Of a DNA stretch of 64,000 nt, positions 1 to 64,000 are shown piece by piece; position 1 is the first letter of the stretch, and each line of letters starts with the position of its first letter. The notes under the pieces were generated by a model. It saw nothing but the letters and a program-made list of their open reading frames with translations, had not been told where the DNA came from and searched no databases. The DNA comes from Ignisphaera sp. (GTDB lineage: Archaea > Thermoproteota > Thermoprotei_A > Sulfolobales > Ignisphaeraceae): contig JAWBKZ010000001.1 in assembly GCA_038831005.1 (NCBI GenBank), forward strand, positions 248,001-312,000. The letters run 5' to 3'. The translations under genes and the position numbers were made by a program.

Positions 1-647
1 AGTCTAGCAATCAAGTTATTGACAGAAGTAAGATCTACATGATCTAATGAGTTTTCAACTCTCAATACCAGATGTATTTTGAGTTTTGATAATATACACA
101 AATGATTGAATAGATATGAGTAACTCTATAGCCTTATCATGGTCCTAAGTTACCATAGGAATTACCTTAAGTGTTTAAGTTTATAAAAGATATATTTCAG
201 TATATTGTTTATGAATAATAATGGAAGGAATTTTGAATAAACAGTAGAATAGGCGTTTATAAAAATAGATCTAGATATGATGGAGTTATTGGTCCTAGAA
301 ACTACAGCTAAGCCAACATCAAAAACACTATGCAAAACAAATCAATTCTTATCATAATGATGAAGAAAATAACATATGCTTCGTTCTATACCACACCTTA
401 TAGCTACAATCAATGATTATGATAAAGCTTTAATGTAGTATATATCTCTAGTTAAGCAAGGAGTTGTAGTGGATATAGATACCGTTATCGATATTGAGAG
501 ATAGAAATTTTCATGAAAAGAACTATAGGAAGGGTTTTAATTTTAAAAGATATGAAGCAAAATAGAGCATAGATTGTGATTTCAATAGAAATAGATATTC
601 ATTAGACAAAATGGTTATATGGTTAGCTCTACACCATTTACAGATAT
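1..647. other. Left-end stretch without a recognisable gene
   Basis: About 650 bases with stops in all frames and no convincing coding run. A short stretch near 375-505 on the + strand reads like decayed coding sequence, but I cannot name it. No tRNA, repeat array or strong hairpin was seen. Confidence 0.5.
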
Positions 648-1499
648 TTATTCCCATTTATAGACCGATATAGGACCTTGAGGTTCCTTTAACCATTCCT
701 GCCATCCACCATCATATATCTTCACGTTAGTATAGCTGAGGATCTGAGTCAATACATACCATAGAACAGATGAATATCCACCAACACCACAATATACTAT
801 TATTTCTCTGTTTTTATCTGTACCTATAACACCTTGAACCATTCTATCAATAACATCTATAGGTCTGTACATTCCTTCTGGAGTCCATATCCATGGTGTA
901 GGAAGATTCTTTGCTGTTGGTATATGTCCAGGTATTGGTCCCCAAGGCTCTGTAGTTATACCGAAATACACATCAGGATCTCTTGCATCAACTATAACTG
1001 ATTTTCCGATTCTTTCAAGAACGTAGTGTTTTGGTACAAAGATATGTTCTCTAACTTCGCCTACATACTGTCTAGAGATGGGTTGTGTAGTTTCTGTTGA
1101 TATTCTTCTTCCTTCTTTAATCCACTTATTGTATCCTCCATCAAGAATAGCTACGTTATCTATACCTGCATATATAAGTTCTACAGCAACTCTTGCAACA
1201 TCAGCTCTATTAAATGTTGTATCAACTTTATTCACGATAACGACAACAGATTCTTCTCTACTTATTCCAGCATCACCTATTGTCTGGAAAAGCTCTTCTG
1301 GAGATGGAATCTCTAGAAGAAGATCATCTCTAATTATCGTCCAGGCAGATTTTAATGGATCAAAAGGTAGGTTTATAGACCCAGGTATATGTCCTTCTCT
1401 ATACTCATTTCTAGACCTTATATCTATTATCACTAGATTGGGAGAATCAAGATGATCCTCAAGCCAATCTGTCGTAACTATAGGAGGTAGCTTTAGCAT
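648..1499 (-). CDS. Thiosulfate/3-mercaptopyruvate sulfurtransferase (tandem rhodanese)
   Basis: A 283-residue protein with two rhodanese domains, the usual architecture and length of thiosulfate or mercaptopyruvate sulfurtransferases. The N-terminal domain (about residues 8-130) has the EYREGHIPGSINLPFD signature but no catalytic Cys: the matching loop reads VIVNKVDTT, as expected for the inactive half. The C-terminal domain (about 150-280) carries the active-site loop VYCGVGGYSS near residue 238, where Cys would hold the persulfide. No signal peptide is visible, so it is probably cytosolic and moves sulfane sulfur to thiol acceptors. It stands alone, with more than 300 bases on either side. 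The donor substrate cannot be read from sequence. Confidence 0.9.
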   Translation of the reverse strand: MLKLPPIVTTDWLEDHLDSPNLVIIDIRSRNEYREGHIPGSINLPFDPLKSAWTIIRDDLLLEIPSPEELFQTIGDAGISREESVVVIVNKVDTTFNRADVARVAVELIYAGIDNVAILDGGYNKWIKEGRRISTETTQPISRQYVGEVREHIFVPKHYVLERIGKSVIVDARDPDVYFGITTEPWGPIPGHIPTAKNLPTPWIWTPEGMYRPIDVIDRMVQGVIGTDKNREIIVYCGVGGYSSVLWYVLTQILSYTNVKIYDGGWQEWLKEPQGPISVYKWE

Positions 1500-1820
1500 G
1501 TGTCCTCAAAACACTGTAGCTATTGTTCTGTATATATGTATTAATGCGTTAGCATATATGAGTCGATTCTGATACGATATTGTGTTAACTAGCATTGATT
1601 GTTCTCATTATATTATTTTGAATATCATATTTAAGAACGTAGAGATATTTGAATCAGCTATAGATGTTTTCATATAATGTACATCTGTGGAGCGGACTAC
1701 ATATAATTAACTCGTTATTAGTAAGCCAGTTTAGAAAGAAAACATACACAGTAGCAACGAATGAAGAATCTGAAAGAAGGTGTGCGAAACTAAGATAATA
1801 AAGATGAACTCTATTAAGGG
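1500..1820. other. Intergenic, no gene seen
   Basis: Upstream side of the rhodanese gene and downstream side of the next minus-strand gene. It is AT-rich and interrupted by stops in every frame. I see no RNA gene or repeat. Confidence 0.5.
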
Positions 1821-2132
1821 TTAGCGATATATTATGATCTCTTCGAGAGGAATCTTAAGTGCTGTACCTTTTAAACTCCATTCACCAGATATTACAATGA
1901 TGTTCAAATAATCTTCTAAAGGTATCTCGATGTGTTTCTTTTCTTTAGCGTTTAACTCTATAGAGAAACTATACAACGATTTATTATCTCTAGTTCCAAC
2001 ATATAGAGATAGCACTAGATCGTATTCACATGTATTCGAGATCTCTACATATAGTTTGTTTTTATCATTAGGTTTTAATCTTGAATCCAATTCTATACAT
2101 TTTGGTATTTCAATACATGTGCTCAAAAACAT
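1821..2132 (-). CDS. Small hypothetical protein, possible beta-sandwich
   Basis: About 103 residues, not assigned to a family. The pattern of short beta-like segments, with a polar region (LKPNDKNKLYVEIS) and a later SGEWSLKG turn, resembles CARDB/Ig-like archaeal beta-sandwich domains, but this is only an impression. I place the start at the ATG at 2132, because a GTGAT ribosome binding site lies just upstream; a GTG at 2141 in the same frame would add three residues. It is the last gene before a run of minus-strand genes and has no clear operon partner. It could be spurious, although the antisense reading is shorter and less protein-like. Confidence 0.5.
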   Translation of the reverse strand: MFLSTCIEIPKCIELDSRLKPNDKNKLYVEISNTCEYDLVLSLYVGTRDNKSLYSFSIELNAKEKKHIEIPLEDYLNIIVISGEWSLKGTALKIPLEEIIIYR

Positions 2133-2308
2133 CACAATCACTAAACATTGTTTAGATTATATAGATTAATATCTCTTTATTATACTTTTAAGTTGATGAA
2201 ATTATAATGGAATTTTAGAAAGTAGTGTACGGTTTATCTATTTAGATAATGTAGTATTATACTATAGAATACTACAGAGGTCCTTATTTCAGCGATATGT
2301 AGTTAATG

Positions 2309-2977
2309 TTAATACGTATACACAGCTACGTTCTTTTCTTTCGCATATAACTCAATTTCTCTACCTATTAGTGCTCCAGCTATTACACCTACCACATCTT
2401 TATTTGGATAAAGACTCTTTTTTACAAGATCTATCTTGGCTAGTAGTGCACCTATATCTTCGTGTCTAGGTTTAACCTTTATCTCGACTACATAAACAAG
2501 TGTGTCTGTTTCTATTACTAGATCTATTTCTGTTTCATCTATTCTAGCATTCCTAATCTTTTTAAGGATTCTCTTGTTTCTATGAACAAGATCTTTCTCC
2601 AGATCTTCATAAACATATCTAGCGTAAGTAGATTCTGTTAAAGCTCCAACAACAAGCTCCAAGTTAGATACCCTTCTACTAAGCTCATCTATCTTCATAC
2701 TATGTTCCATAAGAACTTGAACAATATCATCTATTCTTTTGCTGTGTTCTTCTATTTTCTTGGTTAGTTCTTCTATTCTTTTGCTGTGTTCTTCTATTTT
2801 CTTGGTTAGTTCTTCTATTCTTTTGCTGTGTTCTTCCATTCTAGACTCTATAGCATCCAGTCTCTTCATTATCTCCAAAACTCCTAGAGCACCAGCAACA
2901 GCATACCTAAATTCTGTATCTTCTTCTAATGCCTTTAGAAACTTTAGCTTTTCTTCTTTAGTTAAAAACTCTAACAT
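2309..2977 (-). CDS. Coiled-coil protein with C-terminal PD-(D/E)XK nuclease-like domain
   Basis: About 222 residues. The N-terminal part is helical (LTKEEKLKFLKALEEDTEF). Residues about 45-110 form a long coiled coil built on a 14-residue unit (EELTKKIEEHSKRI) repeated nearly exactly. The C-terminal 100 residues hold the nuclease-fold signature: E-I-D-L-V near residue 150, then VYVVEIKVK, i.e. D...(E)xK. This is the layout of the DUF3782-type archaeal family of unknown function. The start is taken at ATG 2977, preceded by a GTGGAT sequence; a GTG at 2986 would add three residues. These proteins are common in crenarchaea and have been suspected to be nucleases, but no activity is implied by context here. 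Confidence 0.75.
   Translation of the reverse strand: MLEFLTKEEKLKFLKALEEDTEFRYAVAGALGVLEIMKRLDAIESRMEEHSKRIEELTKKIEEHSKRIEELTKKIEEHSKRIDDIVQVLMEHSMKIDELSRRVSNLELVVGALTESTYARYVYEDLEKDLVHRNKRILKKIRNARIDETEIDLVIETDTLVYVVEIKVKPRHEDIGALLAKIDLVKKSLYPNKDVVGVIAGALIGREIELYAKEKNVAVYTY
2731..2836. repeat. 42-bp tandem repeat inside the coiled-coil gene
   Basis: A 42-base unit begins at 2731, recurs at 2773, and starts a third partial copy at 2815. It encodes the 14-residue coiled-coil unit, so the period keeps the reading frame. The near identity of the copies points to recent duplication by slippage. Confidence 0.85.
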
Positions 2978-3136
2978 TGTATCCACAAAATTGGGATAGG
3001 GTATAGAAGCTAATAAACATTATTATTGTTTGTATCTTAACAGTTTATGGTATAGAATTAGCGTAGAGTATACATTAAGTTTATGTTTTATTTGAAGATA
3101 GTTGTTGGGTGTAGTTTGTTTGTTCTGTAATACTTA

Positions 3137-3781
3137 TTACTGGTGTGTAGTAGAGGTTTGGTGTATCTCTTTGATTAGGTATTCTTGTGCTAATGTATAT
3201 ATCTCTCTAGCTATTAATCTGTACTTCTTGTTTCTACTTGATCTATTTATACTCTCTAGACAGAACTCAATATGTTTTACTAATTTTTCTCTTTCTGTTT
3301 TTGGTGTATATGGAAGTTTAGTGAGCCATACTAATGCCTCTATAATTGATGCTGAAGCTCTTGTAAATCCTCTTGGTGTTCTCCTGAGCATCTTTACTGT
3401 TGAAGGTTTCACATACATGACTATACTATCTTTTCTATTTTCCATACCCTCTATAGAGAATTCTATTAATGCATCACATACCTTTTTCTGTCTATTTAGA
3501 AATAGATCTATGGCTCTCTCTTTATCAAATATTGATAGATAGAATAGCTCAGCATCTTGTGTAATGCAAATACATCCTCTCTTAGATTTATTGCTAATCA
3601 ATATTTGATACGTTCTACTACCTCTATACACCTTGGTCACTATGTTTCTGTCTCTAAGTCTGTATCCTAATGGAACTATGTTAACTATATCTCCATCATC
3701 TTTGTAGAGAATAGTTATGGCCTCTAGATACGTAGATGATGAGAATCCGATTCTCTTGAGTACTGTAGTAATGTACTTCAT
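3137..3781 (-). CDS. DUF447 family protein (predicted FMN-binding split barrel)
   Basis: About 214 residues matching the archaeal DUF447 family. The N-terminal half has the flavin-reductase-like split-barrel pattern: ITILYKDDGDIVNIVPLG followed by VTKVYRGSRTYQIL, typical of FMN-binding proteins of this fold. The C-terminal half (about 130-200) is helical and contains the family-typical RTPRGFTRASASIIEALV stretch. ATG 3781 is chosen because GGTGA lies six bases upstream; an ATG at 3787 abuts that site and is too close. The gene runs divergently from mptE with under 100 bases between, so it probably shares a control region with the pterin cluster. A role in that pathway is inference; the family has no firm biochemical function known to me. 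Confidence 0.75.
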   Translation of the reverse strand: MKYITTVLKRIGFSSSTYLEAITILYKDDGDIVNIVPLGYRLRDRNIVTKVYRGSRTYQILISNKSKRGCICITQDAELFYLSIFDKERAIDLFLNRQKKVCDALIEFSIEGMENRKDSIVMYVKPSTVKMLRRTPRGFTRASASIIEALVWLTKLPYTPKTEREKLVKHIEFCLESINRSSRNKKYRLIAREIYTLAQEYLIKEIHQTSTTHQ

Positions 3782-3830
3782 ACACATTCACCAAACTTTA
3801 ACGAATTTCTCTATCAATAAGTGGATATAG

Positions 3831-3838
3831 TTTATATA
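3831..3838 (+). promoter_or_regulatory. Candidate TATA box for the mptE-mptD operon
   Basis: TTTATATA lies 39-46 bases ahead of the mptE start, a spacing that fits an archaeal TATA box followed by a short leader. Position and base content are the only evidence. Confidence 0.4.
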
Positions 3839-3876
3839 GACTTGAAGGTTATATATGTGTAAGAAGGTTTACATGA

Positions 3877-4623
3877 ATGTCCTGGCTTATAGATAAGAAT
3901 GTATGGCTTGAGATATATAGTTCTATAAAGAGAGAACTAGCTCTATCTTTCGATTTAGATCAACTAGCTACAGATCTATTAAGCAATATCCTTAGCACAA
4001 TGTCTAACGCAATAGATATTAAACAACTTAAGAAAGGCATCAATAGTGATTGTGCTCTAGTCTTTGGACCTGCACCAAGTATTGAAAACGATTTCCAGAA
4101 AGCTAACGAATTAAGTCTATTCAACAAACTACCAGTAATAGCTGTTAATGGAGCTACAACATTCTTTTACGAAAAAGGATTTATACCCACAATTATTGTT
4201 ACAGATCTTGATGGGGATCCAAATCATATAGCTTCTCTAAACGATAAGGGAGCTATAGTTGTGGTTCACGCACATGGAGATAATATTGATGAGATAAAGA
4301 AGTGGGTCCCTAAATTTAGTGGACATCTGATAGGATCTACACAAGTAGAGCCTAGACCTCATGTATATAACTTTGGCGGTTTTACTGATGGTGATAGAGC
4401 TCTATTCATAGTATATGCATTAGGTATCAGAAAAGCTATTGTCGGCGGTATGAACTTCCTAAACAGCATAGGTAAGTACTCTACTATGTACAAGAAGAAA
4501 AATGAAGGTATTAAGAGACTAAAGATGAGCATAGCTATGAGATTGATAAAAATGCTTACTCTATGGGGTATGGAGATAAAAGCTCTATCAGATACAGGTA
4601 TACCTAATATCGAGGTGATATAG
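3877..4623 (+). CDS. mptE: 6-hydroxymethyl-7,8-dihydropterin pyrophosphokinase MptE (DUF115)
   Basis: 248 residues of the archaeal MptE/DUF115 family, which transfers pyrophosphate from ATP to 6-hydroxymethyldihydropterin in methanopterin-type cofactor synthesis. Recognisable blocks are ALVFGPAPSIE near residue 62, VIAVNGATTFF near 88, PTIIVTDLDGD near 107 and VVHAHGDNIDEI near 128; the Asp pair in TDLDGD is the likely metal site. A later block, TDGDRALFIVYALGI, is also family-typical. The gene is followed directly by mptD: the mptD start codon is the next codon after this stop, so the two are translationally coupled. ATG 3877 is used; an ATG at 3873 is in a different frame. Confidence 0.9.
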   Translation: MSWLIDKNVWLEIYSSIKRELALSFDLDQLATDLLSNILSTMSNAIDIKQLKKGINSDCALVFGPAPSIENDFQKANELSLFNKLPVIAVNGATTFFYEKGFIPTIIVTDLDGDPNHIASLNDKGAIVVVHAHGDNIDEIKKWVPKFSGHLIGSTQVEPRPHVYNFGGFTDGDRALFIVYALGIRKAIVGGMNFLNSIGKYSTMYKKKNEGIKRLKMSIAMRLIKMLTLWGMEIKALSDTGIPNIEVI

Positions 4624-5028
4624 TTGGAAGATACAGCTAAGAAGTATTTTTCTCCAAAAGTATCAAATAGAGATAGAGCTGTATTCGAAGCTGGAATAGC
4701 AATCGGTATGGCTATACACCAGTTTACTGGTATTCCAATAAGATTTCGTGAAGAAGTGAAACTTCTTGAAAAAGTTATTGAGTATGCCATAATGTCTCAA
4801 CCATTTAAGAAAGAAGCTCATGTTAAGCTCAATATTGATGTTGAAGAGAATCAGAAGAACCCATATAGTTACCATACACTAAAGAGTAGAAACATGGATA
4901 TAACAGTTACGGTTGAATATGGAGACACTATCGTGAAAGCAAAACTCAAATATGTGCCTGAACTCGACTACAGTTTAGCGTATATAGAAGACATTATCGA
5001 GAAATCTCGAGACAGCGAAGTACATTAA
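4624..5028 (+). CDS. mptD: Archaeal dihydroneopterin aldolase MptD (DUF372)
   Basis: 134 residues of the archaeal dihydroneopterin aldolase family, unrelated to bacterial FolB, which cleaves 7,8-dihydroneopterin to 6-hydroxymethyldihydropterin, the substrate of MptE. Family signals are the N-terminal KKYFSPKVSNRDRAVFEAG block, followed by IGMAIHQFTGIPIRF and a helix ending EYAIMSQPF. The start is TTG, placed immediately after the mptE stop, with a GAGGTGATATAG ribosome binding site lying inside the end of mptE. Gene order kinase-aldolase with no gap supports both assignments. Length is slightly above that of methanogen homologues. Confidence 0.9.
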   Translation: MEDTAKKYFSPKVSNRDRAVFEAGIAIGMAIHQFTGIPIRFREEVKLLEKVIEYAIMSQPFKKEAHVKLNIDVEENQKNPYSYHTLKSRNMDITVTVEYGDTIVKAKLKYVPELDYSLAYIEDIIEKSRDSEVH

Positions 5029-5118
5029 GTTGAGATACAACATATAGATCACTTAATCAAACTCTGCATAAATATGAGAACCTCATCATTGGTATGCATC
5101 TATATTTTGGTGATATTA

Positions 5119-5865
5119 GTGAACATTGCCTGGAGTATAACTGGTGGTGGTGCAAATCTAAGAACTGTGGTATCTACATTAAAATCTATTAAAGAACGAT
5201 ACAGTATCAATATAACGTTATTTTTAACCAAATGGGGATTAGAGGTATCCAGAATCTTCGGTGTTCTCGATATCTTGAAGAATATAGCTTCTGGTGGTTA
5301 TTATCGAGAGTTTCTGGTCGAGGATCAGGGAATGTACTATATAGGTAGACTTAACATGAAGAGATACTCCTTAGTGGTCATAGCGCCTGCAACAGCCAAT
5401 ACAATAGCTAAAATAGTTGTAGGTATAGCAGACAATATAGCTTCTGCATTATATTCACAAGCAATTAAGAGTAGTATTCCAGTAGTAGTCCTACCTACAG
5501 ATGTTCCTGGTGAGGATGGGTATATGGAGACAGAAACTCCATGCTATATAGACAAATCTATATGTAGACTCAAATTATGTAGAGAATGTATAGTTTCAAA
5601 AATATGTCCCGCTAATGCGGTTAAAGTTGTGGAAAACGATATCGTGAGAATAGATCTATCAAAATGTATCGGATGCGAAAGATGTATGTATATATGTTCT
5701 CGTGGTGCTGTAAGTTGTTGGAGGAAGATAAAACTTGTGCCAAGAGAAGTAGATATACAAAACATAGAGAAACTAAAGAGTTTTCCATATACATATGTAG
5801 TTAGAAATGTAAAAGAACTTGAGGTTATTCTAGAAAGGCTTCTATTTCTGGATCAGTCTACATAG
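5119..5865 (+). CDS. Flavoprotein fused to two [4Fe-4S] ferredoxin motifs; dihydromethanopterin reductase candidate (DmrB/AfpA type)
   Basis: 248 residues. The N-terminal 150 residues are a flavoprotein (PF02441-type) domain: NIAWSITGGGANLR at the start, LVVIAPATANTIAKI near 95-110 and VVVLPTDVP near 135. The C-terminal part has two ferredoxin clusters, CRLKLCRECIVSKICP and CIGCERCMYICSRGA. This is the domain order of archaeal flavoprotein AfpA and dihydromethanopterin reductase DmrB/DmrX. GTG 5119 is chosen because GGTGAT stands four bases upstream and the protein then begins at the expected IAWSITG strand; a longer reading from 5074 would add a spurious hydrophobic leader. Its place between mptD and mptA supports reduction of a dihydropterin, but the exact substrate is inferred. 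Confidence 0.75.
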   Translation: MNIAWSITGGGANLRTVVSTLKSIKERYSINITLFLTKWGLEVSRIFGVLDILKNIASGGYYREFLVEDQGMYYIGRLNMKRYSLVVIAPATANTIAKIVVGIADNIASALYSQAIKSSIPVVVLPTDVPGEDGYMETETPCYIDKSICRLKLCRECIVSKICPANAVKVVENDIVRIDLSKCIGCERCMYICSRGAVSCWRKIKLVPREVDIQNIEKLKSFPYTYVVRNVKELEVILERLLFLDQST

Positions 5866-6168
5866 ATTGATGCATATCTCTATGTAGATGATGTAACTAG
5901 AAATGGTTTCCATAACTTTTACGATAGTTGATTTCGGATTAATAGAACATAAGTAACGTTTTAATTCTTTACCGTTAAAATCTATTCTAAATGTTAGTTA
6001 TTTATAACAAGTAGTTATATTCTATTTGTTAAAGCTATCTACAGTCACAGTATCCAAGGATTTGAACCCAGAATATTATTTACATAGGTATTTCTGTTAG
6101 ATGAGTTTAGCTATGAATACCCATTAAAAGTTTAAAACTTAAGTCGAATATTGTAGAGCGGTGATGTT
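5866..6168. other. Intergenic upstream of mptA
   Basis: About 300 bases between the reductase candidate and mptA. No coding sequence is visible. A gggttcaaatcc-like string on the minus strand near 6058-6070 lacks the arms of a tRNA. The right end holds the mptA promoter candidate. Confidence 0.5.
6128..6140 (+). promoter_or_regulatory. Palindromic TATA-like site ahead of mptA
   Basis: AAGTTTAAAACTT is a 13-base palindrome centred 35 bases before the mptA start. The TTTAAA core could be the TATA box; the symmetry would also suit a dimeric regulator. Its position is suggestive only. Confidence 0.35.
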
Positions 6169-7050
6169 GTGAATTTTAATAGAGTTCAACCAGATGTACA
6201 AGCATCTAAACCATTATACAGTATTCCTATAGCTCGAGTAGGTGTTAGAGAGGTTTATAGAAGGATATGTATAGGTAGCTCTAGAGGGAACACATGTCTA
6301 GATGCGTACATAGATATTTTGATCGATCTTCCTAAATCTCAGAGAGGAATACATGTCTCTAGAAATATAGAGGCAATGCTAGATGTTTTTAGCGTTATTG
6401 AGCATAGTAGTTTTAAGTCACTTGAAGAAGCTATAGAGAATCTATGCAGAGAATTGCTTAAGAAGCATGATTATGCTAATAGTGCTGAAGTGAGGCTTTC
6501 ATCAACCTTTCTGTATGAGTACAGAGATCTAGATCTAGATGTTAAAGAATATATACCTGTTAAACTATCTATAAAGTCTAAGGTCCATAGAGAGAGTAAT
6601 AATGTTCGTAGAAGGTTTTGTATAGAAGTTGTAGGTATGACTGTTTGTCCATGTGCTCTCCAGGTATGTAGTTATATACTAAATACAGATGAATTCGCTC
6701 CCTCACATACACAAAGAACAAAACTGAAGATATGTCTATCAACAGAGAGTCTTATAGATGTAGCAGATCTTGTTGATATAGCTCTGAATTCTTTCTCTAT
6801 ACCTGTTTTCAGTTATCTTAAGCGAGATAAAGAATGCAAAATGATTTTAAAGGGATTCAAAAACCCAAAGTTTGCTGAAGATGTTGTACGTAGCGCACTC
6901 TATGGTGTCTATAGAAAGTTTAGCGAAAAGATAGATCCAGATAGCTTAGTATATGTTAGCGTTAATAGTTTTGAGAGCATTCATCCATTCAATTTATCTG
7001 CTGAAGCCAAATACACTATCAATGATCTCATCAAGTACTTCTCAGGGTAA
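6169..7050 (+). CDS. mptA: GTP cyclohydrolase MptA (archaeal type IV, FolE2 family)
   Basis: 293 residues. MptA opens the GTP ring to give 7,8-dihydroneopterin 2',3'-cyclic phosphate, the first step of methanopterin-type biosynthesis. The start shows the family block RVQPDVQASKPLYSIPIARVG. The GMTVCPCALQVC motif near residue 160 contains the CPC sequence typical of the family, and SHTQRTKLKI near 182 holds the conserved His-Thr-Gln-Arg. The family is Fe(II)-dependent in Methanocaldococcus. Start GTG 6169 follows GGTGATGTT. The stop lies four bases before the start of mptG, so the two are probably one transcript. Confidence 0.9.
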   Translation: MNFNRVQPDVQASKPLYSIPIARVGVREVYRRICIGSSRGNTCLDAYIDILIDLPKSQRGIHVSRNIEAMLDVFSVIEHSSFKSLEEAIENLCRELLKKHDYANSAEVRLSSTFLYEYRDLDLDVKEYIPVKLSIKSKVHRESNNVRRRFCIEVVGMTVCPCALQVCSYILNTDEFAPSHTQRTKLKICLSTESLIDVADLVDIALNSFSIPVFSYLKRDKECKMILKGFKNPKFAEDVVRSALYGVYRKFSEKIDPDSLVYVSVNSFESIHPFNLSAEAKYTINDLIKYFSG

Positions 7051-7054
7051 ATAC

Positions 7055-8029
7055 ATGGCTATATGTGTCGAGACTTCAGCCAGGCTTCATCTAGGTTTCT
7101 ACAACTTTTTTGAAGATGGTATAGCTTATGGAGGACTTGGTGTAGCGATTGAGTATCCAAAGATAAGGGTTAAGGTATACAGAGATACAGGGTTTAGTGT
7201 CATCAATAAGGTACATGGTCTCTATGTAGATGACGTTGTTGATCTAGTTAAGAGTAGCTTAAATGTGAGTAGCATTGGTATAGTTATTGAAGAAGCTTAT
7301 CCACGTCACGTGGGATTAGGAAGCACAACACAACTTGCTCTATCAATAAGCTACGGTATAGCTAAACTGCTGAATATGAAGTATAGTGTTAGAGAACTTG
7401 CTGTTGCTCTTGGCAGAGGTAGAGACTCCGGTATAGGTGTAGCTACATTTGAGTATGGAGGCTTCGTGGTTGATAGCGGTAGAAGAGTGAATCAACGGGT
7501 AGAGGTACCTAGATCAGTTAACGATATTCCACAGATATTGTTTAGAAGCTATCTACCTGAAGACTGGTACTTCATAGTCATTATTCCCCACGGCATCAAG
7601 GGTCTAGATGAAGTTAGAGAGAGATCAGCTATGGATTATCCCCAGCCACTACCAAGAGATTTGCAGTATGAACTCTATAAACTTCTTCTTCTCCACATAA
7701 TACCCTCTATCGTTAGAAGAGATATAGAGGTATTCGGTAAAGCTATAACAAAGCTCCAAAGAATAGTTGGAGAATATTTCTCTAAATACCAAGGAGGTAT
7801 ATATTGTTGTAGAGAAGCTGAAGAAATAGTGAATGCCTTGCTCAATTCCGGAGCGCAGGGAGCTGGACAAAGTAGCTGGGGCCCTACTGTCTACGGCATT
7901 ATTAGTGGTAAGGATAATGCGTTTAGAGTGCTTCGAAAAGTTTTAGAAAAAATAGAAAGACATGGAATTGAATATAGCTACTATGTAGTCAAAAACAGAG
8001 CGAAAGGAGCATCTATAAATATATGTTGA
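7055..8029 (+). CDS. mptG: Beta-ribofuranosylaminobenzene 5'-phosphate synthase (beta-RFAP synthase, GHMP fold)
   Basis: 324 residues. The enzyme joins 4-hydroxybenzoate (4-aminobenzoate in older work) to PRPP with loss of pyrophosphate and CO2, the step that commits to the methanopterin side chain. The GHMP-kinase-like fold is shown by ARLHLGFYNF at the start, GGLGVAIEYP near 27 and the phosphate-binding loop PRHVGLGSTTQLALS near 87-101. The later block GAQGAGQSSWGPTVYGI near 268-284 matches the family C-terminal Gly-rich motif. ATG 7055 is used since the family begins at this point; an in-frame ATG at 6953 would overlap mptA by 98 bases. It is a cognate partner for mptA just upstream. Confidence 0.9.
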   Translation: MAICVETSARLHLGFYNFFEDGIAYGGLGVAIEYPKIRVKVYRDTGFSVINKVHGLYVDDVVDLVKSSLNVSSIGIVIEEAYPRHVGLGSTTQLALSISYGIAKLLNMKYSVRELAVALGRGRDSGIGVATFEYGGFVVDSGRRVNQRVEVPRSVNDIPQILFRSYLPEDWYFIVIIPHGIKGLDEVRERSAMDYPQPLPRDLQYELYKLLLLHIIPSIVRRDIEVFGKAITKLQRIVGEYFSKYQGGIYCCREAEEIVNALLNSGAQGAGQSSWGPTVYGIISGKDNAFRVLRKVLEKIERHGIEYSYYVVKNRAKGASINIC

Positions 8030-8361
8030 ATGATTATAACAAATAATTTCTTCAATAAATAATAATGACTGATACACATTTAGAGCATCTGCATAAGGTA
8101 TACCTAATAAGCTACACCTATGGATTCTATAAATCACATCGAGGTATTTTAGAAAATATCTGATTATAGTCCAGCTTTATTCTATAATGTTAGAAATAGT
8201 CTACACTATTTTCAAATACTCTATTAAGGTATCATCTAATAGTTTATGTATCGACTCATTATGTAGATGAGTAGTTTTGATAAAGGCTTACATATAAAGA
8301 TTTTCAACTATTTGTATATAGATTTTCTTGGAGAGCGATGGATCAGGGTTAGGTGATATTA

Positions 8362-9050
8362 TTGTGTGATTATACAAACAGTAAAGCTATAGATTATGGT
8401 AAAGTATAGGAATTGATCAGCTTAGTACCTTCTCACGGTATGCTTTTAGTTGTGGATTACCTTGGTATCGGTAAACCAGTATTAGCTTCATAAATCTGTT
8501 TATATATACTTTAGAGAGCAAGAAATATCTCTATACATTGTTCTATGAAGATAAAGAAAACTGTTTACAAATATTAGTCGTCTAAGAATGGACCTTAGAA
8601 AGGTCAAAGATAGAGAGATGATGAGGTATATCAAACTACCTGTAACATCAACTGATGAATTGATTAATGCTATAGCTGAGCTCGCAACTAGAGATATGTA
8701 TGATGTTGTGGTTATAGATTCTGTTAATATTGCACTAAAGCTTGTTGAGAAAAAGAGCATCAAAGAGCTATTCTTTTGAATTTTTTCTATCAGATGCTTA
8801 ATCTCGTTAACAGATTGTTTATAGTTTTAGTAGAAATATCTGTAGGTAGAGAAACATTAGATCTAGGCTCTATAGAGTCTGTTTCAGATACTGGTATATA
8901 TCTAAGACATCGAGTTAAAATAGGTTTCTCTTACAAATACCTGAAATCAAGAAGCTTCGTAAAGTACTTGTAAATGTTGTTGAATTTCCATTCGTAATTG
9001 CTGAAGGTATGAGTATAAAGTCTATCTTTCCATCAATATCCAAAGAATAG
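8362..9050 (+). pseudogene. Decayed KaiC/RecA-like ATPase
   Basis: Fragments in several frames line up along one KaiC-like protein. From TTG 8362, behind an AGGTGAT site, a reading gives ELISLVPSHGMLL and then a ruined Walker A, DYLGIGKPVLAS, where GxGKT is expected. After stops and a frame change comes LFTNISRLRMDLRKV, an intact 64-codon stretch containing the Walker B-like YDVVVIDSVNIAL, then NFFYQMLNLVNRLFIVLVEI with DTGIYLRHRV, and finally EIKKLRKVLVNVVEFPF before a stop at 9048. At least two internal stops and three frame changes are present. The order of motifs matches archaeal KaiC-domain ATPases. It cannot give a working protein. Confidence 0.8.
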
Positions 9051-9059
9051 AAATAAACT

Positions 9060-9321
9060 TGAGTAATAGGTTAAAAGCTCTAGAATGCTGTATTCTCATT
9101 TGAGGAGGAGAACCGCAGCTCTCGAGCTCTTGTGTAATGTGATAAATGTGGTGTCATGTTGTCATCATGTTCAAACCGCTGGTAATTCGTAGAGCTCTCT
9201 CCAAAGAGTTTAATGATCAGTCCTAACTTTACCCCGAACTTGGGTTAGGTGTTTTAAATGAGCTCTTGGAATGATAGTACTAATCCTAGCGCACTTTTAG
9301 ATAGTACTGGCTGTTTAAAAA
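9060..9321. other. Junction between KaiC relic and GC-richer segment, with a small hairpin
   Basis: No coding sequence recognised. CCTAAC at 9222-9227 pairs with GTTAGG at 9244-9249, an alternative being ACCC 9231-9234 with GGGT 9242-9245. A 9-base direct repeat, GATAGTACT, occurs near 9273 and again near 9300. Base composition changes here relative to the left flank. Confidence 0.4.
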
Positions 9322-10698
9322 TTACTCTATTTTAATGGTTTCTGGGTAATTGTTGAACTTAGACATTTCTATGAATATTCCAGTTGTTTTAACTGGCACC
9401 TCAATAACGTAATTCATAACAGATTTGTACACTTCTCTAATACCTAGCCGGGTCAATCTATAAGTTCTCCCTGATTTTGTAACGATACCGCTCAGCTCCA
9501 AGACCTTCAATAGTAGCTTTACTTTGAACGGCATTTTCTTAAGACCTATTAACTTGAACGATTCCTCTGATATCTCAACAGCACTCAGTTGATCAAAGAA
9601 TAACCTCCATAATCTTGAGGTGTGTTTTAAACTCCGTGAGTAAATAACAGGCGGTGTGCTCTTTTCGATCGAACCAACGTACTCTTGTATGCTGTGTGTA
9701 TTTATGTACTGGTATGTACCTGTATTACTCCATGCACTTGCACCTAAACCTATAAGGGGACCCACAAGCTCTAGGTTTACTGTGGTGTACTCGTAACGCT
9801 TTCTGGATGCAGAGTATACTCTTATGAGGTGCAAACTATTGTTTTGGGTAAACTTCACAGCCTCGTCAATAAATGCATCAATGTAGTTTAGCTCTTGACT
9901 TAGCCTTCCATACCCAGCAAGTTTGTAACCAGGAGTGTGCTTTGGTATCACAGTTGGGTAAAATGTTACTTGATGAACGCCCAGCTTGTAGGATTTCTCG
10001 AGATCCTCTCTAAAAGCTTTCAGCTTTTCATCTAAAGTGAGCTCCACACAGCCTTTAATACTAGGAGTGAGGAACATTATATCGACGTTAATCCACTTGA
10101 AACCCGCCTTTATGCTGTTCTCGATAGCCTTAACGTTGTCCTCCGGAGTGTGCTTTCTGCTTAGTGACTTTAGGATTCTTCTATCGAAGCTCTGAACACC
10201 TATACTAACTTCATCAACGCCAACCGAGTAGAGCTCTTCTACATATCTATAATCCTTGAAGTCCTCGGGGTTAACCTCAATACCTATCTTACATTTGACG
10301 CTGAAAAACCGTGTCAATGCATCAACGAACTCCTTGTACAATTTTGAGGATACAAGGCTAGGAGTTCCACCACCTACGTGTACTTCTACAACATTGAGGT
10401 TCTTCTCCTCTAGAAGTTTACCGTAGATTTCAAGCTCTCTCAGTAAGGCTTTAAAGTACTTTTCAAGTTCCTGCTCGCTTCTCAGCACATCTCTGAAATA
10501 GGGACAGAACATGCACACAGATCTGCAGTAAGGTATGTGAACGTATATAGCTACATCTCTGTTCTCAACAGTGTTCTTGACGTTGTTTAGGTGTTCAAGC
10601 TTATCATCAACCCTGCTAAATTCCACCTTAACCTTTCCTCTAAGAAGAGAATGCGTTCTTAGTTTTCCAGAGCCGAGAACAGGTGTGTTTGTGCTCAT
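9322..10698 (-). CDS. HemN/HemW-like radical SAM protein
   Basis: About 458 residues of the coproporphyrinogen III oxidase-like radical SAM family. The cluster motif is HIPYCRSVCMFCPYF near residue 55 (CxxxCxxC followed by an aromatic residue). VEVHVGGGTPSLVSS near 107 and VSIGVQSFDRRIL near 165 are the family blocks around the SAM site, and the C-terminal 100 residues form a winged-helix-like tail. Whether it oxidises coproporphyrinogen, handles heme like HemW or has another substrate cannot be decided; no heme genes are nearby. ATG 10698 is taken, four bases after GTGAT; GTG 10707 is the longer choice. DNA here is GC-richer than its surroundings (24 and 23 G+C in two 60-base samples I counted, against 20 and 13 in two samples elsewhere), which hints at transfer. 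Confidence 0.8.
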   Translation of the reverse strand: MSTNTPVLGSGKLRTHSLLRGKVKVEFSRVDDKLEHLNNVKNTVENRDVAIYVHIPYCRSVCMFCPYFRDVLRSEQELEKYFKALLRELEIYGKLLEEKNLNVVEVHVGGGTPSLVSSKLYKEFVDALTRFFSVKCKIGIEVNPEDFKDYRYVEELYSVGVDEVSIGVQSFDRRILKSLSRKHTPEDNVKAIENSIKAGFKWINVDIMFLTPSIKGCVELTLDEKLKAFREDLEKSYKLGVHQVTFYPTVIPKHTPGYKLAGYGRLSQELNYIDAFIDEAVKFTQNNSLHLIRVYSASRKRYEYTTVNLELVGPLIGLGASAWSNTGTYQYINTHSIQEYVGSIEKSTPPVIYSRSLKHTSRLWRLFFDQLSAVEISEESFKLIGLKKMPFKVKLLLKVLELSGIVTKSGRTYRLTRLGIREVYKSVMNYVIEVPVKTTGIFIEMSKFNNYPETIKIE

Positions 10699-10816
10699 GC
10701 CTATCACGTTGGAGATTAAAACTGCGTAAAACTTAAAGGTTTTAGTGCACGTATATAATCGAAACTCTAATTCACATGTCTTATTACTCGTACGTTCTGC
10801 GAATTATTCCGAGTTT

Positions 10817-11068
10817 TTAACTCTTAAGTGCTCTCCTAATTTTTTCAATGAACTTCTCGGTATTAACTATGAATCTCTCGTGAACACCTTCACCTATTAG
10901 CACATCCTTGTAGTACGCCTTTACTTCGAGTACTACTCTTCTATCCTCATGCAATACTATTCTAGAAATGACTGAAGAACTTTTAGGACCTCTGTATACT
11001 GGTGATGTAATCTTTAAGTTATCCGTCTTATGCAGAAAGATCCAGTATCTTTTACATCTCTTATGGAT
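10817..11068 (-). pseudogene. 3' remnant of a thioesterase (FlK-like hot-dog family)
   Basis: An 84-codon open stretch with no usable start. It reads SPVYRGPKSSSVISRI, then RRVVLEVKAYYKDVLIGEG and VHERFIVNTEKFIEKI before the stop. The GEGVHERFIVN...KF ending is typical of fluoroacetyl-CoA-thioesterase-like hot-dog proteins. The N-terminal half with the catalytic residues is missing, so this is a truncated relic. It lies in the same GC-richer segment as the HemN-like gene and may have arrived with it. Confidence 0.65.
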
Positions 11069-11831
11069 CTATCTGTTGAAATCAATTTGAAGATATTTTT
11101 ATATCGTGTTCCATAAATGAATTCAAGTATATGTTTTCAGAAATAATGATAAGCGAGTTAGGTTTACCGAAAGAAAGTGTTGAAATAACTTTAAAAAGTT
11201 TTCTTCTTTGGCTCAATTAATTCAGCGCTTTGCATATTGCTTAGACTTATAGCTATTGTAACAGAATTTGCTAAAGGTGTAAATCTGGGTATAGTTGTAC
11301 TTCATGGTTTAGAGTTATTGAGTCCAAGTTGCATGGAATTTACGTGAATATTGAGTAGTCTTATTCAATCTATTTATGTAGCTCAAGAACCAGAACGTGT
11401 TGATGGTACGCTATAGTAGTATGACAGATAATCAATGGATTAGAATAACGAAGCTTTATTACAAATAGTGGTCAGAATCTGCTACAAGTTTAAGGATGGA
11501 AAAGCTATACTAATGTGATATGTTTGGAGTCGTAGTAAAAGAGTTAAGGTAATAGCTTTTGATAATAAAGATGTAGAGAAAATGTTGATGAAAAGTACTA
11601 AAAACTTAATGAAAAATATAAATAGTTTTCTCTAAATGAATCATAATCCAAATAACTAGAAAGTTAAAATAATTGCTATCTATTTAATAGCAGGACATTA
11701 TGGTTAAGGCTCTCGATCTAGAATTAATTGATAGGATATTAATAAACATTCATCAATTACTGGTTAATACTTAGAACAATATATCGATAGTCTATATCTA
11801 ATTAATCATTCAGATACATTCAAGTCTGATA
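11069..11831. other. Long gap with scattered coding-like scraps
   Basis: About 760 bases without an intact gene. On the + strand, short open runs near 11130-11340 and 11480-11635 look like decayed protein sequence, but they are too broken for me to name. No RNA gene was recognised. Confidence 0.45.
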
Positions 11832-12548
11832 TTAATAATCAGAAATAAGCTTTCTTGATATCGTCACTACATCTTGGTATCCAACTACAACTATATCCAC
11901 AAGATCTTTCGTAAAGATGCCTGTCTCTATAACTCCTGGCAAACTCTTTAGCTTTATGTTAAGTGATTGTGGATCAATTCTCGTTTTCGGGTATATATCG
12001 ATTATTATTCCTCCGGTATCTGCTACTACAAATCCATATTTACCTTCTCTAGAGCTTCTTATAGATGGATTTAGATCCATTTCCTTCAACTTTCGATAAA
12101 CTATGGATAGAGCATGCGGAAGAACTTCTATGGGTATTGGATGTTTTTCTCCGAGATTTTTCACGAGCTTGGTGTAATCTACAATATATATCTTAGTTTT
12201 AGCAGCAGAAGCTATAATTTTCTCAAGCGTTAGAGCACCTCCTCCACCTTTAATCATGTTTAGTTCTGGATCAACCTCGTCAGCTCCATCGATATACACA
12301 TCTATGGCATCAACATTAGATATATCTAGAACATTGGATCCGTTTTCAGAGAGCCTTCTACATGTATATGCAGATGCACATACAAAGTATGACTCTATAA
12401 AGAGATGGCTAGATGATGACATAAGATCTATAAACATATCAACTGTAGATCCTGTTCCAATACCTATTACCTCTCTCCTAAAGCTTAGCAAAATTTTCAT
12501 AGCCTCTTCAACAGCTTTACGTTTTGCTTGCGAAATATCTGTAGACAT
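11832..12548 (-). CDS. rpiA: Ribose-5-phosphate isomerase A
   Basis: About 238 residues, the normal RpiA length. It interconverts ribose 5-phosphate and ribulose 5-phosphate and in archaea links the ribulose-monophosphate-type pentose supply to nucleotide synthesis. The family blocks are all present: IGIGTGSTVDMF near residue 30, DVYIDGADEVDPELN near 90, MIKGGGGALTLEKI near 106 with the catalytic Glu, and KHPIPIEVLPHA near 140. ATG 12548 follows GGGTTAT, a weak ribosome binding site; ATG 12560 would add four residues. It is convergent with nothing close and has no operon partner. Confidence 0.93.
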   Translation of the reverse strand: MSTDISQAKRKAVEEAMKILLSFRREVIGIGTGSTVDMFIDLMSSSSHLFIESYFVCASAYTCRRLSENGSNVLDISNVDAIDVYIDGADEVDPELNMIKGGGGALTLEKIIASAAKTKIYIVDYTKLVKNLGEKHPIPIEVLPHALSIVYRKLKEMDLNPSIRSSREGKYGFVVADTGGIIIDIYPKTRIDPQSLNIKLKSLPGVIETGIFTKDLVDIVVVGYQDVVTISRKLISDY

Positions 12549-12782
12549 TGTATAACCCATACAGGATCTATTTAGTTATATTTAGCACTTGCACCAGATT
12601 TTAAGTATATATACATGATTTAGTATATATTCTCTATTACTCCAATAATGTAATACAGAGAGATAATGAGTATAAAATATAATAAAGTTGGATGGTTGAT
12701 ATAGCTTCAGGTCAATTTAAATTTCATTGAACATAATGAAAATATTTTTAGACAACAATAATGGTGAGATAAATGGATCTGT

Positions 12783-13652
12783 ATGGTGATGAAGTCTAGA
12801 ATCTTGTATGGTTATACAATGCTCATAATTGCGACTATTTTATGGGGTAGTTCCTTTGTTTTCATAAAACTTTCTGTAGAAAATGTTTCAGCATTTGGCT
12901 ACACCTTCTATAGATCTTTTTTTGCTGTAGCGATGCTTACGCCTGTGATATTGTTTAAAAAGATGGGGAGTATCTTCAGCTATAGAGATTTTATAGGAGG
13001 TATTGTTACTGGTGTAGCGTATATGTTTGGTCTTCTTCTTCAGGGTCTTGGAACAAGGTATACATTTCCATCAACTAGTGCTTTTATTACAGGTTTAAAT
13101 ACAGTTCATATACATACATATTGTGCTTTCGTGAAGAGAGCCTATAATCGATATCTTCTAGCGGCACTTGTGCTTTCACTCATCGGTCTATTCATAGTCA
13201 CGTCACCTAGTGGTGGTATTGGTTTAGGTGAGATATTGGTCTTCTTTGGATCTATAGCTTGGGCTATCCAGATACTTCTTGTATCGAAATACAGTAGACA
13301 TAGTAAGAATTATATTGACTTCCTCTATGGAATGTTTATACCTTCACTCGTCATAGCTCCTTGGACAATTCTATACGATAATCCGATGAATATAGTGCTA
13401 AATTCATGGATGTACATAATCTATCTAGCTATAGCGTGTTCTATAGTGGCTTCATTACTGCAGGTTATTGGACAAAGGTATGTAGCTCCAGCTATAGCTT
13501 CAGTAATCTATCTTCTTGAGCCTTTCTTTGCATTATTGTTCTCTATATCTCTATATGGTGAAGAAATAGATATTGTTAGAATAGTTGGAGGAATAATGAT
13601 TGTTTTAGCATCCTATATAGCGATGAGTTATGCACCAAATGCATATACTTAA
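12783..13652 (+). CDS. EamA/DMT-family membrane exporter
   Basis: 289 residues with about ten hydrophobic helices arranged as two EamA repeats. The first repeat begins ATILWGSSFVFIKLS and runs to residue about 140; the second starts near GEILVFFGSIAWAIQ. The ending IYLLEPFFALLFSISLYGE is the signature of the last helices in the drug/metabolite transporter superfamily. These proteins export amino acids, sugars or other metabolites; the substrate here is not predictable. An ATG at 12789 is an alternative start. The next gene begins about 160 bases downstream on the same strand. Confidence 0.85.
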   Translation: MVMKSRILYGYTMLIIATILWGSSFVFIKLSVENVSAFGYTFYRSFFAVAMLTPVILFKKMGSIFSYRDFIGGIVTGVAYMFGLLLQGLGTRYTFPSTSAFITGLNTVHIHTYCAFVKRAYNRYLLAALVLSLIGLFIVTSPSGGIGLGEILVFFGSIAWAIQILLVSKYSRHSKNYIDFLYGMFIPSLVIAPWTILYDNPMNIVLNSWMYIIYLAIACSIVASLLQVIGQRYVAPAIASVIYLLEPFFALLFSISLYGEEIDIVRIVGGIMIVLASYIAMSYAPNAYT

Positions 13653-13813
13653 TATCGTCATATTTTTGGAAAACATCACGAATCTAGTGTTGAGTACTAG
13701 GCATTGATGAATTGTATTGAGGAAGAACTATTTACAAAAATTAAGGTTAGGGAAATTGTTAAATAAATCAATAAGATTTATATATTAGTGGTTTACATGT
13801 TGACGAATAGGGG

Positions 13814-14938
13814 GTGTGTACCATAGTTAAATTGGATATTCTAAATAGACTTGATGAATTTAAAGGCTTTCTTGAAGGAGAGACCGTGGATAGATTTTTA
13901 GAAACATTCGATATAAGGTTTGGAAGCGGTACATGGGCAGCTGGAGGTTTTAGCGATAGGTTTATGGTTAGAGGATATTTTCCTGATCTCGGATCCGATA
14001 TAATATCAAGGCTAGAGAGAATAAGGATAGCAGGTATAAAGATGTTTGTTCCCATAAATGTGGAACTACTTAACGAGGACCTAGAAGTTAGATGGGAAAT
14101 AGTTGATGCAGTTATTGAATACACAAAGAAATATAATATGATGGCTGTAGCTCTTGCAGTAGATTTAAGTGGTATCCCGAAACTCAGATTAGGCTCTATA
14201 ACTAATCCAGATCCATTATTAAGAAAGAAGTCAATATCAATTCTACTCAATAGCATAGAAATAGCTAAAAAACTTGGCACAGATGTTATATCGTTTTGGC
14301 CTGGACAAGATGGTTGGGACTACAGTTTCGAGATTAACTATGGCAAAATGCTCAAAATGTTTATCGATAATCTGAAGCTTATTGTAGAAGAGGTTATGGC
14401 TAAAGGGTTTAGGTTTTGTATTGAAGCTAAATTAAAAGAGCCTAAAGAAGGAAACATGATCATACCTACAACACATGTAGCTATAGCTATAGCTAAGAAG
14501 ATAAATGATGATATTGGGAAGAGTGTCGTTGGGATAACTATAGATTATGGACATGAGCTTATGTATGCTGTAGAACCAGCATATACTGTGCATCTAGCTA
14601 AACTATTTGATGTACCTCTGCTATCGATACACATAAATACAGCTAAAACACATAGCAATGATGAAGATAGAGTTGTTGGAACAGGAGATCTATGGCAATT
14701 CGTGGACTTCCTTTACGCAACAATAGATACAGGTTTCGATGGCCCCTATATACTGGATCAATTCACATATAGAATGGATCCAGTGGATGGTCTAAGATTA
14801 TCTAAGGAATTCTTCGCAAACTCTATGAAGAAAGCTCTAGAGATATATAGGCATAGAGATGTGTTAGAAAAAATAAGAGACACAGGAAATCAAGCAAAAG
14901 TACTAGACCTAATTAAAAAAATCATATATACGTACTAA
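13814..14938 (+). CDS. Xylose isomerase-like TIM-barrel protein (sugar isomerase/AP-endonuclease 2 superfamily)
   Basis: 374 residues with the metal-binding pattern of xylose- and rhamnose-isomerase-like TIM barrels: DVISFWPGQDGWDY near residue 157, FCIEAKLKEP near 200 (metal Glu), GITIDYGHELMY near 240 (Asp and His), LSIHINTAKTHSNDED near 272, and a late Asp in GPYILDQFTYRMD. This matches enzymes acting on L-rhamnose, related aldoses or ketose epimers. The start is GTG 13814 with only a G-run before it; TTG 13832 is possible. A sugar transporter is not adjacent, though a permease follows after a 455-base gap. Confidence 0.75.
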   Translation: MCTIVKLDILNRLDEFKGFLEGETVDRFLETFDIRFGSGTWAAGGFSDRFMVRGYFPDLGSDIISRLERIRIAGIKMFVPINVELLNEDLEVRWEIVDAVIEYTKKYNMMAVALAVDLSGIPKLRLGSITNPDPLLRKKSISILLNSIEIAKKLGTDVISFWPGQDGWDYSFEINYGKMLKMFIDNLKLIVEEVMAKGFRFCIEAKLKEPKEGNMIIPTTHVAIAIAKKINDDIGKSVVGITIDYGHELMYAVEPAYTVHLAKLFDVPLLSIHINTAKTHSNDEDRVVGTGDLWQFVDFLYATIDTGFDGPYILDQFTYRMDPVDGLRLSKEFFANSMKKALEIYRHRDVLEKIRDTGNQAKVLDLIKKIIYTY

Positions 14939-15393
14939 TTGTGTTTCACATATCCACGATCTATACAGATATTTACTCAGCTTTCTATTACACTATTTAG
15001 AAATCGGAGCAGGTATAGTGGTATCATTATTTATCTAGAGCTAAAGATGATGCTGTGTAGCACACGTAGATGGTGCTACCATCATACTATGTACATAATG
15101 TCTTAGAGCTAGATAAATTTTGCTAACTCTAGGTCTGAAGACAAGTTATTTAAAGCATAGATTCATCGACATATAGATCTGTCATAGAATTACAAAGAGT
15201 ATTAAACTATACTTTAAGAAGCTCTAGAGAATCTATGGAGAGAAATATGGAAGAGGATATTTTATTGTTATTGTTTATCGGTCATACTCTATAAACTCAT
15301 CATATACAAAATGCTTATAATATTTGATGTACAACTGGAACCAAATATAACTTATGAGATGCTGAATCATAGTGATGTATATAGGTGTTGTAA
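14939..15393. other. Intergenic region holding a strongly structured element
   Basis: No coding sequence. The middle of the gap, 15029-15118, can fold into a long base-paired structure described separately. The rest is plain AT-rich sequence. Confidence 0.6.
15029..15118. ncRNA. Candidate structured RNA or MITE-like inverted-repeat element
   Basis: ATTTATCTAG at 15029-15038 pairs exactly with CTAGATAAAT at 15109-15118. A tandem A.G/G.A mismatch follows, then four more pairs (15041-15044 with 15103-15106). Inside, ATGATG 15047-15052 pairs with CATCAT 15080-15085, and GTAGCAC 15057-15063 with GTGCTAC 15073-15079. A competing fold gives two small hairpins: GTGT/ACAC at 15055-15065 and GATGGT/ACCATC at 15069-15083. 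A short palindrome, TATGTACATA, fills 15089-15098. The nested pairing exceeds what I see elsewhere in the window. It matches no RNA family I know, and the strand is undetermined. Confidence 0.4.
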
Positions 15394-16926
15394 GTGAAAG
15401 AGGTTGTAAAGATTATTCTACTGTTTATAGTATTTATAGTATCATCATATATCGTTATGAAGTCTATAGTTATACGAACTGATGATATTGGGCTCAACGT
15501 AGCTGGATTTTGGTGTAGTGAGATTGGCCTGTCTTTTAGTTCTTCTTACTGTATTTCTCTACTTAATTCAGATCACTATGTATTCGTTCAAAGTCTATCA
15601 CTCTCTATATTCATGTTGGTTGTAGCGATAATAGTTATGCACACTGAATGGCGCGTGGCTGCAGCTATTCTCGGTGTGGTGATTATGATATTGATGGGTG
15701 TTGTTAATCCTAAAACCTTCATAGAGTCTGTTTCATGGGACTTGATACTGTTTCTAGTGGGTTCAATGGCGTTTGCAGGAATACTGAGAGAACTTGGTGT
15801 ATTTAGGTATCTAGCTATACAGATTCTAAGACTCTCTAGATTCAATGCATATATACTCACGGCATTCATAACCATAGTTTCTTTCGTGTTATCAGCTATT
15901 GTTGGCGAAGTTACAAGCATTATATATGTAGTTGCACTTGTAATTGAGCTTAGACGTGTACTAAAGATAGAGATCGAACCATTACTAATACTATCTGTTT
16001 TAGCAACAAATACTGGTAGTGTTGCTCTACCCATAGGTAATCCTATAGGTGTATATCTGCTTTTTGCATCAAGTATGTCTATATCCATGTTCATCAGATA
16101 CTCGTTACCTCTTGCTTTAATTAATGTACTAGCTCTTTACGGACTCTATATAACTATAGTCAATAGGTACCTAAGGAGATGCCAAACATTGCTAGAGAAT
16201 TATAAGAAAAGTATTGAAGCCTATATATCGAGCTTCTATACCGAAGTATATAATGCTAAAGCAAAAAGAATATACCTAGGATTATTGTTTTTAACAGTAT
16301 TTGTGTTAACTGTATCGATTAATGATGTTATTGTCCATATTCTTTCATCGATACTACAGATAGATATAACCCCTCATAGTTTCTTGTCATTCATACCGTA
16401 TATGTACATAGTCTTAAGCATGATGGTTGTTGTCCCGCCCGAAGAAATAGGCACAATTATTCAGAAAGCAGTTGAATGGTCTTCTATAGTGTTCTTCATT
16501 ATGTTGTTTATGTTGGGTCATGCTCTTCTCTATACAGGTGCTATAATAAAAATGGCATACATTTTGACAACTATATCTATAGCAACTACAGTAGTATTAG
16601 AGATGGTAATGACGATTTCTTCAACAATACTTAGCGCACTACTTGATAACCTATCAGTAGTTGTAGCATTTACACCTATGGCTATACTGTTTAATAAATC
16701 TGGTTTAACAGATCAGTTAATATATTTCGCGCTTCTCTTCGGTGGAGTTTTTGGAGGAAACTATACACCAATAGGTTCTACAGCAAACATAGTAGCTCTA
16801 TCTCTTGCTGAAAAGAAGAAGATTCGTATATCGTGGAGGAAGTGGCTCAAAATAGCCTTAATAACAACAACTGTACAGATGATTCTATCAATCCTCTGGA
16901 TCTATATAAATAACGTCTATAGGTAA
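15394..16926 (+). CDS. Anion/Na+ permease of the ArsB-NhaD-SLC13 superfamily
   Basis: 510 residues with about twelve membrane helices. Family landmarks are WDLILFLVGSMAFAGIL near residue 112 and VLATNTGSVALPIGNPIGV near 200, the re-entrant NxxGxxxPxGNP-type loop. The second inverted half contains LLDNLSVVVAFTPMAILF and GGNYTPIGSTANIVALSLAEK, the matching loop. These features define the ion transporter superfamily with ArsB, NhaD and dicarboxylate carriers; the substrate could be arsenite, Na+/H+ or a carboxylate. The start is GTG 15394. A paralogue lies at the right end of the window. It may be transcribed through the structured element upstream, but that element is 275 bases away. Confidence 0.8.
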   Translation: MKEVVKIILLFIVFIVSSYIVMKSIVIRTDDIGLNVAGFWCSEIGLSFSSSYCISLLNSDHYVFVQSLSLSIFMLVVAIIVMHTEWRVAAAILGVVIMILMGVVNPKTFIESVSWDLILFLVGSMAFAGILRELGVFRYLAIQILRLSRFNAYILTAFITIVSFVLSAIVGEVTSIIYVVALVIELRRVLKIEIEPLLILSVLATNTGSVALPIGNPIGVYLLFASSMSISMFIRYSLPLALINVLALYGLYITIVNRYLRRCQTLLENYKKSIEAYISSFYTEVYNAKAKRIYLGLLFLTVFVLTVSINDVIVHILSSILQIDITPHSFLSFIPYMYIVLSMMVVVPPEEIGTIIQKAVEWSSIVFFIMLFMLGHALLYTGAIIKMAYILTTISIATTVVLEMVMTISSTILSALLDNLSVVVAFTPMAILFNKSGLTDQLIYFALLFGGVFGGNYTPIGSTANIVALSLAEKKKIRISWRKWLKIALITTTVQMILSILWIYINNVYR

Positions 16927-16978
16927 CCGAGGACCACTACATATTAATACATCTCGTGCTTTATTGTAGCCTTGGTGC

Positions 16979-17284
16979 CTATATTGATAGAAATGAACTT
17001 AGATCATTATATTTCGATAGAAATAGCCTAAGCGCATTTAAACCTTTTTCAGTCAATATGTACTTGCTCCCAATCTTGATTATAAATTTTGCTTCTTCAA
17101 GTTCTTTAAGTATAGTATAGAACGTACTTAAACTGATCTTAGACTTGATAATATTTTTCACGTACTTGTATATCTGGTATCCGTAGAGCTCGCCACGCTT
17201 AAGTGTACCTAGAATTAAGATCCTAAGCAAACCTTTTAGAAAAGGCTCTTCTAGATACTTATGTATATCATCTAGAGTCTCCAT
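16979..17284 (-). CDS. PadR-family winged-helix regulator
   Basis: 101 residues with the PadR pattern: LKGLLRILILGTLKRGELYGYQIYK style N-terminal helices (LYGYQIYKYV is diagnostic), the recognition helix region STFYTILKELEEAKF, and a wing ending YILTEKGLNAL. PadR proteins bind DNA as dimers and usually repress a nearby gene in response to a small molecule. This one lacks the long C-terminal dimerisation helix of larger members. It follows the B12-type radical SAM gene by 35 bases on the same strand, so it probably regulates that operon. Confidence 0.85.
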   Translation of the reverse strand: METLDDIHKYLEEPFLKGLLRILILGTLKRGELYGYQIYKYVKNIIKSKISLSTFYTILKELEEAKFIIKIGSKYILTEKGLNALRLFLSKYNDLSSFLSI

Positions 17285-17319
17285 ATATCACCACATTTCT
17301 TCTAAAGATTGTAGACATA

Positions 17320-18870
17320 CTATATCTGGCTTACAAGCTCTTTATATATTTCCGTAGCAATCTTTTTTCTCCAGCGATACTTTCTTGCAGTAGTTGCGAG
17401 ATATATCTTGGCTAATATATTTAGAATTTTCTTTTGTATGTAGCTATAGTTCTTAAAATGCTCTACACCCCATATCTTGGTGTTATGTTTCCAGCATTCA
17501 GCAAAAACAGCTACTTGTACATCATTTAACTCATTAAAGCTCCTAATTGGTTGATCCTTTAATACGCATCCACCGAGAGGTACAAAGAGTAGTGGTACAA
17601 GGAACGTTCTTAAACCATGTCTACGTATGTTTTCTACAAGAGATAGAGTTCTGTATGCATCATCTATATCCTCACCCGGCATACCGACTATGATTGTTCC
17701 TAGAGGTATCCATCCATTTTCTTCAAGGAGAGTAAGAGATTCTAAAACTATATCTGGCCATTCCTCAGGAGTATAGGGAAGAGCTTTTCCACGCATATAT
17801 CTGGCAATAATTCTAGGCGAACCTGACTCTATGCCAACTTCAACAGTATTTATGTAGTTTCCACGAAAACTGTACCAAGCGAACTCATAGAGTCTATCCG
17901 ACATCAATTTAACTATATCTTTTCTATAGAGAGCTGCTGCTAGATTCATGTGTGTTATCTGGATGTGTTTTAATCCTCTATCTTTAAACTTAGTGACATT
18001 TTCTATAAGTTTGGCTATAGCGTCACCATTTGGTTCCCACGGAATTCTAGATCCATAGAGAAATATGTCTTCAGTAACAAGTAGAACCTTATTTTGACCA
18101 TTCTCTATATTAACCTCTATATCTCTTACAATCTTCTCTAGAGGAATATCTCTCCTCATCTGCATAGTCGGTGTACAAAACATACATCCACGACCACATC
18201 CTCTAGATATCTCAACAGCTCCATATACTGAAGCTCCCTTTATACACGGTATATGATCAACAGGAACTACATCACCTTTAACGATACGTTCAACAGGTTC
18301 TCTATTGATAATCTTTGAAAAGACGTCTGGAGTTATAACCTCTCCTTCACCATCGATAACAACATCTATTCCCAAAGCATCTAGATCGCTATACATATAG
18401 AGTTGCCATACACCAGGACCTCCGACAACTACATTAAACTCAAATTTCTTCTTCAACTTCTTAACTATCTTAATTATCCGCATAAACTCGTACTTATTTA
18501 TTGGTTCACCTAACCCCAAAAGCGTTGAATATGTTAGAGAAACATAGCCTAAACCGAGAGGATCTTTAACCCCTATACCTATAACCTTTGTATCTTCATT
18601 AACAACATCTTCAAGATCATCCGGACAAACTACAACAACATCATCTTCTCTAAATATACCAGACTCTATAAGTGATGCCTCAATTCTTCTTAAACCAAGT
18701 GGAGCGTAACGAACTCTATAACCATCCCTGTTATCTCTATAGAGATTTAGGGTAAGGAAGAATCTGGGTACTAGAAACGGTTTTGAAAACCCTGAGACAA
18801 AAGCTATAGCAGGATTACCGTTGTATTCGCTCATTTCTGATGCAGGAGCTGTTAACACTACTTTAACCAA
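17320..18870 (-). CDS. B12-binding-domain-type radical SAM protein
   Basis: 516 residues. The N-terminal 190 residues resemble the cobalamin-binding-like domain of this class (VVVCPDDLEDVV, GIGVKDPLGLG, NVVVGGPGVWQL). The radical SAM core follows, with ISRGCGRGCMFCTPTMQMR near residue 222 carrying CxxxCxxC, then VEVGIESGSPRIIARY near 345 and GTIIVGMPGEDIDDAYRT near 393. Proteins of this group methylate or rearrange lipids, cofactors or peptides; no product can be named. Start TTG 18870 lies behind GGTG. It is co-oriented with the PadR gene downstream, giving a two-gene unit. Confidence 0.8.
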   Translation of the reverse strand: MVKVVLTAPASEMSEYNGNPAIAFVSGFSKPFLVPRFFLTLNLYRDNRDGYRVRYAPLGLRRIEASLIESGIFREDDVVVVCPDDLEDVVNEDTKVIGIGVKDPLGLGYVSLTYSTLLGLGEPINKYEFMRIIKIVKKLKKKFEFNVVVGGPGVWQLYMYSDLDALGIDVVIDGEGEVITPDVFSKIINREPVERIVKGDVVPVDHIPCIKGASVYGAVEISRGCGRGCMFCTPTMQMRRDIPLEKIVRDIEVNIENGQNKVLLVTEDIFLYGSRIPWEPNGDAIAKLIENVTKFKDRGLKHIQITHMNLAAALYRKDIVKLMSDRLYEFAWYSFRGNYINTVEVGIESGSPRIIARYMRGKALPYTPEEWPDIVLESLTLLEENGWIPLGTIIVGMPGEDIDDAYRTLSLVENIRRHGLRTFLVPLLFVPLGGCVLKDQPIRSFNELNDVQVAVFAECWKHNTKIWGVEHFKNYSYIQKKILNILAKIYLATTARKYRWRKKIATEIYKELVSQI

Positions 18871-19134
18871 TGGGTATGCACCACATATTCAACTATATGT
18901 ATATTCATACTCTGAATACTCTATCTATAGGTTATGTTTAGATCTACTATAAATATCTTTTGCAATATAATCATCCTGATCACAATTCTATTGCTGTAAG
19001 CCAATCACATTAACATCTATTAACATCAATGATAATCTTCATTTCGGTACTGCTTATACATTATTAAACAGTCTATACGTTATTAAGATGATTAAAGCTT
19101 TTATACTCAGCCAAGGTAGTGACTAAATAACTTG
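18871..19134. promoter_or_regulatory. Divergent intergenic region with TATA-like site for the symporter operon
   Basis: This separates the minus-strand radical SAM gene from the plus-strand symporter pair. CTTTTATA at about 19098-19105 lies some 30 bases before the small GTG-started gene and is a reasonable archaeal TATA box. No RNA gene seen. Confidence 0.35.
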
Positions 19135-19266
19135 GTGGTATTTATTGTATCATGGGATATAGCATTAGCTATAGCCCTATATATCACAGCTCTGGCTATA
19201 TCAATTCTATACTATTTTACTAGCAATAAAAAACCTGTTGAAACAGATAACTGTGGTGAAAAATAG
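19135..19266 (+). CDS. Tiny membrane protein upstream of the symporter
   Basis: 43 residues from GTG 19135 (TTG 19132 is one codon earlier). It has a single hydrophobic helix, SWDIALAIALYITALAIS, followed by a short charged tail ending TDNCGEK. Its TAG stop is immediately followed by the symporter start codon, and the GGTGA ribosome binding site of the symporter lies in its last codons, so the two are coupled. Small one- or two-helix partners sit ahead of several Na+/solute symporter genes in other genomes, so a subunit role is plausible but inferred. Confidence 0.6.
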   Translation: MVFIVSWDIALAIALYITALAISILYYFTSNKKPVETDNCGEK

Positions 19267-20700
19267 ATGATGTTTATCACAATAATTGCAATAGCGGTAT
19301 ACCTAGCCATCATGACATTAATAGGACTTATAGCTATGACCAAGATAAAGTCTGTTGATGATCTATATGTGGGTAGCATGAACATAGGAGGCATAATTAC
19401 AGCATTATCGTTTTTCACAACATACTTCAGTTCTGTTATATTCATAGGTGCAACTGCTCTTGGATGGAAATACGGTCTACCCATAGTATGGAAAGATATT
19501 TTCGTGGTACTGATAGGTACACTAGGAGCCTTCATAATCCTGGGACCAAGGCTCATGATTCTTTCTCGAAGGCTGGGATTCAAATCTGTTGTAGAATTTA
19601 TAGAGAAACGATATAGCTCAAGACTAGCTGGTTTAACAGCTGCTACAGTTATGTTTGTTGGTTTATTCATTTACTGTATATCAATTATGGTTGGTGTAGC
19701 TAGAGCTGTTGAAGTAGTTGCTGGAGTAAGCTATACAATAGCACTTATAGCAACAATAACTGTAACTCTTGTATATACAGCTTTAGGGGGATACCTAGGT
19801 CAGGTTTGGACACAAGCAGCTCAATCAGTACTAATGCTCTTTATGGCTATAGCAATATGCATTCTTTCACTCATTGCTACAAACGGGCTATCTGGTCTAC
19901 ATCAAACTCTTAGCTCTATAGATCCATCACTTGCTGGATGGCCTTATAGAGACTTTGTGCCACTATTTCTACTATATGTAAGCTTGGGTCTTCTTGGATG
20001 GGGTAATCCTGCACTAGTTATGAGGTTCATAAGCATAAGGGATAGGATTTCTTTTAGAAGTGCAACAGTTATTGCGACAGTAACAACTGTTGCTTTAACG
20101 TTATCTCTGAATCTAGCATCAGCAGCCTCTAGAGCTATACTATCGGAAGTGCCTAATCCTGAATACGCATTTACTTATCTTGTTCAGAGAATATTTCCAC
20201 AAGGATTCGATATAATATTTCTCTTAGCTGTATTATCAGCATCTATGTCAACATTAACAGCAATTATGGGAACAATGACACATATATTAAGAGATGTAGT
20301 TGGTTTAAAAAAGGTATTCTCTAGTAGGAATGAATTCCTCTTCTACAGAATAGTTACAGTAATTATAGCTCTTACAGCCACGGTTATGGCTCTTCAGCCT
20401 CCACAGATGATAATTGTTCTCTTTGGTGTTACAACATCTATTCTCTCTGGAGTACTTATAGGGCCTATCGTATATGGATTATTCTGGAGGAGAACAACAG
20501 CTATAGCTGTAACTATAGCAATGATTGCAAGCTTTACATCAGCTATAGCTGTAAGTGCTTATGGAGAGTTTAAATTCCCATGGACCTACTATGCATTTGG
20601 GCCAACAATACTATTATCCCTACTGATACCGCCTCTAGTAAGTTTGGTTACAAAACCACCATCTAGAGAGGTTATAGATAGAGTGTTCAGTAAATGCTAA
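19267..20700 (+). CDS. Na+/solute symporter (SSS family)
   Basis: 477 residues and about thirteen helices, the normal SSS layout. Visible landmarks are DDLYVGSMNIGGIITALSFF near residue 34 (the conserved first-helix GG motif), SVVEFIEKRYSSRLAG near 107, YTALGGYLGQVWTQAAQ near 172 and LGLLGWGNPALVMRF near 240. SSS carriers couple uptake of proline, pantothenate, sugars or other solutes to Na+. The substrate is not evident, and there is no catabolic gene nearby to suggest one. Translation is coupled to the small gene just upstream. Confidence 0.85.
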   Translation: MMFITIIAIAVYLAIMTLIGLIAMTKIKSVDDLYVGSMNIGGIITALSFFTTYFSSVIFIGATALGWKYGLPIVWKDIFVVLIGTLGAFIILGPRLMILSRRLGFKSVVEFIEKRYSSRLAGLTAATVMFVGLFIYCISIMVGVARAVEVVAGVSYTIALIATITVTLVYTALGGYLGQVWTQAAQSVLMLFMAIAICILSLIATNGLSGLHQTLSSIDPSLAGWPYRDFVPLFLLYVSLGLLGWGNPALVMRFISIRDRISFRSATVIATVTTVALTLSLNLASAASRAILSEVPNPEYAFTYLVQRIFPQGFDIIFLLAVLSASMSTLTAIMGTMTHILRDVVGLKKVFSSRNEFLFYRIVTVIIALTATVMALQPPQMIIVLFGVTTSILSGVLIGPIVYGLFWRRTTAIAVTIAMIASFTSAIAVSAYGEFKFPWTYYAFGPTILLSLLIPPLVSLVTKPPSREVIDRVFSKC

Positions 20701-20752
20701 TTAAAGTTTCTAGGAAACATAGATAGAGGTGTAGCAGATTAGGTGAGAATGG

Positions 20753-21310
20753 TTGAAGAAATTAATGAGTCTTATGTTAATCCTCTCTAGCATATTTGTT
20801 CCTCTTATCTGTATAGCTATCTCTATATGGTTATCACCATGGTTCAACATACTCGATAATGCTTTAAGTGATCTGGGTCATGCCACAAGAAGCTCTGTGG
20901 CACCCATATTTAACTTTGGATTGAGTTTAGGTGGATTCCTTATAGCACTATCATCGCTTCTAATAATCAGTAAGCTATATAGATCCATAGCTTATTTAGC
21001 TACCTTATGTGGATATACACTCATTCTTGTAGCAGTATTTGATGAGATCTATGGAGTTATTCACTACTGGGTATCGGTAGCCTTTTTCTTAACACTAGGC
21101 TTTCTACTCATAAACTATACAGTTCTAATGAAAAGCATTATCAAGAAGATCTCGGCATCTATAGCTCTAATAATTGCTGTAACTTCATGGATACTGCATA
21201 TAGTCTATAGAGTACCTAGAGGTGCAGCTATACCCGAACTAATATCGATATTCTGTGTGATACCTTTCTATATAGATGTTTCGATACAGTATATAAAGTC
21301 TCAACAATAG
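20753..21310 (+). CDS. DUF998 family membrane protein
   Basis: 185 residues with six hydrophobic helices. The segment WLSPWFNILDNALSDLGHA near residue 27 and the preceding helix match the DUF998 family, in which LSxLG is the hallmark. Start TTG 20753 follows AGGTGA with good spacing. It lies 52 bases after the symporter and may be cotranscribed. The family has no established function. Confidence 0.75.
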   Translation: MKKLMSLMLILSSIFVPLICIAISIWLSPWFNILDNALSDLGHATRSSVAPIFNFGLSLGGFLIALSSLLIISKLYRSIAYLATLCGYTLILVAVFDEIYGVIHYWVSVAFFLTLGFLLINYTVLMKSIIKKISASIALIIAVTSWILHIVYRVPRGAAIPELISIFCVIPFYIDVSIQYIKSQQ

Positions 21311-21409
21311 TTGCACAATATACATCTCTTAATTGATAAGTAAGAAAACCATTATCTTGGATTATTGATAAATTCCTAAATAACTCTACTGATCATAGTT
21401 ATGCTGATA

Positions 21410-22936
21410 CTATAGATATCTCCAGATCCCTCTTCCTTTATAGTTGAATATTATTGTTTTGTATGCTGTAACATGTTCTATCGAGTAACCTATTCCTTCT
21501 CTACCTATACCGGAATCCTTTCTTCCTCCAAATGGATAGTAACCTACTCCATGTCTAGGCATATCGTTTACATATATAGCTCCAAATTCTAGATATCTTA
21601 TGAGTTTCCTTATCTTATCTATGTTGTAGCCAAAGATCGATACATCTAATCCATATCTTCTTCCATTGGCAAGCTCTATAGCTTCATCAAGATCTCTAAA
21701 GCTGGTTATCAGGGCTACTGGAGCGAATATCTCTTCTTTATATAGCTTGAGCTCTTTTAGTACATTCTTATCAAGTACTTCTATGAGTGTTGGCTCTACA
21801 TAAGTTGCACCTAATCTCTTACCGCCATACAGTATGGCTCCACCTCTTTCAATAGCTTCTTTAACTGCTTCAAGCATTTTATCAACAGTTTCAGTATCTA
21901 TTAGTGGACCCATAGTTGTTTTCTCGTCTCTTGGATCACCAACAACAACTTTTGATAGATTGTTGATTAGCTTTTCCTTAAGCTTGAGGTATACATCATC
22001 TTCTACTAGAACGAGCTTTATAGCATCACATCTCTGTCCAGCATAACTGTATATTCCTAGAGCTATTCTTTCAGCAGCTAGATCTAGATCTGCATCCTCT
22101 AGAACTATCGCTGGATCACCTCCCCCGAGCTCCATAACGAACTGCTTTATACCAGCACTAGCTATAACCTTTCTACCAGTCTCACTACTGCCTGTGAAAC
22201 TTATGATATGTATCCTTCTATCAGACACCAAATTGATACTCTCTCTACCGGGTACAGTCAATACAGCAAAACCTTCTCTAGGAAATCCAGCTTCTTCAAC
22301 AACTTTTGCAAAGAGTATAACTGGAAGAGGATCTACTGACGGAGGTTTAACTACAACAGCATTTCCAGCAACAACACTATATGTGAATTTAGCAACAGTA
22401 TCAAATAGCGGATAATTGAAGGGTATTATAGCCAAAACTACACCAAAAGGCTCTCTCCTCACAATCGCTTCTGTCTCTACTGTTGTCTGATCCCAATCAC
22501 CAGGAATATAATCACCAAATATCTTTCGAGCATCTAGATCAGCTCTTCTAAGTCTATCTATAGATGCATTTATCTCTCCCTGAGCTTGTGAACGAGTTTT
22601 ACCAGTATTAACTATTAAGACGTTTACAAAATCCTCACGATACTTCTCAATCAGATCTCCAATCTTTTCAAGAATCTCTAGCCTCCTCCATCCAGGAAGA
22701 TCCCTTACACCCCATCTACCAACTCTATAGACCTTATCTAATGCTCTATCAACATCACTCCAACTAAGCTTAGGAACTCTACCAATAACACTCAAATCTA
22801 TAGGGCTTCTAACATCCATAAAACTACTACCCGAAACCCAAATCCATTCACCAGCCAAAAAGGTCTTGAATACATGTACATCATCTACCTCCTCAGCTAT
22901 CTCTTTAAATAGATCGCCTCTAAGTTTAAACACCAT
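21410..22936 (-). CDS. gapN: Non-phosphorylating glyceraldehyde-3-phosphate dehydrogenase (GAPN)
   Basis: 508 residues. GAPN oxidises glyceraldehyde 3-phosphate directly to 3-phosphoglycerate with NAD(P)+ in the modified archaeal Embden-Meyerhof route. The sequence follows the crenarchaeal enzyme closely: [41 protein letters not shown], and the active site with general base Glu in [13 protein letters not shown] and nucleophile Cys in [15 protein letters not shown]. The end, [18 protein letters not shown]...[13 protein letters not shown] in outline, matches that of Thermoproteus tenax GAPN. The enzyme is probably allosteric, as in that organism, but that is carried over. It stands alone. Confidence 0.93.
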
Positions 22937-23468
22937 ACAGGCAAACCACCCTCAAATACAATAAATCTTTAATTCAATATTTTAAGGATGCTCATATTGA
23001 CAGTTACTACTAAGTATAGCAATACGACTCATAATAAATCACTTCAGACATAGCTGTTCATACTATAGAATTTATCTTTACTAAAGATTCATAATCAGCA
23101 GTTTTATATCTAGCAATAACGAACCTTAGATCATATAGATAAACAGTATCATCTTGATGATCAATTCTGAAGAAATTTTGACATCATATAAAGACGAATA
23201 CAACGTTTTTAATAGTTTCTAGATATACTATTCTTTACTATGGTATAGTATTTCATAGTGATATCTAATGAGAACCTAAGTTTACTCTAGATAAAGTACT
23301 CTATCTTTAGCTAATGTTAATATACTACTTACCATTATATAAATACATCGATAAGATGTATCTCTTTCCCTTTTAGACAATATATTGTGCTCTATCGATA
23401 ACACTTCTTTCAGAACTATTGATCATAAACGGTTAAGTATGAATTTGTTGACAATCATTATACTGAAC
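22937..23468. other. Intergenic, no gene seen
   Basis: About 530 bases upstream of gapN and downstream of the ATPase gene. It is AT-rich with stops in all frames and has no clear relic, RNA or repeat. Confidence 0.5.
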
Positions 23469-24851
23469 CTACATCAATTCTTTTATATTTAAACCTTCTT
23501 GAAGAATATCAATTCTTTTAATATTTATCTTCTTTATGTCTCTATCGTATTTGAATAGATATAGTGCTATAACCTCTGGCGATAAAATCTCGTCATCTGA
23601 TTCTCTATGAATATCATAACCATGTTTGCTGGCTTTCACGAAATTGGTGAGTAGATCTATGTTATGTGTAGAGATTATGACATACTTGTTCATCATTTTT
23701 ACTGCTTTAATTATGGCTCTTCCTAGAGCGTGAACAGCTGATGGATTGAGGTGGATCTCGGGATCCTCTATGATCACAACAGGTGTTGCTTTAGATGCTA
23801 GAGCTAGAAGAGTTGGTATTATCCCCCTGATGCTCGATGGGGTTTCCTCGATAGGTAGTTCTAAATCGTTCCATAATCTGATGGATAAAGATTTGTATTC
23901 TTTTGAGATCTTTACTGATACTTCGTCTACCCCTATTTCGGCTAGAACATCTCTAAAAACATCTAGATCTACCATATTGTTGTAGAGTAGATCTATTAAA
24001 TGGTTATAGCTCTTAATGAATGCTCTCTCTAGATATGTGAGCATATGTTCTTCAGCTCTAGACCATGACCTTACAGAGATCTTGATCAGCCAAGTTCTAT
24101 CATTGATACAGTAGATTGTTTTATCTTCTCCTGATAACCATGGAGGCATAATTCTTGTGGTTATGGCTCTAATAGTGTTTATCAGTATCTTTTCCACATC
24201 TTTGTGTTCAACTATAGCAGCTTCTTCTATAGTTTGCACATCTAGTGAAAAACCATATACATAATTCCTCTGAACACCTATGAAGGATCTCGTCAAGATC
24301 TCTCGCACAACCTTAGCACCAATTCTATCGGCAACATCTAGAACCACGTGGGGCTCTATATACCCTATCCTAAATACTCCAGCAACTCTATCGTAACTTA
24401 TCCTCAGTATATGCCTAGATTCTTCAGGAACTCCCCCACCAATCTCTATAGATACATCTCTATCTCTACTAAATACTTCTAGATAGCGTTTAAATGGATC
24501 TCTAAATCTCTTATTGAAGTTGCTCTCTAGAGCTTTAGGTAGAACCTTTAGTGCTAATTTAACAAGTTCTCTAAACTCTTTCTCTATATCCATACCTCTT
24601 TTAGCCTTTTCAATTATATTATCAACAATTCTTGTATAGCCTAGATCGATCATGATTTCTCTAAATTTCTCGAGATCTGGCTCTAGCGATAATACCATCC
24701 ACATTAAGTTGAGTAGAGAGCTTTTACCTGTCATGTTTCTACCGATAAATATCGTTAAAGGTCTTAACTCTAGATCTAGATCATCAAATAGAGCATAGTT
24801 CTTGATCTTTATAAACATGAGGTTATGTGGCATTGAATTCGATGTAGACAT
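23469..24851 (-). CDS. AAA/SMC-like ATPase of the AAA_15/OLD type, function unknown
   Basis: 460 residues. Walker A is FIGRNMTGKSSLLNLMW near residue 38, preceded by IKNYALFDDLDLELRPLT, the strand pattern of SMC/RecF/OLD-like ATPases. Walker B with the catalytic acid is TPVVIIEDPEIHLNPSAVHAL near 361, and the H-motif is VIISTHNIDLLTNF near 396. There is no TOPRIM domain like that of OLD nucleases and no long coiled coil, so it resembles the many stand-alone archaeal 'predicted ATPase' proteins. These may work with a partner nuclease, but none is adjacent. A defence role is possible, not shown. Confidence 0.75.
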   Translation of the reverse strand: MSTSNSMPHNLMFIKIKNYALFDDLDLELRPLTIFIGRNMTGKSSLLNLMWMVLSLEPDLEKFREIMIDLGYTRIVDNIIEKAKRGMDIEKEFRELVKLALKVLPKALESNFNKRFRDPFKRYLEVFSRDRDVSIEIGGGVPEESRHILRISYDRVAGVFRIGYIEPHVVLDVADRIGAKVVREILTRSFIGVQRNYVYGFSLDVQTIEEAAIVEHKDVEKILINTIRAITTRIMPPWLSGEDKTIYCINDRTWLIKISVRSWSRAEEHMLTYLERAFIKSYNHLIDLLYNNMVDLDVFRDVLAEIGVDEVSVKISKEYKSLSIRLWNDLELPIEETPSSIRGIIPTLLALASKATPVVIIEDPEIHLNPSAVHALGRAIIKAVKMMNKYVIISTHNIDLLTNFVKASKHGYDIHRESDDEILSPEVIALYLFKYDRDIKKINIKRIDILQEGLNIKELM

Positions 24852-25223
24852 ACTCTCTACTCTCTATGCTATATAAGAATTAGTTTCTGTCGAAATAAAT
24901 GCTTTGCTATTACTGGTGAACTATATATAATTTGTTTATGTATAATTAATCATGATGCTTTCGACTTAGCATCTAGATTTAGACTCTAATATTTGTATCA
25001 TAAAGTAGTATATTGTGATACTGGAAGAATATCATGATACATGAGATAAAACAAAATAAATAGCCATATAGATATGTATTCAGTAGCCTATTTTTGATGA
25101 AATTATTGCTGAATATATGTAGAGCCTTCTAGATATTTAAGCTAAGATCATTACCTTATGTACTAGATATCTAAATACCTTAAGGTATAGTACTCTGGAA
25201 ACAGCTACAGAGGTGTATTCATT
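24852..25223. other. Divergent intergenic region, no gene seen
   Basis: About 370 bases between the divergent ATPase and thiamine-binding-type genes. TGATGA and CTGA strings near 25096-25115 recall box C and D motifs, but the spacing is short and the second pair is missing, so I do not call an sRNA. Confidence 0.45.
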
Positions 25224-25532
25224 ATGGCGATAATTTTAGAGCTTAAGGTTATACCGATAGGTACAAGTACAACAAGCTTAAGTAGCTATATAGCTAGAGT
25301 TGTAGAATCTATAGCTAGAAAAGGTTACAGCTATATCCTGGGACCTATGGGTACTGTCATAGAAATTAACACCTTAGATGAAGTTTCATTAATTGTTGAA
25401 GATGTTGTTAAATGTATGAGGGAACAAGGTGTTGATCGTGTTCTAATACATGTGTATATAGATGTTAGATTCGATAAAGATATGAAACCTTTAGATAAGG
25501 TGAAAAGTGTTGAAGAAAAGTTGAAAGTATAG
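25224..25532 (+). CDS. MTH1187/YkoF-type thiamine-binding-fold protein (DUF77)
   Basis: 102 residues of the MTH1187 family. The layout is one ferredoxin-like alpha/beta fold: ILELKVIPIGTSTTSLSSYIA at the start, GYSYILGPMGTVIEI in the middle and DRVLIHVYIDVRFD near residue 73. Related proteins bind thiamine or its hydroxymethylpyrimidine moiety and form tetramers; some sit beside thiamine transporters. None is nearby here. The ATG follows GAGGTGT with good spacing. The protein is complete and of normal length. Confidence 0.85.
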   Translation: MAIILELKVIPIGTSTTSLSSYIARVVESIARKGYSYILGPMGTVIEINTLDEVSLIVEDVVKCMREQGVDRVLIHVYIDVRFDKDMKPLDKVKSVEEKLKV

Positions 25533-25631
25533 TCAAGGTTATCTTTGCTAGAAATATAAACTCAGAAGAAATCATATTGTTATCTAGATGTCTAGATGAT
25601 GTATGCTAGGCCGGATCTGATTGGTGAAGAA

Positions 25632-26396
25632 TCACCGCCCCCTACTGACTCTATATATTTCATTAACTTTTTCTAGTGTACCAAGTTCAATAAGTTTGGC
25701 TAGAGCTATTTCAAGGTACCTTCTCTCTGGTTCAAATCCATACCACTTTCTAAATAGCTCGACTATATCTTCTAGAGTCCATATGTCTTTACCATGCTTC
25801 ATATACTCTTCTTCTATAGCTACTTTAGCGAATTGTTGGTAATCTGATGTTCTTGACCATGGAAACTGGAACCATACGAAACTCTTAGTCTCTATAAACG
25901 TGTAGTCTGGTTTCAGAGGAGAGGTAGCAGCTTTCCATATAAGTGTTGCTGTTTTTACTTCATCTGCTCTCCATATGTTCTTGATGATATCTCTAGCTTT
26001 TGCTAGATGGAGACCTGTAGCGGAAATTTCTTCAACGGCTAGAGCTCTATATCCATTCAAATCGATATTGTATTCAAATACAACCTCGATACTGAGGTTT
26101 TTAACGATATCAGCTATACACATTTCTATACTTGAACTTCTAGAGAAACATCTCACTAGATCAGCTAGATAACTTTCTCCAACTGTTCTTTTAGTTTCTC
26201 TCCATCTAATTGGTATAACGATAAGCCTATTTATATCGAGGAGATCGCAGATAATTCTAGATACAACAATACCACCTCTACCGATAGCTACAACTACATC
26301 AGGTAGATAGCCACTAGACTTTACTTTATCGGTAAGCCTTATACTCCAATCAACAACTTCATTCCATGAAACATGTTTAACGGGATAGATAACCAA
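25632..26396 (-). CDS. Phosphoribosyltransferase-like protein with C-terminal extension
   Basis: 254 residues. The first 160 residues follow the type I phosphoribosyltransferase fold: PDVVVAIGRGGIVVSRI near residue 33 and RLIVIPIRWRETKR near 58. The PRPP loop position reads RALAVEEISATGLHLAK near 128, whereas the family consensus is DD followed by xxTGxT; here Glu-Glu replaces Asp-Asp and the loop Asp is Ala. The last 90 residues are helical and end in a winged-helix-like LAKLIELGTLEKV segment. Archaeal xanthine/hypoxanthine-type enzymes are the closest resemblance. Catalytic competence is uncertain because of the loop changes. Start is TTG 26396. Confidence 0.7.
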   Translation of the reverse strand: MVIYPVKHVSWNEVVDWSIRLTDKVKSSGYLPDVVVAIGRGGIVVSRIICDLLDINRLIVIPIRWRETKRTVGESYLADLVRCFSRSSSIEMCIADIVKNLSIEVVFEYNIDLNGYRALAVEEISATGLHLAKARDIIKNIWRADEVKTATLIWKAATSPLKPDYTFIETKSFVWFQFPWSRTSDYQQFAKVAIEEEYMKHGKDIWTLEDIVELFRKWYGFEPERRYLEIALAKLIELGTLEKVNEIYRVSRGR

Positions 26397-26747
26397 AGAC
26401 TGGTCCCCTGGAACAGTATCTATGTTGGTTAATCAGATGGGTAGAGTATATTAAGCTTAGGATCTGATGGAAACAGTGTTTCTGTACATTATATAGTATT
26501 CGTAGTAGAATAGATATGGAGTGATATTTATGTGTTATGATTATTTACTATTGAATTGATATCTCAGAAAGATGGACCTTACTTTAGAAATTTTGCTTAA
26601 CATAATGAAGGTATCGTTGGTAGAAGTTATAGAAAGCTATTGTATGATTGTCTATTGGAAGTCTCTATAGTTGTGTGTTTATTGGTTGTGTCAGCAGATG
26701 AGTATTTAATGTTCAGCGTACTCTATGAATGAATCTGGTGAGTAGTT
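26397..26747. other. Divergent intergenic region, no gene seen
   Basis: About 350 bases between the minus-strand phosphoribosyltransferase and the plus-strand amidohydrolase. It probably holds both promoters. Only the GGTGA site of the amidohydrolase is clear. Confidence 0.45.
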
Positions 26748-28325
26748 GTGGTTGTAGGTTTTGTTAATGGTAATATATACCTATCTCTTAAGCCTCTTAA
26801 GAAGGTTAAAGCTATAGTTGTTGATGGTGAAAGAGTTCTCTATGCGGGTGATAATGTTGTTGCAGAAAGTATTGTGAAGCTCTTTGGAGGAGATATTGTT
26901 GATCTCAAAGGTAGAACTGTTATTCCAGGGTTCATAGATTCCCATATTCATCTCGATGGAGTTGGTATTTATTTATCTATGCTAGATCTTCGTGGAGTTA
27001 AAAGTATAAGCGAGTTAAAAGAGAGACTCAAAGAGTATTCTAAGAAAGTTGAAACTGTCTGGATACTCGGTTTTGGGTGGGATCAAGAGTTATTTGAGGA
27101 GAAGAGATGGCCAACTAGATGGGATATAGATGAGGTTGTTAGCAATAGACCTGTTATGTTGATGAGGATATGTATGCATACAGCTGTACTCAATACGAGA
27201 GCTATGGAGATAACAGGTGTCTCGAATATTGTTTCACCTAATGTTGTAAGAAATGAAAAGGGAGTTCCAACAGGTATTGTTAGAGAAGAGGTACTAGAGA
27301 TTGCTAGAGAGAAGATTAGCGAATCTCTATCTGTTGAGGACTATAAGAGGTATATACTTGAAGCAGCTAAATACATAGCTTCACAAGGTGTTACAACAGT
27401 AGGTTTTGTTGGATGTAATGCGAAAGCTTTAAGAGCATTAATTGAGCTCTGGTCTGAGAATAGACTTCCAATAAGGGTTAGAGTCTATCTAGATCCAGGT
27501 AAATCATGGGAAGTGCTAGATCTTCTTAAAGGCATTGGTCTAAAGAAAGGATTTGGTAATACATATCTAAAGATAATGGGCGTAAAGATTTTTGTTGATG
27601 GAAGTCTGGGTGCTAGAACAGCATGGCTATCAAAGCCATATGAAGATGATCCATCTACATGTGGTTCTCCTGTAATCAATTCTAGAGATCTTAAAACGCT
27701 CGCTAAAAAGGTTCACGACATGGGTCTCCAGCTAGCTGTACATGGTATAGGGGATAAAGCCATAGACATTATTCTAGATATGTACAGAGAACTCAAAGAT
27801 GTTGATAAGTATAAACACAGGATAGAGCATGCATCACTACTTAGAAGAGACCAGATAGAGGAAATAGCTAGATTAAGAATAGCTCTAGCAGTTCAACCCC
27901 ACTTCACAATATCCGATTGGTGGGCCAAGCAGAGGCTAGGTAGCGAAAGGATAAAGTGGCTCTATCCCTTCAGATCACTACTCGAAAAGAACATACCAAT
28001 GGGTTTTGGAACAGATAGCCCTGTAGAACCTATAAATCCATGGCAATCAATCTATGCGGCAGTAACAAGAGGAAAATACGAGAACATACCACATTACAAG
28101 GATACAGAAGACCAGAGACTATCTATAGAAGAGGCTCTCTATCTATACACATGGGGATCAGCATACATTATGCATGAAGAAAATAATCTAGGAACACTCG
28201 ATGTAGGTAAGTTAGCAGACTTCATAGTGATCAATAGAGATCCTCTATCAATAGATGAAAAAGAGCTTAAAGATATAAAGGTACTCGAAACCTATATTGG
28301 AGGAAAACGTATCTGGGGTCATTAA
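26748..28325 (+). CDS. Amidohydrolase 3 family metal-dependent hydrolase (YtcJ-like)
   Basis: 525 residues, full length for the family. The metal site begins with VIPGFIDSHIHLDGVG near residue 60 (HxH). Later ligands sit in GVKIFVDGSLGARTAW near 283 (Lys), LAVHGIGDKAID near 328, HRIEHASLL near 353 and MGFGTDSPVEPINPW near 420 (Asp). The C-terminal beta domain returns at DVGKLADFIVINRDP. YtcJ-like enzymes hydrolyse amides, often N-formyl or N-acyl amines; the substrate cannot be predicted. Start GTG 26748 has a GGTGA site nine bases upstream. The gene appears monocistronic. Confidence 0.85.
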   Translation: MVVGFVNGNIYLSLKPLKKVKAIVVDGERVLYAGDNVVAESIVKLFGGDIVDLKGRTVIPGFIDSHIHLDGVGIYLSMLDLRGVKSISELKERLKEYSKKVETVWILGFGWDQELFEEKRWPTRWDIDEVVSNRPVMLMRICMHTAVLNTRAMEITGVSNIVSPNVVRNEKGVPTGIVREEVLEIAREKISESLSVEDYKRYILEAAKYIASQGVTTVGFVGCNAKALRALIELWSENRLPIRVRVYLDPGKSWEVLDLLKGIGLKKGFGNTYLKIMGVKIFVDGSLGARTAWLSKPYEDDPSTCGSPVINSRDLKTLAKKVHDMGLQLAVHGIGDKAIDIILDMYRELKDVDKYKHRIEHASLLRRDQIEEIARLRIALAVQPHFTISDWWAKQRLGSERIKWLYPFRSLLEKNIPMGFGTDSPVEPINPWQSIYAAVTRGKYENIPHYKDTEDQRLSIEEALYLYTWGSAYIMHEENNLGTLDVGKLADFIVINRDPLSIDEKELKDIKVLETYIGGKRIWGH

Positions 28326-28612
28326 ACCTCTATAGATAACAATTAGTGAAATCCATAGGATTAGATAGTTAATTAATTGAACTAGAAACACACTCAACAA
28401 GTGCAGTATTGCCATGAATATCAACAGTCAATAGAGTTACAGACATACCATTGATAATTGATCTAGATCCCCATTTTCTGTAACTCTATAAAGCATTGAT
28501 AATGTTGTTAGAACTCTTGCATATCGATCCTCAATCCTAAGCATTAATAGTAGATACAAAAATAGATGAACTAGCACCTAAACCTAAAGCTCATTATCTT
28601 TAGAGATATGTA

Positions 28613-28993
28613 CTAGATGAATGTTCCTGTAGGTGCTGAAGTTTGTACACGTCTTAACAATTCATCGTACTTTATGTAAGCTATTAACAAGATGATACCA
28701 ATTAATATACCTCCAAGTATGAATCCTATAATCATCCATATGAATGTTTTCTCTTTAGCTCTTCTATACTCTCCATCTTCAACAAGAGATATGATCTCTT
28801 TACAATTAACATATATAATGATATCTATTACTCCAAAGACTAAAGGTATTATTCCCACTATGACAATTAACGTTACAACACCTACGATAATCATGATTAT
28901 GCCGAAGATAAGTGCCAATATACTAGCAATCCTAACTAAACTAATTATGCTTTCAGCTTCTGGAGGTGTTTGAATGGTTGATGGTGTACTCAT
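28613..28993 (-). CDS. Small membrane protein of unknown function
   Basis: 126 residues. A polar N-terminus (TIQTPPEAES) precedes two to three close-packed helices (VRIASILALIFGIIMIIVGV and following), then a short cytosolic stretch NCKEIISLVEDGEYRRAKEK, then a final helix FIWMIIGFILGGILIGIIL. The middle loop with ISLVEDGEYRRAKEK is like that of DUF4870/DUF973-type bacterial and archaeal membrane proteins, but I do not assign a family. The ATG follows a G-rich site directly upstream. No operon partner. Confidence 0.65.
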   Translation of the reverse strand: MSTPSTIQTPPEAESIISLVRIASILALIFGIIMIIVGVVTLIVIVGIIPLVFGVIDIIIYVNCKEIISLVEDGEYRRAKEKTFIWMIIGFILGGILIGIILLIAYIKYDELLRRVQTSAPTGTFI

Positions 28994-29612
28994 TTCCCCC
29001 CTACCTTACTCCCATACTAAACATATTATGTTTAGTATATATAAATGTAATCGAGGTTCTTAAGCCTCAACTCTACATAAATACTCAAAAACCCTAGAGG
29101 TTAGGATATTTAGATCAGGTGAAAGAGGTAGAGAGGGAAGGAATGATTAATTTAGATAATTAAGGAATTCAACATCTATAGAGGGATCATGTTACTTATC
29201 TTAACGATCTTGATCAAAACCTTTAGATATAATCCTATATTCGAGGTTATTATCCAACCATTATTAAGATTCAGTTTTAGTCTTATTCACGTGTATTGTT
29301 TATTAATCCCTATTTCCTTAGCCATATCTATTCATTCTCTTGTTTTAATTACCTCGAGTCGATACTTCATTACAGGTTTAACCCGATTTCAGTATCTAGT
29401 CCATGGATATGAACTCTTCTGTTGACAATATTGGAATATAATAACTACCAATAGGTCAGTAATTCCTAGATAATATTAATATATTCTATGTCCATACTAG
29501 TTATCAGAACCTTGTGATGTTTAGCGTTATTGACATATATATGTCTAGATCTCTTCCAAGCAGTCATCCCACTATCACAATACTCTTGGTTTCAATCATT
29601 ATTCTTGATTCG
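28994..29612. other. Intergenic, no convincing gene
   Basis: A 78-codon open run on the + strand at 29189-29425 is hydrophobic but has no ribosome binding site and no family resemblance. It is more likely chance in AT-rich DNA, possibly part of the decayed region to the right. Confidence 0.45.
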
Positions 29613-30485
29613 CTAGTAAATGGTGATTAAGCTAGTTCTGCTGAAGTAAATAGTAATTGAATCTATTACCATGAAGAGCAATATTGTGCGAGTAGCTGTT
29701 AAAGCTGTTCTATGTGTACGATAAGTATTTCCAGCATCTATGCTTTGTCTAATCATTATGTTTATGGACGTAGTGGAGTCTCTTAGGATAGTGTTAGCCA
29801 TATAGTACCATGAAGCCTGTAGCAAATGCTGTAGTATCAATAAAGCTAAAAACATGTTGAATAAAAGCTTGCTGAAATATAGGTGCAAATCCGTCTACAA
29901 TAGGCCATTATATAACAGATATAACTATTTTTAAGCTAAGGCTTAAACTAATCATGATCAATACTCTTTGAGGATCCTAATCTGATCTCAGGATACTTTA
30001 TTTATTATTATATAGAGTAGAATTGATCTAGAGAAAAGTCTTGTAAGAAAAGCGGCTATAGCTACACCGTATGTATCCATAGCTAGTAAAGAACCTATAC
30101 CGAGGTATAGTATTGTATCAAGAATGGTGCTCGATACCGCTTCAATATCTATAGCTATTGTAGATGTACGAGTATCGTCACAAAACTGTTATCTGTACCC
30201 TAGAGCTATATTTGATCCGAATGCTACAATGTTAATAGCCGTTGTTTCTGCATGCCCTATACCATCAGCGAAATCTCTAGAGGTGTTTTAACGAGTAAGG
30301 AGAATATGGGATTTTGTAGTCTCATAGATTATGAATAGAGTAGATGCTGTACCCACAGAAACCGTAAATAGCTTAGAAATAGTTTCACCAACCTTATCGT
30401 AAGCTTTAGCTCTTACGTGTTGTGAAAGTATAGCTAGATTTGTATCACTAAGCTCAATAAGTAGTGAATTTAGGACGAAAAGCAA
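29613..30485 (-). pseudogene. Decayed MATE-family efflux transporter
   Basis: Several minus-strand fragments in different frames follow the MATE layout. Reading downstream from about 30485: NLAILSQHVRAKAYDKVGE, the conserved after-helix loop; then TTAINIVAFGSNIALGY; then LDTILYLGIGSLLAMDTYG and VAIAAFLTRLFSRSIL, the DPILxxG...GVYGAAIAT pattern; and a last hydrophobic run, 29613-29888, with YYMANTILRDSTTSINI as the start of the second half. Internal stops and frame changes separate them. The start is missing and the ends are blurred. It cannot make a transporter. Confidence 0.7.
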
Positions 30486-30947
30486 AGGTTATGTCTCTCT
30501 ACGAATTGCAGAAGCATATGAACTGTATCTGCTTAAACAATAGGTATCAGCTATATTATGTATAAACATAACTTAGTAAGCATTAGGGAAAGCCTTAAAT
30601 GAAGCATGGTCAATAGTATAGCCTAAAACAAATAGACTCTATATATCTTTCTGCACTAGATGATACTGTGGAGTGCATCTCCTTGGAATCATTACATCTA
30701 TTGGTCATTGATATGGTAGTATTATCTTAAAATTTTACTTACTGATCATGATGCATTTTGGTTTTCATTCTGATGAATCACTGTATTACGGCAGTCTAAA
30801 GGATTTTATATTGTATTTCGTGTAGCTCACCATGAAGATGTCTACAATATTTTGAGCTAGTTATTATGTAGAGAATCCTCTATAATAGTAACAGTCTTAG
30901 TGTATATAGTAATTATTGAATTGATCGATATTTGTATATTCTGTTAT
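30486..30947. other. Intergenic, probably including the lost start of the MATE relic
   Basis: About 460 bases with no intact gene. The segment next to 30486 probably held the first helices of the transporter, but I cannot trace them. No RNA or repeat was seen. Confidence 0.4.
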
Positions 30948-31967
30948 TCAAAGTTTTATTCTAGTTGTAGTTTTTATCACAGAATCTTTCTGTTCATTAA
31001 GGAGTCTCTCCACATTTTCCCTCGCTATAGCTGTTGTTGTTCCTGGTTCTGTGACACATATAGCTCCTACAGCTTGCGCATAAGTCAATATCTCTACGAG
31101 TTCATCATATCCAATACTGTTTATGTAGTCTTCGTCTAGCCTATTCTTAACTAGCTCTATCAATTTGTATAGAAATCCCGCTTGAAAAGCATCACCAGCA
31201 CCTGTAGGATCTACAGCATTTACTTTAAACGCTCTTTGATACAATACATAGCCGTCTTTAGCTATATATGCTCCTTTTTCACCATCTGTTACGATAACCA
31301 TCTTAACGCCTCTCTCAAGAATATTTCTAATATTGGTATAGATATCTTCTGTACCAAAGATATTCTTAAGCTCGTATCTACTGCAGTGAAGTATATCCAC
31401 GTACTTTAGTGATTCTAAGAGAAAACCCCAATCCTCTTTACCATAGGGTTTAGCTACACCAATATCAATAAAGGTTACCGCATCAATATCTTTAGCGATA
31501 CTTAAAACAGTTGATAAGTGTGTATCTATATCACCTAGAAGTCCTGGTGCTATATGGAGTAATCTCGGTTTAACTTCCACAATATAGTTGATAACGTCTT
31601 CTAGAGGTAGATACATGCTTGCACCAACTTCTGCATGAAATCTCCTATCCTCTCCATCAACTACCAGTATAATGTTCTTATTAGATCCTACTCTACTGAT
31701 TTTGAAGAGTTTTAGATTTAGAGAAAAATTCCTCAAATTCTCTTCGATAAATTTACCGCAAAAATCTTCACCAATTGCAGACACAATGTATATGTCTGAT
31801 GGTTTGTAGCCAAGCTTGACTAGATCTATAGAGATATTGCATGGATGTCCTCCAATCGATATCGTTATACCTTTATCTAGATACACAATATCTCCTGGTT
31901 TACTTAGATAAGGAGTAACTAGAATGATATCACATATAGATGCTCCTATAAACATTAGTTTCATCAC
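30948..31967 (-). CDS. PfkB-family carbohydrate kinase
   Basis: 339 residues of the ribokinase/PfkB family. The first signature is GGHPCNISIDLVKLGYKPSDIYIVSAIGED in outline, starting near residue 38. The second, carrying the catalytic Asp and anion hole, is VNAVDPTGAGDAFQAGFL near 254. These kinases phosphorylate sugars or nucleosides such as fructose, ribose, KDG or ADP-dependent substrates. The lid segment and substrate residues do not let me choose. Start GTG 31967 has GGTGA seven bases upstream; the next codon is ATG. It is followed downstream by the MATE relic and stands divergent to hypF. Confidence 0.88.
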   Translation of the reverse strand: MMKLMFIGASICDIILVTPYLSKPGDIVYLDKGITISIGGHPCNISIDLVKLGYKPSDIYIVSAIGEDFCGKFIEENLRNFSLNLKLFKISRVGSNKNIILVVDGEDRRFHAEVGASMYLPLEDVINYIVEVKPRLLHIAPGLLGDIDTHLSTVLSIAKDIDAVTFIDIGVAKPYGKEDWGFLLESLKYVDILHCSRYELKNIFGTEDIYTNIRNILERGVKMVIVTDGEKGAYIAKDGYVLYQRAFKVNAVDPTGAGDAFQAGFLYKLIELVKNRLDEDYINSIGYDELVEILTYAQAVGAICVTEPGTTTAIARENVERLLNEQKDSVIKTTTRIKL

Positions 31968-32178
31968 TTGGTTTTCACCTTATCACTAAGAGTTAGCTGA
32001 TAATATAAAATATATTCAGATTATTGATAGATTATAACTGGATTGAATCATAGATACTTGTTTCTGTGTTCAGTATGGATAAACTTAATATCCTCTAAAT
32101 GATTTGCGATATATAGTGATATTTGTTAAAAACATATAATGATCTCTACATCTAGATAATCTCTATGGTGTTTAACTA
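31968..32178. promoter_or_regulatory. Divergent control region between pfkB-type kinase and hypF
   Basis: About 210 bases that must carry the start signals of both the minus-strand kinase and the hyp operon. AT-rich stretches near 32130-32140 could be the hyp TATA box. No operator symmetry stands out. Confidence 0.3.
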
Positions 32179-34506
32179 GTGGATATTAGAGCGATTAAGA
32201 TTAGGGTTATAGGTATTGTTCAAGGTGTTGGTTTTAGACCTTTTGTCTACAGACTTGCTAACGAGCTTAATCTGAAGGGATATGTTGTCAATCTTGGTGG
32301 AAGTGAAGTCGAGATCCACTTGGAGGGGAGCTCTAGTGATATAGAGGAATTCATAGATAGATTGTATCGAGAAAAACCTCCATATGCAAGAATAGTGAAC
32401 ATGTATATAGAGGAGGTTGTTCCCCAGGGATATAGAGAATTCATTATTAGTGAAAGCCGTTCAAAACCAGAGATCAGGAGTATGATCCCACCAGATATAG
32501 CTATATGTAGCAACTGTATTGAAGAGATACTTGATCCTGGATCGAGATTCTATAGATATCCATGGAACAGTTGTGTATGGTGTGGACCCAGGTTCTCGAT
32601 GATGTTCAATCTCCCATACGATAGAGTTAATACATCAATGAATAGCTTCAAAATGTGTGAAAAGTGTTTGAAGAGCTATAGAGATCCAGCTGATGTTAGG
32701 AGATTCCATGGGCAGGGGATAAGCTGTCCTGTTTGTGGTCCTAGGACATATATCTATACATCCTCTAGAGAAAGAATAGATGTTGATGATCCGGTTCTAT
32801 TTATAGCTAGAAAGATTCTCGAAGGAGCTATAGTGGCTATCAAAGGTGTTGGTGGATACCATATAGCTTGTCTAGCTTCTAGAGACGATGTTGTTGCAGA
32901 ACTTAGAAACAGAAAGAAGAGGCTCTATAAACCTTTTGCATTGATGGCTAGAGATATAGCTGTTGCTGAAAAGATAGCGGTAATTGATCAAAAAGCTATA
33001 GAGCTTCTACAATCTCCACAGAGACCTATAGTCATTCTACCTAAAAGAGAACCTTCACCTGTTTCAGAACTTATTGCACCAGGTCTATCAACCATAGGTG
33101 TAATGCTTCCTTACACAGGTCTACAGATTCTGCTTCTAAACGAAATCCCAGATGGATTTCTGGTGATGACTAGTGGCAATATTCATGGAGAACCTATGTG
33201 TATGGATCTGGAGTGTGTTCTAGATAAACTTAGAGATGTTGTAGATTATGTGGTTGAGCATGAGAGAGCTATAGTCCATAGAGTCGATGATAGTGTTGTA
33301 AGGTTTACATATGGGGAACCTGTGTTCCTTAGGAGGGGTAGAGGATATGCTCCAGAATGGATAGAGGTAGCTATAATCATACCTGATTCTGTAGCTGTTG
33401 GTGCAGATCTACAAACAGCTGGAGCTATAGGATTCGAGAATAAGGTTATTTTAACGCAATTCATAGGCGATGTAGATGATCCTGTAGCACTCTACGACCT
33501 AGAGAAAGAGCTTCTATGGTTTGTTAAAAACTATAGAATAGAGCCTAAAGCTATAGCAATGGATATGCATCCTCAGTACTATAGTAGAAGGGTAGCTAAA
33601 GAGTTATCAGATATGTTTGGTGTACCTACTATAGAGGTACAGCATCACCATGCACACATAGTTTCTGTTCTAGGAGAATATGGTGTACATCCAGAAGATA
33701 ATGTCGTTGGTATAGCTATAGATGGTACTGGTTACGGAACAGATGGAGGTATATGGGGAGGAGAGATCCTCATCACAAACTACAGCAACTTCAAGAGAGT
33801 TGGTTCTCTCAAGCCGTTTACACTACCTGGTGGAGATACTGCAGCCATCTATACTGTTAAACCACTGGTAGCATTAATGGCTTCATCTGGTTTAAGATAC
33901 GAAGAGATTGTAGATATTGTTAAAAAACTTGATCTATCTTCAGCTCTTCCATATGGTTTCAAAGAACTTGAGTTGATATATGTAATGTCTAGAGGAGGTA
34001 GAGGTGTTGTTACAACCAGTATGGGTAGAACTCTCGATGCTTTTTCAGCTCTCCTAAAGATATGCACAAAGAGAACATATGAAGGTGAGCCACCAATGAG
34101 ACTCGAAGCTTTAGCTGATAGAGGTAGTAGGTACCTTGATTATGAGCCTCGCATCACTCTTTACAATAATCTCTATATTGTTGATGCAGGAGACCTTATT
34201 CTATGGGTTCTAGAGAATATGGATAGATATAGGAGAGAAGATATAGCTATAACGATACTGAGGGGATTGGGTAAAGGTCTAGGAATGATAGCTTTAAACG
34301 CTTTAAAAGGTCTTAGAAATACTCAACAACTTGTAGCTCTAGGTGGTGGCGCCGCTGTAAATACCTATATTGTGCAAGGTGTTAAAGAAGTTCTTAGAGA
34401 AGAGGATGTAGCTGTGGTTCTACCCAAAAGAATTCCACCAGGTGATGGAGGTATAGCTCTAGGACAGATACTTGTAGCATCCTTTAGGTTGGTGAGCTAT
34501 GAATAG
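32179..34506 (+). CDS. hypF: Carbamoyltransferase HypF
   Basis: 775 residues, the full HypF length. It makes the thiocarboxamide on HypE that becomes the CN ligands of the [NiFe] centre. Domains run in the usual order: an acylphosphatase domain (GIVQGVGFRPFVYRLA near residue 12), two zinc-binding pairs (CSNC...CVWC and CEKC...CPVC, residues about 110-185), a YrdC-like domain (VAIKGVGGYHIAC near 222) and a Kae1-like domain with VQHHHAHIVSVLGE near 492 and the late GGGAAVN loop. GTG 32179 follows GGTGT. The stop overlaps the start of hypD by eight bases, so the operon is tightly coupled. Confidence 0.97.
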   Translation: MDIRAIKIRVIGIVQGVGFRPFVYRLANELNLKGYVVNLGGSEVEIHLEGSSSDIEEFIDRLYREKPPYARIVNMYIEEVVPQGYREFIISESRSKPEIRSMIPPDIAICSNCIEEILDPGSRFYRYPWNSCVWCGPRFSMMFNLPYDRVNTSMNSFKMCEKCLKSYRDPADVRRFHGQGISCPVCGPRTYIYTSSRERIDVDDPVLFIARKILEGAIVAIKGVGGYHIACLASRDDVVAELRNRKKRLYKPFALMARDIAVAEKIAVIDQKAIELLQSPQRPIVILPKREPSPVSELIAPGLSTIGVMLPYTGLQILLLNEIPDGFLVMTSGNIHGEPMCMDLECVLDKLRDVVDYVVEHERAIVHRVDDSVVRFTYGEPVFLRRGRGYAPEWIEVAIIIPDSVAVGADLQTAGAIGFENKVILTQFIGDVDDPVALYDLEKELLWFVKNYRIEPKAIAMDMHPQYYSRRVAKELSDMFGVPTIEVQHHHAHIVSVLGEYGVHPEDNVVGIAIDGTGYGTDGGIWGGEILITNYSNFKRVGSLKPFTLPGGDTAAIYTVKPLVALMASSGLRYEEIVDIVKKLDLSSALPYGFKELELIYVMSRGGRGVVTTSMGRTLDAFSALLKICTKRTYEGEPPMRLEALADRGSRYLDYEPRITLYNNLYIVDAGDLILWVLENMDRYRREDIAITILRGLGKGLGMIALNALKGLRNTQQLVALGGGAAVNTYIVQGVKEVLREEDVAVVLPKRIPPGDGGIALGQILVASFRLVSYE

Positions 34507-35725
34507 AGAACAAGATCTCTCGATGAATTTCCTTAGAGCTATAAAGAATATAGAGAATATATTTAGATCGAATACAGTATTAGCTAGAGCTCTTATAGAC
34601 AAGATGAATATTTTTGCTAGAGATCTAGTGGAAAGATTTGATGAAAACACCAAGATCAAGATAATGAACTTCTGTGGAACACATGAATGGACTGTTACAC
34701 ATTTCGGTATAAGGAGTCTGGTACCTAAATCAATAGAACTTGTGGCAGGTCCAGGATGCCCTGTTTGTGTAACTCCATCAATGTATATCGAGAAAGCTGT
34801 AGAGCTAGCATTAGATGATGTCGTGGTGTACACCTATGGCGATACCTATAGACTTAGATTGCTCAAGCCTGTTAGAGGTGCATCATCACTTAGTGAAGCT
34901 AGAGCTTTAGGAGCTTCTGTAAAGATCGTTACAAGTCTTGTTGAAGCTGTTATCGATTCTAAAACACATGGCAAAGACTCGTTATTCATAGGCATAGGTT
35001 TTGAGACTATTGCATCAGGATATGCTAAACTGATACTGAATAAAGCTTTACCCAAGAATCTGAAGTTCATGAGTTTAGTAAAGCTAACGCCACCAGCCAT
35101 GATATACACTATAGAGGTTCATAGAGAGGAGAACCCAATAAAAGGTATTATAGCTCCTGGTCATGTGTCAACAATAATTGGTGGTAAGGCATGGAGATAT
35201 GTATCTGATGTTCTTGGTATACCTATTGTAGTATCTGGTTTCGAACCTATAGATGTTCTTGCATCAATTGCAGAGATACTTAAGCAGTTGACTAGAGGTG
35301 AAGCTAGAACAGTTATAGAGTATACAAGAGCTGTGACATGGGAAGGAGATAAGGTGGCTCAGAAGATGATTGCAGATGTCTACGACATAGTTGATGATGT
35401 TTGGAGAGGTATAGGCATTATACCCAAGAGCGGATTAAGACTTAAAGATAGGTTTAAGGTGTATGATGCTTTTACAGAGTATGGAGTAGAGGATGCAGGA
35501 TCTGTTGTAGAAGAACATGATCTTGTGCCTGGATGTAGATGTGGAGACATAGTATTAGGCAGGGCTGTACCTACACAATGTCCACTATTCATGAAGAGCT
35601 GTACACCATCAAGACCAATAGGGCCCTGTATGGTGTCTATAGAAGGTACATGCGCTATATGGGCTAGATTTGGTGTAGGTGGTATAGCTGATGATATTGC
35701 AAAAGATCTTGGTCTATATATCTAA
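34499..35725 (+). CDS. hypD: Hydrogenase maturation protein HypD
   Basis: 408 residues. HypD, with a [4Fe-4S] cluster, is the scaffold on which Fe(CN)2CO is built together with HypC. The diagnostic blocks are IMNFCGTHEWTVTHFGIRSL in the first third (Cys in CGTHE), VAGPGCPVCVTP near residue 83 (two conserved Cys) and FIGIGFETIASGYAK near 163. C-terminal cluster Cys residues sit in GCRCGDIV, QCPLFMKSCTP and EGTCAIW. The start is inside the end of hypF, with GGTGAGCT directly upstream. The tail is of normal length. Confidence 0.97.
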   Translation: MNREQDLSMNFLRAIKNIENIFRSNTVLARALIDKMNIFARDLVERFDENTKIKIMNFCGTHEWTVTHFGIRSLVPKSIELVAGPGCPVCVTPSMYIEKAVELALDDVVVYTYGDTYRLRLLKPVRGASSLSEARALGASVKIVTSLVEAVIDSKTHGKDSLFIGIGFETIASGYAKLILNKALPKNLKFMSLVKLTPPAMIYTIEVHREENPIKGIIAPGHVSTIIGGKAWRYVSDVLGIPIVVSGFEPIDVLASIAEILKQLTRGEARTVIEYTRAVTWEGDKVAQKMIADVYDIVDDVWRGIGIIPKSGLRLKDRFKVYDAFTEYGVEDAGSVVEEHDLVPGCRCGDIVLGRAVPTQCPLFMKSCTPSRPIGPCMVSIEGTCAIWARFGVGGIADDIAKDLGLYI

Positions 35726-35766
35726 AGCTTGTTAACTATTGATGAGATATAGATTTGGTGAAGATC

Positions 35767-36060
35767 ATGTGTTGGGGAACACCAGCAGTTGTTGTTTATG
35801 TAGATGAAGAATCTATGACAGCTAAAGTGGATTTTGGTGATGGTATGTTGAGGGACGTGGTTATAGGTGTAGCTAGTGAGAGGATCAGTAGAGGGGATAT
35901 AGTTCTAGTTCATGCTGGTGTAATTATATCGAAGCTTAGTGCTGAAGGTGTTTTAGAGCATATAGCTTTCCTTAGGGAAGTTCTAGGAGAGGAGTTTAGT
36001 GAATCGTATGTAGAGATATATAGGAATATAGTTAGATTAGCTGAAGAATTGAAGAAGTAG
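35767..36060 (+). CDS. hypC: Hydrogenase maturation chaperone HypC
   Basis: 97 residues when read from ATG 35767. HypC binds HypD and the iron through its N-terminal Cys, which must be residue 2 after the initiator Met; this start gives MCWGTPAVVVYVDE and so fits, whereas TTG 35755 would bury that Cys behind four extra residues. GGTGA lies five bases upstream of this ATG, giving independent support. The rest is the small beta-barrel (AKVDFGDGMLRDVVIGV, GDIVLVHAGVIISKL) and a C-terminal helix. It sits between hypD and hypE, so the HypCDE complex is encoded contiguously. Confidence 0.95.
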   Translation: MCWGTPAVVVYVDEESMTAKVDFGDGMLRDVVIGVASERISRGDIVLVHAGVIISKLSAEGVLEHIAFLREVLGEEFSESYVEIYRNIVRLAEELKK

Positions 36061-36071
36061 GTAGAAGAGAT

Positions 36072-37118
36072 ATGGATAGAATTACACTAGCACATGGATC
36101 AGGTGGTGTAGAGACATTTGAATTATTAGCTAAGCTGTTATTTAAACGTATACCAGAGAACCTTAAGAGAGTTGGAGAAGGTTTCGGTATAGATGTTCTA
36201 GATGATGGAGCCTCTATACCTCTTCCGAACAGTAAACATCTAGTAATATCTATGGACTCCTACACCGTAAACCCACCGTTCTTTCCTGGTGGAGATATAG
36301 GTGCTCTAGCAGCTTGTGGATCTATAAACGATGTGGTTATGATGGGTGGAAAACCTTTAGCTGTTATGGATTCTATTGTTGTTGAAGAGGGTTTTCCTAT
36401 AGAAGATCTCGAGAAAATAGTAAATTCGTTTACATCTATACTCATCAACGAAGATGTCGCTCTAATTGGTGGAGACTTCAAGGTTATGCCCAAAGGGCAT
36501 CTAGACAGAATCGTTATAACTACGCTAGCTATAGGTATAGCTGATAGAGTTATAGTGGATAGACCTAGACCAGGTGATAAAATAGTTGTAAGTAGCTATA
36601 TAGGTGATCACGGTGCAACAATAACTCTTCTACAGATGGGTTTAAGAGATAAGATCGAGGAGTTCGATAAAGGTGTGCTGAAAAGCGATGTAAAACCCTT
36701 AACCAGAATAGTTCTTCCACTTCTCCAGAAATACGGAGAATACATCACAGCTGCTAGAGATCCAACAAGAGGTGGATTAGCAGGTACTCTAAACGAATGG
36801 GTAACTAGAACAGGTCTCGTAGCCATTATAGATGAGAAAAGCATACCTATTAGAGATAGTGTTAAAAGATATACAGAGATGTTGGGTATAGATCCCCTAT
36901 ATCTAGCAAGCGAAGGTGTAGCAGTCTTCTCCATACATTCATCTATAGCCGAAGAATTCATAGAACACCTAAGAAGTTTAGGAGCAGAAGAAGCAAAAAT
37001 AATAGGTGAATTTAAATCAAGCGAAAGATACAGAGGATACGTAATTGCTAAAACATCTATAGGTGGATATAGAGTAATTGAACCACCAAGAGGAGAAATA
37101 ACCCCAAGAATATGCTAA
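36072..37118 (+). CDS. hypE: Hydrogenase maturation protein HypE
   Basis: 348 residues. HypE carries the carbamoyl group on its C-terminal Cys and dehydrates it to thiocyanate. The protein ends in the required motif PRIC with nothing after it. The PurM-like core shows LAHGSGGVETFELL at the start, DDGASIPLPN near residue 42, AACGSINDVVMMGGKPLAVM near 85 and AARDPTRGGLAGTLNEWV near 230. It lies 11 bases after hypC. Hydrogenase subunits and hypA/hypB are not in the window, so the target enzyme must be elsewhere. Confidence 0.97.
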   Translation: MDRITLAHGSGGVETFELLAKLLFKRIPENLKRVGEGFGIDVLDDGASIPLPNSKHLVISMDSYTVNPPFFPGGDIGALAACGSINDVVMMGGKPLAVMDSIVVEEGFPIEDLEKIVNSFTSILINEDVALIGGDFKVMPKGHLDRIVITTLAIGIADRVIVDRPRPGDKIVVSSYIGDHGATITLLQMGLRDKIEEFDKGVLKSDVKPLTRIVLPLLQKYGEYITAARDPTRGGLAGTLNEWVTRTGLVAIIDEKSIPIRDSVKRYTEMLGIDPLYLASEGVAVFSIHSSIAEEFIEHLRSLGAEEAKIIGEFKSSERYRGYVIAKTSIGGYRVIEPPRGEITPRIC

Positions 37119-37323
37119 ACATACATTATCGCAAATAAACTCCATAAACACAGCAACTCTTACATCGATATGCTCTATTACACTATGTATGGTAGAAGCT
37201 AGAGACTCAATATAAACAGTACTTGATCTATATAGCCATACCATAGAGTTACAAAACATCACAATCTAAAGCTCTAGATATACCCAAAGCAAATGAACTG
37301 TCTTAGACAAGCACATCAGTTCC

Positions 37324-38145
37324 TCAAAACCTGTACCTACTAGATAGAGACGCGATAACGAGCACTAAAGTTAGAAGAACTGTGAAACCCACTAGAATAC
37401 CTGGCTCAGATATGGGAATAGGTTTGTCTGTAGAACCAATAAAACCATACTCAATACCTATACTCGATACACCGAGCACTACATAGGTATATGTATTGGA
37501 ATCAACTGTAACTTCAACATAATCATGAACACTAGGTCTCCTTCTAGTTCGGACATAAGTTAATCCACTAAACTCTATATCTCCTTGTAGATTCATTAAA
37601 AAATTTCTCGGTATACAAAGCTCAAGACCAAGAATATTATTGGAATATCTAGTACCGATAGATGTACTAATAGTTCTATCTACATTATTTACATATACCC
37701 TGATACTAACATGCCATGTACCCCACCACCATAGTAAGTACCTAACAGATATCGTGTTGTCATCTAAGCTTATATTAAACCATCCATATCTATATGTTGC
37801 CGGATTTGTGATGTTTGTGTATATATAGATATTTGTCTGATCTATGTAGAGTCTCATAGTATCTATATCATCTGAAGAACCAGTTACATCGTCTCTCCAT
37901 ATTATTTGGCATATTCTTGGATAACCTGTTTGGTTACAACATAACCAGACTGTTCTAGATACTGATGGTGCATAACATCCTCTTCCAGCTGGAGATACCC
38001 ACAACTCTCCAGAATTGTTTACCCAGTTAATCCAATCGTCATCGTTTCCATCTATTCCTAGAGAAACTGATTGCGAATATACTGATGTAGCTAGTAGAGA
38101 AATCAGGACTACTATAAGCGATAGCGTACATGTTTTAGCATACAT
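37324..38145 (-). CDS. Membrane-anchored surface protein with CBM9/DOMON-like domain
   Basis: 273 residues from ATG 38145. A classical signal peptide, TLSLIVVLISLLATSVYS, is followed by a beta-rich extracellular region opening with LGIDGNDDDWINW, the 'IDG-x-x-DDW' entry of CBM9-like and DOMON-type sandwiches, and by the paired cysteine segment GCYAPSV...WLCCNQTGYPRICQII. The C-terminus has a hydrophobic helix, PGILVGFTVLLTLVLVIAS, and an RYRF stop-transfer end. AGGTGTTGTTCATCT lies before the ATG. I chose this start because a longer reading would place 60 hydrophilic residues ahead of the signal peptide. Family and ligand are unknown. Confidence 0.75.
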   Translation of the reverse strand: MYAKTCTLSLIVVLISLLATSVYSQSVSLGIDGNDDDWINWVNNSGELWVSPAGRGCYAPSVSRTVWLCCNQTGYPRICQIIWRDDVTGSSDDIDTMRLYIDQTNIYIYTNITNPATYRYGWFNISLDDNTISVRYLLWWWGTWHVSIRVYVNNVDRTISTSIGTRYSNNILGLELCIPRNFLMNLQGDIEFSGLTYVRTRRRPSVHDYVEVTVDSNTYTYVVLGVSSIGIEYGFIGSTDKPIPISEPGILVGFTVLLTLVLVIASLSSRYRF

Positions 38146-38426
38146 AGATGAACAACACCTACAAAACACTTCCCAATATACGGTATATAAACCATTAGAA
38201 CCATTGTTATTGTGCACTAGATATTGATGAAAGCTATTGAATTGATTTGAACATAAGTAACAGTAAAACACACTACAAATATACTTCATCAACAACACGG
38301 CTAGAGAATCCAGCGAATCTAACACGATAAAAGGTACAGTTAATCTCTAGTAATACATCTATGTAGACTATGTACATAGAAGCTTATTATTCTTCATCGA
38401 TAACCATAAACTATTGTGGTAACACT

Positions 38427-39189
38427 ATGAGAGAAGAGAAGCTACTTGTAGTTGCATCACCATTTCCTATAGCTGGTGGCGGCTTACGTGCATTAAGATC
38501 TGTAAATGAATATTCGAGATATTTCAATGTACATCTATATCTACCATATGGTTCTGGAAGATATCAAAATATCGGTAGATTTCTCGGTAACTTAGTAAGA
38601 TCTGGTATATCTATTGCTGGTTTATCTAGATTGCCTAAGATAGTTAGCCATATAGATAGGGTTCTTAGTGGAAGAGTCTCTAAAGTATTGATTGAACAGA
38701 TGTATACCTTTATCGCTAAATCAAAATTTTTGTGTGGGATAAATATGAATGCGTTATTTCGCTGCATGAGGTTATAGACTCTGTTTATGCTAGCTATACC
38801 TTAAGCAAGTTATTCAATACGTCAGCAATCTGTTTACTACAGTTGCCATCATTCTATGAATCTAAATAGAGATTGAGCAACATAATGAAGCCGCATATTG
38901 TCAATAGTAGTTCAACTCTTATGGAGAAAACATACAATATCATCTAATTTAGTTGAACTACTATCGACAATAGGAACTATCGCGGAATATAATGTAGTTA
39001 ACACCTACATGAAGAAAGTATACAGTCATATTTCTACATAGATACGACGTGATTATGATTGTCGTTAGGTCTATACCATACGAAATGGGTAGCGAATGGA
39101 TCGACAAGATATACGCTTTAGATCCAGGGGTATCGATAGATGATGAAGATCTAGAAATTATAAACAAAATCAGGAGTATGGTTGCTTGA
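38427..39189 (+). pseudogene. Decayed family 4-type glycosyltransferase
   Basis: From ATG 38427 the first 110 codons read well: LLVVASPFPIAGGGLRALRS then FNVHLYLPYGSGRY, the N-terminal strand pattern of GT4-like transferases. Around 38725 the frame shifts; the next frame continues with IFVWDKYECVISLHEVIDSV and SKLFNTSAICLLQLP until a stop. Further fragments recover near 39045-39187 (RSIPYEMGSEWIDKI, ALDPGVSIDDEDLEII). The nucleotide-binding C-terminal motif is absent. At least one frame change and two stops make it non-functional. Confidence 0.65.
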
Positions 39190-39499
39190 TGTGAATTATA
39201 GAATCATCTGCAGCCTGCTTCTGTATATGTCTTCACGAAATTCTCTACAATATTAATATCTAATTTATTTGATTATGAGGATATAGATATGTATGTAATA
39301 GAGATAGAGTCTAGTGTTTAACTTATTCTGTTGTATAGTGTAGATTTAACTGAATTTAGTATTATGATAGAGTTTGTAAATCCTTTGATCTTGATGACTA
39401 GAGTGGTATTTTCGTGTTGATCATAGGGATTACTGAAGATTTCGGGATACAGTTGGAGGTGGTCTTGATGAACATTGTTTGGTGATTAAAGTTTTTGAA
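39190..39499. other. Convergent intergenic region, no gene seen
   Basis: About 310 bases between the glycosyltransferase relic and the stop of the FAD gene. No coding or RNA signal recognised. Confidence 0.45.
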
Positions 39500-41539
39500 C
39501 TATTTTAATCGCCATCCTGATATATCGTTAGCGCATATGGTGCCAGATATTATTGCTGCTTCTATTCCTCCGCCGGGGAATGTTGATGCACCTACTAGGT
39601 ATAGTCCTCTTATTGGTGTTTTGAAGTATGGTCTATGTGTATGTATGGATTGATCGAATGCATATATAGCTCCTTCGGGCATTGATGTGTATCTTTCGAA
39701 TGTTTTAGGTGTAGCAGCATCTATAACAACTATGTGGTTGGATATTCCTGGAATAATTTTCTCGATCTTCTGTAGAATTTCTCTGGTTTTTTCTATCTTT
39801 TTCTCTCTGTATTCTTTTGTTTCTCTATCTGGAAAATCTGTATAGCTAGCCGATGTCATTACAGTTATACTGTTCATACCTCTTGGTGCGAGAAGTGAAT
39901 CGGCATTCGAGTTTATCACTACTTCGTATCCTTCATCTAGATTCTTTATGAGTATGGGGTAGCCTGATAGATCTAGGTCTACACCTATAAAAAGCATGAA
40001 ACATGATGGAAACATCTTTAGGTTCTCTACATAGTCTATGAAATCTTTATCCAGATTCTCTCTACCCACGAGTTCTAGAAACGTTGTTTTAGCATTAACA
40101 TTTGACACAACTATAGAGCTTCTATAGATCCTACCTCTAGCTACAACACCCCTCGCTTCTCTATTCTCAATCACTATTTTGTCTACTCTATGGTTTGTTA
40201 AAACTCTACCACCGTATCTCTCGATAACTTTACTCAAATTCTCTACAAAATTCTGTGCACCTTTCCTAGGGAAATAGCCTCCGTAGAGATAATAGGATAT
40301 ACATGCAGTTAAAGCACTTGCTGCAGAAACGTTATGGGGATCTACACCAAGGTAAGATACTAACGAGTTTATCAATGTCTTCAGATCCTCATCTCTGAAA
40401 TACTCGTCAAGTATCTCTTTAAATGTCTTATTCATCCAGTCATAGAAATGTGGATGATCTTTAGGATAATCTACAAGCTTCTTAACACCGAACACTCTCG
40501 CTATAAGTTGTGGTGGTAGTGGTGCTCCATAGATATGTGTATCGCTGTAGCACTCCATATAGGCTTTCTCAGCATCTTCAAAAAATCTCTCTATATTTTT
40601 CTTCTCTTCTGGAAAAATCTCTACAAGTTTTCTAGGGAATTGATCTAGAGCTTCAACATCTATCGACATACTTTTGTAGATGTATCTCACACTGTTCTTT
40701 ACAAACAGTTCATCTTTATCTAAACCAAGTCTATCGAGAAGAATTTTGGTTGGACCTCTATTCCAAAGCCCACTAATATCAGCAACACCTGTATTGAACA
40801 CAAATTCTCTTCTCTTAAAAGAGGAGCAGTAGCCACCAATCTGGTGATGTTGTTCCAATACAAGAACTCTATAGCCTTTTCTAGCTAGTAGAGCTCCACA
40901 TGCTAGTCCACCAACACCAGCACCAACAACTATAACATCATACTCATCTTTCCTATTGGGCTCAACCCTCCATTCAAATGATTTATATGGATCAACATAT
41001 CTCTTCCTAACAATATGTTCAGGTAGTTTGATTGGGAGAACAATAGATACTGCTATCCCTAAACTAATCAATATGTTTGATGAAATAGTGTTGTAAGGAT
41101 GCTTAAACACGAGGTATAGAGCTGAACTACGCGCAAAAATTAATGTCCATATAAACGTCAATACATTATTAACATATACAAAAACTTTTTCTTTCCAGTA
41201 ACTCTCTGGCCAATCTACTTTAGATACCTTGAACGTATAGGGAGAGCCTATAGCTATAGAGACTATAGTCATTACAGCTAGAGCTAGATATCCTATAAAA
41301 CCACTATAGCTAATAAAGAGATCCATACCAAGTGCATATGTAGCTATAGAAGCTGCACCAAAATACATTACTGTGAATACATCCGAGAAATGGATAGTTC
41401 TTCTCTGAATCAAGGCACAGACGATAGAGATAATGAAAGAGACGGCAATACTGTAGCTGTACCCTAATCCACTTAAACTCCAGTAGATTATCCATGGTAT
41501 GAAGAACACCATTATATCGAGATAACCTGAATAACCCAA
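39500..41539 (-). CDS. Membrane-domain/FAD oxidoreductase fusion (phytoene desaturase-retinol saturase type)
   Basis: 679 residues. The first 190 form about six membrane helices with loops such as RRTIHFSDVFTVMYFG and DWPESYWKEKVFVYVNN, unlike the short N-termini of ordinary desaturases. The remaining 490 residues are a flavoprotein: the dinucleotide fold YDVIVVGAGVGGLACGALLA starts near residue 203 with its distal acid in VLVLEQHHQIGGYCSSF, and the C-terminal FAD motif is PIRGLYLVGASTFPGGGIEAA near 645. The catalytic half resembles carotenoid desaturase/isomerase and retinol saturase proteins, so a polyprenyl or isoprenoid lipid substrate is likely. Start TTG 41539 follows GGTGT. It shares an operon with the 123-residue protein upstream. 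Confidence 0.75.
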   Translation of the reverse strand: MGYSGYLDIMVFFIPWIIYWSLSGLGYSYSIAVSFIISIVCALIQRRTIHFSDVFTVMYFGAASIATYALGMDLFISYSGFIGYLALAVMTIVSIAIGSPYTFKVSKVDWPESYWKEKVFVYVNNVLTFIWTLIFARSSALYLVFKHPYNTISSNILISLGIAVSIVLPIKLPEHIVRKRYVDPYKSFEWRVEPNRKDEYDVIVVGAGVGGLACGALLARKGYRVLVLEQHHQIGGYCSSFKRREFVFNTGVADISGLWNRGPTKILLDRLGLDKDELFVKNSVRYIYKSMSIDVEALDQFPRKLVEIFPEEKKNIERFFEDAEKAYMECYSDTHIYGAPLPPQLIARVFGVKKLVDYPKDHPHFYDWMNKTFKEILDEYFRDEDLKTLINSLVSYLGVDPHNVSAASALTACISYYLYGGYFPRKGAQNFVENLSKVIERYGGRVLTNHRVDKIVIENREARGVVARGRIYRSSIVVSNVNAKTTFLELVGRENLDKDFIDYVENLKMFPSCFMLFIGVDLDLSGYPILIKNLDEGYEVVINSNADSLLAPRGMNSITVMTSASYTDFPDRETKEYREKKIEKTREILQKIEKIIPGISNHIVVIDAATPKTFERYTSMPEGAIYAFDQSIHTHRPYFKTPIRGLYLVGASTFPGGGIEAAIISGTICANDISGWRLK

Positions 41540-41563
41540 GATCCTACACCTTATTGTCTGAAT

Positions 41564-41935
41564 CTAGTTTTTGAACTTTAGTAACTTATCTCTAATCCTC
41601 ATGTACTCAATAAGCTTATCGTCAATGGATAGAGCTCTAAGTAGTTCAGGATCTTCATTTAACGATACAAGATAATCTTCTACACCACTAGCATGAGATA
41701 GCGAGCTTCTTAACCTCTTCTCTAACTTGATCAATCCAGTCTTCTCTAACTCTTTAGCAGCATTAACTACGTCATCATAACTAGGTACCTCATTCTTTAA
41801 CGTAGTATTCATACCCTCTATCTCCATACATATCTCTATCAACCATAGACGTCTATAGAGATAGAGTACCCTGAGAATGTCGCCCATAATCTTTTCTACT
41901 CCTTTTTCTGAATCCAAAATAGCAGTTATATCCAA
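41564..41935 (-). CDS. Conserved-looking hypothetical, possible winged-helix protein
   Basis: 123 residues, mostly helical, not recognised. The order helix (GDILRVLYLYRRLWLIEIC), helix (YDDVVNAAKELEKTGLIKL) and a polar tail (YLVSLNEDPELLRALS) would suit a compact winged-helix or regulatory domain. It ends 24 bases before the FAD fusion gene and starts with TTG behind AGGTAGAT. The shared operon suggests a role linked to that oxidoreductase, either as regulator or accessory factor; this is inference. Confidence 0.55.
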   Translation of the reverse strand: MDITAILDSEKGVEKIMGDILRVLYLYRRLWLIEICMEIEGMNTTLKNEVPSYDDVVNAAKELEKTGLIKLEKRLRSSLSHASGVEDYLVSLNEDPELLRALSIDDKLIEYMRIRDKLLKFKN

Positions 41936-42417
41936 TGATATCTACCTCATACACTATACTTACTTAACACAATTATTATTTGTTCATCATGTGCATGTCC
42001 TCATTATGAGCTACACACTTTATGTAAGACTTTTTTTGTATAGGTCTTTGCCATAATTCAGTATCCATGGAGAGTAGCTAGAGAACACTAATTAGTGAGC
42101 CATGATCAAAACACGTTATGATGAATTCTTTGAACATTAATCAAGATTAGAGAGTATTGTCGTGAAGGTTCTTCTACATTGTATTGGTTAATTAATTTCT
42201 AGAGAATTAAATCGAGGCTATGCTAATGTTAAAACCAGAGAATGATGTAGCTCTAATTGTGTAGAGATGACTTATTTATATATGATGTTCAGTTATTTGT
42301 GGTACTGTGTAGCTTGTTCGTGTGGAGATGATCTAGCTCTAATTATCTCCAGCTAGTTAGGATTAGTTTATGTCGATTCAATAGGTTTATAAGTGTGTGC
42401 TTAACATAGGGCTCTAG
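41936..42417. other. Divergent intergenic region with a short direct repeat and hairpin
   Basis: About 480 bases. A 17-base sequence at 42242-42258 recurs at 42328-42344 with one change. The second copy forms the loop of a hairpin, GGAGAT 42324-42329 with ATCTCC 42345-42350. No gene seen. Confidence 0.45.
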
Positions 42418-42972
42418 ATGAATGTGCTACATTTGTTAGGATTGGCGAAGCTTATGGTGTCTATAGATTCATCTACATTAATTCACTACAGCTTGGTATT
42501 TATAACATCATTTTTACCTATAGCTGAAGTTAGAGGAGGTATTCCGTTAGCATTATATTACTTTTATAACGATTCCTCTAGATTAGTAGGGGGTATAGCT
42601 GTAGCTATTGTAGCTAATCTTCTTATAGCGCCCTTCGTTCTCTATATACTCAGATACATAGATTCATTCATTAGACATTCACGTATTGTTCCAGAAACAG
42701 TTAGAAAGATCTATCTATGGATACTCAAGCATTCTGAGAATAGAGGTAGAAAGATTAAGAGATATGATATACCTGCACTTGCAACTTTTGTTGCTATACC
42801 TTTTCCAGTTACAGGTGCTTGGACTGGCTCATTGATAGCTTTCCTCATAGGTATGGATAGAAAACGTGCATTAATAGCTATAGAGGTAGGAGTATTAATA
42901 GCATCGTTAATAGTGTTATCGATATGTCTGCTAGGTCTAGAGGTACTGAAAAGAATATTCTTTATATCATAG
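42418..42972 (+). CDS. Small multidrug export-type membrane protein (PF06695 family)
   Basis: 184 residues with five to six hydrophobic segments. The hallmark SFLPIAEVRGGIPLALYYF near residue 40 defines the family labelled 'small multi-drug export', and AIPFPVTGAWTGSLIAFLIG near 125 is the matching second motif. The two halves look like inverted repeats, in line with DedA-like folds. Despite the family name, drug export is not well shown; lipid scrambling-type roles are discussed for distant relatives. It is an isolated gene. Confidence 0.8.
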   Translation: MNVLHLLGLAKLMVSIDSSTLIHYSLVFITSFLPIAEVRGGIPLALYYFYNDSSRLVGGIAVAIVANLLIAPFVLYILRYIDSFIRHSRIVPETVRKIYLWILKHSENRGRKIKRYDIPALATFVAIPFPVTGAWTGSLIAFLIGMDRKRALIAIEVGVLIASLIVLSICLLGLEVLKRIFFIS

Positions 42973-43314
42973 AGACTATGGCATAAAAATACTTCTCTAT
43001 TGAGTTGTAGAAAGCTAGATACCTATAATCTAAGACAAGTATATCTTAGACTTTGTAGGAACTTTTGAATCTCTATTCAACGGAATAACACATGTACTAT
43101 AGTTCATACTGAAGGTGTAGAGATTGTTTAAATATGGTTATAGATAGAAAAGCTACATATGGTGATGAGTATTCAGGGTGGTAGTAGTATTTAAGGTTTT
43201 GAGTCTAGACTGATTACAGTATTCTTCTCTATATCTTAGGTTTAGATGCATCTAAATTTATTAACTAGTGTTGATTTGGGTTAACAGTGACGCTACAGGA
43301 TTTGGTGATATTGA
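42973..43314. other. Intergenic upstream of feoB, no feoA
   Basis: I looked here for a FeoA-like small gene and found none. The right end has the GGTGAT site of feoB. No RNA gene or repeat recognised. Confidence 0.5.
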
Positions 43315-45453
43315 GTGTTAAAGCATTGTGGAAAATGTTGTGGAAGAGAGATGTTTGATAGTGAATGCGATATAGTTGTGGCAGTTGTTGGTCAACCTAA
43401 TGTGGGAAAATCTACGTTATTTAATGTTTTGACAGGAGGTATGGAGAGAGTTGGGAATTTTCCTGGTACAACTGTTGAGATGAATGTAGGTAGAAAGAGG
43501 TATAGAGGTAAATCTATATGTTTTGTTGATTTGCCAGGGATATACAGTTTGAAAGCTGTGTCTATTGATGAGAAGATTGCTAGAGACTTTATAGTCTTTG
43601 GTTATTGGGATGTGGTTCTAGTTCTAGTTGATTTGACGAGTGGTGTAGAGGGGCTGTATCTAGCTATACAAATTCTCCAGTTAACTAATAGAGCTGTTAT
43701 TGCTTTAACTAAATGGGATATAGTTGAAAAACATATGTCTATCGATATAGAGAAGATAGGTAGACTTCTTCAAGTGCCTGTAGTACCTATATCAGCATTA
43801 AAGAAGATAGGTATTAAGGAACTTCTTGACAGTATAGTGAATGTTGTAGAGCATGGAAAAGAGATGTTGCAGGGATTGCGTATAGATTATGGTTTGTTTG
43901 AACAATACCTAAATAGTATAACTGTAAGCATTGCATCTGTTCTTAAGGATGCTAGGATCAATTCTAGAGGTTTAGCTATATTGATAGCTATGGGTAATAC
44001 AGATATTTGTGATAAGCTTGGCTTAAGCTCTTTATGTTCTACTCTAACAGATGTAGAGAGATCTATTAGCTTAAGTGCTGTAGAATATTTTGCTAATAGA
44101 ATCTATGAGTATATCAGAGAGAATTTCTCAGACACTATTAACATCACGAGCATTAGATCTCTTGAAGAAGGTACTATCTACAGAGCTATCTATAGAGTCT
44201 TTCAGAATCCTTTCCTAGGTTTTGTATCAACATTCATGATACTCTTTTCAGCAATACTTCTAGCCTTTTCTATAAACACAGGCTTCCCTATAACACTGGT
44301 TTTCGAGTCAATAGGTATGGAGAATATAGCTGAAATATTAGAGACATACACTATCTCTGGAATAATAGCACAGATTTTTGAGTATCTAAAGAACACAGTA
44401 TATGTGAATATATCTCCATTTAATCCAGCTATAGCTAATCTGCTTGCTTATGGTGTTATCGAAGGTGTTGGTGTTGTAGTATCGTTTATACCATTGATAT
44501 TGATAACATTAGTGATTCTGTCTATTATAGAGGATTCTGGGCTAGGGCCACTAATGGCGCTATCTATACATAGTTTCTTCGCTAGATTCGGTTTAAGTGG
44601 TAGAGCTATATATCCTCTATTCATTTCACTTGGATGCAATGTACCCGGCGTTATATCGTCTAGAGCAGCACTAGATAACATTGAAAGACTAGAGATCATT
44701 GCATCATCATCTTTTATACCATGTCAAGCAAGATTAGTGGTTATGATAGCTATAGTTGGTTATCTCTTTCCAGGAAACCCAGTTCTTCAATCACTAACAG
44801 TTATCGGTATATATCTCGGTGGAATCTTTCTATATCTATTCACAGCAAAAGTGTTTAGAAGAGGATTATTTAAGTCATCAACACCTCCAGAACTAGTTCT
44901 AGAGATACCTAGAATAATACGTAAACCGAATGCTAAAGTTGTTTGGTGGAATAGTTGGGTACTAACAAAACACTTTATCGTTAGAGCTGGAACAGTTCTT
45001 ATACTGGTCATCACAATTGTATGGTTCTCAATAAATTACGGTCCTAGAGGATATGTAGAAGATCCAATACATAGTTATGCATTCCATATAGGTAGGTACA
45101 TAGGGAACGCTATAGCACCTCTCTACAATTTAAACGAAGATGCGAGTTGGAAGATAGGATTCACCATATTGACAGGTTTTATAGCTAAAGAAAACCTACT
45201 AGCAACACTAGTTGTTTTAACAGAAGCTGAAGAACATTATATAGCTCTTCAATCACTCAATCTATCGATTCCACAAGGTATAGCATTACTCGTTTTATTC
45301 ATGTACTATATACCATGTGTAGCAACAGTTAGTGCGATATATAGCGAAAGTAAGAGTCTAAAATTCACTGTACTTGTCACAACATATATCGTCATCACAG
45401 CACTAATGTTATCCCTAATAGTATACATGATTGCCAACATCATATTACATTAG
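43315..45453 (+). CDS. feoB: Ferrous iron transporter FeoB
   Basis: 712 residues. The N-terminal GTPase has G1 in VVGQPNVGKSTLFNVL near residue 26, the G2 region GNFPGTTVEMNVG, G3 in FVDLPGIYSLKAV and G4 as TKWD. The membrane part (about 290-710) carries the FeoB Cys motif region GCNVPGVISSRA near 438 and the second CQARLVVM segment, both characteristic of the Fe(II) path. The N-terminal CGKCCG stretch, if translated, could bind metal; ATG 43348 would remove it. GTG 43315 is behind GGTGATATT. No FeoA or FeoC in the window, so iron import relies on FeoB alone or distant partners. Confidence 0.93.
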   Translation: MLKHCGKCCGREMFDSECDIVVAVVGQPNVGKSTLFNVLTGGMERVGNFPGTTVEMNVGRKRYRGKSICFVDLPGIYSLKAVSIDEKIARDFIVFGYWDVVLVLVDLTSGVEGLYLAIQILQLTNRAVIALTKWDIVEKHMSIDIEKIGRLLQVPVVPISALKKIGIKELLDSIVNVVEHGKEMLQGLRIDYGLFEQYLNSITVSIASVLKDARINSRGLAILIAMGNTDICDKLGLSSLCSTLTDVERSISLSAVEYFANRIYEYIRENFSDTINITSIRSLEEGTIYRAIYRVFQNPFLGFVSTFMILFSAILLAFSINTGFPITLVFESIGMENIAEILETYTISGIIAQIFEYLKNTVYVNISPFNPAIANLLAYGVIEGVGVVVSFIPLILITLVILSIIEDSGLGPLMALSIHSFFARFGLSGRAIYPLFISLGCNVPGVISSRAALDNIERLEIIASSSFIPCQARLVVMIAIVGYLFPGNPVLQSLTVIGIYLGGIFLYLFTAKVFRRGLFKSSTPPELVLEIPRIIRKPNAKVVWWNSWVLTKHFIVRAGTVLILVITIVWFSINYGPRGYVEDPIHSYAFHIGRYIGNAIAPLYNLNEDASWKIGFTILTGFIAKENLLATLVVLTEAEEHYIALQSLNLSIPQGIALLVLFMYYIPCVATVSAIYSESKSLKFTVLVTTYIVITALMLSLIVYMIANIILH

Positions 45454-45744
45454 CTCTATTATATCATATACATTATATCGCTTTAGAGAAATCATTGGAG
45501 GAACTGTTATGGAGAACGTGTATACAACTACACTATACAATTATGAAGCGTTTCCAAGACCAAGGTATCTTGAAATACCTCAGTTATTAATAGAGATTAA
45601 ACAGTTATGTTGAAGATAAGGATATACTTGCTCCAGCAGTAGCATTGATTTTTGCCAATAGCTTTGCATTAAAAGAACTTACTCTAGATAGAGTGTTCAA
45701 CTTGAGACATAGACAGTTGTAGAGCATGATTTTATATAGATAGT
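45454..45744 (+). pseudogene. Short unrecognised broken gene after feoB
   Basis: ATG 45510 stands behind a good GGAGGA site and gives 34 codons (TTLYNYEAFPRPRYLEIPQL) to a stop at 45613. A one-base shift near 45603 continues a sensible reading, YVEDKDILAPAVALIF then ALKELTLDRVFNLRH, to a stop at 45718. Together they would make about 70 residues. I do not recognise the family. Confidence 0.4.
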
Positions 45745-46665
45745 ACTTGAGATAAATAATCTGAAACTCTACTATAGATCAGTTAATAGTGTTGTAAGAG
45801 CATTAGAAGAAACTAGCGTTAATCTAGGCGAGAGTAAATCGATAGCACTACCCAAAGAAGAGTGGTTACGGTAAAACAAAATTAGCTAGAACTATAATAA
45901 AGCTCGTACTGATAACTGATGGTAAAATGATTTTCGAAGGTGTTGATATATCTAAGCTGAAGAGAGAAGCAATTAATGATACTGTATCTAAGGTATGTAG
46001 GGGTTGTTCATCTCTATGGAGCAATACTGCTTCACGATTATTAGATCAATTCTTGAAGAACCTATGAAGATACATAAAGTTGCATCAGATGATAGAAGGA
46101 GAATAATAGAGGTAGCGAGAGAGGTAGGATTAACACCTCCAGAAGATTTTCTTAACAAATATCCACATATGTTGAGTTATGGTCAGCTATAAAGAATGAC
46201 AATTGCTAGAGATCTTGATCTACATCTAATCTAAAGCTTATAGTTGCCGATGGACATGCATCAATGCCTGGTGTTTTGATTAGGATAGAGATTCTAACAC
46301 TATTCGTAATCTACAAAAAGGATGGATATGTTGTAGCAAGTATTGTCACAATATACATAACCCATGACTTTGCTATAACAAAAATATTTACCAGATAGTA
46401 TAGCCATAATATCTGCTAATCAAATTGATGAGCTAGATAATTCGAGAGACATCATCACCAATCCACTACATCCATTATACTCACCCCAATAGATGAGTAA
46501 TCCGACTACGATCATCAAAACAGATTCATATTCAAAAGATGTTGCCCAGGAAGCTCCAATCTACTTAGTCAGCCCATTAGCTGGTTGCAGACCAAGCTAT
46601 ACACATACTCTAGATATATGTAGAATTTATACATGGTCTCTCTACATGTATCCCTTAAGAAGATG
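45745..46665 (+). pseudogene. Decayed OppF/DppF-type peptide ABC transporter ATPase
   Basis: Fragments in changing frames follow the whole length of an oligopeptide ABC ATPase: EINNLKLYYRSVNSVVRALE; a ruined Walker A ending YGKTKLARTIIK; GKMIFEGVDISKLKREAI; then IIRSILEEPMKIHKVAS and LTPPEDFLNKYPHMLSYGQ, where the LSGGQ signature has become LSYGQ; a D-loop/Walker B remnant; DSIAIISANQIDELDNSRD; and the Cys-rich tail SPLAGCRPSYTHTLDICR. Multiple stops and shifts rule out function. No permease or binding-protein gene is adjacent. Confidence 0.8.
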
Positions 46666-46835
46666 AAAAGGTCTAGAACATTATCAGATACTGTTTGATC
46701 TATTCCAGAGAGTCTACATATCGATTGTTATTTACTATCTGTCTTTCTCAGTATTTATTTAGTTTGAATTGAGTTTTATGAAAGCTTTTATTTTCAAGTG
46801 CTTGCAGTAGCTTTTGAACTATTTAGGTGATATAT

Positions 46836-47612
46836 TTGATTAGGGTAGAGGATGTTGTTATTGATGGTAGAGAGTCTAAGATTCCTCTCAGAATATATAT
46901 ACCTATTGAGAGAAAAACCAAAGGTATTGTTGTATACTATCACTGGGGAGGTTTTGTTTCTGGAGGAATTGGGGAATCAGATGCTGAATGCAGGTTTATC
47001 AGTAGTCTCTGTGAATGTACTGTTGTTTCTGTTGGTTACAGACTTGCACCAAGATATAGATTTCCAGCAGCTGTTGTAGATTGTTTTGATGCACTTAAAT
47101 GGGTTTATGAACATGCTGAAGAACTTGGTGGAGATAGAGACTCTATATGTGTCATGGGTGTTAGTGCTGGGGGCAATCTAGCTGCTATCGTAAGTATACT
47201 GGCTAGAGATAGCGGTATAAAGCTGAAGTGTCAAGCTCTAGTACTACCGGTTATAGGCTTCGACATCTATTCAGAATCAGCTAGAATCTATGGAGAGAAG
47301 GGGAATCCACTAGATATGGACTCTATAATAGACTTTACAACAAAATATCTAGGAGATCTAAAAGAAGCCTTCAATCCCCTCTTCACACCAATACTATCGA
47401 ATTTAAGCAATCTACCACCAGCGCTAGTAATAACAGCTGAAAAAGATGCTTTACGAGATCAAGGAGAGATGTATGCAAAACGATTAAGAGACTTCAAGGT
47501 ACCAGTAATATCGATAAGGCTCAACGGCATTGGGCATATGCTTGATGAAAGATATGGAAAATTTGTGAACATAATAGTTGCAGCATATCTAAAAGAAATG
47601 CTCTCTCAGTAG
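46836..47612 (+). CDS. Alpha/beta hydrolase, HSL-type carboxylesterase
   Basis: About 258 residues. The oxyanion-hole motif is YYHWGGFVSGG near residue 32, a variant of the family HGGG. The nucleophile elbow is CVMGVSAGGNLAAI near 103 (GxSAGG), the acid is probably the Asp in LVITAEKDALRDQ near 208, and the catalytic His lies in LNGIGHMLDERYG near 236. YRLAPRYRFPAAVVD is the family block following the oxyanion hole. The usual cap domain is short. TTG 46836 is chosen because AGGTGA sits five bases upstream; GTG 46827 overlaps that site. Likely an esterase on short acyl esters; the true substrate is unknown. Confidence 0.85.
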   Translation: MIRVEDVVIDGRESKIPLRIYIPIERKTKGIVVYYHWGGFVSGGIGESDAECRFISSLCECTVVSVGYRLAPRYRFPAAVVDCFDALKWVYEHAEELGGDRDSICVMGVSAGGNLAAIVSILARDSGIKLKCQALVLPVIGFDIYSESARIYGEKGNPLDMDSIIDFTTKYLGDLKEAFNPLFTPILSNLSNLPPALVITAEKDALRDQGEMYAKRLRDFKVPVISIRLNGIGHMLDERYGKFVNIIVAAYLKEMLSQ

Positions 47613-48005
47613 CCAATGTGTAGCACATTGATTATCTGTAGATGTATCTATGTTGTTTAATCAATATGTTCGACCTAATTAACTCAATAGATCTAAGCAT
47701 CGTTAAACATATTACGTCTCTCCTAATGTATCTTCATTTACGTTAAGTACCTCTATAGCGAACAATGTCTCATTAACATGATCACTATTTCAAAATAATT
47801 ACCTATTATGCTATAGACCTATCTATATAATCATGGTTATGAAGACCACAGATCTATAGCTAAGAAAAGTATTACATAAAACATGTGAAGAATTGATGAA
47901 GCAATTCTACTGAATAGTAAGAATAGTAGGTAGAGAAATACCTAACTTAACGAGAATAGAGGAAATGATACAGTAATTATTCAAAACATACACCAAACTT
48001 TATAT
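47613..48005. other. Convergent intergenic region, no gene seen
   Basis: About 390 AT-rich bases between convergent genes. No relic or RNA could be recognised. Confidence 0.45.
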
Positions 48006-48242
48006 CTATTGCCATGAATGGTAGGGCCTTATTCTAGATTTTTTTAAGGAGGCTATATAGGGTATTAACGGCGCTATCGCTATTGCTATAGTAAGTAATG
48101 CTATACCTAGAACTAATCTCCACAACGAATGGTTATAAGAAACTCTACTCTCTCTGGATCTCTGTGTCTGGACATCAAGATTAGGTGTATACTTTCTAGT
48201 TGAAGCATTATTTTCTGAATATGTCTCCTTATCTAGACTCAT
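48006..48242 (-). CDS. Small single-pass membrane protein
   Basis: 78 residues. A polar N-terminal half (KETYSENNASTRKYTPNLD) is followed by one clear helix, LWRLVLGIALLTIAIAIAPL, and a short basic tail. The start ATG 48242 has GGCGAT upstream; an out-of-frame ATG lies just before it. I do not recognise a family. The clean membrane segment and ribosome binding site make it a fair candidate for a real gene, but it could be chance. Confidence 0.5.
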   Translation of the reverse strand: MSLDKETYSENNASTRKYTPNLDVQTQRSRESRVSYNHSLWRLVLGIALLTIAIAIAPLIPYIASLKKSRIRPYHSWQ

Positions 48243-48657
48243 TCATATCGCCTTAAAAGTTCTTGGAGAATTATTTAAACAGTATTATTATTTAAGTACT
48301 GTTTCTTGTCTTGATTACCGCATAATATTTATGGAACCCAGGCTATGGGTATTGCGTATTCATCTACTGAACATGGTGTTACGGATTGAATGTTTATTTC
48401 TTCGAGTCGGTAATGTTTCGAAACCGTAGCGATTTACTTCATCAGTTCTTGACAAGTAACCATAGAAGCTGTATGTGATGTCTACCTTCCTCGATATAAA
48501 GAATCTGTTATAGTAGGACACCTCAAGCATATCGAAGATAGAGAAAAAATCAAGATTTGAGATTCATCACGTAGAGCAAGTAGCTCTAATTAAGAATGGC
48601 ACCGAATCACTCGTACGTCAAGAAGAGAATGAATGTAGACGCTACAGAGATGTAACC
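48243..48657. other. Intergenic between small membrane gene and Cas4-like relic
   Basis: About 415 bases. TAGAGC near 48572 pairs with GCTCTA near 48583 across five bases, a small hairpin. No coding sequence is recognised; this could contain lost 5' parts of the nuclease relic. Confidence 0.4.
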
Positions 48658-49364
48658 ATGAAGAGCTTGATGATTCTGTTCAGAAAACTTATTGAAAGAG
48701 ATATAGAAATAAGTGAAAGAGTGTTAGAGCAAAGACCTACACAAATAATTGGAGTTCATGTAATAGACCTTATATATCGTTCCCTGAAGTACTGGTACAG
48801 CAACTATATACCGTTAGCTGACAAGGTTAAGCTATCAATTATACGTGGCAAAACTATGCATAGAGATATAGCCAGAATATTGAATGAGATGAACAGATGT
48901 ACAGATTCAGATGAAAGCAAGTCTATAGAGAGAATAGATATAGAGAAGAAGTTGATGAAACCTTACTTAGTGAACCGAACTGTGTTTATAGTGTTTATAG
49001 TTGAAGGGAGAGCTAATGCTATTGTAAGGTATAAAGACTATAGAAAAGAGTCTACTTCTTCACATAAACATCATGAAGATCAGTTGAATGTACTTAAGCA
49101 TATCTGGTTAAGATAATGTTAGTAGAGAAATAGTTTATGTATATGAAGGAAAAGATAGGAATGCAATTTGACTCAGTACACATAGACCAACGTTTTACTG
49201 ATGACGAGATAGTGGCTGAACTCAAGAAGCTTCTAGATGTAGCTAAAGGTGAGATAGATCCAAACACAAAATGTTATGCACAATATGATTGGGAGTGTAA
49301 ATACTGCTACTTTAGATACTTATGTCCCTCTAGTTGTCAAGAACATAAATCACGGAAGCCTTGA
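48658..49364 (+). pseudogene. Decayed Cas4-like RecB-family nuclease
   Basis: Two reading frames joined near 49110-49190 trace a Cas4-like protein. The first (48658-49116) includes VIDLIYRSLKYWYSNY, where Cas4 normally has an iron-sulfur Cys but Arg stands here; GKTMHRDIARI with the conserved His; and VEGRANAIVRYKDY, where the catalytic Asp is Asn. The following ExK motif has been lost (YRKESTSSHK). The second frame (49137-49364) gives FTDDEIVAELKKLLDVAKG and the C-terminal cluster YDWECKYCYFRYLCP with three Cys. A frameshift plus loss of active-site residues makes it inactive. No other cas gene or CRISPR repeat is nearby. Confidence 0.7.
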
Positions 49365-49428
49365 ACTAGATAATCATATCGTAATCAATATATTTTGTAT
49401 GGATCAAGCTATACTACGTTAATCATTT

Positions 49429-50901
49429 TTACTTTTTTCTATAGCGAACTAGAAGTAGTATAGATATCGAAGCTACGAATATCAGTATAGCTGTATATAG
49501 AAGGATAGTTTCTTTCGGGATTTCTGTAACTATTTCTGTTCTTGTTATAGATTCTACATATGTGTGGATCTTTGTCTCTGCTATGGTTTCTGTAACTTTT
49601 TGTATATGTATTGAAACTGTTGTGAATATTTTCTCAATTGTTTGTGTATGTATCTGTTCCAAGGTTTTGGTAACAGTTGTTGTTGATGTAGATTCGATTG
49701 TTACTGTGGTAGTCTTTGTTATTGTTTCTCTTTCTATCTCTTTAACGGTATATGTATAGATGGTTATCCTTGGTTTAACAACTTTCTCAATATCTATAGA
49801 GTATATAATCCATCTCTCGTTATCATGAGGACCACAGTAGCCAGCTACATATATGTGTTTACCGTCTGTAGACATTCTACCTATAGGGAACCTAGCTTCT
49901 ACATGTATTTCTCCACTTAAAATAATCTTGTTCACAGTCTCTAGCTCTTCATCTAGTACATACAGTACATGTCTAGTGAATCCATACGCATATTCGTTAC
50001 AAACAATATATAGATACCCATTATCAAATAGAGCTTTTCTACATATACCGTAGTATGCTTCCTTAACTCTGTAGCCATATCTATCGAGTTTTACTACACC
50101 ATAATCTCCAATGACATAGATATAACCAGTATCATCAAAAGCTATACTAAAAACACTACCAGCTATAGGAAGATCTACAACTCTTACAATATTGAGGTCT
50201 CTATCTAAGATCTCTACTCTCCACCACATCATATAGTAGCGTTGAACAAAACCACCAACCCATACATAACTTGTGTTTGGGTCTACGGTAATTGCGAAAG
50301 GTGTGGCCATACCCTCTAGAGATTGTGATACATACGTGGTTACAACCTCTAGATTCTCTATATCTCTTTTCTCTACATACCATCTATAGCCACCATCTAT
50401 GAACCCAGCTATGTAGAGATAAGCTCCATCAGAATCTATCGATATAGCCCAATCATTATGTCCAGTAATGTTTTGAGCTATATAGTGAATCAGAGATAGA
50501 TTTGTATCAAGAACCACTAGAACCCATCTATAGCTATATCCTTCAAGAGCTCTATCGAATCCAACAGCATACAAGTATCTGTCAACAACTATACAATCCA
50601 TAAGCCAGTCATCTCCAGTAGAGGGATTGAAGCTCCATACATCTACTAAAGAGCCATTGACTCTAAACCTTTTTTCAATCCTAAACCTAGAATCCCCCTC
50701 TACAGAATCGTAACCAACAACATATATATAATCACCACTTATACAAACAGCAAACGAAGCATCGTTACCTGAACTAGGATCACTCTCTACAACCCATCTA
50801 GTACCCACATAACTAGAATCAGCTACACTAACGCGATATAAAGCTACGTTAAATATGAGAATCAGTATCAAGAACAATACCACTATATATAATCTAGACA
50901 T
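49429..50901 (-). CDS. Membrane-anchored extracellular beta-propeller-like protein with Thr/Val stalk
   Basis: 490 residues. A signal peptide or anchor (LYIVVLFLILILIFNVALY) is followed by about 350 residues of repeated propeller-like blades: each has a Gly-rich strand pair such as DYIYVVGYDSVEGDSR, RYLYAVGFDRALEG, AYLYIAGFIDGG, GYIYVIGDYG and KHIYVAGYCGPHD. Next comes a stalk rich in Thr, Glu and Val (TITKTTTVTIESTSTTTVTK), probably glycosylated, and a C-terminal helix (ILLYTAILIFVASISILLLV) with RYRKK. This is a classic archaeal surface-protein layout. Binding partner unknown. Upstream and downstream genes suggest no function. Confidence 0.75.
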   Translation of the reverse strand: MSRLYIVVLFLILILIFNVALYRVSVADSSYVGTRWVVESDPSSGNDASFAVCISGDYIYVVGYDSVEGDSRFRIEKRFRVNGSLVDVWSFNPSTGDDWLMDCIVVDRYLYAVGFDRALEGYSYRWVLVVLDTNLSLIHYIAQNITGHNDWAISIDSDGAYLYIAGFIDGGYRWYVEKRDIENLEVVTTYVSQSLEGMATPFAITVDPNTSYVWVGGFVQRYYMMWWRVEILDRDLNIVRVVDLPIAGSVFSIAFDDTGYIYVIGDYGVVKLDRYGYRVKEAYYGICRKALFDNGYLYIVCNEYAYGFTRHVLYVLDEELETVNKIILSGEIHVEARFPIGRMSTDGKHIYVAGYCGPHDNERWIIYSIDIEKVVKPRITIYTYTVKEIERETITKTTTVTIESTSTTTVTKTLEQIHTQTIEKIFTTVSIHIQKVTETIAETKIHTYVESITRTEIVTEIPKETILLYTAILIFVASISILLLVRYRKK

Positions 50902-51110
50902 AACATATCTACCAGATCTAGAGATTTACGTACCACAAGCTTCACAAAGCTAAAAACTCTATTCGCTACATTGGTCGCTATTGAGTAATTCTCTAGATTT
51001 ATTTAGTTTATGTAGATGAGGTCTATGAGACATCTCGATGAAGAGGTATAGGTTATTTGGTGCTAGGTATTTATACTGCTACGTTCCTTAGATCAGAGTA
51101 GGTAGGAATA

Positions 51111-51605
51111 ATGATGTATACTCCGGTTATAAACATACTTGCAATAGCTATGGGGATTACCTTATGTTTCTGGGGACTTCAACTCACTAGAATAGTTTCA
51201 TCTATAGCTTTTGCAGTGTTTTTAGGCTATATAGCGTATATCTATGCACATAGCGTTCTACATAATCCTGTACTCTCTTCCGTATTAACGGTATCTGCTG
51301 TACTAATTGGTTTTGGGTTAGGTTTCATAATGTTCAGATTCGCTATATCATTGATGTTTAGCTACACAATAGCATCAATAGTTACAAGTAATGTTTACCT
51401 GGTTATGGCTTTAACGATTATTCTCACAGCTATAGTATATATATTGAGTAGATACCTACTCTCGCTAATAATCTCTTCAACAGGTTCTATAATCATATAC
51501 AAGAGCTTGATAGCATTGGGTCTAAGCCAAATACCGGCAATAGTTTTAGCAATTGTCATCGGTATAATAGGTTTAGTGAATCAGCTGAAGAGAGAAAGAA
51601 TATAA
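51111..51605 (+). CDS. Hydrophobic membrane protein of unknown function
   Basis: 164 residues with about six closely spaced helices and hardly any soluble part. The pattern resembles DUF4203/TMEM198-like proteins, with Gly-rich helices such as VSAVLIGFGLGFIMFRFAI, but I do not assign the family firmly. The start is ATG 51111 (a second ATG follows at once) after AGGTAGGAATA. It ends in a basic LKRERI tail. Isolated. Confidence 0.6.
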   Translation: MMYTPVINILAIAMGITLCFWGLQLTRIVSSIAFAVFLGYIAYIYAHSVLHNPVLSSVLTVSAVLIGFGLGFIMFRFAISLMFSYTIASIVTSNVYLVMALTIILTAIVYILSRYLLSLIISSTGSIIIYKSLIALGLSQIPAIVLAIVIGIIGLVNQLKRERI

Positions 51606-51871
51606 AGTCATATAATTGTAGCTGAAATCAATGCACATCGAACTCTATACATATCATCATCTAGTCTTTATAGTGAGTGAACCTCGAGAAAGAGTCTATG
51701 AAACTAACTGAACACTAGATCCAAACATGTATCATATCCTTGTTCTATGCCTATCGATAGAGAAGAGGTATTTCAATGAACTATGATCAAGATCTTTATC
51801 AAACTATCAATCATTGATTGGGATACAGATATTTATATGAGGTTCTATGAAATACTGTATGGTGATCTACA

Positions 51872-52318
51872 ATACCAACAGTACTTGTTATCTACTATTC
51901 GAGAACAGGTAACACAAAGAAACTTGTTGAAAGTTTTGTTGAAGGTGTTAGAAAAGTTCATGGTGTAGACGTTATAGTAAAGAATGTTGATGAAGCGAAA
52001 ACAAGTGATTTACTGAGTGCTGATGCCATAGTTTTTGCCAGTCCTTCATACTTTAGGCTTCCTGCATGGCCTATCAAGAAGTATATAGATGAATCTATAG
52101 ATGTCTATGGAAAACTTGGAGGAAAGATTGGTGGAGCTCTTTGTACAGCAGGTTCAGAGATAGGTGCTGTAAAGTGTGTTCAAGCTTTAAGAGATGCTAT
52201 AGAAGAGCATGGAATTACCTTTATCGGTGATGGTGTTTGGTGTATAGAGTCTCCAAGCAGAAAAGATATGCAGAAAGCAGCTGAATATGGTGAAGAAATA
52301 GCCAAGAAACTAAAGTAG
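51872..52318 (+). CDS. Flavodoxin/WrbA-like FMN protein with only an ATA start available
   Basis: A clean 148-codon frame, unbroken from 51869 to the TAG at 52316, encoding a complete flavodoxin-like protein. The FMN phosphate loop is VLVIYYSRTGNTKKLVESF at the very beginning, followed by SADAIVFASPSYFRLPAWP (isoalloxazine loop) and KIGGALCTAGSEIGAVK (third loop), as in WrbA and related quinone reductases. GGTGAT lies five bases ahead of ATACCAACAGTA, exactly where ATG is expected, but the codon is ATA. No ATG, GTG or TTG exists in frame until the last residues. Either AUA initiates here or the start has mutated. The coding part shows no decay. Confidence 0.75.
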   Translation: MPTVLVIYYSRTGNTKKLVESFVEGVRKVHGVDVIVKNVDEAKTSDLLSADAIVFASPSYFRLPAWPIKKYIDESIDVYGKLGGKIGGALCTAGSEIGAVKCVQALRDAIEEHGITFIGDGVWCIESPSRKDMQKAAEYGEEIAKKLK

Positions 52319-52469
52319 GGTCTAAACAATTACATACATCTCTATAACCTTTAGCCCTAGTCAATACTAATCAACGTAGTATCGATGTCTTCAGCTATAA
52401 CACTCAATGGCTAATGTATACAGCTACTAAATTTCGATATTATGTTAACTATAATGAACACTATGTAGC

Positions 52470-54398
52470 TCATACAGCTAGCTTCCTTATTTTAATACAT
52501 GTTGAATTAAGAGTAGCTCCACCATATCTATCTACACCATCGTCGAGGACAACGTTTATCCTCTTACCATCTATTGTGTATATCTGTCTAGAAGTCCATA
52601 CAATTCCTCTACTTATTCCCATATCTATATGTATCCTAACTACTGCAGATCCTCTATCATTATAGATTTCAACTAGATCTCCTTCTGATAACCCTAGTTT
52701 TTCTGCATCTTCTCGACTGATGTATAGAGGATTCTGGTTGACACCATAAACTTCCTCAAATTGTGTATGTATATAGAGTGGATGTGCAGAAGTTATTAGC
52801 ACAAATTCTTCTTCACCACATTTATCTCCTTCTGGTGGTGTTGGTAGAGGTGGTAACCCTAGTTTTTCAGCTACTGTGCTATACAGCTCTATCCTTTTTG
52901 TCGGTGTCTGATACTCTTCTCTAGGTTTGATCTCTAGTTCTATATAGCCTTTAGCTAGTAGCTTCTCTAGGTTCTTTCTCCCTATAGCTATCTCGAATAC
53001 TCTGTATGGATCTAGACATACTTCTTGATACTTATCAGGTACAACATGTTTCGCTATTTCACACATAAGCTGGTATTCAGCTATAGATTCTCCTAGAGGC
53101 TCTATTGCAGGCTGATTGATATAGACATTATTATGTAGATAGCTGAATACTAGATCAAGTTTCTCATAGAATGTTGGTGCTGGAAGAACTAGATCAGCTA
53201 TTTTTGCTGTATCACTCCAATGGGTCTCGTGAACAACAACAAAAACATCATCTCTAGAAAGTCCCTCAACAACCTTGGATGCATTGGGTAGTGTAGCTAC
53301 TGGATTGTGTAGATGTATATACACGAACTTGTATACCCCTCTAGCAAGTTCTTCACCTATCTTCTCCATACTCACGGTATCTACAAACCTATGTCTGATC
53401 CCTTCAACAGCATCAATATTAATAGACATTCCTTCAGTATTACTGTAGTAGAATCCTCTATGTATACCTAGTAAAGCTGGTAGAATAGATATGGCTCGAA
53501 CTATTTCTCCACCCCCATATCTCCTCTGAATACCGTATCCAATAAATATACCAAAAGGTTTATTGTTAACCATGATCTCAGCAATTTCAATTATCTTTTG
53601 CTTCGATACACCAGTAACACTTTCTACAACATCTAGACTATATTTCTCTAAATGCATCACAAATTCTTGGTATCCATATGTGTAACTATCGATGAATTCT
53701 TTATCTACATACCCTTGATCAATAAGATATTTAGCTAATCCAAGAGCCAGATAACCATCGCTTCCCGGTTTTACCTTCACAAAATAATTACTCTGTCTAG
53801 CTGTTTCTGTAGATCTCACATCTAGTGTTACCACGTACCCGCTTCTCTCCATAATCTTGAGGATTTTTCTCCATAGATGAATAGCGCTTATAGCTGGATT
53901 AAAACCCCAAACAATAGCCATATTTAGTCTATCTATCTCATCAGGAAACAATCCATATGTTGAACCATATACTAATTTGAGAGCTTTAGAGCCGCTGTAG
54001 TTACATATACTGCGATCGGTTTGTGTAACGCCTAGGTAATTCCATAGTCTTCTACTTGCATATCTAGTTAGAATACCTCTATTACCAGCATACTCTAGAA
54101 AAAGAACATGTTTAGGACCATACATTTCTAACACATCCATCAATCTAGATACTAGAACATCTATAGCGTCATCCCAATCAATTCTCTTGAAAACCCCTCC
54201 ATCTATAGAAACAGAGGGATAGAGAACTCTTAATGATGAATAAACTCTCTCAACATCTTTTGCTGCTCTAGGGCATAGAATCCCCTGTGTATATCTATCG
54301 TCATCAGCAGCAATCTTAGTGATTCTACCATTCTCGACATATACCTTAAGCCTACATGTATCATAGCAATCCCTAGGGCATGCTACATTAACAACCAT
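52470..54398 (-). CDS. Molybdopterin oxidoreductase (cytosolic, DMSO reductase family)
   Basis: 642 residues. An N-terminal [4Fe-4S] site is formed by Cys 7, 11, 15 and 42 (ACPRDCYDTC and GILCPRA), followed by the molybdopterin domains: RYASRRLWNYLGVTQTDRSIC near residue 110, VWGFNPAISAIHLW near 160, MPVLPG-like region FGIFIGYGIQRRYGGGE and the C-terminal cap opening FVLITSAHPLYIHTQFEEV. There is no Tat signal, so it should stay in the cytoplasm, unlike respiratory polysulfide or DMSO reductases. No membrane or ferredoxin subunit is adjacent on its strand. The substrate is unknown; tetrathionate, thiosulfate, formate and others are all possible. GGTGAAAAAGAT precedes the ATG. Confidence 0.85.
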   Translation of the reverse strand: MVVNVACPRDCYDTCRLKVYVENGRITKIAADDDRYTQGILCPRAAKDVERVYSSLRVLYPSVSIDGGVFKRIDWDDAIDVLVSRLMDVLEMYGPKHVLFLEYAGNRGILTRYASRRLWNYLGVTQTDRSICNYSGSKALKLVYGSTYGLFPDEIDRLNMAIVWGFNPAISAIHLWRKILKIMERSGYVVTLDVRSTETARQSNYFVKVKPGSDGYLALGLAKYLIDQGYVDKEFIDSYTYGYQEFVMHLEKYSLDVVESVTGVSKQKIIEIAEIMVNNKPFGIFIGYGIQRRYGGGEIVRAISILPALLGIHRGFYYSNTEGMSINIDAVEGIRHRFVDTVSMEKIGEELARGVYKFVYIHLHNPVATLPNASKVVEGLSRDDVFVVVHETHWSDTAKIADLVLPAPTFYEKLDLVFSYLHNNVYINQPAIEPLGESIAEYQLMCEIAKHVVPDKYQEVCLDPYRVFEIAIGRKNLEKLLAKGYIELEIKPREEYQTPTKRIELYSTVAEKLGLPPLPTPPEGDKCGEEEFVLITSAHPLYIHTQFEEVYGVNQNPLYISREDAEKLGLSEGDLVEIYNDRGSAVVRIHIDMGISRGIVWTSRQIYTIDGKRINVVLDDGVDRYGGATLNSTCIKIRKLAV

Positions 54399-54660
54399 AT
54401 CTTTTTCACCATAAGTTGAAGATATCCATGGTTAAACTATTTATCCTTTCCACAAGCTTTATCTCATAATACACAGAATGGCTATATCAATAGTTCACAA
54501 CTGATGTATCGCTACATTACAGAAACTACTGTATGAAAAACCAAGAGACAGAATGTAGCTACAGTAAGAAGTTAATACTTTATCGATAGATATGTATGAA
54601 ACTGAATTACATTAGGAAAGCCATATATAGTCTTCATCTCTCTAACTATCTTTGGTATAT

Positions 54661-55903
54661 ATGTTGTGCAAGAACATCATTATAGACCACAGTAGATGTA
54701 AAAGATGTGGTTTCTGTACTACAGTTAATGTCTGTTATTAATGTCTGTTATTCTCCTGATAATTGTATTGGATGTCTCTCGTGTCTCTATTCATGTCCAT
54801 ATCAAGCTAGAAGAATCTTCTACAAACATACTGATACAGATTTTGTTAAGATATATGTGGATGGTGTTGAGTACAAGGTTCCAAGGAGTATTACTGTAGC
54901 TGAAGCTCTAGAGAGCTACTGTGGATTTAGGTTTGAAAATGCTGGCTCTAGGAAACCTTCAATAAGTTGTAGAACTGGTGGATGTTGGAGTTGTGCTCTA
55001 GTTATTGATGGAAATCTCGAGAGAACATGTATAACTCCTGTTAGAAATGGTATGAACATTGAAACCTCTATAGATGGTCTAGAACCTCTCAGAATAGTTC
55101 ATGGACCTTCTCCACATACTGTTGGAGGCAAAGCTACACCTTGGTGGGAAGTAGATTACGTTAACTATGTTGAAGCTGCTATATGGGTTGCTGGATGTAA
55201 CCTTAGATGTCCTCAGTGTCAGAACTACTCTACAACATACGATAATGTTTCTCAACCTATGACACCAAAAGAAGCTGCTGTAGCTGTTATTTATTGTCAC
55301 AAGATCTACAACACTAAAGGTATTGCTATAAGTGGTGGTGAACCGATTATAAATAGGAGATGGCTTGTAGAGTTCTTCAGAGAGGTTAGCAGAAGAGTTG
55401 ATCCAAAGGTTAGAAGACATCTCGATAGCAATGGAACTGTACTTGTTCCAGACTACATAGATGAACTTGTTGAAGCTGGATGCAATAACATAGGTATTGA
55501 GCCGAAGTGTGCAAGAGTTGAAACCTATATGAAGATAACCGGACTTGATGATAGAGATTTAGCTAAAAAGTATTTCGAGACAGTATGGAGAGCTATCGAA
55601 TATATCTATGAGAGATATAGCGATAAGGTATATCTTGGTGTAGGATTGGTGTATAACAAGGATCTGGTGTCTCTAGATGAAGTTGCTGAAGCTGGAAGAA
55701 AGATAGCTTCTATAGATAAGAAGATACAGGTTACGGTACTAGATTATTTTCCGACATTTAGAAGAAGAGATATAAGGAGACCAAGTGTTACCGAAATGCT
55801 GAATGTTAAAAAGATTCTAGAGGAACAAGCACTTGAAACAGTTATTGTACAAACTAATGTAGGTCATATAGGACCTAAAGACCATAGGAGAATAGAGCTC
55901 TAA
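54661..55903 (+). pseudogene. Ferredoxin / 2Fe-2S / radical SAM fusion, frameshifted by a 13-bp duplication
   Basis: The whole gene would be about 410 residues. ATG 54661 reads NIIIDHSRCKRCGFCTTVN and hits a stop at 54739. The rest continues in another frame with VCYSPDNCIGCLSCLYSCP, completing a two-cluster ferredoxin, then a 2Fe-2S-type domain (ISCRTGGCWSCALVIDG with Cys in ERTCITPV), then a radical SAM core with AGCNLRCPQCQNY and GIAISGGEPI, like PFL-activase/AmmeMemoRadiSam relatives. Removing one copy of the 13-base tandem repeat restores a single frame exactly. A GTG at 54707 could make a shorter protein without the first cluster. It is divergent from the Mo-enzyme gene. Confidence 0.8.
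54725..54750. repeat. 13-bp tandem duplication inside the ferredoxin domain
   Basis: TTAATGTCTGTTA is repeated head to tail at 54725-54737 and 54738-54750. The unit is not a multiple of three, so it shifts the frame, and deleting either copy fuses GFCTTVNVCYSPDN without a break. This points to one recent slippage event. Confidence 0.9.
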
Positions 55904-55957
55904 CCACATTACATGTATTCTATGTAGTGTGTTTTGCTATAAGAATAACAGATATTG

Positions 55958-57148
55958 TTATTTCTCTTCATATGATTTTATAAGCGGTAGTGTTAAGAAA
56001 GCTAGAACAGATAACTTAAAGACTAGTTCAGGTGCATCAAGAGTATCCGCAATAACTCCACCGATATTTACAGCTATAGCTGGTGCAATACTTTGAATTA
56101 AGAATATGGTTGAACTATGTTGAATCCTTTGACTTGCATCAACATCGCGTATTATGTGACTGAATAGAGACATCCATATACCTATGCCTCCTGCACTTGC
56201 AATAAATGTTCTTATGATCTGAAGTTCTAGAGTTTTTAGATATGGAAAAACTATATTTGATATAGCTGAAATCGCTATACTTATTCTAGCTAATGTGAGT
56301 GAGGGTATTTTCTTTAGCGTCTCGCTCCACACAATAGGCATAACAAGACTCGCTATAAATCCTGTTCCATTAATTATAGTTATCCACATCTCATCTCCAT
56401 TGAGTTTGTAGATAATATATGGTGCTACTAGTGATGTAGAGAAGTTTATCGATATATAGAGTATAACTATAGCTATATAGAGGATAAGTGGAGATTTCCT
56501 CTCAAAAAATCTTCTTTGCAACCTTATTTGATTGTGTATGGTAAGTTCTTTTAACATTAGTATCAATGGAATATCGGCTAAAAATAACATAGATATTATG
56601 AGAAATAGTTTCCCATACATTAAAACATCTACATTCTCTAGAAATAGCATTCCAGCAATTAACGTACCTATCAAGGAACCTACAGTACTTAATGAAGTGT
56701 CTAGAGCTATATACCTGGGCTTCCAACTATCATGAATATTATCAGCTACGTAATCAGTCCACGCGATACCTGCTAAACAACTAATTGCGTAACCTATTGA
56801 TAATAGTATAGAGAACAGGTATAGAAGCTCTAAACCACTAAAAATATTTACATATATTATTAGAGAGGATAGTACGTAGAGTACTCGAGACAAGAGAATA
56901 GATATTTTGAAGAACTTAACTCTACATCTTCTAATAAAATCTTGCCTCGCTATGGCAATTACATAGGTAATCGATGATAATGCTAAAGGCATAGCAAAAG
57001 ATATAGATACATGGATATAACTCTCTGTTAATCTAGAAGCAAAAGCTGATCTATAGCTCCATAAACCACCAAACCATATACCCCACAGAATGGCATCTGT
57101 CAGCAGAATGGCTATAACAAATGGTTGTGTAATCTCCATACACATCAT
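55958..57148 (-). CDS. MFS-type transporter
   Basis: 396 residues with about twelve helices in two halves, the Major Facilitator layout. The central cytosolic loop is around KELTIHNQIRLQRRFFERK near residue 200. The first half contains GYAISCLAGIAWTDYVADN and WKPRYIALDTSLSTVGSLIG, similar to archaeal MFS proteins of unknown cargo. The last helices end with GGVIADTLDAPELVFKLS. ATG 57139, after GATGATGTGT, is an alternative start. Convergent with the radical SAM gene. Substrate unknown. Confidence 0.75.
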   Translation of the reverse strand: MMCMEITQPFVIAILLTDAILWGIWFGGLWSYRSAFASRLTESYIHVSISFAMPLALSSITYVIAIARQDFIRRCRVKFFKISILLSRVLYVLSSLIIYVNIFSGLELLYLFSILLSIGYAISCLAGIAWTDYVADNIHDSWKPRYIALDTSLSTVGSLIGTLIAGMLFLENVDVLMYGKLFLIISMLFLADIPLILMLKELTIHNQIRLQRRFFERKSPLILYIAIVILYISINFSTSLVAPYIIYKLNGDEMWITIINGTGFIASLVMPIVWSETLKKIPSLTLARISIAISAISNIVFPYLKTLELQIIRTFIASAGGIGIWMSLFSHIIRDVDASQRIQHSSTIFLIQSIAPAIAVNIGGVIADTLDAPELVFKLSVLAFLTLPLIKSYEEK

Positions 57149-57855
57149 CCAATCAATTATATGTATTTATAATTCTTCTAGGTTCATTAACAATAGCTAT
57201 AGAATTAGTAACACCTGAGGTTAAAATCTAGCATGAACCAGATTACATATGTTAATCATATGTCGATAGCCTTAATCATTTACTTGATGAAGGAAGATAA
57301 GATCTCTACTCATTAGTATTGCTACATAGGTTATTTCATCAATCTATTGAATTGAACCACACAACTAGAGATTCCAGAGCAAAGCTTTTGAATTTTGTTA
57401 ATTAAAAGAGTTTACCATTTTATATTGTAGTCAAAAATATATCTTCATAATCTAAGGTGATGAAACTATCAATAAAGATTATGGACATGATATCGATTAT
57501 GATGAGACTTCAAGATACATAGTGTTTAGACAATCTTTAGCAACTCTAGCTCCCTATATAAGCTATTATAGCATTTTATCCCACCTTCTGGTGTAATGCA
57601 AGAACATTTCTGGATAACTATATATCGTCAATAGCTATCATCACATAGATTCCGTAGATCGATACCTAAGCAACATATATTCTTGAACATCTCTAGAGTG
57701 TGTATACAAATCTGAGATAGCTGATTAGTATCTATAGATGAATTAATCTACAGAATAGATAGAGAACATGATTACAGAGATATATTTATTCTACAGTTTA
57801 TATTGTAGCTATGCATTACATAGCTCTGAGGCATCGAGATACCTTAGGTGATGTT
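57149..57855. other. Divergent intergenic region, no gene seen
   Basis: About 700 bases between the MFS gene and alaX. I found stop-rich sequence in all frames, no RNA gene and no repeat. The length suggests lost genes, but nothing can be traced. A short in-frame lead of 15 codons precedes the chosen alaX start. Confidence 0.45.
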
Positions 57856-58578
57856 ATGGTTACCGAACTACTTTACCAAAAAGATAGCTACATAAAAGAA
57901 TTTACAGCAATAGTGCAGAAAGTTGTAGATAATGCTTTAGTTCTTGATAGAACTGCATTTAATCCTCGTAGTGGTGGTCTTGAACATGATACAGGGATTC
58001 TGATTAAGAATGGTACTACATATAGAGTAGTTAAGGTGTTGATAGATAAAGAGAGTGGAGATGTTCTTCACTATCTAGAGACTCCAAGCCACGGCATAGA
58101 GGTGGGAGATAGAGTTACAGGTGTAATAGATTGGGAGAGAAGATATAAGATAATGAGGATGCATACAGCTGCACATATCCTCTCTGCAATAATGTATAGA
58201 GACTATGGTGCATTAATAACTGGAGGAAATATAGATCCTGAAAAAGCATACGATGACTATAGTCTTGAAGAATTCAAACCAGAGATATTCCGTGAAGCCA
58301 TAGATAAAGCTAATCAGATAGCTAGGAATGGACTTGAGGTTAAGATCTACTGGCTGAAGAGAGAAGAAGCTCTAAAAATACCTGGTATAGTTAAACTTGC
58401 CTCAAGAATGCCTCCAGATGTAGAGATACTGAGAATAGTTGAGATACCTGGTGTAGATATACAAGCAGATGGAGGACCTCATGTAAGGAACACAAACGAG
58501 ATAGGAGAGATAATATTCCTAAGGGCTGAAAATAAGGGTAGAAACAAGAAGAGATTATACTATACAGTAAAGCCATAG
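57856..58578 (+). CDS. alaX: Alanyl-tRNA editing protein AlaX (AlaX-M type)
   Basis: 240 residues. AlaX proteins hydrolyse Ser-tRNA(Ala) or Gly-tRNA(Ala) in trans. The N-terminal glycine-rich-type beta domain includes TAFNPRSGGLEHDTGIL near residue 35, and the editing site begins MRMHTAAHILSAIMY near 97 (HxxxH). The second metal motif reads VDIQADGGPHVRNTNEIG near 210: the His is kept but the usual Cys position is Asp. ATG 57856 follows GGTGATGTT; ATG 57811 would add 15 unsupported residues. Monocistronic. Confidence 0.88.
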   Translation: MVTELLYQKDSYIKEFTAIVQKVVDNALVLDRTAFNPRSGGLEHDTGILIKNGTTYRVVKVLIDKESGDVLHYLETPSHGIEVGDRVTGVIDWERRYKIMRMHTAAHILSAIMYRDYGALITGGNIDPEKAYDDYSLEEFKPEIFREAIDKANQIARNGLEVKIYWLKREEALKIPGIVKLASRMPPDVEILRIVEIPGVDIQADGGPHVRNTNEIGEIIFLRAENKGRNKKRLYYTVKP

Positions 58579-58920
58579 ATAGTACAAGATTATTGAGCTA
58601 AACTACATGAAGTTACAATGACTTTTAATTTCTCATGAATAGAGAATCTATACATCCATAACGAATGAATATTTTGTATGAGATCTATAGCTTGAAGAAA
58701 TAAGTGTGGTAGCTTGTTGTTCACTTAGTTAAGGTTATTTTGATACTTTGTTTGTTACAAAATCTAATTGAAGTGTTGATGATGTTAAGGCTTTTACTTA
58801 TAGATATAAAGGATTATAGTTGTGGGTAGGGGTAATAAGATGAATATAAATGAGTGATATATTTATCAAGATCTCTAGACATAGGATTTAAACTAAGAAA
58901 GCCTATATAATGTTGAGATC
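58579..58920. other. Intergenic, no gene seen
   Basis: About 340 bases between alaX and the M20 gene. AT-rich and stop-rich. No hairpin or RNA recognised. Confidence 0.45.
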
Positions 58921-60196
58921 TTGTGGTGTTTAGTGGGTGATGGATTGTACGAACATATTTTCAATAGAATTGAGGAATTAAGAGATTATGCTGTAAGGAT
59001 GCTTATGGATGTAATAGAGAGACAAGGTGTGAATCCTGAATATGGTGGTGAAGGTGAGTATGATAAAGCGATGTATATACTTGAAACAGTAAGGAGCTGG
59101 GGTCTTAATGATGTGAAGATAATCTATTCTCAGGATCCTAGAGCCAAGAATGGTGTTAGACCAAACGTACTTGTGTTTATAAGAGGTGAATCTGATGAAA
59201 AGTTCTGGATTGTTTCACACCTAGATGTTGTTCCCCCAGGTGATGTTTCTGCATGGACTGTAACTAAGCCTTTTGAGCCTAGGGTTGTTGAGGGAAAGGT
59301 GTATGGGAGAGGTGCTGAAGATAATGGACAGGCAATAGTTTCTTCACTTATAGCCGCTAAATCGCTACTAGATTGTGGAATCAAACCTAGAAGAACAATT
59401 GTTTTAGCTTTTGTAAGTGATGAAGAAGCTGGATCTAGACACGGTATGGAGCTACTTGTGAATAATTATCCAGAGCTTTTCAGTAGAAAAGATGTTGCAT
59501 TAGTACCAGATTTCGGTAAAAGCGATGGGGGGTTCATAGAGATTGCTGAAAAGAGTATCCTCTGGCTTAAGGTGAGGTTTATAGGTGTTCAAGTTCATGC
59601 TAGTATCCCTAACAAGGGTTTTAATCCTCATAGAATTGCGATAGAGTATCTACATATGGTGAACATTATGGTAAACACCAGGTTCAGCAGTATGGATAGT
59701 CTCTTTGATCCTCCTCATACAACATGTGAACCAACTATGGTTAGAAACACAGCAGGTTCACCAAATATTGTCCCCAGAGAACACGAAGTTGTGATAGACT
59801 GTAGAATTCTACCTGAATACAGCGTTGATATGGTTTTGAATAGCTTTATAGAGATTGCGGAATACATGAAGAAGATATTCTACAGGGAAATAGAGGGTAA
59901 ACATTATCCAGAGATAGAAATAGAGGTAGTGAATAGATTAGATGCCCCTCCACCAACACCTAGAGACTCACCTATAGTAACAACACTTATACACGCATTA
60001 AGGAGACTAAGGAATATATCCTGTTATAGGTGGTATAGGTGGAGGAACACTTGCAGCATACTTCAGGAGATTAGGCATACCTGCTGTTGTTTGGGCAACA
60101 CATGACAATACTGCGCATATGCCTAATGAGTATAGCAGAATACACAATATAGTTGAGGATGCAAAGATCATGGCATACCTAATGATGAGCCTATAG
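58921..60196 (+). pseudogene. M20-family metallopeptidase with a late frameshift (ArgE/DapE/carboxypeptidase-like)
   Basis: The first 365 codons read as a full M20 core: FWIVSHLDVVPPGDVSAW near residue 97 (metal His-x-Asp), GRGAEDNGQAIVSSLIAA near 133 (bridging Asp), LAFVSDEEAGSRHGMELL near 163 (general base Glu), a dimerisation domain around 215-330 and the block PTMVRNTAGSPNIVPREHEV. Near 60015 a one-base change shifts the frame. The lost end is seen in the next frame as PVIGGIGGGTLAAYFRRLG and THDNTAHMPNEYSRIHNI, with the last metal-binding His in its correct place, stopping at 60194. The cut protein would lack that ligand. A sequencing error is possible. TTG 58921 or GTG 58933 starts it. 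Confidence 0.8.
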
Positions 60197-60384
60197 ATAG
60201 GTTCCTAAACCACAATAACATCTAAATCATTTAGGAAGATCTATTTCTTAGACTTCATTATATGAGCTGATACAACTTTATTTACAATCAGTATTATCTA
60301 ACAGTTGCTTCAGTTGTTAAGCAATATGCTTATAAGGTATGATTAAAGACAACAATAGATTACCATAGTATTCAGAGGAAGTAA

Positions 60385-61410
60385 TTGGGTGAGATTAAAA
60401 CGGATATACTTAATAAAAGCAAGCTTGTATCTGATCTAGCTACACTATTATCTTTCGTGAAAAACGGTCTTTTTTCAACTGTTAAAGGGTTTAAATTAGC
60501 ATTAGTGGTAATGGTGCTTGTTTTTGCTATACGTGCTATTGTTGGCGGAAATCTAATACCTAACGCTATAGCTAATATAGTTAATGCTGTAAAGAATAAT
60601 GATTATAGTGCGTGGAGCAAGCTTTGGATAGGTATAGAGATATTTGTTATTGCAGGTATTCTCTATATAGCTACGGAGTTTATGTTGTATAGGTATTTTC
60701 TTAAGCTTGCTGAAGGTATTGTTGAGCTTAAGAAGATAGTGTTGGAGCGTATAATCTATAGAAAATATGGAGATAATCCAGAGGATCTTGTGGGTAAGAT
60801 TAGTAGTGATATAGATTTTGTTGTATGGAATGTTAATGCAGTATTAACAACATTTATACCGAATCTTTTCACAGGAATTTCTTCAGCATTTACAGTACTC
60901 AACTTCGATAAATCTATAGGTATTGTAGCTATAATCACTCTTCTACCGTATATAGCTTTAGCAGAATACTATAGCAGAAAAGTCGAGCCCATTCGATTAG
61001 AAGAAAGAAGAAGCTATAGCTTGAGCATTACAGCAATAAGAGATGCTGTTTATGGGATTCAGAATGGAAACAGAATAACCAATATATTATCGTCTTGGAG
61101 AAAAGCCATGGGAAGCGTTATGTGGTACGATAGACTGTTCTGGGGATTAGGATTAATAGTGCAGCCTCTCTCAATATCTCTAATAGCTTATCTATCTGTA
61201 GCAAGTATTTTTCGAGAAGCTATAGATGCTGGAACAATAGCAGGAATATTATCAGCATCTCTAGGAGCTCATAGCGCTATGATAAATGCTGTATGGGCGT
61301 TATGTATAGAAAGTCAAACAGTTGCAGCAATCAAAAGAATATCAAGCTATCTTATAGATATAGATGACAAGAAGCATACAACTCTGATAATAACTCGATA
61401 CAGAACCTAA
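60385..61410 (+). CDS. ABC exporter-type transmembrane subunit without ATPase domain
   Basis: 341 residues with about six helices in the ABC-exporter membrane-domain pattern: FKLALVVMVLVFAIRAIVGG near residue 36, IEIFVIAGILYIATEFMLYR near 87, YGDNPEDLVGKISSDIDFV (the loop seen in ABC_membrane domains) and the pair IGIVAIITLLPYIALAEYYS with LSVASIFREAIDAGTIAGIL. Ordinary exporters fuse this to a nucleotide-binding domain of about 240 residues, but the gene stops after the last helix and no Walker motifs follow. TTG 60385 follows GAGGAA. An ATPase partner elsewhere or a degenerate, non-transport role are the options. Confidence 0.65.
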   Translation: MGEIKTDILNKSKLVSDLATLLSFVKNGLFSTVKGFKLALVVMVLVFAIRAIVGGNLIPNAIANIVNAVKNNDYSAWSKLWIGIEIFVIAGILYIATEFMLYRYFLKLAEGIVELKKIVLERIIYRKYGDNPEDLVGKISSDIDFVVWNVNAVLTTFIPNLFTGISSAFTVLNFDKSIGIVAIITLLPYIALAEYYSRKVEPIRLEERRSYSLSITAIRDAVYGIQNGNRITNILSSWRKAMGSVMWYDRLFWGLGLIVQPLSISLIAYLSVASIFREAIDAGTIAGILSASLGAHSAMINAVWALCIESQTVAAIKRISSYLIDIDDKKHTTLIITRYRT

Positions 61411-61712
61411 GATATGTTTATGATCGATATAGATGTTATTTAAACGTTATGAATCTCTCTATACAAAACATATCTTGTTGATGAACATTTTTAGTATAGA
61501 GCTAAGATGTTTTAATTCGTGATAGAGATACTTGATAACATCTTGTTTTTATACTGTTCTCTATAAGTATCGATAAAAGTATGGAACTTGCCATCTATTT
61601 AGTATACAATATGCTCTTAGATGTTCATATAGTGATTGTTTGTTTATTGGATATTGATAGCACGAGATGTAGATATATAAACTTCTGGAAACATAGATAA
61701 GGTGGTGGTATT
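61411..61712. other. Intergenic with TATA-like site for the small membrane operon
   Basis: About 300 bases. I looked for a remnant of an ATPase domain and found none. ATATATAAA near 61673-61681 lies 32-40 bases before the next start and may be its TATA box. Confidence 0.4.
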
Positions 61713-62006
61713 TTGAATCCCCGTATAGTACCTCTTGTACTTATAGCTGTTGGTGTTACTATTGTTGTGATTGGTGTTGTATATGCATTTATAGCATACA
61801 ATAGCTATAGCAATATTTTGCCGCGTGCCTCTACCTTAGAGCAATCCATTACTTATACAGTCTATGAGCTACTCAATTTGGTTATAAAGCTATCTTTTCT
61901 AGGTTTAGGTATCTGGGGAGGTAGTATAGTTCTTAAACATGGTGTGCAAAGCTTTATTCAGCTTGCAAGAAGAGAGGAAGACGGTAAGAAGGGAGAAGAG
62001 AAATAG
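61713..62006 (+). CDS. Small two-helix membrane protein, first of three
   Basis: 97 residues from TTG 61713, behind AGGTGGTGG. Two hydrophobic helices, VLIAVGVTIVVIGVVYAFIA and LLNLVIKLSFLGLGIWGGSI, are separated by a short polar loop and followed by a charged tail (ARREEDGKKGEEK). I do not recognise a family. It heads a run of three small membrane genes in tight order, which suggests a complex or joint regulation. No other hint of function. Confidence 0.6.
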   Translation: MNPRIVPLVLIAVGVTIVVIGVVYAFIAYNSYSNILPRASTLEQSITYTVYELLNLVIKLSFLGLGIWGGSIVLKHGVQSFIQLARREEDGKKGEEK

Positions 62007-62022
62007 GTGTCTAATTATTTTC

Positions 62023-62385
62023 GTGATAAAGCTAGCTATAGGTATTTCGATAACGATGCTTATTCTAGCTCTAGTAGAACCTCTAGTGATATTTTTCGTA
62101 GAATCCTTAGGTAATCTTGAATTGCTTAAGATAAGTCTGAGGGAGGTCTCTATGATCAATTCAACTCATTCATCTGCTACCATCGTCATACAGTATAGTG
62201 GAAAAATCATGTTGAAAAACTTTAGGATATCTATTGCTGGAGAAGAACTTGAAATTGATGAAGTTGTTTCTGGAGAATATAGAAAAGAGGTTATACTACC
62301 TACAACAATTCTTGAAAAATCTAGATGTTGCGATATAGAGTTCATGATAGCGGGAATATATAGAATGAAGCAGGTGGTTAGGTAG
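62023..62385 (+). CDS. Membrane-anchored small protein, second of three
   Basis: About 120 residues. One N-terminal anchor helix, LAIGISITMLILALVEPLVI, then a small beta-rich domain exposed outside: ATIVIQYSGKIMLKNFRIS and ELEIDEVVSGEYRKEV, with a Cys pair in EKSRCCDIEF. The start is uncertain: GTG 62023 avoids overlap with the previous gene, while ATG 61939 would add a basic stretch and overlap it by 68 bases. Unknown family. Its stop overlaps the next start (TAGTG), so translation is coupled. Confidence 0.55.
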   Translation: MIKLAIGISITMLILALVEPLVIFFVESLGNLELLKISLREVSMINSTHSSATIVIQYSGKIMLKNFRISIAGEELEIDEVVSGEYRKEVILPTTILEKSRCCDIEFMIAGIYRMKQVVR

Positions 62386-62792
62386 TGAGTATAAAGAGGA
62401 TTGTGAAAGATACTGCTTTAGGAGTAGTGAAAGGAGCTATAATGGTTATAATCTTTGTTTATATTGTGCCCTACATTATTAGTGTAGCAGTAGGTCTACC
62501 TATAGAAACACCGTCACCAATAATTTATACTGTGTTTCTGGCTCTCTTCATGGGTATAGGGATAGCTGAACGTTATGTTATTTACCCAATTAAACTACCG
62601 ATAAGATTCCTGAATATGATGCTGGGTATAGCAATCCTATTCTCGATATTAGGTTCTGGATACGTTGTCCAAGCTATACCATTGGATAGCATGTCTATAA
62701 CCGTAGAAATAGATTTCAGTATACTTCTATACACAATTACTGTAGGTCTGGTATTGATATCAATTGTTTTGATACCTAGAGATGAAGATTAG
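62385..62792 (+). CDS. Membrane protein, third of three
   Basis: 135 residues with about four helices: VVKGAIMVIIFVYIVPYIIS, IIYTVFLALFMGIGIAERYV, LNMMLGIAILFSILGSGYV and ILLYTITVGLVLISIVLI, ending in a short acidic tail. The GTG start overlaps the stop of the preceding gene by one base. Not recognised. It belongs with the two genes before it as a three-gene unit. Confidence 0.6.
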   Translation: MSIKRIVKDTALGVVKGAIMVIIFVYIVPYIISVAVGLPIETPSPIIYTVFLALFMGIGIAERYVIYPIKLPIRFLNMMLGIAILFSILGSGYVVQAIPLDSMSITVEIDFSILLYTITVGLVLISIVLIPRDED

Positions 62793-62873
62793 ATGTATAA
62801 ATCATTTACGTAATCTAGACATCGAAATATTGTTTAAAATATTTACTTCAACATTTAGGGAATGCTTCTACAA

Positions 62874-63998
62874 TTAGTTGATTAAGAATATGAAGGGTAA
62901 ATATATACATGTATTCATTAGTGTTATTAGTGTTCCTATCTTCATGAACTCTGTAAATGTTATTGATTTTCCTTTCCTTTCTTCTACAACTTCTAACATA
63001 ATTATGTTTGATGCTGCTCCAAGTATTGTTAGATTACCCGCTATTGTTGTGGCCATAGCTAACGTTATCCAGACATCTGTATCTGTACCTGTGTATCCAA
63101 GACTCTTCATGTATGATATAAATAGTTTTGTGAATGGTACATTGCTTAAGAATTGACTAAATAGTAGTGAGGCTATGGTTATCCTGAGTATTCCGCTAAG
63201 TCCCTCTATTTTTGTTGGTAAGATAAATGCTAGAACTGGATTCAGTATTCCGCTTCTCCATATACCTTCCATAGTTATGAACATAGCTATAAAGAACACT
63301 ATAGTACCCCAACTAACTTTCTGAAGTATTTTCCTAGGATGTTTGGAAAACATATACGCTATACTAGCGATTATGAATGGTATAAACCCTCTTCTCGATA
63401 TATGTGGAAATCCATATGTCTCGAGAACATCGTTTAATATGAAGAGAGCTATAGTCATTACAAAACATGTTGTACCTAGGATAGCCTCCTTCTTATCTTT
63501 TATTAATTCTCCCGGTACAAACCCTAAACCTGTTTTCTTGTTCTTGATCTTATAGATTTTGATCAAGACTATGGGTGTTACGATAAGATTGATTAACGTT
63601 GGTATTGTAAGCTTTTTTAGAAACCATATGAATGGTGAAGGCATACCTGATAAAGAGGATATCAACATATTTTGGGGATTTCCTACAGGCGTCATAACGG
63701 AGCCTATAGTTATAGAGAAAGCTGTAAGTAGCAATATGATCTTTATATCTATGCCAATAGCTCTAGAAATAGATATAGCTATAGGTACACCCATCAGAGT
63801 TAGAGCATCGTTAACTGTATATGCTGAAAGAACTCCATAGATAAAGCTTAAAGCAAGAAGAATACTGTATCGAGTTCCGAATCTCACTATAAACCATGCA
63901 GCAATAGAGTCTAGAACACCAGAATAATCTAGAATAGCAACAATACTAAACATACCGATCAAGAAAAGAATAACATCGATACTAATCATAGAGCCCAT
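62874..63998 (-). CDS. ArsB/NhaD-SLC13 superfamily permease, 5' end cut by window
   Basis: 374 residues are visible from an internal Met at 63998; the start lies beyond the window, since the paralogue at 15394-16926 has about 110 more residues before the matching DVILFLIGMFSIVAILDYSG segment. Landmarks are GSVMTPVGNPQNMLISSLSG near residue 97 and GNLTILGAASNIIMLEVVEE near 332, the two re-entrant loops of this ion transporter superfamily. The motif GNPQNM is more typical of the YfbS/ArsB branch than of the paralogue. Substrate unresolved. The stop at 62874 lies convergent to the small membrane operon. Confidence 0.8.
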   Translation of the reverse strand: MGSMISIDVILFLIGMFSIVAILDYSGVLDSIAAWFIVRFGTRYSILLALSFIYGVLSAYTVNDALTLMGVPIAISISRAIGIDIKIILLLTAFSITIGSVMTPVGNPQNMLISSLSGMPSPFIWFLKKLTIPTLINLIVTPIVLIKIYKIKNKKTGLGFVPGELIKDKKEAILGTTCFVMTIALFILNDVLETYGFPHISRRGFIPFIIASIAYMFSKHPRKILQKVSWGTIVFFIAMFITMEGIWRSGILNPVLAFILPTKIEGLSGILRITIASLLFSQFLSNVPFTKLFISYMKSLGYTGTDTDVWITLAMATTIAGNLTILGAASNIIMLEVVEERKGKSITFTEFMKIGTLITLMNTCIYLPFIFLIN

Positions 63999-64000
63999 AT

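Follow-up and report, generated by a model that had tools for sequence, protein, structure and literature searches.

Can a gene be translated when the codon at its expected start is ATA? The question is raised by a flavodoxin gene in the window, by which we mean the whole 64,000-nucleotide stretch of DNA analysed here, taken from an Ignisphaera genome of 1.70 Mb in nine contigs that is 99.5% complete.

A flavodoxin frame without an early canonical start codon

The sequence and codon list show an undamaged frame of 148 codons (51872-52315, + strand) that ends at the stop TAG 52316-52318. Upstream, the frame is closed by an in-frame TGA (51863-51865) lying inside the GGTGAT of the Shine-Dalgarno (SD) site, and only the codons TCT and ACA stand between this stop and the ATA. 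The first in-frame ATG, GTG or TTG is the ATG at 52268, which cannot give a flavodoxin because it is codon 133 of 148. The features of the locus are as follows.

51832..51839, +, TATA-box-like element TTTATATG, read directly, centred about 37 bases 5′ of the ATA; promoter function inferred
51861..51866, +, SD site GGTGAT, perfect, followed by five bases and then the ATA
51863..51865, +, in-frame TGA, part of the SD site, closing the frame upstream
51872..51874, +, ATA, inferred start codon, aligned with ATG in two orthologues (L012, L013) and TTG in a third (L014); no canonical start before 52268
51872..52318, +, flavodoxin-fold protein, 148 codons plus TAG, supported by Pfam, PDB matches and orthologues
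51899..51916, +, phosphate-binding loop SRTGNT, from the translation, aligned with PDB 2ark; clear
52040..52069, +, second flavin loop region SPSYFRLPAW, from the translation, aligned with PDB 2ark; clear
52142..52165, +, third flavin loop region CTAGSEIG, from the translation; weaker and less secure alignment with PDB 2ark

The distance from the end of GGTG to the ATA is 7 bases, which lies inside the peak of 5-9 bases found for canonical starts in the same genome. GGTGAT is complementary to the usual 3′ end of archaeal 16S rRNA; the anti-SD was not read from the 16S gene of this genome. No Rfam family was matched at the flavodoxin locus, and scans for sigma-70 promoters and terminators there are not relevant to archaea. 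We also observe an ATG frame of 61 codons in another phase (51783-51968, +), which overlaps the 5′ end of the flavodoxin gene, probably by chance.

The first-pass annotation had claimed an intact 148-codon frame with GGTGAT five bases before ATA, the absence of any in-frame ATG, GTG or TTG ahead of the flavin loop, and the presence of all three flavin loops. The first two claims held; of the loops, two are clear and the third is less securely aligned. Its further claim that gene finders would easily miss such a gene is sound as reasoning and does not come from the deposited annotation.

The product has a flavodoxin fold

The frame matches Pfam Flavodoxin_1 (PF00258) with 28.9 bits against a cut-off of 25, and the match runs over residues 8-140 of the 150-residue frame and profile positions 1-141 of 143, so that membership by an above-cut-off match across the whole domain is met. 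The FMN_red profile is also matched (38.2 bits, cut-off 24). The nearest solved relatives, PDB 2ark (E = 3.5e-19) and 5wid, are both named flavodoxin. They share with the window protein a short flavodoxin fold with the phosphate loop TGNT and the flavin loops that follow, and SRTGNT meets the loop pattern T/S-x-T-G-x-T. The window protein differs in its start codon and in falling under the cut-off of NCBIfam TIGR01753, the short-chain flavodoxin equivalog (50 bits against 123); FMN_red and WrbA-like proteins are close as well. We therefore call the product a flavodoxin-fold protein of unsettled subfamily and do not file it as a TIGR01753 equivalog. The fold is shown by the profile, and FMN binding is inferred.

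The ATA occupies the orthologous start position in a gene under purifying selection

Close orthologues were found only in two congeners among 60 relatives, with 70-71% identity, and a third, in a more distant archaeon, has 51% identity. A comparison with orthologues had been proposed as a check of the first reading, and when run it placed an ATG, an ATG and a TTG exactly at the ATA. The orthologues begin ATG CCT CGT (L012), ATG CCT ATG (L013) and TTG CCT AAG (L014), against ATA CCA ACA in the window, so the homologous start position is shown by alignment with all three. The ATA itself is not conserved for this gene, since the two closest orthologues use ATG. One of them (L005/L013) carries a TATA-like TTTATATA upstream of its ATG, at a similar spacing.

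The dN/dS of the window gene against the two congeners is 0.16 and 0.10, and that of congener against congener is 0.12. Unique residue changes number 15 in the window gene and 18 and 16 in the congeners. Synonymous sites are near saturation in this comparison, and only the absence of an excess on the window branch should be counted. With that reservation, the gene is under normal purifying selection and no relaxation is seen.

Similar starts in the same genome and family

We screened 400 kb of the same genome, taken in stretches, together with the 64-kb window (464 kb) for coding signal beginning before any canonical codon. Gene calls rested on a simple codon-usage score over sampled stretches and not on whole genomes. 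The flavodoxin frame ranked first of 381-395 genes, which shows that an orphan frame with such a coding signal is more than chance. Many other frames from the first screen lacked an SD site and were either fragments of broken genes or ordinary genes whose frame happens to extend upstream; they were left uncounted. One frame without start or SD, metallophosphoesterase-like (L020:15509-16033), is probably a broken gene fragment.

Two further genes of this genome have an ATA seven bases after GGTG. One encodes a corrinoid protein (L033 6412; aligned codon ATG in L042 and L046) and the other, on the reverse strand, a winged-helix-like protein (L032; aligned codon GTG in L056). The same SD layout precedes a CTG at L027 12304, where the aligned codon in L089 is ATG, and an ACG in the gene for a type 4 uracil-DNA glycosylase (L022). 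In several Ignisphaeraceae the glycosylase has ACG six or seven bases after GGTG, and in G008 the codon six bases past AGGAGGTG is ATA; some of these genes have an in-frame GTG inside the SD that could serve as the start instead.

Three further genes were noted in passing. In a valyl-tRNA-synthetase-like gene of 819 codons, named by eye (L169, G006:C1:360941), GAGGTG is followed at seven bases by ATA, and 48 codons pass without a canonical start. An aminotransferase-like gene (L163, G006:C1:240211) shows TTT at a distance of seven bases from AGGTG, and its first 43 codons include no canonical start; TTT differs from ATG by more than one base. In a tRNA-guanine transglycosylase-like gene of an isolate genome (L115, G009:C1:86745), a TAG lies just ahead of the first conserved codon and a canonical start is absent over 35 codons; the G006 orthologue likewise has no canonical start early in the gene.

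A phase test across five related genomes

We then collected every coding frame whose upstream stop is the TGA within a GGTGA word, and recorded which codon stands seven bases past the GGTG (codon 3). This test was chosen because it avoids picking by eye and because no upstream start is possible in such frames. It was applied to sampled stretches of five related genomes, with none outside the order as control. Two of them are single contigs, G009 (1,875,953 bases) and G055 (2,225,959 bases), which we take to be the isolates Ignisphaera aggregans and Sulfolobus acidocaldarius, respectively.

The tested codon is ATG, GTG or TTG in 64 frames. Among the 36 frames without a canonical start at codons 2-4, 26 have a one-base relative of ATG at codon 3 (CTG 10, ATA 7, ATT 6, ACG 2, AAG 1, ATC 0, AGG 0), against 17.9% of control frames opened by other stops (~206/1154; P ~1e-12); only codon 3 shows the excess. 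About 6 of the 26 are expected by chance, and the count does not single out individual genes; in a few cases, which may be chance, a canonical codon follows within a few codons. All four near-cognates of G055 are ATT, and those of Ignisphaera are mostly CTG and ATA. A looser test that admits any SD at any phase gives 12/26 near-cognates (P 7e-4), a weaker result because SD-like words inside genes dilute the signal. Another 400 kb of G009, fetched after the test had been fixed, yielded 18 canonical starts and one other, a CTG. The direction holds at a lower rate, and the rate varies.

Near-cognate starts conserved between species

The ATT gene at 68396 of G055 (G055:C1:68396) encodes type 2 isopentenyl-diphosphate isomerase (IDI2). 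Its residue 3 aligns with residue 4 of PDB 2zru, and the next canonical codon is number 61. ATT occurs at the same place, with GGTG at 6-7 bases, in eight Sulfolobaceae genomes of three genera, and other Sulfolobaceae have ATG there; five of the eight have an in-frame GTG inside the SD, and in three there is no alternative start. In an MBF1-like gene the aligned codon is CTG in six Ignisphaera species and TTG in four; in G009 and G006 the stop that closes its frame a short way upstream is the TGA within the SD. In G009 the purQ gene has CTG as its start codon: its alignment with PDB 3d54 begins at residue 3, and the next canonical codon lies 24 codons on. Both the recurrence of near-cognate starts and their conservation between species are thus shown.

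AUA as the most likely start and its alternatives

We consider it likely that AUA initiates translation of the flavodoxin gene, a conclusion inferred from sequence, with no protein, ribosome or transcript data. This reading is favoured because the ATA is the orthologous start, selection is not relaxed, two more genes of the genome have ATA, and near-cognate starts are enriched and partly conserved. The gene meets three criteria for a near-cognate start that can be read from sequence, namely no usable canonical start, an SD at the right distance and a homologous start codon at the same position; a fourth, a protein with Met encoded by that codon, is inferred. Of the two possibilities raised by the first-pass annotation, that AUA initiates or that a recent mutation silenced the gene, the first is favoured and the second is not excluded.

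Under AUA initiation, transcription would begin shortly before or at GGTGAT, as inferred from the TATA-like element, leaving a very short leader. The GGUGAU would pair with the 3′ end of 16S rRNA and place AUA in the P site, where the initiator Met-tRNA (anticodon CAU) would accept it with a third-position mismatch to give M-P-T-V-L-V-I-Y-Y-S.... Across this archaeal order, SD-led starts would in general be of low fidelity, with CUG, AUU and ACG used too. Actual translation of the flavodoxin gene, its initiating residue and the length of its leader are all inferred.

Several points count against this reading, among them the ATG of the two closest orthologues and the lower rate in the further 400 kb of G009. 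In Saccharolobus solfataricus the factor aIF1 is reported to reject non-canonical starts (PMC8211752), and aIF1 is encoded in the source genome; since it is present, its loss is not the cause. In addition, an in-frame GTG within the SD might be the true start in several of the conserved cases.

The alternative that survives best is a recent G-to-A change of the start codon that silenced the gene before decay had begun. The close orthologues have ATG, a single transition explains the ATA, and shortly after a mutation of this kind the frame should still be undamaged. We nevertheless find it unlikely: the SD site, its spacing and the TATA-like element are intact and selection is not relaxed, the same genome has two other ATA cases in 464 kb, and similar starts occur elsewhere in essential-looking genes (IDI2 and a tRNA synthetase-like gene). 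Random inactivation would moreover produce nonsense or frameshift changes far more often than start-codon changes.

A short-read or metagenome base error is very unlikely. The true codon would be ATG, or a missing base would put ATG 51859 in frame; dropping one base between 51862 and 51871 does bring this ATG into frame, the genome is in 9 contigs, and the base rests on the assembly alone. However, substitution errors frequent enough to strike several start codons would have left broken genes throughout the genome. Starts of this class are also found in genomes assembled as one contig (G009, G055 and others) and are conserved between species, and the orthologues start at the ATA position and not four codons earlier. 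Either a silencing mutation or a base error would be a coincidence on top of a general trait. Neither is excluded for the flavodoxin gene alone, which could still represent a recent start-loss mutation or an assembly error.

Translation from an out-of-frame upstream ATG (51783 or 51859) with a frameshift into the flavodoxin frame is all but excluded: the ATG frame 51783-51968 does overlap the 5′ end of the gene, but by eye it is not conserved before the orthologues, no slippery site was noticed, and the SD spacing and orthologous start position would be left unexplained.

Relation to known non-AUG starts

Only AUG, GUG and UUG are named as archaeal start codons in a 2020 review (PMC7531240). 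In the source genome, genes with these starts have a GGTG-type SD at the same spacing as the flavodoxin gene, and the difference lies in the start codon. A rare ATT start has been proposed for the Asgard archaeal tubulin AtubA (PMC13394414), likewise an archaeal gene in which the N-terminus and the ribosome-binding site indicate a near-cognate start codon further upstream; that case differs in concerning one gene from a distant group, put forward on structural and alignment grounds without a survey. A survey of near-cognate (AUA, CUG, AUU) starts in crenarchaea or archaea was not found in the open-access literature searched, which is weak evidence of novelty.

Non-AUG initiation is known in bacteria from the AUU of infC and pcnB and the CUG of repA, and near-cognate initiation is known in eukaryotes. 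As there, a near-cognate codon in the P site would be read by the initiator tRNA, with CUG, AUA, AUU and ACG used and AAG and AGG hardly at all. The present starts differ in being SD-led and archaeal, and they recur over several genomes of one order and not in single genes. The preference for CUG, AUA, AUU and ACG over AAG or AGG resembles the eukaryotic ranking, a resemblance that bears on the shared initiation core.

A bolder reading, which we hold to be more likely than not, is that in the GTDB Sulfolobales, which include Ignisphaera and Sulfolobus, CUG, AUA, AUU and ACG serve as regular SD-led starts for about one to a few percent of the genes, central enzymes among them, with some of these codons kept between genera, and that many annotated starts are consequently absent or incorrect. 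Should near-cognate starts prove routine in crenarchaea, the stringency of archaeal start-codon selection would be looser than thought, and enzymes such as IDI2 and PurQ would be cut short or lost by gene finders that allow only three start codons. Existing proteomics and ribosome profiling of Sulfolobus acidocaldarius could test such starts directly.

A conserved in-frame TAG in citramalate synthase

The citramalate synthase gene (L035:12050-13624; G000:C3:52050-53624) was first taken for an orphan start and was rejected as such; its conserved in-frame TAG is a separate matter. Eight of ten Ignisphaera genomes read AGGTG-N4-GTG GTY TAG AAA TCC (spacer as read), with the TAG in frame two codons after the likely GTG start. 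The TAG is conserved and unexplained, with readthrough, a start-stop leader or a start after the TAG all possible; at this position G009 has AAG and G001 has CAA.
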